This document shows positions 1 through 64,000 of a DNA stretch of 64,000 bases, piece after piece (the stretch's first letter is position 1; every line of letters starts with the position of its first letter). Both the position numbers and the translations under genes were made by a program. Under the pieces are notes generated by a model. It was not told the origin of the DNA and made no database searches. It saw only the letters and a list, made by a program, of their open reading frames with translations. Source of the stretch: Pilaira anomala (Eukaryota; Mucoromycota; Mucoromycetes; Mucorales; Mucoraceae); contig JAIXMQ010000054.1 of the NCBI GenBank assembly GCA_025716855.1, positions 124,001-188,000 of the forward strand, read 5' to 3'.

Positions 1-641
1 CTCTGAATCGATTCGTACACAAGTCATTGATTTCGAAGCTATCTATGAATACGAATTACCACACAACACAACACAACGAGTAGAAATTAATGTAATTACA
101 TAACGAAAATACATTAATTTTATATATATATATTTATTGACTTCTATTTTATCAATTCTTTAGTTGGATCTTCAAGTTGGTAAAGTGAATTTACGAGATA
201 AATTCGAATGGGATTTAAACAACACAAACACAAATGCACCTGAAGTATTCAGTCGTCAATTATCAGCTGAACTGGGTTTAGGTGGTGAATATGTAGGTAT
301 TATTGCACATGGCATTCGAGACCAATTGTTTAGATATCGAAAGCGAATTGTAGAAGAGGTAAAAAAAATATCTATGTTTTTTTTTTTTTTTTTTACAAAA
401 AAATTGATTTATTTAAAAAATGATTTATTTAAAGTTTGAAGGTATCGATAAAAAGGAAGAACCTCTTGATTCTGGCTTTAGAAAGATGACTGAAGCCAGT
501 AAATGGGTACCTCAACTAGAAGTCTTATCCAATGACGAATTGGAGAAATTATTGATTGCTCAAGAGAGAAACATTAGAAGACTTCGAAGAGAAACTAGAT
601 TCAAAAGAAGCAGTAGACGTGCTCCTACCGTTAGATCATAA
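1..641 (+). CDS. SNF5: SNF5/SMARCB1 chromatin-remodelling subunit, 3' part
   Basis: C-terminal part of the SNF5 (SMARCB1/INI1) core subunit of SWI/SNF-type remodellers, which binds the nucleosome and holds the ATPase module in place. The gene enters from the left edge. Visible exons are 2-91, 164-358 and 435-641, all joined in phase 0 across GT-AG introns. The SNF5 repeat is clear: 'VNLRDKFEWDL' followed by 'LGLGGEYVGIIAHGIRDQ'. A basic tail rich in Arg/Lys ('RNIRRLRRETRFKRSSRR') precedes the stop. The N-terminal half lies outside the window. The next gene starts 175 bp downstream on the same strand. The family assignment is firm; whether this is the Snf5 or Sfh1 paralogue cannot be decided from this part. 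Confidence 0.93.
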
Positions 642-816
642 TAATAATAATAAAAAAATAAAATTTTGTAAATAATACTACTACTACCTTATTAGGCAGA
701 ATCATAGTGACGTGAGTGCCAAGTCTTTTTCTTGATTCATTGTTATATTCGATTTACTTTTTTTCTTCTTTTTTTTTTTTTTGTTTTTCCATAGTGTCCA
801 TTGAACTTCTTTAAAC

Positions 817-2535
817 ATGACTATTTCAACATTTATATTCTCTTTAAGAGGCATGACAACAATAACCGTTCTTGCTTTCTTTTTCTGGTTACTAACAGGT
901 TACCCACAATGGAGAGCACTTCGTATTCATAACAACAATAACAACCACGACGACAACGACGACGACGACATAAAAACAAAAATAGCAACTGAAATAACAA
1001 GTATAAAGCAAGAATTAGCAACAGTCGAACAACAAAATCCAGACCGAAAAACAAATCAAGAAACACCAGAAACAGAAGATAATAATAATAAACCAATAAA
1101 AGATCTGTCACTAGCGCATTATATCTTGGTGACCCCCTTTGCAGCACTGTATATATTAGTCCGTGCGATCTTCGATACAGTCCGCTATACCTTATACTTT
1201 GCGATCTGGTCATGCGAGAAAGCGATACCCCATATTGATGACTGGTTGTATGATACAATGACCGTCTGGGTACCTACTAAATATAACGCAATTGAACAAT
1301 GGTGGATTCACAAAGGACAACCTGGTCTTATAGCATCTATTCAACATTTTAAACAAGAGAAGATACCTGTGATCATTGAAAATATGGAAGCTTTCTTTAA
1401 AGTAGTGTATCGTATGGGTTGTATTGTCTCTCGTGCTACAAATGATTTTATTTATGCTTGGAAACGATTTACAGAACGACATGATTGGCGTCAATTAGCA
1501 ACTGATTTAGGGAATGTTGCTTACACTGTAATATGGTCTCCACTCGCTTGGCTGGTGACACGTTCTATACGACTTGCTAAATTAGTCTATGGCGGGTTAC
1601 GTTCCGCAGCTATTTCGATTCAAAGTGATGTAGCATGGATCTATTCTATATTGATACCAACCGTTTATGATTACATGATATCCACAAGATTAGCTCATTG
1701 GGTACATGTGGGAACACTAAAGCTGGTGAAGGAATTGCAATCGATTTGTCTTGGTATTTATGAATACCTTATTGTACCTACTTTAGGTCGATTCTTGACA
1801 TGGTTAGTCAGGTCGATTGATCAGCTTATTCTATTGTTACAGAATCATACAATTCAACAAAGATTACATAAAATTTATAAATCGATGGCACCTAATTTAG
1901 TTTGGACAGTATTCGAATTCAGCAATGTTTTTCTGGAAGTCATAAAATGGGCCCACACTATTTGTGTTCAGTTATTGTACCCAGCCTATAAACTCTTTAT
2001 GAAACGCGTGTTACCCCGCTTAGCCATTGCATACCAAAAAATAGTAATCCGTTGGGCTTACCAATTGCACCTCTATCCAGTATGGCTCAAGGTCTATCCA
2101 TATTTAAACGCGCCCCTGTTATGGGCCTATACTAACGTAACCGTACCCTTGTTGAATCAAATTTATATATTGGTTGCTAGTACATCAAATTATGTAACAC
2201 GACACTTACTAGTTAAATTACAAATTATTCTTAATATGGCGATCGAAATATCCATACTCTATTCCCAACGGTCTTATCAAGTCCTCCAGTCATGGTTATT
2301 AAAGCAAGCGCCCGTTCTATCTCAAATCATTTATAATTCATATCATCGTTTTCTAAATATCTGCGACTGGGTAGCATTAAGACAAGACACTTTGCTCATT
2401 GCCTCTTCTCTTTATGACTGGATTCAATTCAATGCAAATCAAATCTATCTTTCTATCGAAAGGTCTCTCAACACCTGGGCAAAAGAACAGGGAGGTACGG
2501 GCGAACTCGCAATTTCAAAACAGAAATTAGCTTAA
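817..2535 (+). CDS. Hypothetical membrane-associated protein of repeated Trp/Tyr-rich helices
   Basis: Intronless 572-residue protein that I do not recognise. An N-terminal hydrophobic segment (about residues 15-28, 'TITVLAFFFWLLTG') looks like a signal anchor. An acidic Asn/Asp/Glu-rich linker follows (about 38-95). From about residue 98 to 545 the protein is a long series of Trp/Tyr/Leu/Ile-rich helices, many starting after a proline ('SPLAW', 'IPTVYDY', 'VPTLGRF', 'APNLVW', 'YPAYKLF', 'APLLWAY'). This gives an irregular repeat of about 30-40 residues. The helices are amphipathic rather than evenly hydrophobic, so membrane-surface or lipid-droplet binding is as plausible as multiple spans. 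ATG at 817 is the first in frame and is preceded by a T-rich leader. The long open frame and even codon use support a real gene; function is unknown. Confidence 0.75.
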   Translation: MTISTFIFSLRGMTTITVLAFFFWLLTGYPQWRALRIHNNNNNHDDNDDDDIKTKIATEITSIKQELATVEQQNPDRKTNQETPETEDNNNKPIKDLSLAHYILVTPFAALYILVRAIFDTVRYTLYFAIWSCEKAIPHIDDWLYDTMTVWVPTKYNAIEQWWIHKGQPGLIASIQHFKQEKIPVIIENMEAFFKVVYRMGCIVSRATNDFIYAWKRFTERHDWRQLATDLGNVAYTVIWSPLAWLVTRSIRLAKLVYGGLRSAAISIQSDVAWIYSILIPTVYDYMISTRLAHWVHVGTLKLVKELQSICLGIYEYLIVPTLGRFLTWLVRSIDQLILLLQNHTIQQRLHKIYKSMAPNLVWTVFEFSNVFLEVIKWAHTICVQLLYPAYKLFMKRVLPRLAIAYQKIVIRWAYQLHLYPVWLKVYPYLNAPLLWAYTNVTVPLLNQIYILVASTSNYVTRHLLVKLQIILNMAIEISILYSQRSYQVLQSWLLKQAPVLSQIIYNSYHRFLNICDWVALRQDTLLIASSLYDWIQFNANQIYLSIERSLNTWAKEQGGTGELAISKQKLA

Positions 2536-4914
2536 AAATAATAAATAAATAAAACTGTAAATTTTAGTACCCCATCTTACAGATCGAGATTCTGTTTGAT
2601 AGCGGTTTCTTAAAAAAAAAAAAAAAATTCTCGACACCTTATTTTTTTCTTTTTGGAATACAATTAGAATGCTTACAATAAACACTAAAAAAAAAATATT
2701 AGTAGTGTTATTAAATATGTAACAAAAACAATACATATTAATATTACTTTTCTTCGTTCTTATTTAATAATAAAAAGAAGAAGAAAAAAAAAGATGAGAC
2801 CGAAACAGTTTCTGTAATGATGCCATGATATATTGCTTACGTAAAGTAAAAAAAAAAAAAATGGCGACATGATACTTAAAAGTCTTCAGGACAGTTACAG
2901 GTTATTGATACTTTTTTTTTTCAAATATGCATCTTTTTTTTTTTCATAACAAAGAATGACATACTCCTATTTTCATTGTTAATTCTTGCTTTTCCTTCCT
3001 TTATTATGGATAACCATTTTATGATATATACACAAAGAAAAAAAATAGAACGCTCAATTATGAAGCGTTGTATCCGAAGTTTCGGCCATTGAGCTTATGT
3101 ATTGACATCTTGGAGCAAGTTTAAATTGTGGTACAAAGTTTTTAAAGACTTATGACCTGATTATGTACCCTTTAGTGAGTACTTCATTTCTCCATTTCTC
3201 AGGCATTGAAGGAGTCATTTGGTTTTTATCAAAAGTATGTTGGCAAAAAAAAAAAAAAAAATTTACGCGGCTAACTGACAGCAATTTTTTTTTTTTTTTT
3301 TTTTTTTTTTAGTATAATGTTCTATACTAGGTATTTATAGATGCAACTATATTTTTAACGCAACTTAATTTTAATGGTTCAGCATTTTTATGAAATCTTA
3401 AGCTTTTTTTTTCCGCATAGTAGTGCCTTTTGTTAGAATTTTTATAGCGGCTTCTTGAATACGATTTGATAGATTAATCTAACGTTTTAACTCTTTCGTT
3501 AAAGCCACACACACACACACACACACATGAAATAAAAATAAACTGACCGTTCTAGTTTTTGTTTACTCCCCGCCTTTTTATTTAGAAGACCAGCAGCGTT
3601 GATTTTGACTGAAATGGAGTTTTTTTTTTTTTTTTAAAAAAAAACAATGAAAAGTTCAATTGCTGAACTATCAATATTGTGCCAAATCTATACTTATTTG
3701 GGCAAAACCCTACAATCTTTTTTAAGCAAAGGTGTGTGTGAATGCATGTGAAAAAAAAAAATGCAGCAAGTTCTTTTGCAATTACAAGAAAGAATAAAAA
3801 AAAAAAAAAAGACAATTGAAGATTACCCTATATTTTTTTGAACCAATTGGTGACAGTTGATTTCTGGCAATGGTAATAAAAATATGGGACGATCGTTTGC
3901 AATTGATGATCATTTTTGGACGATACCGTCAAAATCAAAGCCTTAAAAAATTCCACAGTTTTTATTAAACTAATTTTGTGATACTTTTTTTTTTTTTTTT
4001 TTTTTTTTGAGACACTTTTATTATTTTCTACTAAATTGTAGGGGTTAGAAAGACCAGAAGCTTAAATCCACTAATGCAACAAGTGTATGTTTTTTTTTTA
4101 GCTTGGGTCTTATTTCAATTTCTCTCTCTTAATATGAAATACAGATGGTGGCATTTGATGCTGATATAATATTGTGTTTTTGAAGCGGATTACAAATTTC
4201 CAGTACAATTATAAAACTCCAATGTTTCGGTAATCCCTTTCTAGAGAGAGAGGTGTGTACTAAGATATCTAGTAAACAATTATCTAAACGTAAAAGGATA
4301 AATGGTAGAATATTAAGATTATAAAAAAAAAAAAAAAAAAAAGGCGTGATACAGCCCAAAGAAACTAATTAAAAATATTTAGTAAAAGTAAAATAACAAA
4401 ACTGCTACTTTTTTAAACTAAAAAAAAAAAAAGTACACATTCTAGTTATAATAGTTATTTTTAGTTAAACACAAGTGAGTAAAAAGGTATTTATTAGAAG
4501 GGAGTTCAAACAAGAGATGACCAACTGCCGTAAAAGACCTCACCCGAAGTTCACAATTAAGGAAATTTTTTTTTTTTTCTTCACAGTGAAAAAAAAGAAA
4601 ATAAATAGGGCGACAAACAAAATAAAGTGTTCTGATTGGAACAGTATCAACGTTAGGAGCATTGATACAAGACTACTATTTACTCCAAAAAGAAGTCGCT
4701 TGGCCAAATTCCAATAGCCCAAGTCTTACTAAAAAAGGCCATTGATATTCTAGACCCTAGGACCTTAAAAATTTATTTATTAAACCCCTTTTTTTTGTTT
4801 TTTTTTTTTTCTTTCTCTCTTTTTTTTTTTTTTTTTTTTTTCTTCTTCTTTTTTTCCCATTGTATGTTTTCAAACCTCTCTTTATAACCAACAAAAAAAA
4901 AACAAATAAATAAA
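2536..4914. other. AT-rich intergenic DNA
   Basis: About 2.4 kb with no convincing gene. It holds many A and T homopolymers of 10-25 bases, a (CA) microsatellite near 3506-3527 and a T-run/A-run junction near 3620-3645. Short open frames here, for example around 4475-4717, are low-complexity and interrupted by homopolymers. The last 120 bp before 4915 are strongly pyrimidine-rich, as expected for the promoter or leader of the F-box gene. Confidence 0.6.
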
Positions 4915-6790
4915 ATGACAGGTCATAGAATTTGGCTTGATCATTCATCAAGATTATTATCTTTACCAAAAGAATTATTACTCGAAATTATTACTTCCGT
5001 TGCACTAGATTCAACCAATCCTTTTCAACTATTTCCTACATCTTTAATAGAATTATCACAATGTTGTAAATATTTGTATTATCTAATACATAAGCATCCT
5101 TGGAGATTACAGACTTTATGGCCAGTTGCATTTCACCATCGATTTGATACTGCTGCGATTTATCGTCGAAGACTTAATCACAACTTAAACTGGCAAGCCG
5201 TATTAGAAAGAAGGTGTAAAGCTTTATATCAATGCCGTTCATTTGCTTCGAATCCAACTCAAATCGATCAATTAAAATCTATTGATTGGGAAGTAATTTG
5301 GGATATGATTACTGAACATGGTAAATACAAAAAAAAATATTATCTCCATGGTAACACTATGCTAATATATATATTTTTTTTTTATCATTTTTTTTTTTTT
5401 TTTTTTTTAGACGAGCACAATATTCCCCACCTTTTAAATTATCAAGTACAATATGCTGCTGGCATTGCATTTCAATTGGGTCCCTACCAAGATAGAGAAG
5501 TTTACCCTGTCGTGTTACCTATCCTGTCTCTACTTGTCAATTATGGTACAAAAAAAAAACAAAAAAAAATACAAAGCAAGAAAAAAAAAAAAATTTAACG
5601 CTTCTTTTTTCTTCTATTTTTTTCTAGATTTTTCAATCACTCGATTTTTTTACCAAAAAGATAATTCTTCAATCGTATCGACCGAATTAAGTCAATTTGC
5701 TTACAACTTTGAAGCAGATGCACTTATTACACAACATACCCCACTTCGGTACTTTCACTCTTGGACCTCACCTCCTGACCAATCTGCTTCTTCCACTATC
5801 AGCACAACTTTTTACCCTGCACAAGATCCTCTCGCTTCTGCCTTTCATTTATTTTTCGCCACCATCTTTGCTTCTCATCCCAACATTTATCAAGCCATCC
5901 CTGGCTGTATTCCTATTCCTTTATTTTGTTTAACTTCCGAATCATTTGATGTGGAATTCCTTAGACGTTATGAACGAAATTTATTCTTTTCAAGTTTACA
6001 ACAACAACAACAACAACAAGAATCAATTCAATCTACATCCACTACACCAATAAATAATATTTATGCTAATTCGGGGTTTGCTTCTGCTAGTCATTTTGTT
6101 AGTGAAGCTCATCTGATCGAAGGTGAATGGATTGGTTATTACACTTTTCAAGATACTGATGACCTTGACGATGAGCAGCCCGTTCGATCCCTTCCTTCCA
6201 ATCTTAATTTAATTCCTGACCCCGTCGATATTAGCAATAACCATAATAACGCCACAGTAGAAGCCACAATGGAAGACTGGTTCGATGGCCCAATGCGATT
6301 AACAATTAAAATTGTACCACTAGAAGACGCTACTGGTGAACCCATTAATCAATCCTCATGGCTCTCACGTTGGCTTGAAGATGACTCAGATAGATCAGAT
6401 ACTATGACTGAACCAAGAAAACGACGCAAACTTAGCTCTGCCTCTGTTAAACCCACTTCTAGATCAAATCATGCCGCTCCTTTGAAACAACAATTCCCTG
6501 CCAGTCATTTACGTACATGTCCTCTCACTCGATTTGAAGGTACTGGTGTAGATAACCTTGGTAATTTTTCTATTTCTGGTCTGGTTGATGATACAGAAGA
6601 AGGTCAAGTGACTTGGGAAAAAACTTATATCGACTCTGGTGAAACTTGGGAATACTCTGGTCGCTTTGCTTGGCCAATGGGTCTTTGTGGACGTTGGGGA
6701 GATGAAGAATATGGAGGTCCTTGGTGGATGTGGAAAGTTCCTGACAAAGAAGCTATTTTACCTTCTACTATGGCTAATGCTACCAAGTAA
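4915..6790 (+). CDS. F-box protein
   Basis: F-box protein of 567 residues, likely the substrate receptor of an SCF ubiquitin ligase. Exons 4915-5320, 5411-5545 and 5628-6790 join cleanly in phase 1 at both GT-AG introns; both introns contain long T runs. The F-box is at about residues 14-75: 'LSLPKELLLEIITSV', then 'LSQCCKYLYYLIHKHPWRLQTLW'. The middle contains a polyQ stretch and an acidic segment. The C-terminal part ends in a domain with 'FEGTGVDNLGNFSISG' and 'YSGRFAWPMGLCGRWG', followed by a Trp-rich end ('GGPWWMWK'). That type of C-terminal beta-rich domain is common in fungal F-box proteins and probably holds the substrate. The target is not predictable. The domain call is strong, the specific role inferred. 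Confidence 0.85.
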
Positions 6791-7637
6791 TCTCTTTTTT
6801 TTTTTTAAAAAAAAAAAAGAAAAATATATACCCCCCTTCATTGTAATTTTATCTCTTTTTTTTCTTTTTCTTTTTCTTCTGGTCAAGAAACTATTCTTTA
6901 TTCTCACTTAAGCAAACATTTGTACTTCATCCTTTTACTCTCTTTCTTTAAATCCTTTAATTAGCGAACAATAATACTAATAACATAACATTTCGTGTTT
7001 AAACTAACAAAAATTATGAAACCCAATAAAATTTATGGTTCAACAGTAAAAAAAAAAAAATTATGTAAAATGTTTTAATAAGACTATCAACTTCATATTA
7101 GTTTGAAGAAGTTCAAGTATTTGCAAATGGCTCAAACGCGAAACATTTTTTTCTACTATGCATTTCAAAGTGTACTTTCCGGTGCTTTACATCGCCGGAC
7201 TTTTTTTTTTTTTTTTTTTTTTGGTCGGAACTTTTAAGTATCAATTATGGAAACACTTGCGACAAATGAATCAAAATAGTGGCAAGAAGCTGTAAGCGAA
7301 TAAAGTCCTCCTCTTAGCATCCATTTGTAAAAGGTACACATCCATCAATCATCAATCATAAACTGTCGCGAACGAAAATATGTAAAACATCTTGATTTTG
7401 TACAATGGAAAATGACTATGGAATTTTTTTTTTTATATATCAGTACCAAGGAAAAAAAAAAAAAAAAAAAAAAAAAAGTCGAGCATTTTATACACAACCT
7501 TTCACAATGTCAATTTTACAACTCGAGTGTTTTTTATTACATAAAAACTTTACTTTTTTTCGGCGCAGCTTCTATGATTGATTGTTATTTATTCGTTTCA
7601 ATATGCTAACTTTTTTTTTTGTGTGTGTGTAGTCAAC
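6791..7637. promoter_or_regulatory. Intergenic region and eL32 promoter or leader
   Basis: Holds the 3' end of the F-box gene, a T9/A11 junction near 6798-6818, several long A/T homopolymers, and the promoter of the ribosomal protein gene. A T run, GT repeat and TAG at 7611-7632, five bases before the eL32 ATG, looks like the 3' splice site of a 5'-leader intron; the matching donor was not located. Confidence 0.4.
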
Positions 7638-8124
7638 ATGGTCACTCCTGCCGTGAAGCACACCATCGTGAAGAAGCGTACCGCTACCTTCAAGCGTCAT
7701 CAATCTAACCGTTTCATGCGTGTTGGTGTATGTATTTACAAAATAACTACTTAAATATTTTAAAAAAAAAAAAAAAAACTTAGGTACTCAATTATTATAA
7801 TTTTTTATGGATATATAGGAGTCTTGGAGAAAGCCCAAGGGTATCGATTGTAACATGCGTAGACGTTTCAAGGGTCAAGCTCCTATGCCCAAGATTGGTT
7901 ATGGTTCCGCCAAGAAGACCCGTAACCTCTTGCCCAACGGTTTCCGTAAGTTTGTTGTCTCCAACGTTCGTGAACTCAACCTTTTGTTGATGCACAACCG
8001 TTCTTACGCTGCCGAAATCGCTCACAACGTTTCTTCCAAGAAGCGTGTTGCTCTTCTCGAACGTGCTGCCCAACTTAACGTCAAGGTTATCAACGCTGGT
8101 GCTCGTCTCAGATCTCAAGAGTAA
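7638..8124 (+). CDS. RPL32: 60S ribosomal protein eL32
   Basis: Cytosolic large-subunit ribosomal protein eL32, 131 residues, the normal family length. Exons are 7638-7727 (30 codons, '[15 protein letters not shown]') and 7819-8124, joined in phase 0 across a 91-bp GT-AG intron. Diagnostic segments are '[10 protein letters not shown]', '[16 protein letters not shown]' and '[14 protein letters not shown]'. Codon use differs from the neighbours: C-ending codons such as AAC, AAG, ATC and CTC dominate, as in highly expressed genes. The downstream ATG at 7855 lies inside exon 2, in the conserved core, and is not the start. A likely 5'-UTR intron ends at 7632. Confidence 0.97.
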
Positions 8125-8394
8125 ATTTTCACTTAGTTGTTTGTTCCTCCCCTTTTTTCATTTTTGATTTATTAAATATCTACCGAGAAAAAAAAAAGAA
8201 CATCTGGTAATTTCTTCACACAAAAACGCAATGATTTGTTTTTTTTGTTTTTTTTTTTTTTACTTTATAACATGTAATGAAGAGAGAGGGTATGAGATGG
8301 GGATAGGTATAAATTGAAGAGGAAAAGCGACAACAACAACAACAAAAAAGTTACCATTAAAGGCCCTGTTTTTTTTAGAAAAATGCCTTAAATT

Positions 8395-8425
<31 letters not shown>

Positions 8426-9765
8426 TCTTCATGCAGATACAACTTTGATATAAAAGAATGATGGAATGAAAAAAGAAATTGATCATGACTCTCGGACATC
8501 TTATAATCTTGAGCAAAACCCGTTTTAATGACAGAAATTAAATGCATTTCATTTTTGAGTTAAATGACATTTATTTGTCACACCTCAATTAAAACACATG
8601 GCGTTTAATAAACAGATGTCAAAGAATGCATTATCGGAGTTGTATGTAGTAAATAACAGTGTTACTCGATATTCCGTATAACACGCGATGTTAGACAAAG
8701 ATAGAACTCACCAACAATAATAAACGTTATCGAAATTGCTTGTTTGAACCATGCTAAAAACTAATTTGTTTACCAAGATCTTTCGGTTAGACGGATAAAC
8801 ATTAGCGTAATAATCATGCAATAAAACCTTGGAATTCTATTCGTAAGAATGACTCTTTATTTTTTCTTTTAAATCGTCAAGTTTGTTTCCCGTCATCCAA
8901 AGCCTTATTTAAAATAAAACGCTCCTTTTTATTTCATGATGCATATACGTCTAATGGTCTATTACAAAAAAAAAAATGATTGCATTTAAACCGACAACCA
9001 TTTTTTTTTTATAACCGTTAATTATATTTTTATTTCATAATCGGCAAGAACAAATTGTCGGTCATATATGAATAAAACATAATAAAAGGAAAAGATATTG
9101 CTAGGTTTAATTCATAACGCTTGACCCCCTTCCGTCATTATCTACTGTATTTGTCAATAAAATTGAGAAAAAAGCTAGAACAAAATTGATAATTGTAAAC
9201 TTGTTTAAAAATTGCTTTTCTATTACAAAGTATCATGCGAAAATTTTGAGGGAATGAGGTATATGAATATTAATCCATAAAAGCCTTTTTGAATAGAACA
9301 CTACTTTATAGTTAATATTTTTTTTTTAAAAAAAAAAAAGGAGGGCTTTTTAGCTTTTTCTCGCGTTTTAATATTTATGTGGACAATTACTAGTAGTTAA
9401 TGAAAAAATACTTGGGGTTGGTTTATCAAATAAAAGCTCTTCTAATTAAAGTCATAATCATCTTTTCTTCTATATCTCGAATATATCCTGACGATTGTGC
9501 TTAAAAAGGAGCATATATTCTAAAGGGTTTAATCTTATAAAAAAATAACCATGATTTGTTTTATTTATATGCATAATTAAATGTATAAGAAAAGTGTAAG
9601 TAAAGCTTTTTAATAATACGTAAAAGAAACAACTCGCATATTAAAGTAAAAGATATGTTTATTGAGAAGCTATTTATTTTTTAATTTCATAGGATGTTCA
9701 TTATAAGCTTTTTTTTTTTTTAAGATACTTATTATAAAACATCCACTTCTTTTCTTAAGCAGCTT

Positions 9766-10060
9766 GGTATTATCTTCTGGTCTAATACCACTACAGTTCT
9801 TCTTACTTCTACTTTCTTGCTGCTCAAGTCTTCCGCTGATATAGCTTCATTTTCAAATATACTCCCTACTATAGCTACCTCGTGCTTTCGTTCAAGGTGA
9901 GTGTGACTTGATGCTTTCTGAATAGTTTCTCCAAAATTGATCCAATAACTCGTCGTCCTTCTTTGTTAATTGTTTTATAAGAGAGCCTTAAAATCTTGAA
10001 GAATTCAACTTGTTGTGAGCAAATGCCACCTCAATAACTTCTAAATCTTTCGAAAAAAAA
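9766..10060 (-). pseudogene. Possible coding relic, unidentified
   Basis: On the minus strand, runs of protein-like sequence change frame. One frame reads 'KDLEVIEVAFAHNKLNSSRF' then stops. Another gives 'RRVIGSILEKLFRKHQVTL'. A third gives 'HEVAIVGSIFENEAISAEDL' and later 'RTVVVLDQKIIPSCLRKE' before a stop. Base composition is more balanced than in the surroundings. The pattern of adjacent plausible peptides in shifted frames fits a decayed gene or transposase fragment, but I cannot name a family. Low confidence. Confidence 0.28.
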
Positions 10061-11563
10061 AAAAAAGGCTCATACCACTTTTTTTTATTAAATGAAGGAT
10101 TCTTTCGTAGCAGATCAAAACAAAAGCCTTTCAGCTGACTATTCTACGCATGTTTTTGATGGTCAAGTAAACTAATAAACTTCAATTAATGATAAATTTT
10201 TAAGGCTAATTTTTCTCCCTTTCTTACCTCCTGGTATTGGTCATCTCACCCTAAAACAGAGGTTCAGTACCTTCCATATACCTGGTTAATCTCATCGCTT
10301 GGGCTCACAGCTCCCTTGGACTCACTGCTTTGGCTCGCCAATACATCCAGTCAATTGACCCAAGCACCTACTGAGAGAGTACATTTTTTTATTACGATTT
10401 ATTAGAAAATGGACTACTTCTTTGTGATAAAATTAATGATATGTTTTACCATTGACAACAATGTATGTATATTGTTTCTCTTGTTTGGATAGTAGGGTAT
10501 AGAGTTAAACAAGAGATGAATATGTATTGAAAGGAAAGCCTTGGGGTTTGAAAGAAATGTCTTGTTGGGGTTAGAAAAAAAAGATAGAACAAAAAAAATG
10601 ATGAAACTAAAAATAAAGACCCCCTTTGTTTTTTGGCGTGTGAAAAATAAAGAAATCAATAACGACAATCATGCCTTTTTTTAATAGTGTTGCGAATGCA
10701 AATCTTACAATAAATTAAGCTTTTCTAAACCCGACATATGCTTAATATTCAACAGATGGATGGTTAATACAAAGAGCAACCTGCCCAACGTTGAATTCAG
10801 TGACTCAACCAGCTCTCAACCAGTTATTAACTCGTTATTTGCGAAAAAAAACAAAAAAGCCAACGCGTGAGAATAAAATAAGCGACAAATGTCTTTAATG
10901 ATTGTAGAATAGAATTGTGTGTGTAATAAAGGAAGTGGATATGCGAAGATAAAAAAAAATAGTTGACAAATCACTTCCTGCTTACCCACCCATCACTTAC
11001 ACCCATTTTTTCCCTCTAAATCACCCAGTTCTTTTTTTTTAAAAGAAAAAACTGGGAGATATATGCGGGGGGTGGGTGGGTGATGAAGCTTCGTGTATTA
11101 GAAAATTAAGGTGTAAAGGTGATGTTTCATGATTCTCGAAACAAAGGTCAAAAGCTCAGATAAAGCAGCAAATTATATTTCAGCCATCATAATTATGGCA
11201 AGTTAAATTATTGCTAAGATCTTTTGGATGAGTTAGTGATGAGGTACCAATTGTAACTTTTTTTTTTTTTTTGGTAACCGAGAATATCTACCACTACCAG
11301 ACGGACTGTATAATAATAGATACAATACATCAAACTTCATTACTTATTTCAGCCTTCTTCCGAAATAAACATTTCGAAAACCGCGTCAATATCACTAAAA
11401 GCACGGAATGTCCCTTAACTATATATATTCTGTACAACAGTATCTAAATATACAATCAACATGCATTTTTTGAAACTACTAAATAGTATACATCCATGTA
11501 TAACTAGCGCTTTAGGTATTATGATGGCACCAATAAATCTGTCATCATTATTTTGTGTTCTCT

Positions 11564-11594
<31 letters not shown>

Positions 11595-12572
11595 GGACCG
11601 AGTCTAGTTTTTAATTAGTCTTTCCCCTTCATCACATTTTTTTCATTAAAAATAATTCTTGCTCAATATATAGGTCTACAAAAAAAAGACCTTTTCTAAT
11701 TAATGATGAAAAAGAAGGGGTCGTTTTTAAATGTTTATTTTTAAAAAAAAAAATACATCATCGCTCTTTTTTTTTTTTTTTTTTTTTTTGATCATCGAGC
11801 GAGATATGATTACTACACTGAATTGAGGAAATTAATGTATAAATATACACACATATATAGATTAATTACAGCCATCAACTGCTTTTATTTATTATGCATA
11901 GATAAAAACCCACTGCACTGATCATCAACAAAACGTATACAGCAGATACTACACCGGGTCTATAAGAATTACCTTTTATTATTATTTAGTTTTTCCCTGT
12001 ACCATTGTAAATAACCCCATATGTATTCATTTCCCATTAAAACTATGTTTAGGACAAAATATGCAGAATGGGAACCTGTATATATCCCGTGTCGTTTTTT
12101 TTTTTTTTTTGTGAAATTTTGAAGAAATTAATAAAAACTAACATCTGATAATAATTTGCAATATTTATTGTTATAGAGATTCGTTTTTTTTTTTTTCTAT
12201 CTTACATCAAGAGCTGTCAGGAATGGCTTTTTTATTTTAAGTAACCTGTTCAAAAAAAAGGTCAAACAGAATATTTCTTTAGTTGGTTAGCTGCCATCAT
12301 TTTTATAAATTTATTCTTATTATTGCATCCCAACTACTGTAGTATAATCATCATTATATATTAAAAAATATAAATGATAATATACACACCACTACTACTC
12401 ATGATGTTGAGAGTTAGAATTAAAGGTAATTGAACCTTCAATTAAAAATAAAGATATATTAGTCATTTACTTTCTCATGCTATTGGTAATTCTGAAGGTT
12501 TGTTGTTAGTCTTTTTTTTTTTTTTTTGACGTTTAGATGATACTTCATATATTTTCTGTAACCAAAGACGAG

Positions 12573-12601
12573 ATATATCACGTGCAAATCACGTGATATA
12601 T
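12573..12601. promoter_or_regulatory. Perfect 12-bp inverted repeat with two CACGTG boxes
   Basis: Arms 12573-12584 and 12590-12601 are exact reverse complements around a 5-base centre (CAAAT). Each arm contains the E-box/G-box palindrome CACGTG. It lies in what was the upstream flank of the tRNA-Ser gene before the retrotransposon inserted. It may be a bHLH-type binding site or just a hairpin; the function is inference. Confidence 0.5.
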
Positions 12602-12615
12602 GTTAATTTAAGTAG

Positions 12616-12623
12616 TATATATA
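12616..12623 (+). promoter_or_regulatory. TATA-like box of the tRNA-Ser gene, separated by insertion
   Basis: TATATATA. If the retrotransposon and one target duplication are removed, this box lies 36 bp upstream of the tRNA 5' end. That is about 26 bp before a start site placed 10 bp upstream of the tRNA, the spacing expected for TFIIIB/TBP. The element has moved it about 9 kb away from the gene. Confidence 0.4.
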
Positions 12624-12640
12624 CTTGCAAAAACTCAAAC

Positions 12641-12644
12641 TTTC
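12641..12644. repeat. Target-site duplication, left copy (TTTC)
   Basis: TTTC directly precedes the TG start of the left LTR and matches TTTC at 21586-21589 just after the right LTR. The next base differs on each side, so the duplication is 4 bp. Confidence 0.75.
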
Positions 12645-13790
12645 TGTAATGTAAGTATTTGACTTATTGATTATTTCTTCGGTTAGATAGAAAAATGTGT
12701 TTTCAAACAGTAAAAATGTATTGCAGAAAAGAGAGAAGCAGACTATAGCACCAAACAAATATATAGTCATGTTAATAACTCTTATCATACGATCCATTAT
12801 ACAATAATTAACCTACGTTATTGAGGACTAATAATAAATATATATCACAGAGAATAGATATTAGAAGTAACGAGCACTGAGCACTTAGCAGAACAATTTA
12901 AAGAGTAAGAATAGGATAAGTTTATTTAAAATATGAAAAATATGTTTCTTATATACTAAGAAAATATCAAGAAACGGAAATACTAAACGGGATCATTTTC
13001 TTCGATCAACTTCTTTTCAATTGACATTTTACCAGATGTTGGTAACTGCAATATAAATACTATAGTAAATAAAATCAAATAAAACTTGAAACTGCAATAT
13101 TCTTGATTTGTCAAACGGCGTAAAAATATCTTGAATAAAAAAATAACGATGCGATTTTACACTTGAAGTAAATTAAAAGTTGAAACGTCAAAACCAGAAA
13201 AAAGACTTGATTTAGCAACACCGAGAAATAAAAGACGATAAGTTGAGGTGACACTTGAGAAAATAGGAGAACCAGAGAGCAATTTGAGGCAAGTAAAGTG
13301 ATAACAAATAAAGAAAAATAGAGGAAATAGTAAAAATAAACAAAAGATAATAATAAGAAAAAAAAGAAAGGAGTAAAAATAACAAAGAGTGAAAATAAGA
13401 AAATAAAAATAAACAATAAACAGAAAATAAAATGAAATAAACAGAAAAATAAAACAATCGACAAAATAAAGTTGACACTTGATATAGATTTTTGTGACCA
13501 GAATAAGTAGAGAGAGATTTGGCACGACCAGCGTAATAACAATAAACAATTAAAATATATCTTGAGTAAAAGCAGTAAAATAGATATTGAGAGACTACTT
13601 TTTGACCAGAGGATACTACTAATGAGAACAGAGAAGAAAAACCAAAAGAATAAGCCTAATCAAGATGTTTAGAGGCAAAAAGAGCACAACCAAAAGAAAA
13701 GAGTCAAACCCAGGAATATTCACGTGAATGTCACGTGTTCTCAAAAGTACTATTTTAAATGTCCGGCGAAAACCACGTGTTCATATGACA
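12645..13790 (-). repeat. Left LTR (3' LTR of the element)
   Basis: 1146 bp, bounded by TG...CA. Aligned by eye with 20445-21585 it shows only about seven small differences, mostly 1-3 base indels in A-rich stretches plus two substitutions, near 99% identity. The element reads on the minus strand, so this is the downstream LTR. Several CACGTG boxes lie near its inner end (about 13720-13780). Long open frames inside are low-complexity by-products of A/T richness. Confidence 0.95.
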
Positions 13791-13804
13791 TCTACACCCC
13801 ACCC
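13791..13804 (-). other. Polypurine tract of the retrotransposon
   Basis: Minus-strand GGGTGGGGTGTAGA lies directly before the 3' LTR, where plus-strand DNA synthesis would be primed. It is G-rich with two T interruptions, so weaker than a canonical tract, but the position is right. Confidence 0.6.
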
Positions 13805-13813
13805 AGACGGACA

Positions 13814-15195
13814 TTACGTGAAGTGTTTCGAAGACCAACTTTGGAATTGCACCATAGCCCTTTGTACTTGCATGTCAGGAATCATTCTTTTACTTTCTTT
13901 GAATGGTACTAGAATATCACCATGTACAGCTTCTTTAAGACGAACCGAATGAGGACCAACGAGATAGTAAGTATTAGTAGCTTTGTTGACCTTTATAACT
14001 TCGAGAGGACCAATGAACTTATCAGCAAACTTTTCACTAGGATAGTGGTCTTTCATTAAAACTTTAGCACCGACTTCAAAAGGAACACGAGGTACAACAT
14101 TCTTATCATAAACAATCTTTCTCAACTTCTTTTTATCTTCAGCGTTCAACCTAGCAGCTTCACGAACTTCGACCAACCAATTGTCAATTTCTTTAACTCG
14201 ACGACTTATTTCTTCTTCAACTTTCCGACTACATAATCATAACGAGGGGGAACCCATGTTGAAGGCGTTCTCATTTCATAACCATACAAGAGCATACTAG
14301 GAGTATAACCGGTAGCTTCGTTCACCATGGTACGGATAGCTAATAAAGCAGGCTGTATGTAAGAGTCCCAAGGTTTAGCACCATCATCTCTTCTCAGTTT
14401 AGCCATAGTTTGGACTAAAGTATTATTCAAGCGTTCTACTTGACCATTACTTTGAGGTCTCCTGCTAGTACTAAACCTATGATTGCATTCAATACTTCTT
14501 AGATATGATTGTAGATATTCAGCCATGTAATTAGATCCACGATCTGAGATAAGATGACTAGGGGAACCGTATACAGCAACAATCTCATTCTGTATGAACT
14601 CAGCAGTAACTTCAGCGGTAATCTCCTTCACAGCAATAGCGATTGGCCACTTGGTAAGGTAATCTACAGCTACGATCATGTATTTCATTCCAGAGGGAGT
14701 TTCAGGTAAAGGACCTACGCAATCACAACCAACCAAATAGAACGGCTTAGAAGGAGTGGGGACTAGATACCCAGGTGTAGTCTTCTTATTCTTGATTTTC
14801 TTACGAGCTTGACAGGTGGCGCATACCTCAACCAATTCCTTCACCAACCGATGTAAACCTTTACCAACAAACTGCAGATGAACTCTGTTCCAAGTATAAT
14901 TGACACCTAGATGACCTTCATTGTGGACCTTAAGGATAGCAGCTTCAATGGTACCTTCATGTAACAACTGACGACCATAATAGGCACATTCATCTTCACC
15001 CCACCTTATTTCGAATAATTGACCTTTGGATGCGAGATACTTCTTTGATTTAGCCCGAATACTAGCTTTAACATTTTCAGTAGCGTCGATAGGATACTTT
15101 TTGGTAACTACATAGTTATAGAGAGCAGCGTAACTAGGAAAATCCATATTAACTTGATATATATACTTGGAGAACTTGGAGTGAAAGGACCACAA
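13814..15195 (-). pseudogene. Retrotransposon integrase, one frameshift
   Basis: Integrase of the Ty3-like element, in two frames: 14206-15195 and 13814-14216. The N-terminal HHCC zinc-binding motif is complete ('HNEGHLG' about 30 residues before 'CATCQARK'). The core keeps the catalytic DDE residues: Asp in 'GCDCVGPL', Asp in 'ISDRGSNY' and Glu in 'NGQVERLN'. After 'YDYVVGK' a -1 frame change is needed to enter 'VEEEISRRV', then a C-terminal part with a GPF-like module ('KFIGPLEVIKV'). No chromodomain follows; the frame stops 23 bp before the LTR. Either a 1-base deletion inactivates it or the base call is wrong. Confidence 0.88.
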
Positions 15196-15535
15196 AATAG
15201 AACGATTGAACCATGTATTTATATTAACCAGGAATTTGAAAACTTAAAAACTTGTAATCTTGTAACACTCGGTATAACCACACTTGACGATAAAGTTTGT
15301 ATCTCCCTACACCAACTTTAAATTTAAACAATAAACTTGACACACTTTGAAGCATACACAAATAAGACCGGAATACTAGAATCGGATATCCTATAACTAG
15401 AACTACATATTACTTGCACCATCACTATATTCGTATACGTTCTTCTTTTTAGCAACAAAATAGATTCCAGACTTCATAACCTACGATAACAGAATCTTCG
15501 ATCCACCTTAATTTCTTCACACACCGGAAGCACAA

Positions 15536-15567
<32 letters not shown>

Positions 15568-16324
15568 CAATTTCAGTTTCCGCACCTAGTGGATTGAAAT
15601 AAAACAAGATCATGACACGACTTGTTGGAAACCTTTAAAATAGCAATAATGACCTTGGTAGAGACCTTTTACCATCATTCGAAAGAGCTTTTTCTTCTAC
15701 AGCAGGACCTACTATTCAATTGAAAATAGCTTGTGAATTGACCAAGATACAGTGCTTGACTTTCACACACCTTTTTCCATTTTTAGACATAAAATAAAAA
15801 TAAAACTAAAATTTTAATTTCTTGTAATCACCAATTTCTTTGACAGATAGACAGACACTTCAAAGTAAGCTTGATATTGATCGATTTGACTTGAGTTAGC
15901 TTCTTGAAATTAGTTGATATCACAGAGAACAACCTAATTTACATACGCACATAGCAGAGAAACAACACACCGATAAAGACCAATTATTACAGCAATCAAA
16001 GACATAATTTTTTTTTTTATTTAATAAGAAAATAAAATCAAATAGCAATCTTAAGCACAGCACTAAACCCACAGAGCGATTTAATAGAGTTTTCTTTCTT
16101 CATACCAGTGATCATACAAAGAATCAGTTTAAATAGAGACCATTAAACCTTGATAGTTTACCGCCAATTCCGGGCAAGTTTCTTGATAACATATACACCC
16201 AAAAAAAGAAACCAAAAGACACACTCAGAGAAACAAAGAGCACACCAAGAAAAGACACACACCAAAATACTTCACACCCGTTGTTAGTTTTCTGTCATCC
16301 CGGACACTTCTTCATCTTTTACTA
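15196..16324 (-). other. Non-coding spacer between RNase H and integrase
   Basis: About 1.1 kb inside the element with no usable open frame on the minus strand. It is AT-rich, contains a 27-base T run at 15541-15567, and resembles leader-type sequence rather than a decayed protein. In most Ty3-type elements integrase follows RNase H directly. An intron spanning this stretch, separate expression of integrase, or a secondary insertion are possible; I could not fix splice sites. Confidence 0.5.
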
Positions 16325-18410
16325 TTAGTCACTTTCTACATTCATCGAATTATCTTCTTTAGCATGTATACGTGAGAGACTATCACTTGGGATAAGAGCA
16401 CCTGGTTTATATCTAAATACAAAACGGAAACCCATCAAAGCTGCGGCCCACCTGTTGATCTTTGAGTTTGGACTAACATTATTCAATATGTATTTCAAAC
16501 TAGCATGATCGCTAACTAGTACAAATTCACGTCCTGCCAAATAGTGTCTGAAATATTTAACACCCCAAACTAAAGCCATAGCTTCGCCTTCAGTAGCACC
16601 CAATGATCTTTCGTAATTTGACCTCATGGATCTTGAAGCATACGCGATCACAGTTTCGTCTTTTTCGGTACCATCAGGGCTTTGACTTAGTATACAACCT
16701 ATACCCTTGGAAGGAGCGCAATCAGTAGTTAACCTTTGTACTTGATAGGGCGACGGATGAGCTAGTATAGGAGCTGAGGTAAGCCTATCTTTCAAAGTAT
16801 TAAAGGCGACTTGACATTCCGGTGACCAAACATACTTAACCGTCTTCTTCAGTAGATTAGTTAAAGGTCCAGCAGTTTCAGCAAAGGTAGGAATAAATTT
16901 ACGGTAGAAATTGACAGTACCCAAGAAACTTTTCAGTTCACTACAATTTTCCGGCGGTCTCATTTCAGCAATCTTCTTAACATTATTACCAGTTGGTTTA
17001 ACACCATCTACACTAATACGATGTCCCAGATAAGTAATTTCAGTCTTGTAGATTTCCGCTTTAGCCCACTTCAACTTCAAATTAGCATCTTCAAGTAAAG
17101 AGAACAATAAATCCAAGGCGTATGCATGATCTTCTACCGTATCAGTACCAATGATAACATCGTCCACAAAGAGATGAAAGTATTTACCAATGTAAGGACC
17201 AAGGATATTCATAAGCGTGCGGTTGAAGAAACCTGGACTCAAAGACAGACCAAAAGGAATACGGTTATGTTCAAAGGTACCATATTTACATATAAAACCA
17301 GTATATTGTTTAGACTCTTCACTTAAAGCTACTTGACCAAAACCATTGGCTAAATCTAATACTGTGAAGTATTTTTTTCCATGGAAAGAAGTGACTACAT
17401 CAAAGACGTTAGGCATAGGGAAATCTTCGACTACAATGTTTCGGTTGATACCACGCAAATCGTATATGAGTCTTAACCCACCAGTAGCACGCCTAATGAA
17501 GAAGATACCACTGACCCAGACACCTTTAGAAGGCCTTATAAGACCTAACTTCAACATTGAATCAAGTTCTTTCTTGAGATATTCATCTTCTTCCCAAGAC
17601 ATTTGATAGGCACGACTCTTAACCGGTTTAGCATCAGGTTTTAGTTGTATGACGAGTTCAACATCTTTAACCAATCCTGGACCACCAAATTCAGCGAAAC
17701 AGTTTTTATTTCTCCTGATAGCTTCACCTATAAGAGTAGGTAATTCAGCGGTAACCTTTTCAAAAGATAATTCATGATCTTCTAGTTCACCACAAGTAGT
17801 GACACCAGTTTCAGGATTAAGCGTATACTTGAATTCAGATTGATCCGGTAAGGCTTCATCGATATAACTTTTTAGGTTATCAGGTGGACAAGTAGTAGCT
17901 AACCTTTCATCTTCACCGTACACTGTATCTCCAGGTAATTTGGTAACACCATTGTGATATTTAGTCAGAGCTTCAGTCTCAACAGGTTCAACGAGATAAT
18001 CATAACCGTTAGTCTTAGAACCATCCCACAAGAGAGAAACTGAGTAGACTTCAGCGCTAGAATTATTTATTTTACCAGGAACCTTCTTTGAACTGTAAGC
18101 TTGTATCATGATTGAGCTAGTACCATTTCTTACGGGTATTTCTACTAAACTTTCCCGAGCATGGATAATAACACCATATTGTTTTAAGAAGGTCATACCT
18201 AACAGAATAAGCGGTTCACCAGCAACATTAGAGTAATTGTCTTCTTTAATTACCATATGTTCTACCCTTAAACGACCACCAATACGTATAGGTACTGATA
18301 CTGTTACTTCACATTGATTACGTTTACGATTCTCCTTAGTAGTTTCGATTGTCTTAATATTTACTGAATCACCAGAACCTAATAGACCTAGTTTTTTCGG
18401 CGAAAGAACG
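16325..18410 (-). pseudogene. Retrotransposon protease-reverse transcriptase-RNase H
   Basis: Pol of the Ty3-like element. The protease core with the catalytic 'DSGSALSVIN' lies near 18360-18400 in a frame of its own. A +1 change at an A run then enters the long frame that continues to 16325. The protease end 'LLGMTFLKQYGVII' is in that long frame. Reverse transcriptase motifs are complete: 'FTVLDLANGFGQV', 'FGLSLSPGFF' and the catalytic 'LFVDDVIIG'. RNase H follows: 'TDCAPSKGIGC', the Glu in 'TEGEAMALVWG' and 'SDHASLKYIL'. The RT/RNase H frame has no internal stop, so this part could still be active. Its end is followed by the non-coding spacer. Confidence 0.93.
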
Positions 18411-18412
18411 AT

Positions 18413-19207
18413 TTATGACACTAAGAGCAGAACCACTATCAGAATAATACGAGCCGGTTGGTCTTTTATCATACCGAGTATAGCCAAAGGAGTAGATGTT
18501 TCCAATAACACCTTTTCATAGGGATAGTCATAGATAGTATCATTATCACTTTCTTCTTCAGTAGAAGTATCACCATAAGATTCATAGCCTGATGTAGATT
18601 CATTATCTGAACTATCTGAATTAGATGAATTAGAGCTATCACTACTATCACTTTCATTTTGAACGAGGTTTACAGCAGTAGGTGCCGGAGGTAAAGGTAC
18701 ATTAATTGAAGCTTTTCCTTTTCCTTTTCGAGGTTTTCGTCCACCAAGATAGCGTAAACCATCCTTCAAGTCTTTTTGAGCGTTCTTATCTAAAACTACC
18801 CATTCTTTCAACGATAAAGGAGCCTGACTTGTACTTAATTGATCCCATATGTTTTTAGCTGTACTAGTAACTTTGAGGCGTCTTGGAGGAGCTCTTACAC
18901 GTCTAGGTTTATCACCCATGATAGCAGCTGTAGAAACATTACCATCTAGTGCACGAGGAACTTCTTCCATAACTTGATCAATTATTATAGGAGCTGAACT
19001 TGTAGCTACTGTAGTACGAGATACCTGTTGGGAACGTGGTCTTTTTGTAGCTTTACTCTTACTAATAGAATTATTAGAACCAGAACCAACACTTGCAATT
19101 TCTTCGACTACCCTTTTTGTAGAGTACACTTCGGCTTCCACCAGATTCACTTCTTGACTACCATTATTTTCTTCAACACCATGCCTATCATCATCATTGT
19201 TGTCCAT
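18413..19207 (-). pseudogene. Retrotransposon gag-pol linker and start of protease
   Basis: 264-codon open frame between the gag stop and the protease core. Mostly low-complexity: Ser/Asn/Asp/Glu-rich stretches around a basic middle ('RVRAPPRRLKV', 'GRKPRKGKGK'). It ends with 'LLETSTPLAILGMI', which runs into the protease, where a -1 change reaches the 'DSG' active site. Upstream it lies in the -1 frame relative to gag, and the two frames overlap near 19245, so Gag-Pol may have been joined by frameshifting there. No slippery heptamer is obvious. Confidence 0.7.
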
Positions 19208-19239
19208 AGTTTGATTGCGGACATTATTAGGTGGACTAC

Positions 19240-20306
19240 CTAATAACGTCCTTGAGCTTTTCCCGTACCATTAATTGAAACAGCAGAACTTTCGCCAAGC
19301 GGTATAGTATTCACACCTGAAGCTGGTGTTCTTTCTTGACCTTGACGTCCATCACCACCATAGTTAGGTTGTACTCTACGAGGTACACGAGGCTTAGAGC
19401 AGTAGGTAGCGATGTGACCTACTTCCTGACAATTGTAACATCTTCTTTCATTGTTAGTGACGGGAGGATTAGCGATTCTAACATGTTGAGGTGAACTACT
19501 GTTACTGTTGTTAGAGGTGTTTAATGAGAGTTGTAAGGCTTCAAAACCTTGACACAGACGATCTACTGTAGACGCCAAAGAATTAAGAGAAGAATTATTA
19601 CTACTCAATTCACCACTATTGTGAGCATTGTTATCCGCAGAATTATAACCGTATGTGAGTTCCGTAGGTACCATGATCGTATTAGACACCTTAGTTTGCA
19701 CCATGGTAATACCACTACCGTACTTGTTTTCGTTCATTTCAATCCTTTTAGCTGAAGCTGTAACTTCTTCCCAATTATTTAACAAAGGGTTCACATCAGA
19801 AACACGAAGAGCAATAGGCTTGTGGATAGCACGCATGAAATACCTGATCTTGGTAGGATCACTAACGTTTAGCAAGTAGATAGTTCCATAACTCGAAACT
19901 TGACATCATCGATTGTTTGGTTAGCTTCTTGACGTAGGTTTTCCAATTCTTCCCACCAAGCATCCTTTTGTGCTTCAGAAGCAAACTGAACGGTGAATTC
20001 CTTTACAAAGTCATTCCAGCTTTTAACTTTAGGCTCGATAATGTTCCACCAAATAGCAGCAGGACCAGCGAAATACGAAGCAAGTACGATAACCATCTCT
20101 TCATCAGAGAAACTCATACCATTATAGATACGTTCCATAGCATTTAACCATACCATTGGATTAGCAGAATCTTTTTTTTCTCCACGAAAAATTGAGGGTT
20201 TAGCTAAGAATTTACTAATGCGACCAGCAGAGGCAGCATTGATAGAGGTACTACGAGATTCTTGAGTAGTGTTAACAGATACACTAGGTTGAGGAGTTGT
20301 GGGCAT
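19240..20306 (-). pseudogene. Retrotransposon Gag, one frameshift
   Basis: Gag of the Ty3-like element. The start ATG is at 20306-20304 ('MPTTPQPSVSVNTTQ'); the open frame extending further into the LTR is not part of it. The capsid region includes 'SYFAGPAAIWWNII' and 'FTVQFASEAQKDAWWEEL'. A -1 frame change near 19875 ('VMELS' to 'YLLNVSDPTKIRYF') breaks the frame; the rest continues to a single CCHC zinc knuckle ('CYNCQEVGHIATYC') and a basic Gly/Arg-rich end. Because the frameshift is inside the capsid domain, it is a mutation or base-call error rather than programmed. Confidence 0.85.
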
Positions 20307-20424
20307 GATACTTGAAAAAAGGTTCTTTGAATAGATTAATACACTTGAATTAACACGACAGAGATATAACCAGACACAGAAAAAAAACGATAACAGTAGG
20401 TAAAGATTGCAAGAGTTTGAATAA

Positions 20425-20441
20425 TCACGGCGTGGTCTCCA
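20425..20441 (-). other. Candidate primer binding site
   Basis: Three bases inside the 5' LTR (which ends at 20445) the minus strand reads TGGAGACCACGCCGTGA. It starts with TGG as expected for pairing to a tRNA CCA end, implying a primer tRNA ending in TCACGGCGTGGTCTCCA. I cannot name the tRNA; it is not the tRNA-Ser next to the element. Confidence 0.6.
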
Positions 20442-20444
20442 AAA

Positions 20445-21585
20445 TGTAATGTAAGTATTTGACTTATTGATTATTTCTTCGGTTAGATAGAAAAATGTGT
20501 TTTCAAACAGTAAAAATGTATTGCAGAAAAGAGAGAAGCAGACTATAGCACCAAACAAATATATAGTCATGTTAATAACTCTTATCATACGATCCATTAT
20601 ACAATAATTAACCTACGTTATTGAGACTAATAATAAATATATATCACAGAGAATAGATATTAGAAGTAACGAGCACTGAGCACTTAGCAGAACAATTTAA
20701 AGAGTAAGAATAGGATAAGTTTATTTAAAATATGAAAAATATGTTTCTTATATACTAAGAAAATATCAAGAAACGGAAATACTAAACGGGATCATTTTCT
20801 TCGATCAACTTCTTTTCAATTGACATTTTACCAGATGTTGGTAACTGCAATATAAATACTATAGTAAATAAAATAAAATAAAACTTGAAACTGCAATATT
20901 CTTGATTTGTCAAATGGCGTAAAAATATCTTGAATAAAAAAATAACGATGCGATTTTACACTTGAAGTAAATTAAAAGTTGAAACGTCAAAACCAGAAAA
21001 AAGACTTGATTTAGCAACACCGAGAAATAAAAGACGATAAGTTGAGGTGACACTTGAGAAAATAGGAGAACCAGAGAGCAATTTGAGGCAAAGTAAAGTG
21101 ATAACAAATAAAGAAAAATAGAGAAATAGTAAAATAAACAAAAGATAATAATAAAAAAAAGAAAGGAGTAAAAATAACAAAGAGTGAAAATAAGAAAATA
21201 AAAATAAACAATAAACAGAAAATAAAATGAAATAAACAGAAAAATAAAACAATCGACAAAATAAAGTTGACACTTGATATAGATTTTTGTGACCAGAATA
21301 AGTAGAGAGAGATTTGGCACGACCAGCGTAATAACAATAAACAATTAAAATATATCTTGAGTAAAAGCAGTAAAATAGATATTGAGAGACTACTTTTTGA
21401 CCAGAGGATACTACTAATGAGAACAGAGAAGAAAAACCAAAAGAATAAGCCTAATCAAGATGTTTAGAGGCAAAAAGAGCACAACCAAAAGAAAAGAGTC
21501 AAACCCAGGAATATTCACGTGAATGTCACGTGTTCTCAAAAGTACTATTTTAAATGTCCGGCGAAAACCACGTGTTCATATGACA
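20445..21585 (-). repeat. Right LTR (5' LTR of the element)
   Basis: 1141 bp, TG...CA, almost identical to 12645-13790. In the element's own orientation it contains the promoter and start of the transcript. Its outer end abuts the TTTC duplication and the tRNA-Ser gene, so transcription of the element runs away from the tRNA. Confidence 0.95.
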
Positions 21586-21589
21586 TTTC
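21586..21589. repeat. Target-site duplication, right copy (TTTC)
   Basis: Matches 12641-12644. It lies 8-11 bp upstream of the tRNA-Ser 5' end, where RNA polymerase III normally starts transcription. Confidence 0.75.
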
Positions 21590-21596
21590 ATGAATT

Positions 21597-21677
21597 GTCA
21601 CTATGTCCGAGTGGTTAAGGAGTGTGACTTGAAATCACATACGTTTACGTGCGCAGGTTCAAACCCTGCTGGTGACG
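21597..21677 (+). tRNA. tRNA-Ser(UGA)
   Basis: The acceptor stem GTCACTA pairs with TGGTGAC (one G-U), followed by discriminator G, typical of tRNA-Ser. Box A (GTCCGAGTGGTTAAGG) and box B (GGTTCAAACCC, 21656-21666) are present. Anticodon stem TGTGA/TCACA encloses loop CTTGAAA, giving anticodon TGA at 21630-21632. A long variable arm (CATACGTTTACGTG region) fits a class II tRNA. No intron. A T5 terminator follows at 21683. Confidence 0.93.
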
Positions 21678-21682
21678 ATATC

Positions 21683-21687
21683 TTTTT
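21683..21687 (+). terminator. RNA polymerase III terminator
   Basis: TTTTT six bases after the end of the tRNA-Ser gene, followed by further T-rich sequence. Confidence 0.75.
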
Positions 21688-24120
21688 GATTTTATTTTGA
21701 GGAAGTGGTGTATGTAGACATGGTAACTTTTTCTATTAAAAATTGAGGAAAAAGAACAGTTACGGAAAAGGAGAAATAGGGATTACCAGCGTGAGAAACG
21801 AGTACAGTATTAATCATGAGCTGATCTTGGGGAACAATCGAAGCAATGTCATCAATGCTAAGACAAAAAAAACGAATCATAAAATCTTTTTTTTTGCATG
21901 AATATTACCTTGGTGCGGTACGGGTCCCTAAAAGAAAAGAGCAATTTTAGCACGGAAGATCGTATCATAGTCCCGTATTCTTGTACAGTATATCTCAATT
22001 CATATCATGCGATTGTATAAAGAGAAGGTACCCCCGATACGCACAATTATTCCAATTTCTAACATTATACTCGCTAAAAAACGATATATATTTTTGTTGT
22101 TCCTCTCCAGAAAAAGTTTATAATATACTCAAAAATAGATCTGAATTAAATTATTTACACTTGGAACGAGTAACGTTATGCATATTTAAAATAGACGTAA
22201 AACTTTCTTAAAGAGAGAAATAATGAATATATATTTAGACTCTAAAAATAATAATTGCTTATACTGTAGGGAGCAAAATAAAATTTTAGTGAAACATAAG
22301 TACAGAAAAAAAAAAAAAAAAAGGCGGCAGGAATGCTTGAAATAAACTAATATTCATGCCCTGTTTTCTCCTTTTTTTTTAAAAAAAAAAGAAAAACCAA
22401 AAAAATTATAGAGAGACACTGATATATTATTATTTTGAAACGTTTTTACACTAAAAACCGGTAAATACGGAAAAAGTGACAAATTAAGAGATATTTATAA
22501 CTAATATATATACAAAAAAAGAAAAATTGGATTTTATACAACTTATGATGACCCTCGTGCAAGCCAAGCATAAAGTTTAACTTTTTTAAATACAAATTGT
22601 AAAGTAAAAAGTGTTACACCACGCGAATTTGTAAAAAAAAAGAAAGACAGGGAAAAAAAAAAAACAAATAAATTGTTTAATTATTTAGTACCACTCTTTT
22701 TTTAGTTAAAAACAGAATATTCAGTTAAAGACACAGAAAAAAAAAAAAAAAAAGATAAAATCTATCAAATGTGCTTTCCGTAAAATCCATTTTCTAATGA
22801 AAATTTAACAAAAGCACGTTCCATATTAAATAAAGCTACTAAATTTTTTTTTTTACAGACATCTAATATACACAGAAAATATTAATGTTTTATATACTTC
22901 ATAATTAACTGCCCTGATATAAACTCGGAACATGTAAGGCTCTTGGTTCAAAAGGATAGTGTCATTTAACAAACATGCAAGCAGATTTGCATCCCACATT
23001 AATACAATCTAGTTCTATATACTATGATAAAATAAAGTACATATATAGCTACTAAGGTCGCTTTCTTAAAGAGCATGAATTTGTAAATAGGGACATATCC
23101 CTCTCTCTCTCTCTCTCTTGTAAGTAAATTAAGAGAATTAAAAGTATTTTTCTCAGGTACCTTTTAAGTTACTTAATATCTATCCCCATCTTATTGCTTG
23201 TTTACATCTTAAGAGAGAAAAGCTCAAATTTTACACTGCTATGGTAACAATGCAGTATACATGATCAAGTAAAAAAAAAAAAAAATAAATAAATAAAGTT
23301 TGATATATATTAATACGAACTCAGTAATATATCATTTATATACACTTGATATTTTGTACGAGGTCATCAATATTCAATGGACTGTGCTTTATATTCTATC
23401 GTTTCCAATAAATCAATAATAAAAAAAAAACCACCCCATGTTGTCATATGCAAAGCGAAGAGAAGGAGAATAAGATCAATTTTTTAAATGGTTATTAATT
23501 TACATTATCTCAGAAACATAAATTAGTATTTTTTAAACCTGTTTTATTACAGCTAACGCACAAATCGAAACACACTTGAGACGTTATATCAAAATAATTG
23601 ACACGACATAGTTAACCATTTATAGAATGTGTCTAGTACATAAAAATCAGGTTCTCTCTCTCTCTTTAAGTGCTAAGAAAAAAAGAATCGAGGTCTTTTT
23701 TTTTTTTTTTTTTTTTTTTTTTTCTTGTGTCTAATAATTTTATAATATAACTGCAAATTAATAGTTTACTATTTAAAATACCTAGCACATTGAAATATAT
23801 ATATTTTCAAAATGAATGCCCAATCGATGAATTAGGAAATAGAAGGTGTAGTAACAATAAATTATTAATGTGGGACAAAGCAACTATAACTGGGTCTTAT
23901 CCTTGCTTTGTTTAAACTAGGCGGAAGGTTAAAAAAAAAAAAAAAAAAGAAATAACACAGATATTAATTGACCGTGCAACATTTCTTTTTAATATAAATA
24001 CCCATCACTCTTTCTTCTTTTCTTACTTTCGATAGTAATCTTTCAACCTTTCCTTTTCTCTCCCAGAATACAAAAACAATCCCCATTCCTTTCACTTTTC
24101 CCCTCCTTTTATATATAAAA
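21688..24120. other. AT-rich intergenic DNA
   Basis: About 2.4 kb with homopolymers, a T10/A10 junction near 22371-22390, a (CT) tract at 23101-23118 and a 23-base T run near 23700. A weak cluster of possible exons lies on the minus strand at 21692-21985 (see findings). The last 130 bp before 24121 are C/T-rich and include ATATAA-type sequences, consistent with the LysM gene promoter. Confidence 0.5.
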
Positions 24121-24892
24121 ATGAAATTGACTTTAGCCGCCTCCGCTCTTGCACTCGCCACTGGCGTTTCTGCCATCATTCCCAACTGTGTTGAGACTAT
24201 TGTTGGTAAGAATATATATCTCAAGAATTAAAAGTTTTTTTTTTTATATACTTATTTTACTTCTTTTTATAGCCGCCAAGGGTGATAACTGCCACACCGT
24301 TTCTTCTGGACGTGACGTTTCTATCCAACAATTGTACAGATGGAACTTCGGTTTTGATGCTCCCGGTGATTGTTCTTCTTTCCAAGAAGGTGAGACCTAC
24401 TGTGTCAAGGTTGATAACAGACTTCGTAAGAGACATTGGTTCTACAAGACCGATAGTCTTAGCGGTCAAAAGTTAGCCCTTGCCAGAAATAAGATTGCTT
24501 CTGCTAAGAAGACCACCAAGAAGACCACTAAGAAGACCACCAAGAAGACCACCAAGAAGACTACCAAGAAGACTACCAAGAAGACCACCAAGAAGACTAC
24601 CACCAAGAAGACCACCACCAAGAAGGCTTCTGCTGCCGTCACTCAATCTAAGCCTGGTATGGACTGGAGTTCTACTCCCGCTAACGCTCCTTCCAACGCT
24701 GTTAGACATATTATTTCCACCTGTACCAAGTACGCTACTGTTGATAAGTCTTATACTTGGTGTGGTGATTTCGTTGAAAGAAACGGTCTTACTCTTGCTC
24801 AACTTTACAAGTGGAACGCTTTCCTTCATGGTCCCGGTAAGCACGAATGTGATAACCTCGATGATGGTAAGGCTTACTGTATCAAGGCTTAA
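24121..24892 (+). CDS. Secreted two-LysM protein with Lys/Thr repeat linker
   Basis: Secreted protein of 234 residues with two LysM (chitin or peptidoglycan-type carbohydrate-binding, CBM50) domains and no catalytic domain. Exons 24121-24205 and 24273-24892 join in phase 1. The N-terminal signal peptide is 'MKLTLAASALALATGVSA'. LysM1 (about residues 22-73) carries 'LYRWNFGF' and 'GETYCVKV'; LysM2 (about 190-234) carries 'LAQLYKWNAF' and 'GKAYCIKA'. Each has cysteines likely to form disulphides. Between them lies a linker with about ten tandem TTKK units and variants, very basic. Codons are biased to AAG, ACC, GTC and CTT, suggesting high expression. It may mask cell-wall chitin in the manner of fungal LysM effectors, or be a structural wall protein; this is inference. 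Confidence 0.9.
24508..24630 (+). repeat. Coding minisatellite (Lys-Thr repeat)
   Basis: Tandem 12-bp units of the AAGACCACCAAG type within the LysM gene, encoding repeated Thr-Thr-Lys-Lys. Third-base differences between units show that the repeat is not perfectly homogeneous. Confidence 0.85.
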
Positions 24893-25028
24893 ATAAAATA
24901 ACAAAAAACCCTCCCCAAGAAAGTTATTTTATAAAGCATGTATTAATATCATTTTAAATTATTGTAATTGTATCAAAATAAAAAATAAATAAATAAATAA
25001 ATTATTTCTCTCATTTTTTTTTTTTTAT

Positions 25029-26105
25029 TTATTCATCGTGATGATTATCCATTGCTTCTTTTTCTAATAATTGATCTATATCTACCAACTTCCAATTCCA
25101 ATCATTTATAGGTTCTCCAGTCTCTGAATCTCTTCCTGAAACCATTTTACTTGCTGGACTGAAATAAGGTGTAGCAAATCTCATTCGCATCGTACGTCTT
25201 CCTTCATCATACAACAAAACTTTTTCTTCTGCTTGGTCTTTTTCAGTCACTTGAAATTTAATATCTGCATCAATCAATACATCCACTCCTACTTGAACTC
25301 CTTCCATAATACTCTTGGAAATACGCTCTCGATATTCTTGAAAGGGTTCTTCTAATTCATTCACTTTAGCCTTATGTAATCCAATCTGAACCGTCATCCA
25401 TCGCATGATTTCATACTTTCTATCATCTGAAAACGCATTTGGATTACCTAATGTAATCCAAATATCTCCAACATTCACATCATAAATTTGTGGAATCTCA
25501 ATATCAATCTTTGTATCCTTGGGTGTTGCCTCTATAAATCGTTCTAAAAGATCTGGTCCTAATAATTCCAATAATTCCTCTTTTTTCTCTGTATCCTCTG
25601 GATGATTCAATTGATCAGATAATAATCTCACTGCTCTACGCGTTGCCAAACTAGCTGTATATATATGTTTAGTATATTTTGTGTCGTTATCAATGATACA
25701 TATATATATATATATACCTCCAACTAAAAATTGGTCTGGAAAATTATCATGTCCTGTGTTTAATTGAAGAATACGTGTACCTAACCACTGTCCTAAATAA
25801 TGTTGAACAGATACTGGTAAAATATTTAAAAAACTCCAATCACGAGGTGCTTCTTCATATGGATATTTTGGAATACGAGGTTCGTCACTACTTAATAACC
25901 AAGCTATAAAAAAGAGTTTAGCAAAAAAAAAAGAAAAAAGAAAAAGGTGTCAAACACTAAAAAAAAAAAAAAAAAATACTTTACGAAACTTTTCAATCTC
26001 GCTTTCTGTCTTTTTGTTTAAACACCTAGTAGTAACAGAAAATAACCGAGCAGGTTGTAGTACTACTCTTTGTCTTGTAATCAATCCAGTTCTAAATACT
26101 TGCAT
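25029..26105 (-). CDS. Mitochondrial MAIP1/Tim44-like protein
   Basis: 310-residue protein from three exons: 26105-25985, 25903-25718 and 25654-25029. The N-terminus 'MQVFRTGLITRQRVVLQPAR' is rich in Arg and hydroxylated residues with no acid, a typical mitochondrial presequence. The conserved body begins around 'PIPKYPYEEAPRDWSFL' (exon 2) and 'HYLGQWLGTRIL', continues with 'FLVGASLATRRAVRLLS', and ends with 'NDWNWKLVDIDQLL'. The order (short helix, basic pair, alpha/beta domain, Trp-Lys ending) resembles matrix AAA peptidase-interacting protein 1, of the Tim44-like superfamily, which assists m-AAA protease substrates. An Mba1/mL45-type ribosome receptor is the main alternative. It is divergent from VPS51 with 164 bp between the start codons. 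Confidence 0.6.
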
Positions 26106-26269
26106 CTTTAATATTAAAAAGCCTTAAAAAAAAAAAGGAAGTTTTGTTTTAGTTTTGTTTTTTTTTTCGCCCCCAGTTGATGAGAATACAGCCAATAAGA
26201 TTGTAATATGTACAGCAAAAAGAATGCATTTTTCTGCTTTAAGCTTTTCCTCTTTTCTGAAAAAAAAAT
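26106..26269. promoter_or_regulatory. Bidirectional promoter, MAIP1-like / VPS51
   Basis: 164 bp between two divergent ATGs. It contains an A12 run, a GTTTT-rich block and no other open frame; both genes must be controlled from within it or from inside the neighbouring gene. Confidence 0.5.
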
Positions 26270-28944
26270 ATGGAAAACAATACACAACCACCAGCAAGGC
26301 GTACAAAGCCTCGTGAAAGAAACAGTTTATTAAAAAAATATTATGGTTTAAAAGATACTTCCACACCTACAGAACCACCCGTACAGGACAATAAACCTTT
26401 TGACTTGGATGGCAATACTTTCAACTCGAGTAAATACTTTGCTTCCTTATTAAAAGTAAAACCTTTACAAGGTTTAATAGAAAAAGATAATGAACTTGTA
26501 ACAGGTATATATATACATATAAGACGAACAAAAAACTGCCCCCCACCTACCCTCATCTAAAAAACCATTCTAAACAGAGATTCGTGAGATTGATGGTGAC
26601 ATGAAAACTCTCGTGTATGAAAACTATAATAAATTTATCAGCGCAACTGACACCATTCGAAAGATGAAGTCAAACGTACAAGACATGGAGTCAGAAATGT
26701 CTCGACTGAACGAAAATATATCCGGTATATCCAAACAATCCAAATTCATTAACGGTGAACTAGGTCCTAACCGTAAAAAGATTCAACAACTTTCCAACGT
26801 TCATAACTCTCTCAAACGACTTCAATTCATTTTTGAATTACCTAATCGACTTCAACTTTGTTTAACTAAAAAGAGATACAGCCAAGCCGTGAAATATTAT
26901 TCAAAAGCAAGTAAATTATTAGATCATTATAAACATATGCCCGCATTTAAAGGCATCGAAAGAGATTGTCATCACATCATGGATAAAGTCAATTCGGATA
27001 TCTGGGCTGCTTTGACTGACCCAAATCTTTCTTTACAAAAAATCGCTGAAGAGATCAAATTATTAGTCTTATTAGGTGAAGACCCACAAAAGTTATGGAA
27101 GAAATACATTGAAATGTAACTGAAAACACGAGATAATAAATGTGTAACGCACTAAAACTAATTTTTTTTTTTTTTTTTTTAAAATAATATAGACAAGTAT
27201 CAATGTTAAATCGAAAACAAAGAGAAAACTCAAATCCAGTCAGCATCAAAGACTTGATTGAATTCTATATTGTTCCATTAGAAGATATAGTCAAGCACTT
27301 TGAAACTTTATTCCTTGCAACTGAGAAGAACGATACCCTATCTTCTCTCGCCAACTTGACACCTGACCAAAAAGAAGAAGCCAAACATCATTTATTAGTA
27401 GCCATTCATCCACACATTGACTCCTTTTTCAAACTTGCTCAAGAATTCATTCAACTCCCAACTTCCATTACTATCAAAGACACGCATTTACCTCAATTCG
27501 ATCACCTCGCTCAACTTCAATCTGCTTTACTCACACATACTCAAGCACTGAAATCCGTTGCTAAAATAGATGAACGCATGATTCAATTAACTGCTGACTG
27601 GGAATCTGCACTCATCCATAACGTCTTTGATTCTTTAATCCTTGGCCTAAAGGATCATTTCAATAAATTCATACTTTCTTTACACCAACAAGCAAACGAT
27701 GTATCATCTGAATTTGATACTGATCGTATTGCTGGATTCATTCAAGATACTCAAACTTGGCTTCTAGATCATTTCATAAATACTTGTTTATTACCATTAA
27801 ATCAATACCTCGATACCACTTTACCACTTACTTTATCTCGTATACAATTCGGTATTAAAAACATTTGGCAAAAGATATCTGATCGATTTGAGGTAAAAAG
27901 AAAAAAAAACATACAAGAAACTAATAAAAAATAACACCTTGATTTAGAATGTTCATAAAACAAGTAAATTAGATAAAGCATCACTACAAATATTCATGCT
28001 AGTAGGTTCTAGACTATGTTATGACTTGGCCGATAACGGTATATTCCATGTCTACTCTACATTCTCTTCTCAATTCTGTAGACCAGTAGTAGAGAGCAGT
28101 ACTTACAGTTCACCTGATCAAGACGCAAAGATAGAACCTAATTTAATTCCAGATATGAACCAAACGATCGAACTTTACCTCAAGACAGGCCAAACATTAT
28201 TAAACAAACAAATGATGCAAGAAGGATACCGTCTTTCTGCTCGTATTCAAGAATCCTATCTTTTCAGCACACTGAAATCTGTTACGCACGTATCCGAGAT
28301 ATGGTACTTAGTTTACAATCGATTAAAATACACTGAACGACTCGTGGAATCCATTTACCCACCTGCTCATCCATCCCCTCCTTCAAAACGATCTCCATCC
28401 GTAGATAACTCTGAATCAGATTATGATTATGGACCTTACTCGACTCGAAACGTACAGCAACTTCAATCCACACATAGTCTAACCACTGTCTCATCTATCT
28501 CTGAGTTACAACCTTTACCTCCTTCGGATAGATTTGGAAGTACAGATATCAACATGATGAATAATATAGACAAATTGTTTGCTGATAGAGTAGATATCTA
28601 TCGAAAAGTAGATCCTTCTCCCATTGGTATCTGTACTGCTTTAATCTTGATCTTGTTAAAATCTTTCTTGGAGGTCACGAGAGAGATGGAAATGAATACG
28701 GTCTATTATCAACAAATTCAAGTAGATATAGAATATATTAAACGTATCATTTGGCCTTATATTGGTGAAGAAAAGTAAAATCTATTTATCTTTTTTTTTT
28801 TTTTTTTCTCAACTAAATTTCTTTTTCTTTTATAGGTGGGCTAGTACCATGTTACAAGAAGTATTATCGGGTGTATATACACGTTGTAGTTCTCCAATCT
28901 CTATTAATCAAGATGAACTTGCTTTAATATTAACTCCATCCTAA
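26270..28944 (+). CDS. VPS51: Vps51, GARP/EARP tethering complex subunit
   Basis: 802-residue Vps51 (Fat-free/ANG2 family), a subunit of the GARP and EARP complexes that tether endosome-derived vesicles at the trans-Golgi and recycling endosomes. Five exons: 26270-26504, 26578-27115, 27193-27892, 27948-28774 and 28836-28944, all phases consistent. Diagnostic is 'MKTLVYENYNKFISATDTI' near residue 85, the Vps51 signature, followed by coiled-coil helices. The N-terminus begins with a short basic segment. Length is close to the metazoan form (about 780) rather than the truncated budding-yeast protein (164). The apparent stop just after 'YIEM' at 27118 lies inside intron 2. It shares its promoter region with the MAIP1-like gene. 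Confidence 0.93.
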
Positions 28945-29461
28945 AAATAAAAAATATGCGTTTTCTGTGTTAAGCTGATATCACAAGCTACAGTTACTAT
29001 ATTAAGAGGTTGATTGACAGGTGACTTTTCAACTTTTTGTTTATGGTTGTACCAAAAAAAAAAGGTACAAACAAGGAGCTTTTTTTTTTTGGTACCTGGA
29101 ATACATAAATATTTACATTATTGAGACCATTTACAAAAGAAAAAAAAAAAAAAAAAAAGATAAAGAAAATTTCATGATAATACCTATAAGACCTAAATTA
29201 AATACAGCCTCTTTATACTAGTGATTAGACTTAATACTACTACTAATACTACTACATCATATAATCCCAGTAGAAGAAACCATAACCTTTTTTAATCACA
29301 CATTTTAGATTAAGAAAAAAAAAAAAAAAAACGGGGTAGATATACAACACCAGCATCAATCTCCGAAATATTTTCTTATAAACTTTTTTTTTTTTTTTTT
29401 TTTTTCGATTTTCTTTTTTTTTTTCTTTCTTTTTTCTTCTTTTTATACAATAGATACCGTT
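28945..29461. other. Intergenic region between VPS51 and the phosphorylase-kinase gene
   Basis: 517 bp, mostly A/T homopolymers; the last 80 bp are almost pure T with C, a pyrimidine-rich leader before the ATG at 29462. No gene seen. Confidence 0.5.
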
Positions 29462-32448
29462 ATGACTAAATCATCAAGAAAAGATATAATAGATAGACTA
29501 GAATATTATTATCAAGTCATTAACAAGACAATCATATCCAAGCAAAATGCATCCAGTGGCTTAATGCCTGCCTCTACTGCAATTACTGTAAACTATCTTT
29601 TTTTTTTTTTTATTCTTTTTAAGCATAAACTAATTTCTTTTTTTACGTATAGAGCCATGGTGACTATACTGATGCTTGGGTCAGGTAAATAATAATAATA
29701 TAAATATCATCTACACATCACATTACTTATACATTTATATAGAGATAATGTATATTCTATTTACGCTGTCTATGGTCTTGCCTTAGCTTATAAGAGATTA
29801 GATGATAGTACCGGGAGAGCATGTAAGTAACAAAGAAAAAAAAAAAAAGGGGGGGGGGAGAGGGGAGGGAAATCTCTCTCTCTCTCTCTCTTTATCAATG
29901 TACGATTTTCATAATGAATTATTATTAAAAAAAAAAAAAAATACTTCTTATATAGTTGAGCTTCAATATTCCGTTGTTAAATTGATGAGAGGTTTATTAT
30001 TTTCTATGATGCGTCAATCACATAAAGTCGAACAGTTCAAACAAACCCAATCATTAGAACATGCACTTCATGCTAAATACAATACAAAAACTGGTGAAAC
30101 CGTTGTAGGTGATTTTGAATGGGGACATTTACAGGTACAAAAAAAAAATATATATATATACAAGATAAAAAAAAAAAAAAAAGTGGAGTCTGTATTTTTA
30201 ACTGTAATATATAGATCGATGCAACTAGTTTCTTTTTATTAGCTTTAGCAGATATGACAGCTGGTGGTCTCAACATAATTTATACCCAAGATGAAGTAGA
30301 CTTTATTCAAAACCTTGTATTTTATATTGAAAGTAAGCACTTTGATTACCTAATGTAACACAACAAACTAAAAAAAAAATATATATATATCTTTTTCATT
30401 ATTATAGGAGCTTACCGTACACCTGATTACGGTATTTGGGAAAGAGGTAATAAAATCAATCACGGCCAACCTGAATTAAATTCTTCTTCCATTGGTATGG
30501 CTGTTGCTGCATTACGTGCAATTAACGGTATCAATTTATTTGGTGCACGAGGTGGTCCATCCTCTGTAAGTTTTTTTCTAACTTTTGAACACACCCCCCC
30601 TCCCCTCCGCTTTACATCTTTTTAATACTTATATCTTCAATAGGTCATTCATGTTTTACCTGATGAATTAACACGTAACGCAACAACACTTCATAGCTTT
30701 TTACCAAGAGAATCCAACTCAAAAGAAATCGATGCATCGGTATTATCCATCATTGGATTCCCTGCATTTGCAGTAGACGACCCAACACTTATCCAACGTA
30801 CAAAAGATCAAGTCAAACAAAAACTCGAAGGAAAATACGGTATGAAACGATTCTTACGAGACGGACATCAAACCATGGTCGAAGACACCTCTCGATTGTA
30901 TTACGAGGAACAAGAACTCAAAGTATTTGAAGACATTGAGTCCGAATGGCCACTCTTTTTCACTTACATGGTCTTGGAAGGTTTATTCACGGGTAACCTA
31001 GACCAAGCAAAAGAATATCAACGTAAAATAGACCCATTACTTGTCAACTCGCTCGAGGACAATGAGGACGGTTTGAATATACCTTTATTACCTGAACTTT
31101 ATTTCGTTGAAAAACATTTGATTGCAGCTGAAAAGGAAAACCCGCATTCTCAATCTCGTACACCCAATGATAATGTACCTTTAGTTTGGGCTCTTTCGCT
31201 TTACTTCTTGGGCGGTCTCATCACGGAAGATTTACTTTCTCCTTCTGAAGTAGACCCACTCGGTCGTCGATTCAATAGTACCAAATTAGCTAAAGAAAGT
31301 ATCATTCAAATCGTACTTTTGTCCGAAGATAGAGATCTTCAATCTACTTTATCTACTTTTGGTCTCGAAACTCAAACCCTTGAACACGTTTCTTCTACAA
31401 CCACTGTCTTACCCCCTCAAGCACTTGTAGATGTTTATGCTGGTTTAGGTCTGAACGAAAAGATGAACATGAGTGGTCGACCCAAAAGGTAAATAATAAT
31501 AATAATAATGTATTTCTCTTACAATTTATACTAAACATTTTTTTTTTCAAGACCTATCGGTGTCTTGGGTACTTCTCGATTCTATAAAATTCAAGGTCAA
31601 ACCTACGCCTTCACTCCACACTTTATGGACAACAACGAATTCTACATGAACGCTGATCCAAACTACTTGGTCTCCGAATTCGAAAGTGAACTAAGTTTCA
31701 CCAAGAACAACTGGTACTACCCCGGCAGACCCACCATGGTAGTTGTTCTCTCGCATGCACTTTTAGGTTCAGACGTATCCGAACCATCCAAGAAGAACCT
31801 CCTCAATTTCTTTGCCAATTTACGTACTGGCTACTCCAAAGACAAAGTGCGTGTCAAACTCTGCCGATTAGCGGAGACCATCAACACAAGTAACATTGAA
31901 TCCTTGGATTTCTTGATCCATAAACCTCAAGTGGACTGGCAACGTATCTTACGTATCGCGCATGCTTCTCGTATCTCTAAAAAGAAATTAGGTTACAACG
32001 CTTCAAAGACACAAGCAAGTACGCCGGGACATCGTACACCGGGTATGCCAGGTTCACATGGCGGTGGTGGTAGAACCCCTAAGCGAAAGAATACGACCTT
32101 TTATGGTAAATCGTTAGCTTCGCCTCTTTATAAAACCCATGACGAGAATTACTTTGATGAATTGACAAACGCGCTTCATAAATTAAAGGCTTTGGCTGAA
32201 CCCGAATTCAAGTTGAAGGCGCATGAAGATAAACCCTTCATCGTTCAATCTCCTCCTTTCGATTCTCCTCCTCCTCTGCTGGTTCAACAACTGGAAAAGA
32301 AGACAGGCACTGTACCTTCGGCAATCAAACAAGATCCTTCGAGTTCTCCTCATGAAATGCTTTCTTTAACTTTAGGTGATGATGCTCAATTTGATCAAGC
32401 CGTTGAAAGTTTATCTGCCTCTGTCAACTTGTACGACCAAATTGGTAA

Positions 32449-32485
<37 letters not shown>

Positions 32486-34371
32486 AGTATATCCACTCTC
32501 TTTTATGTATTAAATGGACAATTTTTTTTCTTTCTTTCTTTCTAGATTTATTACAATACATGATCTCTTGTCGTCCTGCAACTTACTATATCGAATCTCT
32601 GGATACAACCACCACCGAACTCTTGGAAGAAGTCTACCTTAAATCCATGCGTTCTCAATACTGGTCCATTGCAAGACAAGCAGCTGGTTTATTAAAGAAA
32701 AATGTACCTTCTCTAACCATCAGTATCACTGACCTTGTCATTCGTCAAAAGCAAGTCAGTATTGGTTCTGGTCCTCAAGAATATTTAATCTCTATGCCCG
32801 TTGCTCCTGATACCTTGAAAACAATGATTAGCGAGCATTGGTAAGTGCAAATATATATATATATATAAAATGTATTTAAACATAGCATGACTTACTCCCC
32901 TCCCCCCCCTTTTTTTTTATTATTATTATCTAGTCTGGATGATGTACGTGAAGGCCCTGTCGTTCAAGAAATCTTGATTTATTTAGGAAACTTAATTCGT
33001 ACACAACCACACATGTTTGAAGGCATCTTACGTCTTCGTACACATTACATTATCATTGCACTTCGAGAAGAAATCAGTCGTGTGCATCAAACAGATGAAG
33101 AAGAATCCGTTGAACTTCTGATGCAATTATCTCCATTTGAACTCAAATCACTTCTCAACACTATCCTTTCCGGACCCAGTCTCTGTCACCACAGCAACAA
33201 CACCAACAACAACAACAACACTAGCACCAACACCAGCAGCACCACAAGTATGGTTCATGACAGATCCAGCGGTTTCTTAAAGCAAGAAAGAGACATCATC
33301 CCTTCCCTGGATTCTTCTACGATTAACATCAAAGCTCAATCCGCTGGTTACTTCTCTGGTAACTTTGCTACGGTAGAAATAAACGGTACGATCATGCACG
33401 CCAATTCACGCGGACTTCATGTCTGGGCCACCAGTCTCCATCGTACCGATCACATCATCTTGGAACGTGCCTCTTTCGATACCCATATCTCAAAAGAAGA
33501 AAGTCAAGCATTGGTTCAATTCCTAAACTGGATCCAACCCGATATGATTTTCGTCATCGCATGTAAAGATGAATGTGTTGAACGCTTGACGGAGGAGGCC
33601 ATACACGCATTAGAACAACTTGGTAGTAAAAAGATCAGAGACCTCAAGTACCGTGACTCTTACGTCTTGATCGGCGTCAAGGGAGGAACAGGAGGAGGAG
33701 GGGACCCAGACTGTATACTACTGGAGTCACATCAAGTAGCCACAGAGGGTCCTACACCAATCCTTCAAACCACATTCACCATGAAATCCACCGATCCTAA
33801 AAAAGAAGAGAATAATACCACGCAACAGCAACAACAAGAACCTATCTCCCTTGACACTGTCCATCAATACTTCCCTACAGCAAACGGTAGATGGTTACGT
33901 CGTAGAAAGAACGATGGTGCTCTGAACAGAGTACCTACCCACTTCTTTCCTCAAGTCTGGTCTGTTTTAAACCAATCCGAAGGGTTAGTCATCAAGTCCC
34001 ATACTTTACCTCGTGACCCGATCGTATTAGAAAAGACACCAGAGGAATTCAATTTTGCCATTGCAGTCGAATCCTTCTTGGCCTGGTTCTCTGACCCGGC
34101 CGAACGTCAAGTGGCAGTAGAAGTCTTGAGTATCTTACACTTGACAAAAACAAAAAAGACAAGACACTACTGGTTGGATTTACCTGTCATCATTCATCGT
34201 GCCATTGAACTCTTTTGGTCCAAATGGGTTCACTTGAATAACCTTCACTTGGATTTTGAAAAGACCGATCATATTGAGTTGGCGCGTAAATTGTTCTTTG
34301 ATTTGCCTTTAGAAGGAACTGAAAGTACTGGAAATTATATTCAATCTAGTATTGATCTTTTATATAAATAA
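29462..34371 (+). CDS. Phosphorylase kinase alpha/beta-type regulatory subunit with inserted ILEI/PANDER-like domain
   Basis: 1387-residue homologue of the regulatory subunits of glycogen phosphorylase kinase. Ten exons, all in phase: 29462-29587, 29653-29684, 29743-29822, 29956-30134, 30215-30332, 30408-30565, 30644-31488, 31552-32444, 32546-32840, 32934-34371. The N-terminal glucoamylase-like fold is clear ('[21 protein letters not shown]', '[17 protein letters not shown]', '[21 protein letters not shown]'). A middle domain begins '[14 protein letters not shown]'; the C-terminal family segments are 'SLDDVREGP'-type (here '[15 protein letters not shown]', about residue 909), '[10 protein letters not shown]' (about 970) and '[15 protein letters not shown]' (about 1227). 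Between the last two, residues about 1042-1160 form an extra domain that matches ILEI/PANDER ('NSRGLHVW', '[17 protein letters not shown]', 'FVIACKDE', '[10 protein letters not shown]', '[12 protein letters not shown]'). In animals this position is the regulatory phosphorylated loop. Family assignment firm; role of the insert unknown. Confidence 0.92.
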
Positions 34372-35244
34372 AAAATATATATTTTTTTCATACTATGTTT
34401 TACGAGGAGAGCCCTATTTAAACCCTACTACATTAGGATAACAAAAAAGTACGTTTTATAACGCCTTTTTTTTTTTCGTGTTTTTGCAGAATTCATTAAG
34501 CTACGCCTTTTTTTTTTTTTTATAAAAAGAAGAGTTTGTTTTTATTACACTCAATGTGATACATAAATAATGCAGAATTTCTTTTTGTGTGATAGAATGT
34601 TTGAATTTATGCGTTATATGAACTTGTTATAGCAATCCCACACACTTACTTTTAAATCATTTCTTCAAGGTAGGTAGATGGCACATTTCGTACCTATTAT
34701 AATTATACAGTGAAGCTTTAGTAGTGTTTTATAGTAATTGATGATGATTACTTGGAGTGAATACACACTGTGTAACGAAAACTGAGTAACTCTATCGGAA
34801 AAGACAAAAAAAAAAAAAAAAAGCGTTTCGATTTTCAAAATAAATGCTGTAACACCAGTACGTATTCCACTTTAATACTCACAAGTCGTCCCGATTACCT
34901 TGCTACAATCATTAGTCTACACCCAATTACTCCATCGCAGTTAAAAAAAAAAAAGCCAAGAGAAGGCTAAAAGCATTTAGATGCAGGAGATAAATTATCA
35001 ATTTGCAATGATTCAAAAATAACTCTATGTAGAACCTAACTACTTTCTTAAAATAAAAAAGATGTCTGCTGCTAGTTTAGTTATATAAATATCACTTTTA
35101 ATCGAATATTTAATCTATTTCAATCAATAAAGTTACAAAATTTCTGTCTTGTTAGTTTTTTTATTTTAAAAAAAAATGAGAAAAAATATATAATAGTGAA
35201 AAAAAAAAAAAAAGTAGGGAAAAACTTTATATATGATAATGGGT

Positions 35245-35278
<34 letters not shown>

Positions 35279-35307
35279 ATTGTTACAATTTTTTTTTCAT
35301 AAGTTTT
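34372..35307. other. Intergenic region, convergent gene ends
   Basis: 936 bp between the 3' ends of the phosphorylase-kinase gene and the minus-strand KNH-like gene. Homopolymers and an (AT) tract at about 35249-35275; no open frame of note. Confidence 0.5.
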
Positions 35308-36479
35308 TTAAGCGGTAATCTTGAAAGCACCAGATTGGAAACTACAAGTTTCACCCTTAACTTCACTTGTAACATCAAGTTTATAGTAATAAGAAGCGTT
35401 AGGATCATACTTGTCACTTGCGACCTGGAGATGATCCTTGTAAGTGAAGATATTGGTCAAAAGAGAATCACCAGTCCAGACAGTCTCAACTAATTGATCT
35501 GCACCTTCAGAAGCTTTATAGAGTTCAATCTTCTTTAATGCACTTGTTTGAGAAGCAGAATCACGTTTTAATTGAATTGGAACAAATTCGTTCATCTTTC
35601 GGTTCTCTCCTTCTGCGGGACTAGCGACTGTTAAACCGAAACAACCCTTGGCAAATTCTGGTCTATAATAATTTACATCATCTAAGGCTTGTGCATAAGA
35701 CATGAATCCTGCTGCATTCACATGAGCATCAGTGACTACTTTAAATGTACGAGAAGTCTTGATACAATCAGGTCCATGTTGACCATCTATCAAATTGGTT
35801 ACCCAAACACTATATTATAAAATTATGCAAAATATTTTTAGTATCACAATCATTGTATATATATATAGAAATTAACTTACCGATAGTAATAAAGACCAGC
35901 AGCTGTATCCTTTGGAATATCATCAGAAATAGATGCAGAGGTTTGTAATTCATAACTACCTGCCCAAGTATTTTGGACATATCTAGGATTACCTTGAGGA
36001 TCAACTGCATACAACTAAAAAAATAATTAAAAAATTAAAAAATTTAGTTAAATAATAATAGAAAGTAACTAAATATGTATACATACATCAAGACCAGTAA
36101 TTGTCTTTACACGATCGTTAGGTACACGAGCTAAAAATAAATTAAATGAGCAAAAAAATAGTGCATTTCTTCTCCCACCCCCTCTCTTCTTCTTCTCCGC
36201 GTTAATAATAATACTTACTGACTGTAACTGTAGCATTATTACCAGCAACGAATACTTCATCTGCTGTAGGAGCAGTAACTTCAAGACCTAATATAGTAGA
36301 TTAGTTTTTTTTGTTTTTGTTTGGATTGTTGTCAAAAAAAAAAATTGAAATTTAGTTAGTTTACCATCACAGAATTTGGCAATTGCAGCAGCATAACTAT
36401 CTTGGTTACTATCTTGTGCCTTTACAGAAGATAAACAAGCAAATACAAAGATGGAAGCAGCAGCAATAGAAAATCTCAT
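35308..36479 (-). CDS. Secreted KNH/Kre9-like wall-associated protein
   Basis: 287-residue secreted protein in five exons: 36479-36365, 36287-36219, 36130-36087, 36014-35881 and 35809-35308, phases consistent. Signal peptide 'MRFSIAAASIFVFACLSSVKA'. The mature part opens with an Ig-like domain ('EVTAPTADEVFVAGNNATVTV', then 'YYYRVWVTN') similar to the N-terminal domain of Kre9/Knh1 and the Ser-Thr-rich GPI-anchored family. A second beta-rich segment follows with paired cysteines ('GPDCIKT', 'KGCFGLTV', 'ETCSFQSG'). No C-terminal hydrophobic tail is seen, so it is probably soluble rather than GPI-anchored. Kre9-type proteins act in beta-1,6-glucan assembly; this role is inferred here. A related shorter gene lies just upstream on the same strand. 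Confidence 0.75.
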
Positions 36480-36527
36480 TTTTTTTTTTAAAAAATATGT
36501 ATTTTTGTATAATAAAGTAAAGTAAAG

Positions 36528-36563
<36 letters not shown>

Positions 36564-36724
36564 GAAAAAAGAAAATGAAATGAATTTAAAATGCGTTTTT
36601 TTTTATAAAGAAACTGAGAAAAGAGGGGGGGGGGGGTCCGTAACAGTTTAGAAGGAGCTCATAATTAAATGTGTGACACACACAACATAAAGAAAATGTA
36701 AATTAAAAATATTTATAGATTTTC

Positions 36725-37402
36725 CTATTTTACTACTTTAAATTTACCAGAGTCAAACAAACATTCATCACCATCTTGTTCAACAATCAAGACACTTTTT
36801 ATTTAGAAAAAAAAAAAAAAAAGTTGTTAATTAGTGAAATCAAAAACAAACAAATAAAAGATTTTATTATTATTATACGTTACCGATACCAATAATTATC
36901 ATCCGCTTTTATATTACTTAAATCTTGTTGAACTGCTGTAACTTTTGACAATGAATCACTTCCATTCCAAACTTCTTGTTCTGGTTGTTCTTCATGTAAA
37001 AGTAAAACCTTTTTTAACTTTTTATTTTTAACCAAAGTATTACCTAAAAAAAAAAAAAATCTAATGATTTAGTCTATTACTCTATATACATACGCGCCTC
37101 TTTTTTTATGCAATCAAAAAAATCTTGTTACTCCTCCTCCTCCCCCTCCCCCTCCCTCTCCCTCCCCTCCCCCCCCCCTTTTTTTTTAAACACTCTTACC
37201 AAATATTAAATAACTAGATGTTTGTTCAATAACTGAACCCGTTTTAGGATATAAAATATCTACACCTAATTTATGCTATTGAGTTAAAATAAATATTATA
37301 AAACTTTAATCTTATATTATAAATACCTTGGCATTGTTGTTGTTGTTGTGCAAATACCATTTGACTAGTCAAAACAAGACATAGTGATAAAATTAACTTC
37401 AT
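36725..37402 (-). CDS. Short secreted KNH-like paralogue
   Basis: 123-residue secreted protein built from four exons: 37402-37327, 37265-37200, 37043-36884 and 36794-36725. All joins keep frame (phases 1, 2 and 2 as needed). Signal peptide 'MKLILSLCLVLTSQMVFA' then a short Gln run. The mature part reads 'GVDILYPKTGSVIEQTSSYLIF', the opening strand pattern of Kre9/Knh1-like domains, and ends with 'NYWYRVLIVEQDGDECLFDSG', the same Tyr-Arg-Val and late cysteine as the neighbour at 35308-36479. It looks like a diverged, single-domain tandem copy. The second intron contains a strongly C-rich/G-rich tract (37133-37180). Each exon is too short to stand out alone, so the model rests on splice phase and similarity. 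Confidence 0.65.
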
Positions 37403-39157
37403 GATTCAAAAAAAAAAAAAGTAAAAAATAAATTGTTGAAAAAAAAAAAAAAAAGAGTAAGGGGAACACAGAGAGAAGGTAAAATAGAAATTATAATACG
37501 GTTGACAAAAAAGTGGCTTATTATTAGAAGCTTTTTTTTTTTTTTTTATATATATATAAAAGTCGAAATGTATATATTTAGTCTTTTAAAAGATATATGG
37601 TGGTACAGCGACACATATACACCACCCCCTCTCTCCCCCTTGTGAAGGATCCAATCCCGAATGGATCATTCTTTGTTTGGGTCCACACACACACAGACAC
37701 ACATCTCCGCTATATAGCTACTTTTTTTTATTTTTATAATTTTCCCAAATACCATCATTTGTTTCCGGGAGTCTCTCTGGAAAAAAAAAGGGAACCCAAA
37801 ATCCTTTTGTGTTTCTAGATCGTCTTTATTTGGTAACGTAATTTATTTATACACATATAAAAATAATAACAACCCCTAATATTTTCTGTTTTAAAATTTT
37901 TGGGAAAATTTATATAATAATTACTTTGACTGCATAATTACTTTAGTACTATTACTTATTTTAATAGCGTATAAATAAATATACACAACAAATAAAAATC
38001 TTGACGACCCTTCTTTTTTTTTTCAGTGATTATACTTGGCAACTTTGATGCATAAATTACCTCACTCTCTCTCAGTTCTTTAACATTATATTCTTCTTGA
38101 TCGACGCTATAGAATTCAGCGAAAAAAAAAAAGGAGTAATGAATATCCGTGCGCGTACCACCTCCTCTTTCTTTTCTCTCCTACAATAAAACGCTCTTTT
38201 AAAAAAGCATGATTTTTCTTGTTGGAGACTTAAATCTAGTCATTTATTTTTTTTTCTGTACTATCACTTTTTTTTTTTTCTTTACTTGAGTGACAGCATT
38301 TCATTCAGACTCGGGTACTTGTATGTTGTTATTATAAATATGCAGTAATATTTCCTCTAAACCCAATTCATTTTACGTTTATTTACGCTAAAAAATAAGC
38401 TTTTTTTTTTGTACAGCCTGTTATAACCATTTAAGCTCAGAAAATCCATTTTTTTTTTTGGCAGTTCAATATATATTATTATCAATGCACTTGAATATCT
38501 CTCCACGAGGAATTTACTGGATCTACAAGGATTCAAAGGTTAGATATGAATACCATTGAGTGATAAAGTTTTTTTAACCGAGAAAAAAAAAAAGCCTAGT
38601 AGTCTTGTTTCGAAATTCATTTTAAAATAATAAAACTAAAATTATTAAAACATGTGAGATTTACATTTTTTTTTGCAAAATCAATTCAAAAGCTACTTTT
38701 CATCTTGATTTTTATAAACAGTGCACTAAAAAATAGTTAAAAATAACTTTGGTCGATCCATTTTATTATTGAAAACATGTCAAACTCGTACTTAGGATCT
38801 CGTTTTTTTTGTCAAAAAAATCTATTTTTTTTGTCAGAAAGTTTATTTATTTATTTTTTTTTTTTTTTGAGAAAACAGTGCGCTATCGACTTATTATATT
38901 AAAGGCAATTTTCTTTATTTTTATAAAGTTAATCTGAAAATTAGAGTATACATCCATGAAAAACAAACAACAATCGCATAAATAACCAAATTGTGATTAT
39001 ACACAAGTAAAAAAAAAAAAAAAGTGACGTTGAAATGTATTAAAACTCCATTTTATGGTGGGACCCCTCCTTCCATGTTTTAACGGCCCTGTCTTTTTTT
39101 TTTTTTTTTTTCCTTCGTACTTCATTCCAAAATAAAAAAAAAAATAATAATTACAAA
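37403..39157. other. AT-rich intergenic DNA, divergent promoters
   Basis: 1.75 kb between divergent genes (KNH-like paralogue and mS37). Contains homopolymers, a short (CA) run near 37684-37704 and C-rich patches near 37620-37640. No convincing open frame. Confidence 0.5.
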
Positions 39158-39455
39158 ATGAAATTGAAGCAACTTAAAGTAAGACCCAAGAAGATCCTTG
39201 AAGCCAGTCCATGTATTGCTGAAATGGGTGCTTTATTTGAATGTTGGGCAACTGCAGGTGTTGATGATAAACGTTGTACAGCTATTGCAAAGTCCTTGAC
39301 ACTTTGTATGGGCAAACCTGTAAGTTTTATTCAAATAAGCAAAAAAAAAAAAAAAAAAAATTCTTAATTTAACTTTTTGCTTCTTCTAGGTTCATAAAGC
39401 AAAAAACACAAACACAATCAATTATCATTTAGCACGTTTAAGCAAACAATTATAA
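39158..39455 (+). CDS. MRP10: Mitochondrial ribosomal protein mS37 (Mrp10/CHCHD1)
   Basis: 75-residue small-subunit mitoribosomal protein of the CHCH family. Exons 39158-39319 and 39390-39455 join in phase 0. A twin CX9C motif is plain: Cys in 'SPCIAEMGALFEC' and in 'RCTAIAKSLTLC', which form the helix-hairpin disulphides. The basic N-terminus ('MKLKQLKVRPKKIL') is the rRNA-binding and targeting part, and the exon 2 end 'NTINYHLARL' matches the conserved tail of Mrp10. Import usually depends on the Mia40 disulphide relay or a presequence. Convergent with the SR-protein gene to the right. Confidence 0.9.
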
Positions 39456-39508
39456 ATCCACTTGTACCATAATTTTAAATCAACTCACAACATACATGGA
39501 TATATATA

Positions 39509-39529
39509 CACACACACACACACAACTCA

Positions 39530-39570
<41 letters not shown>
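39509..39570. repeat. (CA)n microsatellite
   Basis: Two CA runs (39509-39523 and 39532-39570) split by AACTCACGTA, in the 3' flank of the mS37 gene. Confidence 0.9.
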
Positions 39571-39572
<2 letters not shown>

Positions 39573-39749
39573 TTTACAACCTAAAATATATACACAGATC
39601 ATGAACGATATAGAAAAAAAAAACATATATATATATAGTTTATAAATAAAATAAAAAACAATAGTTTTTATTTTCATCTCGTATTCTTTTTTTATATGCG
39701 TGTATATATATATGTATATAAAAAAATCCCTTTTTTTTTTTTTTTTTTT

Positions 39750-40521
39750 TTAATTATTATCAATAGGAGAATATGAACGACGTCTTTGAAAGTTGTTAGT
39801 AGAAGCTAAAGGAGAACGTGATCTTGACCTTAATCGATTACGTGTAGGTGATGAATTATTATATCGGGGAGGGGACCTGCCCCGACGAGGAGAAGTAGAA
39901 CGTTCGCGACGATATGGACTTCGTGATCTACTCTTATTTTGTTGATTCGTATTATAATGATGTGAACGTCTATTATCAATATTTGACATTCTTGCCCACT
40001 TTTAGAAATCGTTAGTTCATTAAAAACACACACACACACACACATATATATACTGTCTTTGCTTACTTGAACACTTAATGTATACCCGTCAATAGTTCGA
40101 CCATGCATCTCGTTAAAGGCATCTTCAGCGTCTCGAGTATTTTCGAATTCAACAAATGCATAACTATAAAAACGTTAAACTCGTTTGGTCAAAAAACTTT
40201 TGAATCTCTTTCTTTCTTTTTGAAAACAAAAAAAAAAAAAGGGACAAAGAAAGAGAGAATGAACTATTATTATTTTTTTGGAGAAAAAACTTTACGGTTT
40301 AGATGAGTAACTCTTTGGTGCTGGTATATCGCAACGAACAAGACGTCCATATCTATTTTTCAAAAAAAAAAAAAACTTGGTATATCAATATACACTTTTG
40401 AAAGCTCTCTCTCTCTCGATTTTCGTTACTAAGTTTTTTTTTAATACCTTTCAAATTCATAAGCAAGGTCTCTTGCACGAGTTCTAGAGTTAAACCCTGC
40501 AACAAATAATGTAGTCTTCAT
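39750..40521 (-). CDS. SR-type splicing factor (RRM plus RS tail)
   Basis: 158-residue RNA-binding protein in four exons: 40521-40448, 40352-40296, 40163-40067 and 39998-39750. The RRM spans residues 1-70: RNP2 'TLFVAGF', RNP1 'YAFVEFEN', and 'LAYEFERYGRLVRCDIP' between them. After 'WARMSN' comes an Arg/Ser tail ('RSRSPYRRERSTSPRRG', 'RLRSRSRSPL') as in SRSF2/Srp1-type proteins, which recruit the spliceosome to exonic enhancers and can escort mRNA export. The tail is shorter than in animal SR proteins. Start: first ATG, directly followed by the first RRM strand. Confidence 0.88.
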
Positions 40522-40610
40522 ATTTATAAAATTTGGGAATAATAATAATAAAAAAAAAAAGAGAGAGAGAAGGAAAAAAAGGGCGTTTTTTTTTTCGATT
40601 TTTTTTTATA

Positions 40611-40644
<34 letters not shown>

Positions 40645-40729
40645 CGTACAGTGAATGTGACATCATATTTTATTTTTTTTAAAATTTTAATAATTTTGAA
40701 ATACTAAAACAAAAACTTCTCTATCACTT

Positions 40730-41986
40730 TTATTGTCTCCATCCTGCGTTCAATTGCATTAAAGTAAGTACAGCGTCCATTGGATATTCAGGCTTCTTCT
40801 TTTCTTTAGAATCATCTGTCATGATTTCATTATTATTATTTGTAGAAGTAGTGGGTGAAGTAATTGTTGTTGTTGTTGTAGTAGTAGTAGTAGTAGTAGG
40901 AGGAGAAGTAGTAGTAGTAGAAGTAGTAGTAGTAGGAGGAGGAAGAGGAACTGTAACTAATGGTGAATTATGTTCACTACTAGTTGTACTATTATTAGAT
41001 GAAAGACCTTGAGCAATAGCTTGAACTTCTTCTTCATTTTGTGTTGGATTCGTTGTTTGCATACCATTCGCAAGCGCCAACATACTATTGTTTAATTGTT
41101 CTAATAACTGTCTTTGTAAATCAGTAGGGAAATTTAATAATTTATCCGCTGTATCTGTATCGATCTGTGGTAACGGTGTATAATAATTTATTTGTTCTCC
41201 CCCCATTGTATTGTTTGTTGTAGTAGTAGTAGTAGTAGGTGTAGAATGTGTACTTGTCGTAACAGCATTCGTATTAGCTCCCATGACTGATGAAGATGAT
41301 ACATTCGATCCATTGTTCATAACTACACTTGTATCATTACCAGGTACACTCAATACATTATTCACAATATGCTTTCTACGTTCTTTATCCATACGCTTTT
41401 GACGACGCTTTTCAAATTCTTCTTGAATCCATTGCGCTTTAGCTGGACTATCCCCTGTTCCATATAATTTATTGGCTCTCTTGTTGACTCTACATCTTAG
41501 ATCATTGTCTTTGTCTATTAATCATTGAAGATTAGAGAGATTGAGGAGGGGGGAGGGGGGGGGGCGTTAAATTTTTTTTTTTTTTCCTTTTTTTTTATAT
41601 AACTTACTTCTTTCTTCATTATGAATACGCCACTTCTTCTTTCTTTCTCTGTTTGAAGCACGTATATTTTCTTTCTTTACATAATCTACTTGACTTAAAG
41701 GTGGTGGCATATCAAGCATGGGTTGATCTCCATCGTTATTGTGATTGTTCGAAACCAGTTCTGCTGCTGCTGCTGCTGCTGCCGCCATGAACCCAGGTGG
41801 CATACCATGACTATTTACTGCTGCTAAAACTGCTTCATGCAATTGTTCAAAAGGTTGAAAACCAGTTGAGTTAACGTTATCACTACTAGTCACAGTTGTA
41901 TTGTCTGTAGAAGCAGCAACAGTGGCAGTCTCACTGTTGGAAGTCACAGAGGTCGTTTCTTCGGTTTTAATATGCGTGTTTTCCAT
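40730..41986 (-). CDS. DUF3020-domain nuclear protein
   Basis: 387-residue protein, exons 41986-41608 and 41514-40730 (phase 1). The conserved core spans the splice junction: 'RASNRERKKKWRIHNEERN' joined to 'KDNDLRCRVNKRANKLYG', the DUF3020 signature found only in fungi, very basic and helical, likely nuclear. It is flanked by low-complexity Ser/Thr/Asn stretches, an Ala run ('FMAAAAAAAAELV') and a long Thr/Pro-rich segment encoded by trinucleotide repeats at about 40865-40935. In Dikarya, DUF3020 proteins have been linked to transcription; here that is inference. A full CRE palindrome lies 336 bp upstream. Confidence 0.82.
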
Positions 41987-43537
41987 AAGGGACTATTCTT
42001 TTTTTTTTTTAATTATTTAACTTTTTTTTTTCGTTCCTTTTAAAATATAAAACTCTTTTTTTTTTTTTTTTTCTTTACTTTACTTTTTTTTGTTAAAATA
42101 TTCAATAGTTTCTTTTTTTTTAGTACGTTGTTATATAAAACTTCCTTTTTGTTAATATAAGAGAAAAAGTTAGGAAAAAAAAAAAAAGATAGTCCTTTTT
42201 TTTTTTTTCACTTTCCAACGCTATTTAAATATGAAAAAAAAAAAGGAAAAAATCTGCTTCTACCCGTGTTTCTTTTCTTTGAGTGAATAACAAACATGAC
42301 CAATAAGACAGCTTCTATGAGGTGACGTCAATCTAAGGTGTTTAAATTCTACCTTGTTCCATTTGGATTACAAACACGCAGGATTTCTTAATAAATCCAC
42401 ATGATACTTTGTCAATACACTCTTAATCTCTTGTTTGATTCACATTCACAAGAGAATGTATCAAGAAATGGATAACTTTGAAACGTGTTTAATACATGTT
42501 ATCAAGGATATATCAGAGATTTAATAAGTTTTTATTACAAAGAAGAAGTAGTTCATTTTGTCTGGTAAATTCCAACTTGTCTTGATCACAAATTTTCTCT
42601 TAAATAGATTAAGGTTGGATTTTTTTTTTTTTTTTGTGGTGTATTAAGAATTTGTTATTGTATCTCATTTTTGATATAAAGCTTTGTTTTTTTTTTCTGT
42701 CGTCGCATAAGACAAAAAAAACTAAGTTTCTTGCTAAAGAAGAGTGGAGGACCTGAACTGCTGATACAGGACAGTCAATCTTTTTCGAAGCATTTTGTAT
42801 ATAGTAATTTATCCCACACTTTTGAGTAATTTTTTTTTTTTGCATCAAGATAAAAGTTTTCCTCACTACTACATTGTTAGTGGTGGACGACAACAAGCAA
42901 AATAAATTGGGTAAAATCAGAGAGAAATCTCGTTCATGGCTACTGCTACTTTACTATTTATGCACCAATAATTAAATTGATATGTGTGTGTCTAAAACCC
43001 AAAGGAAAAAAGCTATACAAATGCGTTGAGAAAAGAAGGATATTACGAATCGACCAATAAAAAGTCTGAAAAATTGGTATCGTGAGCATTTGTATACATT
43101 AGTACACCTTCATCACTCAAAAGATCCGAAACAGGTACAATTAGCAAAAAAAAAAAAAAAGCATCGTGACATTGTGTCCACGCCATTTTCACTTTTTGTT
43201 ACATTGAAATGCCTTTTTCTTTCTGTTGTCTTACTAATCTTTCTTCTTCTTTCCACTGATGCATCCTCGATTCATTGCAAATATATGATCATACATTTTT
43301 ACATTAACTTTTTTTTTTTTTATTTTTATTTTTTTTTTTATAAAATACAGACTTCAATTCTCATTATCTCATGAGAGAATCTAAAAAAGCGTTTGAAACT
43401 GTAACGGTTACACGCTGTATGACTTTTTATTTTTTTTTATTTTAATTCTTAACAAAAAATCTACAATTCTCCCACTCTTCTTTTTCTTCTCTCCCTCTCC
43501 CCCCTCCTTTTTTTTTTCATATTTTTCCTTATCTTCA
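41987..43537. other. Intergenic region between divergent genes
   Basis: 1.55 kb. Contains several T runs just upstream of the DUF3020 ATG, a TGACGTCA site, and weak short open frames (42609-42896 minus, 43090-43374 plus) that are interrupted by homopolymers and have no recognisable content. Confidence 0.5.
42323..42330. promoter_or_regulatory. CRE/ATF palindrome TGACGTCA
   Basis: Perfect 8-bp TGACGTCA, the full site for CREB/ATF-type bZIP factors, 336 bp upstream of the DUF3020 gene start. Related ACGTCA half sites occur upstream of PSMA6 (near 52850) and upstream of both Xaa-Pro aminopeptidase starts (near 56780 and 63795). Confidence 0.5.
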
Positions 43538-44685
43538 ATGTTTAAGGAACTATTATTGATATCAACTATACTCGGTGTAGCTTCTCTAGGAACTGAATTA
43601 GGCATGCCTTCTTTAAGAAACTTGATACATTTTTTTTTTTAAAAAAAAAAATTAATAACCCTCTTTCTCTCTCAGTTTTTCGATTCAGACCTGATAATAA
43701 TAATTCAAAATACGATGTAAAATATAATAATCAAGTATGTGTGTGTAACCAATTCGTTCATAATTTTTTTTTGACTAAACTGATATACAAAAAACCTTTT
43801 TTTTTTAAAAAAAAACAGAGCAATGTATTATTGGCAACTGTAGCAGTTGAAGTTATCGCTTCAATTTATTCTACAAGAGTGCTTGAGTTCATGACCCCAA
43901 AGAAAATGAAATGTATTACTGTGATTGTGGTAACCGGGCTTATTACAGCACTCGCCTTTAGATCCATGTATGGTTTATTTCATCCACTTAACGATTCCCA
44001 ATTCAGTACGTGATCAAATTCTCTGGGTCAAATAAAAAAGTATAACCTTCTTTTTTTAGATTTATTCAACGCAACTTCCTTTTTTGTCTGTTTAACGACT
44101 TTTATTTGGTGTTTACTTTGGTTTTTTCATAAAGAAGAGCCACCGTTACGACAGACAATTACTCTCGGTGAAATAAATGAACGAGAACGTTTACGAAGAG
44201 AAGCAGCCGTCGTTCGATCAGCCGATGATCATTATCATATCGACGATGAACCTTTACCATCTTATTACGAATTACCTATCCCTCCAAAATACGTACAGCA
44301 ACAAGATATACCTAATTTCATCGTCTCACCACCACTACCACCACCGCCACCTGAAGCACACTCATCCACTCAAAATGCTGCTACTTTACCAGATTATCCT
44401 TCCTCTTCATCAAATACCACTTTATCTCAATTTCCTACTACAACTACCTCCGTTGCCATGGTGAATGTAAATAATTTACCAGAAACTTCTTTATCTACTA
44501 CTACTACTACTACTACTTCGAATGCAACAAACCAGAATACATCTACTTCTATCGAAATCCCTTCACCTACCGCTACTGTTATCACTATTTCGCCCGAGCC
44601 ATCAACTACTAATACCACAACCGAACAAAACACGACTAATACTACTAATCCTATAACTTATTCAAATGTACAAACAACGTATTAA
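43538..44685 (+). CDS. Putative four-span membrane protein with PY-motif tail
   Basis: Unrecognised membrane protein. Well-supported exons are about 43672-43737 ('RFRPDNNNSKYDV...'), 43819-44005 and 44060-44685, in phase with each other. Hydrophobic spans: 'VLLATVAVEVIASIY', 'CITVIVVTGLITALAF' and 'TSFFVCLTTFIWCLLWFF'. The long cytosolic tail contains 'PLPSYYELPIPPKYV', with PPKY and LPSY motifs that bind WW domains of Rsp5/Nedd4 ubiquitin ligases, then a Pro run and a Ser/Thr-rich end. A further hydrophobic stretch from ATG 43538 ('FKELLLISTILGVASLG') is a likely first exon, but no GT donor gives the right phase, so the 5' end is unresolved or a base is wrong. Confidence 0.55.
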
Positions 44686-45201
44686 ATTTTTTTTTTTTTT
44701 TTATTATTATTATAATGCAAAAATAAAAAAAGGCACTTTTTTTTTTTCAATTTATCGCTACCCTCCTCAAAAATAACAAATAAAAACTTATAAATACCAT
44801 TTTACTTTCTCAGCTCAGTATAAGTTTATTAGCTTCCCCCTCTCATATATACCCAAATGAAAGAGCCACATATATTATAAACTCATTACCACCTGCACCT
44901 GGATTTCCCGTAACCAGGATATCCAGGTGGATGATGTTTCATTTTCTCTACATATAATCCCAAATACATACCACCAACTGAAAAGTAACACTAAAAAGTA
45001 CACCAGCTAAAAAGCATATTGTACCGATGATTTAAACTTCAACAATAGAATAAAACTACATGAAATAGTAAGACATGAAACAAATACTTAGCTATTTCCC
45101 CAAATTTCTTTCTATATGTAAAGATGGGTATGCTATTCATTGCATGCAAAATTTATTTTTTGTTAAAAAAAAAAAAAAGGCCAGGTAATATTAAATATAT
45201 T
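44686..45201. other. Intergenic region, convergent gene ends
   Basis: 516 bp between two convergent 3' ends, with poly-T/poly-A tracts on both sides and a CCAGGTGG-type inverted segment near 44900-44930. No gene seen. Confidence 0.45.
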
Positions 45202-47061
45202 TTAAATCACTTTAAATACACCATTCAAAGTCGAATTATTCGGTGCCGGGTTCAAATCCAAAAGACTTGTTAAGAACCTATACATTTCCGTATTAAAAAA
45301 CGGCTCTACAACAGTCCCAGGTAAATAATGTTTATCTAATTCAGGTCCTCTTGCCAAAAAAATCGCTCTCATCTCCATCGCTAAATTATCGTAACCATGA
45401 ATACCACGCGGTCTATAATCCAATCCACTATTTGGATCATAATCTGTACTACGAATAATCGAGTACCCAACATCCGGAATCATCAAAATAGGCGCAATCC
45501 GTTCTGTCATATTATAATGAAATCGTTCAGGCATTTCTTCACGTCGATACATTTGAAAGTGAGGTGTTTCGGTTGTTTGTTGTTGCAGCATGTACTGTTT
45601 AATTTCACGGTAAATTTGATCTAATGCGTATTCAGGTGCATCCTCTTTGGGTCGGATTCCGAGTAATGGCCATGCCTCTCTACTCTTTAAAAACGATTCG
45701 GATTCAGCTGATAATATTTTATCGTAGAAAATCAATTGTGATTTATCTGAAGCTGCCATACCGTGATCACTTACAACTACCAGATGAACATGTTTATCTA
45801 AATTTCTATCGCTTAAACCTTTCATTAAATGTCCAATAGCATCATCCATATCTGTCAATACAGAATTGAGCTGTTTTTTTTAAAAAAAAAAAAAATTAGC
45901 TTTAATATAAATATCGTTTAATTTCAAATCAGTACTAACTTGGTTTCCATCAGGTCCACCACCATGTCCCTTTTGATCAATCTGTGGTATATAGATAGAG
46001 ATTGACTGTGGTCTTTCACTCAAGGGCAAATCTAACCATCCTAACGCTAAATCCATTTTATCAATGGCAGTTGTAGTTCGTGTATATGATACATAATAAT
46101 CTGGCTCTACTGAATCAATCGGTACATTCGATCCTGGCCACATAATCACTGCCGATCTCTTTCCTTGTTTTTTACTCGTGACCCAAATCGGTTCTCCTCC
46201 CCACCATTTAGGGTCTCCGCTAATACTTGCGTTCTTGTGAATAAAGTTCTCTTGTTTCTCTGGATCAAAGAATTCATTTGCTACAATACCGTGTGCTTCC
46301 GGGTATAATCCAGTAACTAAAGTCCAATGATTTGGAAATGTAATCGACTGATATGTTTACTTTTTTTTTTTAGTATTTAGGGTTTCTCTCTAATAAAAAA
46401 GAAAAACAACTTACTGGAAAAGAAGGGTTCATATACTTTGCTCTAATTCCTTGCTTAGCTATTAAAATATATAAATATACGCAGATAACAAGAAAAAAAA
46501 AAAAAAACCAAAAAAAAACTAACCAAGTGAATGTATATTCGGTGTAACTTGTCTATCCAAATAATCATTTCGAAACCCATCAAGCGAGATATAAATCACA
46601 GTTGCATCAAAATACATGGATCCATTATAAAACAATCTGTCTCTTTTTACCAACACATCTTCCAACTCATTTACCGTCACCCGTGTCACTATCCCAAAGA
46701 ATCCTAATACAAAAACAACGAACAAACCCTAAATAATTCCATTTTTTTTTTTTTTTAGTTTCCCAAATGAATTTTAACGCACAAATTAATATACACTTGT
46801 ATGTACCACAGAAAGTAATGGTCTTTTCCAAGAAGAAGGCTTTGTTTTGGGTATAAACCATTCTTCGTCCATACCCATCTCAATCACTTGGTTTAAACCT
46901 TCCTCTCGCCCTGTTGTTGTTTCACTATGACTTTGTTCATCACTAAACAGTGATCTATTTAAACTTTCAGTTGCCGTCAATACTTTAAAGTCTTGGTTAC
47001 TTTTTCTTGTCCTTAGTGATAGTGAAGAATCAATATGGTTTACGTTTGGCGAGTTAGACAT
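45202..47061 (-). CDS. Ectonucleotide pyrophosphatase/phosphodiesterase (NPP family)
   Basis: 526-residue type II membrane enzyme of the alkaline-phosphatase superfamily that hydrolyses nucleotide or lipid phosphodiesters outside the cytosol. Five exons: 47061-46807, 46728-46524, 46458-46415, 46347-45940 and 45870-45202. An acidic cytosolic N-terminus is followed by one span ('GLFVVFVLGFFGIV'). Metal and catalytic residues are visible: Asp in 'YISLDGFR', nucleophile Thr in 'PSITFPNHWTLVTG', 'DQKGHGGGPDG', 'VVSDHGMA' and His in 'GIHGYDN'. Exon 1 ends at a GTACAT donor at 46806 rather than the later GTGTAT, because only that keeps frame. Yeast Npp1/2-like enzymes are the closest role. Divergent from the 153-residue gene by 117 bp. 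Confidence 0.92.
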
Positions 47062-47178
47062 GCTTTTTTTTTTTTTTTAAAAAAAAAAGAGAAATAATAA
47101 AAGAAACAATTTTTTTTTTTTTTATCCTTTTTTTTATATTTTTTTGGGCTTATCTTGAAAAAAAAAAAATAATTCAAA

Positions 47179-47821
47179 ATGAAGTTAAAGCATACTCGAA
47201 ATGTTCTTCACCTTGCCATTACTGAAAACACCGTAAGTGGAGCCATACAACTTTATGAAAATAGAAATTCACTTTTTTTTTTTTAAAAAGGCCTTACGAG
47301 TTGTGATCTACATTGCAGAAAATAAGATCGATTGGTATAACGAGAACGGGTTACACGCTTTAGTTTTAGACGCATTATATCCTGTTGTCGTTACTAACTT
47401 GGTAGTAGATAAAGGAGCTATCCTAAATAAAAAACAAAAAGGGGAGCGAGATAATCACGTTATTCAAAGTAAAAATTAAAACCATATCTATCTTTTCTTT
47501 TCACTCACATAATACATTATATAGTGGACGGCTTTCGTATCCTATATAGATTTACACAACGTAATACGCAGCAAACATTAATCGAAACGGTAAAAAAAAA
47601 AAAAAAAAAATTAAGAAGTTCACTTTTAATTTACTTTTTTTTTGTTTAAAAAACAGGAAAAAGATTTCACTTTTTCTAATGAAGAAGAAGACGAAAAACC
47701 CATTGTGAAAACAAATTATAAACCATTATCTGTTTACCCACATCAACTATTGATTTCTATTGATGATGAATTATTTATGAATAGTTCAAAATCATTAGAT
47801 TCTTATTTTCAATTGCTATAA
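47179..47821 (+). CDS. Hypothetical protein, 153 residues
   Basis: Four exons, 47179-47232, 47291-47468, 47525-47589 and 47657-47821, join in frame through GT-AG introns of 55-70 bp. The protein starts 'MKLKHTRNVLHLAI', has a hydrophobic middle helix ('ALVLDALYPVVVTNLV') and an acidic segment ('SNEEEDEKP') before 'YPHQLLISIDDELF'. 'MDGFRILYRFT' looks like a beta strand pair. I do not recognise the family. It shares a 117-bp promoter with the NPP gene and ends 240 bp before the convergent ZMIZ-like gene. Consistent splice phases over three introns make a real gene likely. Confidence 0.65.
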
Positions 47822-47990
47822 AAAGCGTATACAATTTTAATATAACTAAATAAAAAAAAAAAAAACTTTTTTTCTCTTGCTAAGTAATTGTGTTAAATGT
47901 GGTAAAAAGAGGGTATAGTATACAAACGTTGAAGGGAAAGGGGGAGGGTTATTTACACTTTTTTTTTTCCTTTTTTTTTAAAAAAAAAAA

Positions 47991-48061
47991 GAGAGAGAGA
48001 AAGAGAGAAAGAGAGAAAGAGAGAAAGAGAGAAAGAGAGAAAGAGAGAAAGAGAGAGAGAA
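47991..48061. repeat. (GA)/(GAGAAA) purine repeat
   Basis: 71 bp of pure purine on the plus strand, mainly GAGAGAAA units, directly after a T9/A10 junction and touching the stop codon of the ZMIZ-like gene. On that gene's sense strand it is a CT-rich 3' UTR. Confidence 0.9.
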
Positions 48062-48062
48062 A

Positions 48063-49060
48063 TTAATCTTCTCTTGATCTCTTGGAAGATTGATTTGTAG
48101 TGGTCCTAGTCTCAATTCCTGCCTCTATTCCCCCCTCTTCTTCTTCATCATCACTGATTAAATCAATAATAGTGACATTACTTGGCAATTCAGCTACTGC
48201 ATATTCTTCATTCTTAATAGGTTCATCTACTTTTTTTTTATCATCACTTTCACCTTCTTTCTCATCATTACGCCCGTTATCTTCATCATCTGAATCTGGA
48301 TCATCTACCTTTGTAATCGTATAGTTCTTAGGATCTTGAAACTCAATTTCAACCACATTCTTTTGTAAAGTTTTCAATAACCTTTCCATGAACAAATCTC
48401 TTGCCAACTCATCTGGATACGTTGTTTTATTACAACATGGACACAACCATTGTGGTACCTTGTTTTCGTTGGTAAGTAAATAAGGTACCAAATCAAAGCA
48501 CTAATAATAAAATGAAAAAAAAAAAAGTTTGATATCTCTCTCTCTCTCTCTCTCTCTCTTTAAATTATACCCAAAAAAATAAAAAAAAAAGACTTACCTC
48601 TAGATGTTTACAATTTCTGCCTCGAATAGGTAATTTCAATTTTTTTAATGAAATTGGACATCTCAAACTCAACTTAACAGACTTTTGTACAATCACAATA
48701 TCATCATCATCATCTTTATCCACTTGTCCAAAGAAATTTCGAATCAACTTTTCTGTTTCGTCAATTTTAATCGTAGATGCATCCACCATACGTTTAGCTG
48801 CGTTAATACTAAATTGTTTATAAATTTGTACTGCAAATGTATAATGCTACCTCAAAATCGTTAGTTTCTTTCCCTTTCCCCCCCCTTTTTTTTTTTAAAA
48901 AAAAAAAATTCAATATCTTTCACTTACACAAGCACATTCCGGTTGATAAATTTTAAGCGTATTCTCTCCAATTCTCAACTGTTTTGTTAAATCATATGGC
49001 GAATCTTTTCCATAATAAGGAGGTCCAGGATGTTGTGTGTTTTTAATTCTCTATTTGAAC

Positions 49061-49092
<32 letters not shown>

Positions 49093-50245
49093 CATAAGTT
49101 TCTCCTATTTACCATACTACAACCTTTCTTTCTTTTCATTCACTTTACCTTTTCTAAAGGAAGTCTTCTTCCATTCAAATCAATATGTAAATTTTCCGGC
49201 CATTGACACTTTCGTTCTGGTCCTTCCTTATACCAAGAAGTCAACACAAACCTCAAAGGAAACGTATCCCCTTCTCCAATCATCATAGTATCATTCGTAC
49301 ACAAATTATCAAAATCAGGTCTAGGTAAAAAAAACGATTTTCCTGAAACCTCTTGACCATGACTCAATCGAAATGGTTTCACAGCATATTCCTTCTTATA
49401 CCGAAATCGAACTCGGTCATTTTCAGGATCTAATGTCTTAGCCCTCTTCACATTCTCTTGTCCTTTGGCAGGTGGTAAATGTAATCCGGCTGGATGCATT
49501 ACAGGTGTAGACACCGCTTTACCTAGAGGCTGATAACTACTTGTGAGCGTCGCACTTGTAAGGTTAGGTGACCCGAAATTGTTACGTGTAGGTGAAGCAA
49601 TGGGTGACTGAGGTATAGAGACTGAGGGTCGAGGTGTAACGACTGAGGGTAGTCCTCCAGGTATAGATTGAATCACTTGTCCAATCGCATTTGCTGCTGT
49701 ACTGGCTGCTATTGCTCCATTGTATCCTGTTCCATTTACTGTCCCTTGTTGTTGTGGTTGAACTGCCATATGAAATAAATTACTGATTTGTTCCTGTATA
49801 CTAGCTGGCCAAGGTGTTACTGAAGAAGAAGAAGGCTGTGCAATCGCAAGACCTGACTGCTTGGCTTGTTGAATATGCGGATTAGGTGGTTGATGTGGTA
49901 CATAGTTAAAGAATTGCGGTAAATTCTGTTGTGTTAAACGTTGTGCTTGTTGTACTTGCTGTTGTACTAATTTCTGTGCTTGTTGTACTTGCTGTTGTAC
50001 TAACTGTTGCTGTGCTGATTGCTGTTGTGCTAACTGTTGCTGTGCTGATTGCTGTTGTGCTAATTGTTGGGCTTGTCTTTGGGCTGCTTGTTGTTGTTGT
50101 TGTTGCTGTTGCAATAATTGCTGTTGCTGTTGTTGATGTTGCTGTGTTAATCTTTGTTGTTGCATCTCTCGTTGCAATTGTTGTTGCTTTAACAGATGTT
50201 GCTGTTGGCTCCTTTGATACTGTTGTTGCTGTTGTTGTTGATATA

Positions 50246-50276
<31 letters not shown>

Positions 50277-51387
50277 CTGTTGTTGTTGTTGTTGTTGTTG
50301 TTGACGTTGACGTTGAAGGTATTGTTGTTGCATAACTTGTCTTTGTAAAGAAGATGGTGGTTGAGTGGCAGGGGTAGCGATACCTGATTGAGGTATTTGT
50401 ATCTGTTGATACTGAGTTTGTAAATTATTTTGAAAAGATTGCTGTTGTTGTTGAGGTTGTTGTTGTTGTTGAGGCTGTTGTTGTTGTTGTTGTTGAGTTT
50501 GTTGTTGTTGTTGTTGAGGTTGTGCTTGAGGTTGAGGAGAAGTATTTAACTCCAATAAATTCTTTACGTATTGACTATATTGTGGTGAAAAGGTAGCTAC
50601 CGGTGATTGTGGTGTAGTTATATTCGGAATAGATCGAATACTGGTAGGAGATCCGGTCATAGTAAGATTGGCTGAAGAATTTGAAGCAATTGATCCTTCA
50701 CTAGGCCTTCTTACTTGAGATGTGTTACATGCTTCATTATAATATCTTCTAATAAGTGCTATATAAACGATAAAATATTAGCATATATAACGCTTATAAT
50801 AAGATTTCTTCCCTCCCCCCCCCTTTCATTTTTTTTTGTACCTTTTGCTCTGTCAGTTAATGGTTCACATCTTTCACTTGCTGTTTTCAATATCTGGATA
50901 CCAGACCAACGACCATGTTCAGCATGTTTTTCAAATACAGCTTCAAGACATTTTAATAACGCATCTTCATTTGATAAACTATAAGCACGATCATCTTTTA
51001 ACCATACCAGTAGTTCGTCACAGGCATTGCCGTATAAATGAAATACACGTATTTCCTTTTCTAACTGTAATAAACGAAAGTTGTTGTTTTCATAGATCTG
51101 TTTATTTTTTTCTTCGGAATCGATTGAAGGTGAGCTAGGTGTATCATTCATTCCAGCTAGGAGTGGATTGCCTTGAGTCAATGCCGAAAGGTTACCAGCT
51201 ACGAAAAAAAAAGGAAATTAGCCAAAAAAAGTTTTCAAAAAGAGTGTTTATTTTTGTACAATTAATAAACTGTTCATTGAACGCCGAAAATTCTATTGAA
51301 CCCTGAAATCAATAACTGAACAAAAGAGATAGTAGAAAGAACTATATGTTAATTACCTGTTTCAGAAAACGAATCGCTAAAATTCAT
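48063..51387 (-). CDS. ZMIZ/PIAS-like SUMO E3 ligase (SP-RING)
   Basis: 935-residue SUMO E3-type protein in six exons: 51387-51357, 51198-50842, 50758-49149, 49050-48928, 48846-48598 and 48500-48063. The N-terminal helical region (about residues 15-140, 'DELLVWLKDDRAYSL', 'GRWSGIQILKTASERCEPL') resembles the TPR-like start of ZMIZ1/2. A long polyQ/Gln-rich tract follows (about 196-355). The PINIT-like part is near 560-730 ('RFRYKKEYAVKPFRLS', 'LHIDLNGRRLPLEK'). The SP-RING has Cys and His in 'LRCPISLKKL', 'CKHLECFD' and 'PQWLCPCCN' (about 767-810) and would bind Ubc9-SUMO. The C-terminus is acidic with a possible SUMO-interacting motif ('VTIIDLISDDEEEE'). Targets are probably transcription factors; that is inference. 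Confidence 0.88.
50083..50560. repeat. Polyglutamine-coding repeat in the ZMIZ-like gene
   Basis: Mixed CAA/CAG codons on the minus strand (TTG/CTG on plus), interrupted by Leu, Tyr, Arg and Pro codons. The mix of both Gln codons will slow length change compared with a pure repeat. Confidence 0.85.
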
Positions 51388-51444
51388 GTATACTGTAAAA
51401 AAAAGAAAGAAAGAAAATAAATAAAATAAAAAGAAAAAAAAAAA

Positions 51445-51479
<35 letters not shown>

Positions 51480-51645
51480 GTTATATTTGCGTCATCTTTC
51501 TTATTGGACAAAACGCGCTCTTATTTTGACACGACAAATAAAAAAAGAATCGTAAAGAAGATGTTACAAAAAAATAAAAAAGACAGCTTTTATTCCTTTT
51601 GTTATTTATCATTTTTTATTTATTTATTTATATACTTCTTTTCTT

Positions 51646-52723
51646 TTAATCCTTTTCTACAATTCGTTGTAAATGATCTTCGATTTCTTCAGTTGATAAT
51701 GTACGGAAATCAGGTTCTTCTTTAGAGACAATACCAATCTCAATTTCACCTGCTTTGAAATCAACTGCCAAAACAGTAGACAAAGTTGTAATAGCAAGCT
51801 AATAAGAGAAATTATTAATTATCATCGATATCTAAAAACGATTTTTTTTTTTTTTTTTTTTTTTTGCTTACTTCAATGGTATCTTCCATGTTCAATTCAG
51901 GATTCTTTTTCAACTTCTTTTCCAAATAATTCAATGACTCTTGTTGTTTGGCTCCAGCAGAAGTTGCCTTATATCCAACGTAATATCCTGCAGGATCACA
52001 CTTGTATAATTGAGGTCCTAATTCATCGTCATGGCCCACCAAAATCATAGCTATTATATAAAAATTAGAATACTTATGCAAAAATTATCAAAGAAAAAAA
52101 AAAAAACTTACAAACACCGTAAGGTCTCATAGCTGCTTGTTGTGTATATACTTGATTGATATTAGCTACACGCTTAGCAAGCATGTCAGTAGGAATTTCA
52201 TAACCATATTTATAACGGAATTCAGCTGCTTCTTGACGAGCCCGAGTTACTTGAGAACGTGCATCCGCTAAAATATAAAAATATGTATTAATTTCTCTTT
52301 ATTCTCTTTACTCGCCATATCTTTTTATCTTCTTTACCAATCATTCCAGTCATTACACAACCAATCTTGGGTGTTAACTTGAATACATGAGTAATAGTTG
52401 AAGGATCTAACAATTTATCCTTTTTTAAAAAAAAAGTTATGTTAAACTATTGTATAATTTCATATATAAAAAACACTACTTACAGGAACCTTTCTTTGAG
52501 TGACAATAACACAACCATCACGTCCACGTACACCAACTGAAGTAATACCACTGTTTGAAATAGCCTTGAAAGCATATTCTAATGAACAACATAATTTTTT
52601 TTTTTTTAGCTATACTGGAATTTTATTTTTATCATTTTATATGGTTATTTTACCAACTTGATATAATCTACCCTCAGGGGAGAAGATAGTAATGTGACGA
52701 TCGTAACCTGCTCCACGACTCAT
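51646..52723 (-). CDS. PSMA6: 20S proteasome alpha subunit PSMA6 (Scl1)
   Basis: 244-residue proteasome alpha-ring subunit in six exons: 52723-52654, 52578-52484, 52419-52338, 52267-52112, 52050-51872 and 51798-51646. The N-terminal alpha-subunit signature is '[19 protein letters not shown]', which forms the gate region. '[23 protein letters not shown]' and '[19 protein letters not shown]' are typical of alpha type 6/Scl1. Like other alpha subunits it lacks the catalytic N-terminal Thr. Length matches the human protein (246). Its 5' flank, shared with the wax-synthase-like gene, contains a TTACGTCACC element near 52846-52855. Confidence 0.95.
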
Positions 52724-53183
52724 GTTTAATTTAAAAAAAAGTTATTAGGGATGAGAAGAAAAAAAATAAAATAAAAACTTAGTCTTGATACACTTTAAAC
52801 GCGCGTTACTCTATTTCGCACTCTCAAGATCCACGCAAGCTAAAGTTTACGTCACCTAAGGGAAACTTCGCAGTTCTAATATATAAAGAAGAGAAGCTTT
52901 GCGTGACAATTGACGAGTTTGTTTGACTTATTCAACTATATTCGAAATATGTGGATCCAGAACTCTAAGATATACATTATTGACTTTGTTTATTTCCATA
53001 AAATTTTTCGTTTATATATATATATATATATTATTTAAAAAACCTCTGCAACAATAATTGTATAATATGATGTATTACTTTATCGGATAACACAAAAAAC
53101 TTTGTACCTGTCTAAATATCTAAACACCCCTCCACGAGTATTTTATAATTCACCTTCCTTTTTCCTTTTTATTCAACAAATTG
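52724..53183. promoter_or_regulatory. Shared upstream region, PSMA6 / wax-synthase-like gene
   Basis: 460 bp between divergent starts. Contains GCGCGTT near 52801-52807, ACGTCAC (CRE/ATF half site) near 52848-52854, and an (AT) run near 53015-53032. I did not find a clear PACE element for Rpn4. Confidence 0.45.
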
Positions 53184-54362
53184 ATGGCTTCACCGCTTTT
53201 AAATATCGCTTTACCCGAGCCTATCGTTCTCCCAGCACTTGAGTTAACAGGTCTTTACGCCTGTGTACTTGGTATCGATTACCTCCTCCTTCGAAACCAA
53301 AATAAGCTTCCCTTTATTTCCAAGTCCACTTTACGTATTGGCATGACCTTAACCCATGCCGCTATACCTCTCGCCGTTATCTCCCCACTTTCTCCGAACA
53401 ACGTTATCTTTGCCGCTGCCCCCTGGTTCCTAGCTTCCTATAGCGCTTATTTACCTACCGAGAACTTTACTTTAAAGGAATGGTTACAATCGCTTTACAA
53501 TACCATTGTCGATCGAGAAGACAAATCAACCCAGAATATTCATAGAGCGGGTCTGGTCAAGGCCCTGAGAGGTATATTCAAGCTCGCTATTTTATATTTC
53601 GGTGTAGAACCTCTTTTATCTGCTATGCCCGATGAAATGTTACAGTATCCTTGGTTTAGTCAAAAGAGTTTGACAGATACCTTTTTATTTGGCTTGAAAG
53701 CTTATTTGATATTAGGTGCTGTGGATGCCTCGACTGGTTTGGCTCAGGCTTTGACTGGATGGCGTATGGTAGATATGTTTGATTATCCTTTCTTGGCAAC
53801 GAGGTAAGAAAAAAAGAAAGAATTAAAGCACAAGATCTTCCTATATACTCATACATTTACTATTCTTAGTCCTATTGATTTATGGAGGTATAAATAGTAC
53901 TGCTTTTTTTTTTAAAAAAAAAGAAAAACTAATTCAATCTTTCATAGTAAACGATGGAATAAAATAATTCGTAACTTATTACACGCTCAAGTATTCGCTT
54001 CCAACCGACCCATAGCAACAAAAAAAGACGACGACAACGAAAAGAAGCCTACAGTTGGATTCTTCTCAACAAATACAGGTCGAGGCCTCTTATCATTTCT
54101 CGTGAGCGGTGCCTTTCACGAACTCACTGTCTGTAGCGTCTGTCGAAAACTCACGCTAGAAAACTTTGCTTTCTTTACAATCCACGGTTTAGCTTGTATG
54201 ATTGAATCCATTTACTTTCCCAAAAATAAACCAACAAGCTATACAGAGAAAGCAATTCGAATTGCAGGTCAATTGTCTTTTTTGGTCATCACAGGCCGTT
54301 TATTTTTAGCTCCTTTTCTTCGACATAGATTCACAGAGATAATTCCCTTAACTTATAAATAA
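53184..54362 (+). CDS. Wax-synthase-like MBOAT acyltransferase
   Basis: 350-residue integral membrane protein of the wax synthase / membrane-bound O-acyltransferase type. Exons 53184-53803, 53870-53887 (only 18 nt) and 53948-54362 join in phase 2. About seven hydrophobic spans, e.g. 'YACVLGIDYLLL', 'LFGLKAYLILGAVDA', 'AGQLSFLVITGRLFLAPF'. The domain motif 'SPIDLWRSKRWNKIIRNLL' is created by the microexon, and 'LVSGAFHELTV' holds the probable catalytic His. Such enzymes esterify alcohols or sterol-type acceptors with fatty acyl-CoA in the ER; substrate unknown. The ATG at 53184 is used although TTG precedes it directly. It is convergent with the aminopeptidase gene, with only 55 bp between the stops. 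Confidence 0.82.
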
Positions 54363-54417
54363 TAATTAATAATAATAAATAATAATAAAAAAAAAATAGA
54401 CGTTTTTATATAAAAAT

Positions 54418-56681
54418 TTAAATAGCCTTTGTCTCCTTTTCAAGCCAAGCAACTGCCAATGGATCATGAGCAATAAGAGAAGATAATTTCTCAAGACATT
54501 CTTGATGATAAGCATTGACCCATTTAATTTCAGAGGGAGATAAAAGTTCAACATCAATCAAGTTAAGTCCAACAGGTGCAATCGTAATGTGCTCAAATCC
54601 AAGGTACCCACGTCCACCAAAGTTATTAGGTGTATCCACATCCTTGACCAAAATCACATTTTCAATACGGATACCAAATTTACCATCTTCGTAATACCCA
54701 GGTTCATCTGTCACTGTCATACCTGCAGCAAGTGCAGTATCATTGAAATGAGGACGAATACCAATACCATGAGGTCCCTCATGTACATTTAAGAAGCAAC
54801 CAACACCATGTCCAGTACCATGAAGGAAATTGAGTCCATCTTTCCAAAGTGCTTGACGAGCAAAAGGATCCAACAAGTATCCTGTAGTTCCCTTTGGAAA
54901 TACTGCTTCATCAATAGCAATATGACCTTGAAGGACACGTGTAAAGCATCTCTTTTCATATTCAGTAGGTGTACCGAAATGGAAGGTACGAGTGACATCG
55001 GTTGTACCATCATAGTATTGTCCTCCACTATCACAAAGATAGATTTGGGTAGGATCAATGACCTTACATGTTTCTTTCTCGGGCTTGTAATGAATAATGG
55101 CTCCACTAGGTCCTGTAGATGAAATCGTAGCAAATGATAATCCAACAAAGTGCTCTTGTTCCTTTCTGAATAGTTCTAAACGATCTGCTCCATCTACTTC
55201 ATCCAATTTCTCTCCAGCTAGCAACTTATCTTCTAACCATGCAAAGTAACGAACAAGTGCTGCACCATCACGAAGATGACATGCGCGCATACCCTCTAAT
55301 TCTTCTGGGGTTTTAATTGCTTTAGCGTCCGTAACAAAAGATCTTTCTTCTAAAACATTGGTCTAAATTATTTTAAAATAGGTTAGTCTTTAATTTTTTA
55401 CAGAAATCTTGAATATATATTCTGCACTTACTTCGCCTACAGCAACCTCAACTGCTAAACTAGTCTTGTTGTTTACAATTAATCGTTTACCATTTAAATC
55501 CAATTCTTTTAATTCATGAAAGAGTTCAGAGTAGGGTCTAACAGTGACAAGAGATCCCAAGTGTTCTTTAACTTCTTCAGTGACCTTATCCAAATCCACA
55601 TACAAGATGGCATCCTTTTCAGACACAACAGCATACGAAAAGAAGACTGGATTACATTCAATATCGGACCCACGAAGATTAAATAACCATGCAATTTCAT
55701 CTAAAGCAGATACAATAGTACCATACGCATTCTTACTACCAATATAATCACGTAAATCTTTCAATTTTTCCTGAATTGTCTTGCCTAGTTAATTCAAAAA
55801 AAAAGTAAGTTTTTCAACTCTATTTATGGGAATTTTTGACTAAAGAAATATTTTTTTTTTACCAGTGTATTTTACAGGTTGCACAAAGATTTTATCTTTA
55901 GGTGATTCGGGTCTATCTTTACCCCAGGCAAGGTCAATTAAATTCTCTTTGAGAGGGACTAAACAAGATCCCAAGGTTTGAAGTTGTAACGTCAATTGAT
56001 GAGCGTCCACTATTTAACTTTCTTTTTTAGCTTCAATGAATTATTTCCTTTTTTTCTAATTTCACGTTACCAGCATTGATAAGTTTAGGATCTAATCCAA
56101 TTCGAGAGCCCGAAGGAACATTCTAAATTATAAAAACGTATATTTTCAATAAAACCAATTCACAACACGCATTTACTAAAAAAAAATAAAAAAATTGTAC
56201 CTTGACCAAATATTCTTGCCAAGTAGGCACTCCAGGGTTACCTTGCTTCATTAATGTCCAATTGTTATCCAATTGTTGAGAAGCCTGTAAAAAGTATCGA
56301 CCATCTGTAAATAAAGCTGCTTCCTTTAACGTAATCACAGCGAAACCTTTTTTTTTTTTATTTATTAGTATATAACCGTGAGAAAATAATAAAGCTTATA
56401 TTTACCTGCTGAACCAGTGAAACCAGAAATCCAGTGACGACGCTTATCACAATCTGCAATATATTCACTCTAATATATCGTATTTAGTTTTTATTTATTT
56501 CGTTTAAAAAAAATATAACTTACTTGGTGGGCATCTTCAGAAGGTGCAAGGCTATATGTAGAGGAAAATGTTAATATCCAATATATTTTTTATAGTATGA
56601 AATACTTTACAAGACATCCACATCATGCTCCTTCATTAATTCACGAAGACTAGCTAAACGATCTGTTGTTACTGTTACCAT
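54418..56681 (-). CDS. Xaa-Pro aminopeptidase (aminopeptidase P), copy 1
   Basis: 601-residue cytosolic aminopeptidase P (XPNPEP1/Icp55-like M24B family) that removes N-terminal residues before proline. Eight exons: 56681-56611, 56551-56524, 56469-56406, 56346-56201, 56122-56071, 56009-55863, 55784-55432 and 55362-54418, all phases consistent. The creatinase N-domain includes '[11 protein letters not shown]' and '[13 protein letters not shown]'. In the M24 domain the dinuclear metal ligands are visible: Asp in 'YLCDSGGQY', Asp in '[11 protein letters not shown]', His in 'HGTGHGVG', Glu in 'TDEPGYY' and Glu in 'IRIENVILV'. No presequence, so cytosolic. Exon 1 and intron 1 are repeated in inverse orientation at the right edge. 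Confidence 0.96.
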
Positions 56682-57369
56682 TTTTATTTAATTTTTTTTT
56701 AAAAAAAGTATAAAGCGAAAGAAGAAAAGAAAAACTCTTTTTTTTCAGATCCTTCAAACTTTATATAAAACGCATTGAAAGCGACGTCATTAATTTTACA
56801 CATATTTTGTACGACATAAAAGAGAATATAAAATTCCTATTAAGAATTTTTTTAAACAGGCGCATCTCATATAAACTACACGCACTACTTTAGTATCTAC
56901 ACAAACCACATATTTAAGCTCAGAAAACCTTTCTTGTCAAAGTAAAGTCCTTCAATATTAACTATTTTATTATACAATGCTATATCCAAAAAATTCTAAA
57001 TTTATATGGGCAGATGATTGTATATAAAGATGTATTTTTTTATATGTAAAAAATATACTTTTTCTAACAAAAACTGTTTTCCTTACATGCACTACAAGTG
57101 GAGAGTGCATGTAGCGCGGTCTACACACACCTCGTTTTTCGGTCCCAGAAATCAAAATTTTGACAAAAAATACCTTCTTGTCAAAGTAACGTCCCTCTAA
57201 ATCAGCTATTTCAATAAACAATATGATATACAGAAAGTGCAGAATTTGAAGGCGCATCTTTCTATATGATTTGATTTATATTATTGGAAACAGAAAATAT
57301 ACTTGCCCTAACAAAAACTGTAAACCGTTTTATCACAATAACCATTAATATTTGTAATTATTTTATTTT

Positions 57370-57660
57370 GATTTTTACATCATTCGAAAGAGTGCAAAAT
57401 TCTGTATTTACCGTTAAAAGAACAAGCGTCAAACCCTTTTTAATGTAAAGATACATCTACCTTTCTGATTTTTGAAAAAATCCATAGGGGGGGACTAGCA
57501 AATTTTTCTAAAAAATGGAATTTTTTTCACAGCTTAAAAAAAAATAAAAATTAGAAATGCAGATATATCTTTGTATTTAAATGGTTTTAAAGTTTAGCTT
57601 TTTATTGATGTCTAAGGTAGAATTTGACGCTCTTTCGAATGATGTAAAAATCAAAGTAGT
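57370..57660. repeat. Small inverted repeat pair A, left arm
   Basis: CATCATTCGAAAGAG at about 57380 and its inverse CTCTTTCGAATGATG at about 57631 bracket inverted copies of further sequence, including TTTTAATGTAAAGAT-type and ACCATTTAAATACAAAG-type segments. The mirrored pair is at about 62930-63220. Confidence 0.6.
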
Positions 57661-58079
57661 ATAATTATAAAGTTTAATAGTCATTACGAGAAAACACAGC
57701 TTCTATTAGGACATGTATATTTTTTATATACAAGATAATAAATCTAAATGAACAGAAATCTTAGTTTTTAAATTCTATATCTTTGGAATATAACATTGTC
57801 TAACAAAATATGTCTGTATCCTGATTTGGTTTTTTCCCTGTTTTTGGACCTAAAAATTGAGATTTCGGTCCAAATTTCTTTCTTTTTCAAATTAAAGTCT
57901 CTTATTTTACCTATTCTATTATACAATATAATATACAATCGATGCAGAATTTGAAGGCGCATCTTTCTATTGATTTAGAATTATTATTTTTTATGTAGAA
58001 AATATACTTGCCCTAACAGAAACTGTATATCGTTTTTTTATAATACCTATTAATATTTGTTACTAGTTTACTCTGATTT

Positions 58080-59365
58080 TTACATCATTGAAAAGAGCGT
58101 CAAATTCTACATGTATTGGTAAAAATCTAAGCTTTAAAACCTTTTTAATGTAAAGATGTATCCATATTTCTGAATCTTGAAAAAATCCATAGGGGGGGAC
58201 TGGCTGATTTTTGCCTAAAAATACACTTTTTACCCCTTTTCCGATGATTTGATTGGCTCAAATTTTTTTTCGCTGTAACAAAGAAAATCATGTCTACAAT
58301 ACCTCGTTTTTCTTTATCAAAAAGACTAATTAAGGCCATTAAACACAGGTAGTGTAGCGTAGGGCTTTACTGTCGTAATAGAATGGTAGTATCAAAAGGT
58401 CTCTTCCTTTAAAAAATTTTTTTCACCATAAATTAAAAGTGAAAGAGGCAGATTTAACTATATCAAGAATTATAGTATTACCTTGGCATATATTGACCAC
58501 CAAAAGTTTTAATGCAATTTATAGTTAGTTAAACTTATATGGCTGCTTTATTTTTGCTTAAGCAAAATGGCATGTCCTCAAGGATAAAGAAAAATAACAA
58601 TTATAGCAATGTACATAGCTAGTAAATGATATTTATAAAATCTAGTGAATGGTATTTATAAAAATCTAGTGAATGATATATACATATATATACATATATA
58701 TATATATTACAAATAAACTCGAGAAACACTCTGAAATAAAATGGTAAAATGTAGTTTCATTGTACACTTTTATTAGGAATTAATGGTATAACTAACTATA
58801 TTGGAGGAAAATTCCGTTCAAAGACAAAACAAATGATTTATGATTATACTCAACAGAATAAAAATACAGAATAAAAAAATAAAACTAGTAACAAAAATAG
58901 TTTGAATAAAAGAACCAAATTGTGTTTAATTGAAAATACAAGAAAAGAAAAAGGGTGATATTAATACACAAAGGATTAGATTAACAATTTTTTTTATAAA
59001 TAAACAAGTTATACTTACACGTTAAATGCTCCCTGTCGGGGGAAATCAGTGATAACTGTTCGGGAAGGTTTATTGTTACTTAACAGAGCCAATTGTTAGG
59101 GAAGAGTAAATGTCATGAGAGAGCTAAAGCCTTGTAAACTTTCCCAAAAAAAAAAGTTTTTTTCTTTGTTACAGCGAAAAAAAAATGAGCCAATCAAATC
59201 ATCGGAAAAAGAGGAAAAAGTGAATTTTTAGGTAAAAATCAGCAGGTCCCGACCTTTGGATTTTTTCAAGTGTTTTAAATGTGGATATATCTCGGGATTA
59301 TAAGAATTTTAGAGCAAAGATATTGAATGGTTTCTAATATAAAATTTGACGCTCTTTCGAATGGT
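58080..59365. repeat. Element with long terminal inverted repeats, left arm copy
   Basis: Outer sequences at about 58080-58292 and 59157-59365 are inverted copies of each other. The best part (58178-58292 with 59157-59272) includes GAAAAAATCCA, GATGATTTGATTGGCTC and TTCGCTGTAACAAAGAAA. They enclose about 860 bp of single-copy, AT-rich DNA (58293-59156). No transposase frame is present, so this could be a non-autonomous DNA transposon or foldback element. The other arm carries the same unit at about 61220-62500. Confidence 0.65.
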
Positions 59366-61219
59366 GTAAAAATCAAAGTAGAGTAATTATAAAGATTAAT
59401 GTTTATTGTGAAAAAGTCAAATTACGGTTTTTGTTAGGGCAGGTATATTTTTATATCTAAAGTTACGAATCCAAATACACGAAAAAATGCGTCTTTAAAT
59501 TCTGCATCGACTGTATATCATGTTGTATATTAGAATAATTGATTTAAGATGACTTTAATTTGACAAGAAAGAAAATTTTGTCCATATCTCGATTTTTTTT
59601 TTCATTTTAGGGGTAAAAAACGGGGTGTCCATAGGGGTAGTGGTGCATCTAGTCTACTTTTATAGGGTGTGTAACGTTTCACACTGCTTAAATCCCTATA
59701 TGCACCCCGTTTGTTTTTTTCCTTTAAAAATGTAAAGATATTAACAAAATTTTCTTTCTTGTCAAATTAAAGTCATCTTAAATCAAGTATTCTAATATAC
59801 AATGTGATATACAGTCGATGCAGAATTTGATGGCACATCTGTCTATGGATTTAAAATGATATGTCTAGAAGCATAAAATATACTTGCCCTAAACAAAGAC
59901 TGTAAATTCGACTTTCTTAAAAATACAATAATAGCCATTAATCTTTATAATTACTTTACTTTGATTTTACATTCATAGCCTCAAATTTTATACTAGAAAC
60001 TATTCAATAGCTTTCCTCTAAAAGCTTTATAATACCAACATATATTATCCACATTTATGTAAGCATTCAAAAAAATCAAAAAAGCTCGGGAAACAGTTTT
60101 TGCTAGAGAAAGTATATTTTTTATATATAAAAAAATATATCTTTGTATGAAGATATCTTCCCATATAAATTTAGAATTTTCTGGATATAGTATTGTATAA
60201 TAAAATAGTTAATATTGAAGGAATTTACTTTGACATGAAAGGTTTCTGGGCTTAAATATGTGGTGTGTGTAGTTTATATGAGGCGCGCTATTGGTGAGTC
60301 ACCACCACTCTAAATTAACTAAACACAGCTTAAATTTTAAGCCCTAGAAATCTTTCATGTCAAAGTAAATTCCTTCAATATTAACTATTTTATTATACAA
60401 TACTATATCCAGAAAATTCTAAATTATATGGAAGATATCTTCATACAAAGATATATTTTTTTATATATAAAAAATATACTTTCTCTAGCAAAAACTGTTT
60501 CCCGAGCTTTTTTGATTTTTTTGAATGCTTACATAAATGTGGATAATATATGTTGGTATTATAAAGCTTTTAGAGGAAAGCTATTGAATAGTTTCTAGTA
60601 TAAAATTTGAGGCTATTTGAAGTAAAAATCAAAGTAAAGTAATTATAAAGATTAATGGCTATTATTGTATTTTTAAGAAAGTCGAATTTACAGTCTTTGT
60701 TTAGGGCAAGTATATTTTATGCTTCTAGACATATCATTTTAAATCCATAGACAGATGTGCCATCAAATTCTGCATCGACTGTATATCACATTGTATATTA
60801 GAATACTTGATTTAAGATGACTTTAATTTGACAAGAAAGAAAATTTTGTCAATATCTTTACATTTTTAAAGGAAAAAAACAAACGGGGTGCTATAGGATT
60901 TAAGCAGTGTGAAACGTTACACACCCTATAAAAGTAGACTAGATGCACCACTACCCCTATGGACACCCCGTTTTTTACCCCTAAAATGAAAAAAAAAATC
61001 GAGATATGGACAAAATTTTCTTTCTTGTCAAATTAAAGTCATCTTAAATCAATTATTCTAATATACAACATGATATACAGTCGATGCAGAATTTAAAGAC
61101 GCATTTTTTCATGTATTTGGATTCATAACTTTAGATATGAAAATATACCTGCCCTAACAAAAACCGTAATTTGACTTTTTCACAATAAACATTAATTTTA
61201 TAATTACTCTACTTTGATT

Positions 61220-62500
61220 TTTACACCATTCGAAAGAGCGTCAAATTTTATATTAGAAACCATTCAATATCTTTGCTCTAAAATTCTTATAATCCCGAGA
61301 TATATCCACATTTAAAACACTTGAAAAAATCCAAAGGTCGGGACCTGCTGATTTTTACCTAAAAATTCACTTTTTCCCCTTTTTCCGATGATTTGATTGG
61401 CTCATTTTTTTTTCGCTGTAACAAAGAAAAAAAACTTTTTTTTTTGGGAGAAGTTTACAAGGCTTTAGCTCTCATGACATTTACTCTTCCCTAACAATTG
61501 GCTCTGTTAAGTAACAATAAACCTTCCCGAACAGTTATCACTGATTTCCCCCGACAGGGAGCATTTAACGTGTAAGTATAACTTGTTTATTTATAAAAAA
61601 AATTGTTAATCTAATCCTTTGTGTATTAATATCACCCTTTTTCTTTTCTTGTATTTTCAATTAAACACAATTTGGTTCTTTTATTCAAACTATTTTTGTT
61701 ACTAGTTTTTATTTTTTTATTCTGTATTTTTATTCTGTTGAGTATAATCATAAATCATTTGTTTTGTCTTTGAACGGAATTTTCCTCCAATATAGTTAGT
61801 TATACCATTAATTCCTAATAAAAGTGTACAATGAAAACCACATTTTACCATTTTATTTCAGAGTGTTTCTCGAGTTTATTTGTAATATATATATATATGT
61901 ATATATATTATATATCATTCATAATTTTTATAAATACCATTCACTAGATTTTTATAAATATCATTTACTAGCTATGTACATTGCTATAATTGTTATTTTT
62001 CTTTATCCTTGAGGACATGCCATTTTGCTTAAGCAAAAATAAAGCAGCCATATCAGTTTAACTAACTATACAATTGCATTAAAACTTTTGGTGGTCAATA
62101 TGCCAAGGTAATAGTTATAATTCTTGATATAGTTAAATCTGCCTCTTTCACTTTTAATTTATGGTGAAAAAAATTTTTTAAAGGAAGAGACCTTTTGATA
62201 CTACCATTCTATTACGACAGTAAAGCCCTACGCTACACTACCTGTGTTTACTGGCCTTAATTAGTCTTTTTGATAAAGAAAAACGAGGTATTGTAGACAT
62301 GATTTTCTTTGTTACAGCGAAAAAAAATTTGAGCCAATCAAATCATCGGAAAAGGGGGAAAAAGTGTATTTTTAGGCAAAAATAAGCCAGTCCCCCCCTA
62401 TGGATTTTTTCAAGATTCAGAAATATCCATACATCTTTACATTAAAAAGGTTTTAAAGCTTAGCTTTTTACCAATACATGTAGAATTTGACGCTCTTTTT
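61220..62500. repeat. Element with long terminal inverted repeats, right arm copy
   Basis: Reverse-complement counterpart of 58080-59365. Terminal parts are at about 61220-61432 and 62310-62500, with the same GATGATTTGATTGGCTC and CGCTGTAACAAAGAAA segments. Internal sequence agrees with the left copy with a few substitutions, for example around 61870-61960. Confidence 0.65.
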
Positions 62501-63898
62501 AATGATGCAAAAAGCAAAGTAAAATAGTAACAAATGTTTATAGGTATTATGAAAAAACGATATACAGTTTTTGTTAGGGCAAGTATATTTTCTACATACA
62601 AAATAATAATTCTAAATCAATAGAAAGATGCGCCTTCAAATTCTGCATTGATTGTATATTATATAGTGAAATAGAATAGGTAAAATAAAAGACTTTAATT
62701 TGAAAAGAAAGAAATTTGGACCCAAATCTCAATTTTTAGGTCCAAAAACAGGAAAAAAACCAAATCAGGATACAGACGTATTTTGTTAGACAATGTTATA
62801 TTCCAAAGATGTAGAATTTAAAAACTAAGATTTCTATGTATTTAGATTTATTATCTTGTATATAAAAAATATACATGTCCTAATAGAAGCTGTGCTTTCT
62901 CGCAATGACTATTAAACTTTATAATTATGCTACTTTGATTTTTACATCATTCGAAAGAGCGTCAAATTCTACCTTAGACATCAATAAAAAGCTAAACTTT
63001 AAAACCATTTAAATACAAAGATATATCTGCATTTCTAATTTTTATTTTTTTTTAAGCTATGAAAAAAATTCCATTTTTTAGAAAAATTTGCTAGTCCCCC
63101 CCTATGGATTTTTTCAAAATTCAGAAATATCCATACATCTTTAGATTAAAAAGGTTTTAAAGCTTGGCCTTTTAATGACACATGTAGAATTTTGCGCTCT
63201 TTTTAATGATGCAAAAATCAAAGCTAAGTAATAATAATAATTTATGTTTACTGTCAGAAAACGAAATAAAGTTTTTATTAGGGCAAGTATATTTCCTGTT
63301 TCTAATAATATAAATCGAATGATTTAGAAAGATGCGCCTTCAAATTCTGCACTTTCTGTATATCATATTGTTTAATGAAATAGTTGATTTAGAGGAACGT
63401 TACTTTGACAAGAAGGTATTTTTTGTCAAAATTTTGATTTCTGGGACCGAAAAACGAGGTGTATATAGACCATGCTACATGCACTCTCCATTTGTAGTGC
63501 ATGTAAGGAAAACAGTTTTTGTTAGAAAAAGTATATTTTTTACATATAAAAAAATACATCTTTATATACAATCATCTGCCCATATAAATTTAGAATTTTC
63601 TGGATATAGTATTGTATAATAAAATAGTTAATATTGAAGGACTTTACTTTGACATGAAAGGTTTTCTGGGCTTAAATATGTGGTGTGTGTAGATTAAATT
63701 GTTAGTTTATATGAGATGCGCCTGTTTAAAAAAATTCTTAATAGGAATTTTATATTCTCTTTTATGTCGTACAAAATATGTGTAAAATTAATGACGTCGC
63801 TTTCAATGCGTTTTATATAAAGTTTGAAGGATCTGAAAAAAAAGAGTTTTTCTTTTCTTCTTTCGCTTTATACTTTTTTTAAAAAAAATTAAATAAAA

Positions 63899-64000
63899 AT
63901 GGTAACAGTAACAACAGATCGTTTAGCTAGTCTTCGTGAATTAATGAAGGAGCATGATGTGGATGTCTTGTAAAGTATTTCATACTATAAAAAATATATT
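63899..64000 (+). CDS. Xaa-Pro aminopeptidase, copy 2 (first exon, continues off the window)
   Basis: ATG at 63899 opens an exon of 71 nt (63899-63969) identical to exon 1 of the gene at 54418-56681, followed by the same GTAAAG donor and the first 30 bp of the same intron. It runs to the right, away from copy 1. Whether the rest of the gene is present and intact cannot be seen. The upstream 200 bp, including the pyrimidine-rich leader and the GACGTC element, are also shared. Confidence 0.75.

Follow-up and report, generated by a model that had tools for sequence, protein, structure and literature searches.

A phosphorylase kinase alpha/beta homologue of the fungus Pilaira anomala raises the question of whether a complete ILEI/FAM3-type (ILEI/PANDER) domain is built into this glycogen regulator and, if so, how the domain was acquired and what it might do there. 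The fungal domain belongs to the same Pfam family and has the same predicted fold as FAM3A/B/C (ILEI, PANDER) and TMEM2, which are secreted or cell-surface animal proteins; to our knowledge, no FAM3 or TMEM2 ILEI protein lies within a glycogen regulator.

The window gene and its inserted domain

We analysed a 64,000-nt window (the whole stretch of DNA under study), positions 124001-188000 of contig C176 in the 34.25-Mb assembly. A splice model with GT/AG introns gave an open frame for the gene, and moving the exon-6 acceptor by 3 bases gave an alternative open model that is otherwise identical. The whole protein matched human PHKA1 (E 3.5e-230) and PHKB (E 3.4e-193) in the PDB, in three stretches each. 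As in these human subunits (PDB 8jfk, 8jfl), a GH15-like N-terminus (PF00723, E 7.2e-8 from one exon alone) and a KPBB_C C-terminus were both present, which places the protein among the phosphorylase kinase alpha/beta homologues. The features of the gene in window coordinates are as follows.

29462-34371, + strand: phosphorylase kinase alpha/beta homologue, 10 exons, 1,387 amino acids
29462-29587, 29653-29684, 29743-29822, 29956-30134 and 30215-30332, + strand: exons 1-5
30408-30565, 30644-31488, 31552-32444, 32546-32840 and 32934-34371, + strand: exons 6-10
32934-34371, + strand: exon 10, holding the D4 end, ILEI and D5 (KPBB_C) in a single frame
33127-33156, + strand: conserved D4 end, residues 974-983, preceding the insert and aligned with human alpha and beta
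33319-33780, + strand: full ILEI/FAM3-type domain, residues 1038-1191 (approximately), from the structure model
33409-33687, + strand: core ILEI match (Pfam PF15711)
33802-34251, + strand: KPBB_C match (PF19292, E 6.5e-25), covering D5 and part of the preceding linker
33892-33936, + strand: conserved D5 start, residues 1229-1243, aligned with human beta WLNRRQIDGSLNRTP

An earlier note, made from the letters of the DNA, had proposed a complete ILEI domain at residues 1042-1160 or so, in one exon without a frame change and between segments conserved in alpha and beta. The Pfam profile search that it suggested was significant (PF15711, E 2e-21, 76.7 bits versus a cut-off of 27), with the match in the species' own genome at C176:157409-157687, and comparison of the ILEI segment with the PDB by phmmer returned the POMGnT1 stem (E 1.7e-10), TMEM2 (4.6e-9), FAM3A (5.6e-6), FAM3C (1.5e-5) and FAM3B (1.9e-5). 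The suggested structure prediction, an AlphaFold model of exon 10 (32935-34368), likewise yielded an ILEI/FAM3 fold, with a mean pLDDT of 78.9 and a pTM of 0.58, a value at which the model does not fix how ILEI is turned against D4 and D5. PF15711 and KPBB_C shared the same uninterrupted exon-10 frame, and alignment with the human subunits at residues 974-983 and 1229-1243 bore out the conserved flanks on both sides of the insert. The residue numbering also fitted the gene model, nucleotide 33331 falling in residue 1042, but the proposed limits were too narrow, as the predicted fold extends over residues 1038-1191 with strands outside both ends.

The site of the insert could be located by comparison with the human subunits. 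In human alpha, the conserved D4 end falls close to residue 966 and matching resumes at 1049, a gap that we read as a loop of approximately 80 residues at the D4/D5 junction, whereas in human beta the matched stretches stop at 916 and restart at 917 without a loop. These breakpoints place the ILEI insert at the D4/D5 junction, where it replaces the loop of alpha and has no counterpart in beta. The proposal that the domain occupies the site of the phosphorylated regulatory loop of the animal subunits would hold for alpha if its putatively phosphorylated loop is the one at this junction; beta has no loop there. The available part of the cryo-EM report on the human complex (PMC10978961) mentions alpha and beta phosphorylation only in general terms.

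Elsewhere in the window, retrotransposon-like open frames occupied 14206-18412 on the minus strand, one with an integrase (PF17921, PF00665) and a second with reverse transcriptase and RNase H (PF00078, PF17917, PF17919). Just downstream of the gene, at 35308-36602 on the minus strand, are two open frames, perhaps of one small gene, of which the upstream frame starts MRFSIAAASIFVFACLSSVKAQ, resembling a signal peptide, and the 3′ piece had no Pfam match. The minus strand further carried a ZMIZ1/ZMIZ2 GBD-like domain in an open frame at 49140-50777 (PF25527, E 1.3e-14) and a peptidase M24 with its C-terminal region at 54418-55362 (PF00557, E 1.6e-48; PF16188, E 2.3e-22), and a tRNA-Ser (anticodon TGA) was found at 21596-21678 on the plus strand.

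Distribution and descent of the ILEI-bearing subunit

The earlier note knew of no kinase subunit with an ILEI domain and had recommended looking for the insert in other Mucoromycota homologues; such a comparison showed that the domain is not peculiar to this gene. ILEI was present in 152 of 156 distinct listed homologues from two protein searches combined, a set in which all named proteins are fungal, some species are represented several times, some records are partial and ILEI-less homologues are under-sampled because both searches scored the query region containing ILEI. The first search returned 151 proteins at E 0.001, and each of the best 120 of these 151 combined ILEI, GH15 and KPBB_C (120/120). 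The second search, restricted by protein length, listed 69 proteins, of which 65 carried ILEI, and no named non-fungal protein was among the matches listed for its ILEI-containing query. Named sources comprised Mucorales, Umbelopsis, Mortierella and its allies, Basidiobolus, Dispira, Syncephalis and chytrids. A third search gave 10 hits from 1,294 candidates and missed known members, and hence says nothing on other eukaryotes. Within the genome itself there were two KPBB_C loci, the window gene and a paralogue on contig C215, which carries ILEI within one exon and has five intron positions identical to those of the window gene. A one-off insertion was thereby ruled out, ILEI being common to the listed homologues and the paralogue. 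In one listed protein, P0125 from Phlyctochytrium bullatum (680 aa), a carbon-nitrogen hydrolase domain comes after ILEI and KPBB_C; this is probably a fused gene model.

The four homologues lacking ILEI came from Synchytrium (P0148), Geranomyces (P0153), Phycomyces (P0154) and Batrachochytrium (P0156). In an N-terminal tree (FastTree, 598 columns corresponding to human alpha 4-623, 132 sequences, only two of them non-fungal, the node with all other sequences having a support of 0.855), each ILEI-less copy adjoined an ILEI-bearing sister with a support of 0.98-1.0, which points to losses or model errors and leaves a separate ILEI-less paralogue class, which we also considered, unsupported. The Phycomyces copy looks like a gene-model skip, as its conserved D4 end is missing too. 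The chytrid proteins P0148 and P0156, of which P0156 is known from a partial record, have 54 and 91 residues, respectively, between LSPFE and RRRK, shorter than ILEI, and may be true losses; since these Synchytrium and Batrachochytrium copies seemingly do without it, the domain would be dispensable in some lineages.

A tree of the ILEI domain from 121 proteins recovered 20 of the 27 N-terminal splits with a support of at least 0.95, and none of its own 11 splits of such support conflicted with the N-terminal tree. ILEI is thus apparently an old, vertically inherited trait of the sampled early-diverging fungi, and the best explanation for its distribution is that it joined the fungal alpha-beta subunit before the sampled phyla of these fungi split. 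A prokaryotic or viral source was set aside, though only weakly given the narrow patterns used: two genome-contig scans and one viral-contig scan confirmed no relative, and PF15711 was found in 0 of 14 control genomes. KPBB_C matched one of the 14, Synechococcus elongatus, a hint of a cyanobacterial relative for the alpha/beta scaffold.

Putative binding sites, scaffold and potential partners

ILEI domains can bind sugars. According to the available part of PMC9802357, Arg129, Asp179 and Arg207 of POMGnT1 touch beta-linked GlcNAc, the domains of FAM3C, FAM3A and worm Fam3L2 bind sugar, and Fam3L1, which is without two of the three triad residues, binds none. The equivalent residues of the window protein are the following.

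33409-33411, + strand: Arg1068, equivalent to POMGnT1 Arg129, Arg in 121/121 sequences
33568-33570, + strand: Asp1121, equivalent to POMGnT1 Asp179, Asp in 121/121 sequences
33652-33654, + strand: Arg1149, equivalent to POMGnT1 Arg207, Arg in 121/121 sequences

Spacings of 50 (Arg to Asp) and 28 (Asp to Arg) were reported for the triad, matching POMGnT1. The triad was complete in 151 of 153 ILEI rows, the other two having deletions within the domain, and many other ILEI positions varied across the 121 sequences, unlike the triad. This conservation makes sugar sensing by the fungal ILEI plausible; the triad, common to the other ILEI domains compared, could be partly structural. The domain as a whole is less constrained: between the window protein and its closest relative, P0001, conservation is 61% for ILEI, 70-86% for D1-D5 and 67% for the 641-780 linker, ILEI falling below this linker only against P0001 and not against distant relatives. 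The linkers directly flanking ILEI are poorly conserved. An environmental protein of 956 aa, P0157, resembles the fungal domain in the SAGFxxGN-like start and the same extended domain, which it carries as four tandem ILEI stretches (E 9.3e-79), and differs in having no phosphorylase-kinase domain or other Pfam match and an Asn at the Asp position in one of the four repeats.

The scaffold around ILEI combines features that the human subunits divide between them. Human alpha retains both GH15 glutamates, the ADP pocket lies in human beta, and the glucoamylase-like domains of the human complex showed no enzyme activity, as stated in the accessible part of PMC10978961. The fungal chain keeps the alpha glutamates and the beta pocket residues together: among 135 fungal rows, with gaps left out of the counts, E185 was present in 122/122 and E371 in 132/132, and R211 in 116/121, Y213 in 122/122, R214 in 118/122 and R274 in 128/128. 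The corresponding pocket positions of human alpha are A, Y, K and H, and human beta has K at 371. From these residues we infer that the fungal chain may look as an unduplicated alpha/beta ancestor would. In their N-terminal segments, 120 of 121 fungal sequences were closer to human alpha than to beta, by 30-126 bits, the fragment P0050 being unscored. A putative conserved gamma contact, K588/Y593, was dropped, as the position is variable (118 of 157 sequences match the motif, two with Tyr). Unlike human alpha and beta, with their farnesylated CaaX, the window protein has no C-terminal CaaX and ends in DLLYK, and its paralogue ends in VDFDI; Cys stands at position -4 in 4 of 157 sequences, some of which are partial. 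The POMGnT1 stem domain (PDB 5ggj, 5ggl) is part of a Golgi glycosyltransferase, whereas the fungal protein has no obvious signal peptide at its N-terminus as judged by eye, and so is probably cytosolic.

In human phosphorylase kinase, D5 of alpha holds the gamma autoinhibitory domain and D5 of beta mediates dimerization (PMC10978961, available part). A mammalian gamma-subunit query gave 114 kinase matches in the P. anomala genome, the best at 130.5 bits and 34% identity, compared with 453 bits (by a different program) against the human liver gamma form. By our own reading, the 14 kinase loci inspected were of PKA, NIM1/Snf1, RCK and PAK type, and the gamma stretch DNHPGYGKEVD was absent from all 14; a gamma tail query, run without a positive control, had no match in the genome at E 10. 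On these comparisons, a gamma-type kinase partner is not evident. Two glycogen phosphorylase loci each encode an N-terminal RRxSMPKLTRRLTN motif, a candidate phosphorylation site that would suit protein kinase A as well as phosphorylase kinase. The single GT41 gene found (C35:447232-451680) is of OGT type, scoring 318 bits to OGT versus 103 to SPINDLY, which makes cytosolic O-GlcNAc conceivable. An OGA search had no match anywhere searched and is hence uninformative on OGA presence.

A candidate sugar input at the D4/D5 hinge

On balance, we consider it probable that ILEI, at the hinge between D4 and D5 of a cytosolic subunit, binds a sugar or glycan and so acts as a regulatory input. This proposal builds on what was computed: the identity of the domain, its predicted fold and position, the conservation of the triad and the agreement of the trees. 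The parts that go further, namely sugar binding, the identity of the ligand, an allosteric effect, a partner kinase and the cytosolic location, would fit together as follows. In a scaffold that is otherwise of ordinary alpha/beta type, a folded ILEI module would separate D4 from D5, and a GlcNAc-like or other carbohydrate ligand would enter the pocket of Arg1068, Asp1121 and Arg1149. Because ILEI lies at the hinge before D5, occupancy could alter the hold of D5 on its partner, and the altered hold would change the drive for glycogen breakdown. With no gamma kinase evident in this genome, this downstream half, from D5 partner to glycogen breakdown, is tentative.

Carbohydrate-binding modules anchor other glycogen regulators, and ILEI might similarly be a targeting module that docks the subunit onto glycogen particles or onto some glycosylated partner without switching activity. 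The conserved pocket would serve equally well for this purpose, the poorly conserved flanking linkers suit a tethered module, and the available part of PMC9802357 describes sugar binding by FAM3 and POMGnT1 domains with no allosteric role stated. However, the same part of that paper does not mention alpha-glucan or glycogen binding by ILEI domains, and an internal site, flanked by D4 and D5 instead of lying at one end of the chain, points to coupling with D5, so we judge pure targeting unlikely, if the strongest competitor. Somewhat less likely still is a domain that has lost sugar binding and whose role at the junction is that of a structural spacer or of an interface with other proteins. The shorter stretches that replace ILEI in P0148 and P0156 and a structural role for the triad would agree with a spacer, yet lost binding should have freed the polar triad, whose residues are the same in 121/121 sequences while many other positions vary. 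An artefact is hardly credible, be it a match by chance, an error in the gene model or a fusion of two genes in assembly or annotation: P0125 and P0154 do resemble faulty models, but nothing of this kind speaks against the window gene, in which the domain lies in a single open exon with a highly significant Pfam match, and the conservation and shared architecture of the paralogue and 152 of the 156 listed homologues contradict it.

An extension of the regulatory-input proposal, which we regard as a long shot, is that the subunit is an undivided ancestral scaffold reading alpha-glucan through the D1 glutamates, ADP through the beta-type pocket and cytosolic beta-linked GlcNAc through ILEI jointly. 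The GlcNAc signal could be O-GlcNAc on proteins, considered here because the genome has an OGT-type enzyme, or a chitin-pathway sugar. If this were true, glycogen breakdown would be tied to hexosamine supply, possibly via a non-gamma kinase.

The combination of ILEI and phosphorylase kinase is already visible in the precomputed Pfam annotation of the protein database, and we found no literature on an ILEI/PANDER domain (PF15711) in phosphorylase kinase among mostly open papers and a few subscription ones. The FAM3 genes have been traced to an early chordate gene resembling POMGnT1, with fungi unmentioned in the available part of that account (PMC9802357). A module discussed as animal cytokine-like or Golgi-resident now appears in a fungal glycogen regulator that is probably cytosolic, which offers a simple organism for finding its ligand. 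Phosphorylase kinase, in turn, gains what is likely a sugar-binding module, and a single fungal chain with both alpha-type and beta-type sites may reveal this kinase as it was before duplication.
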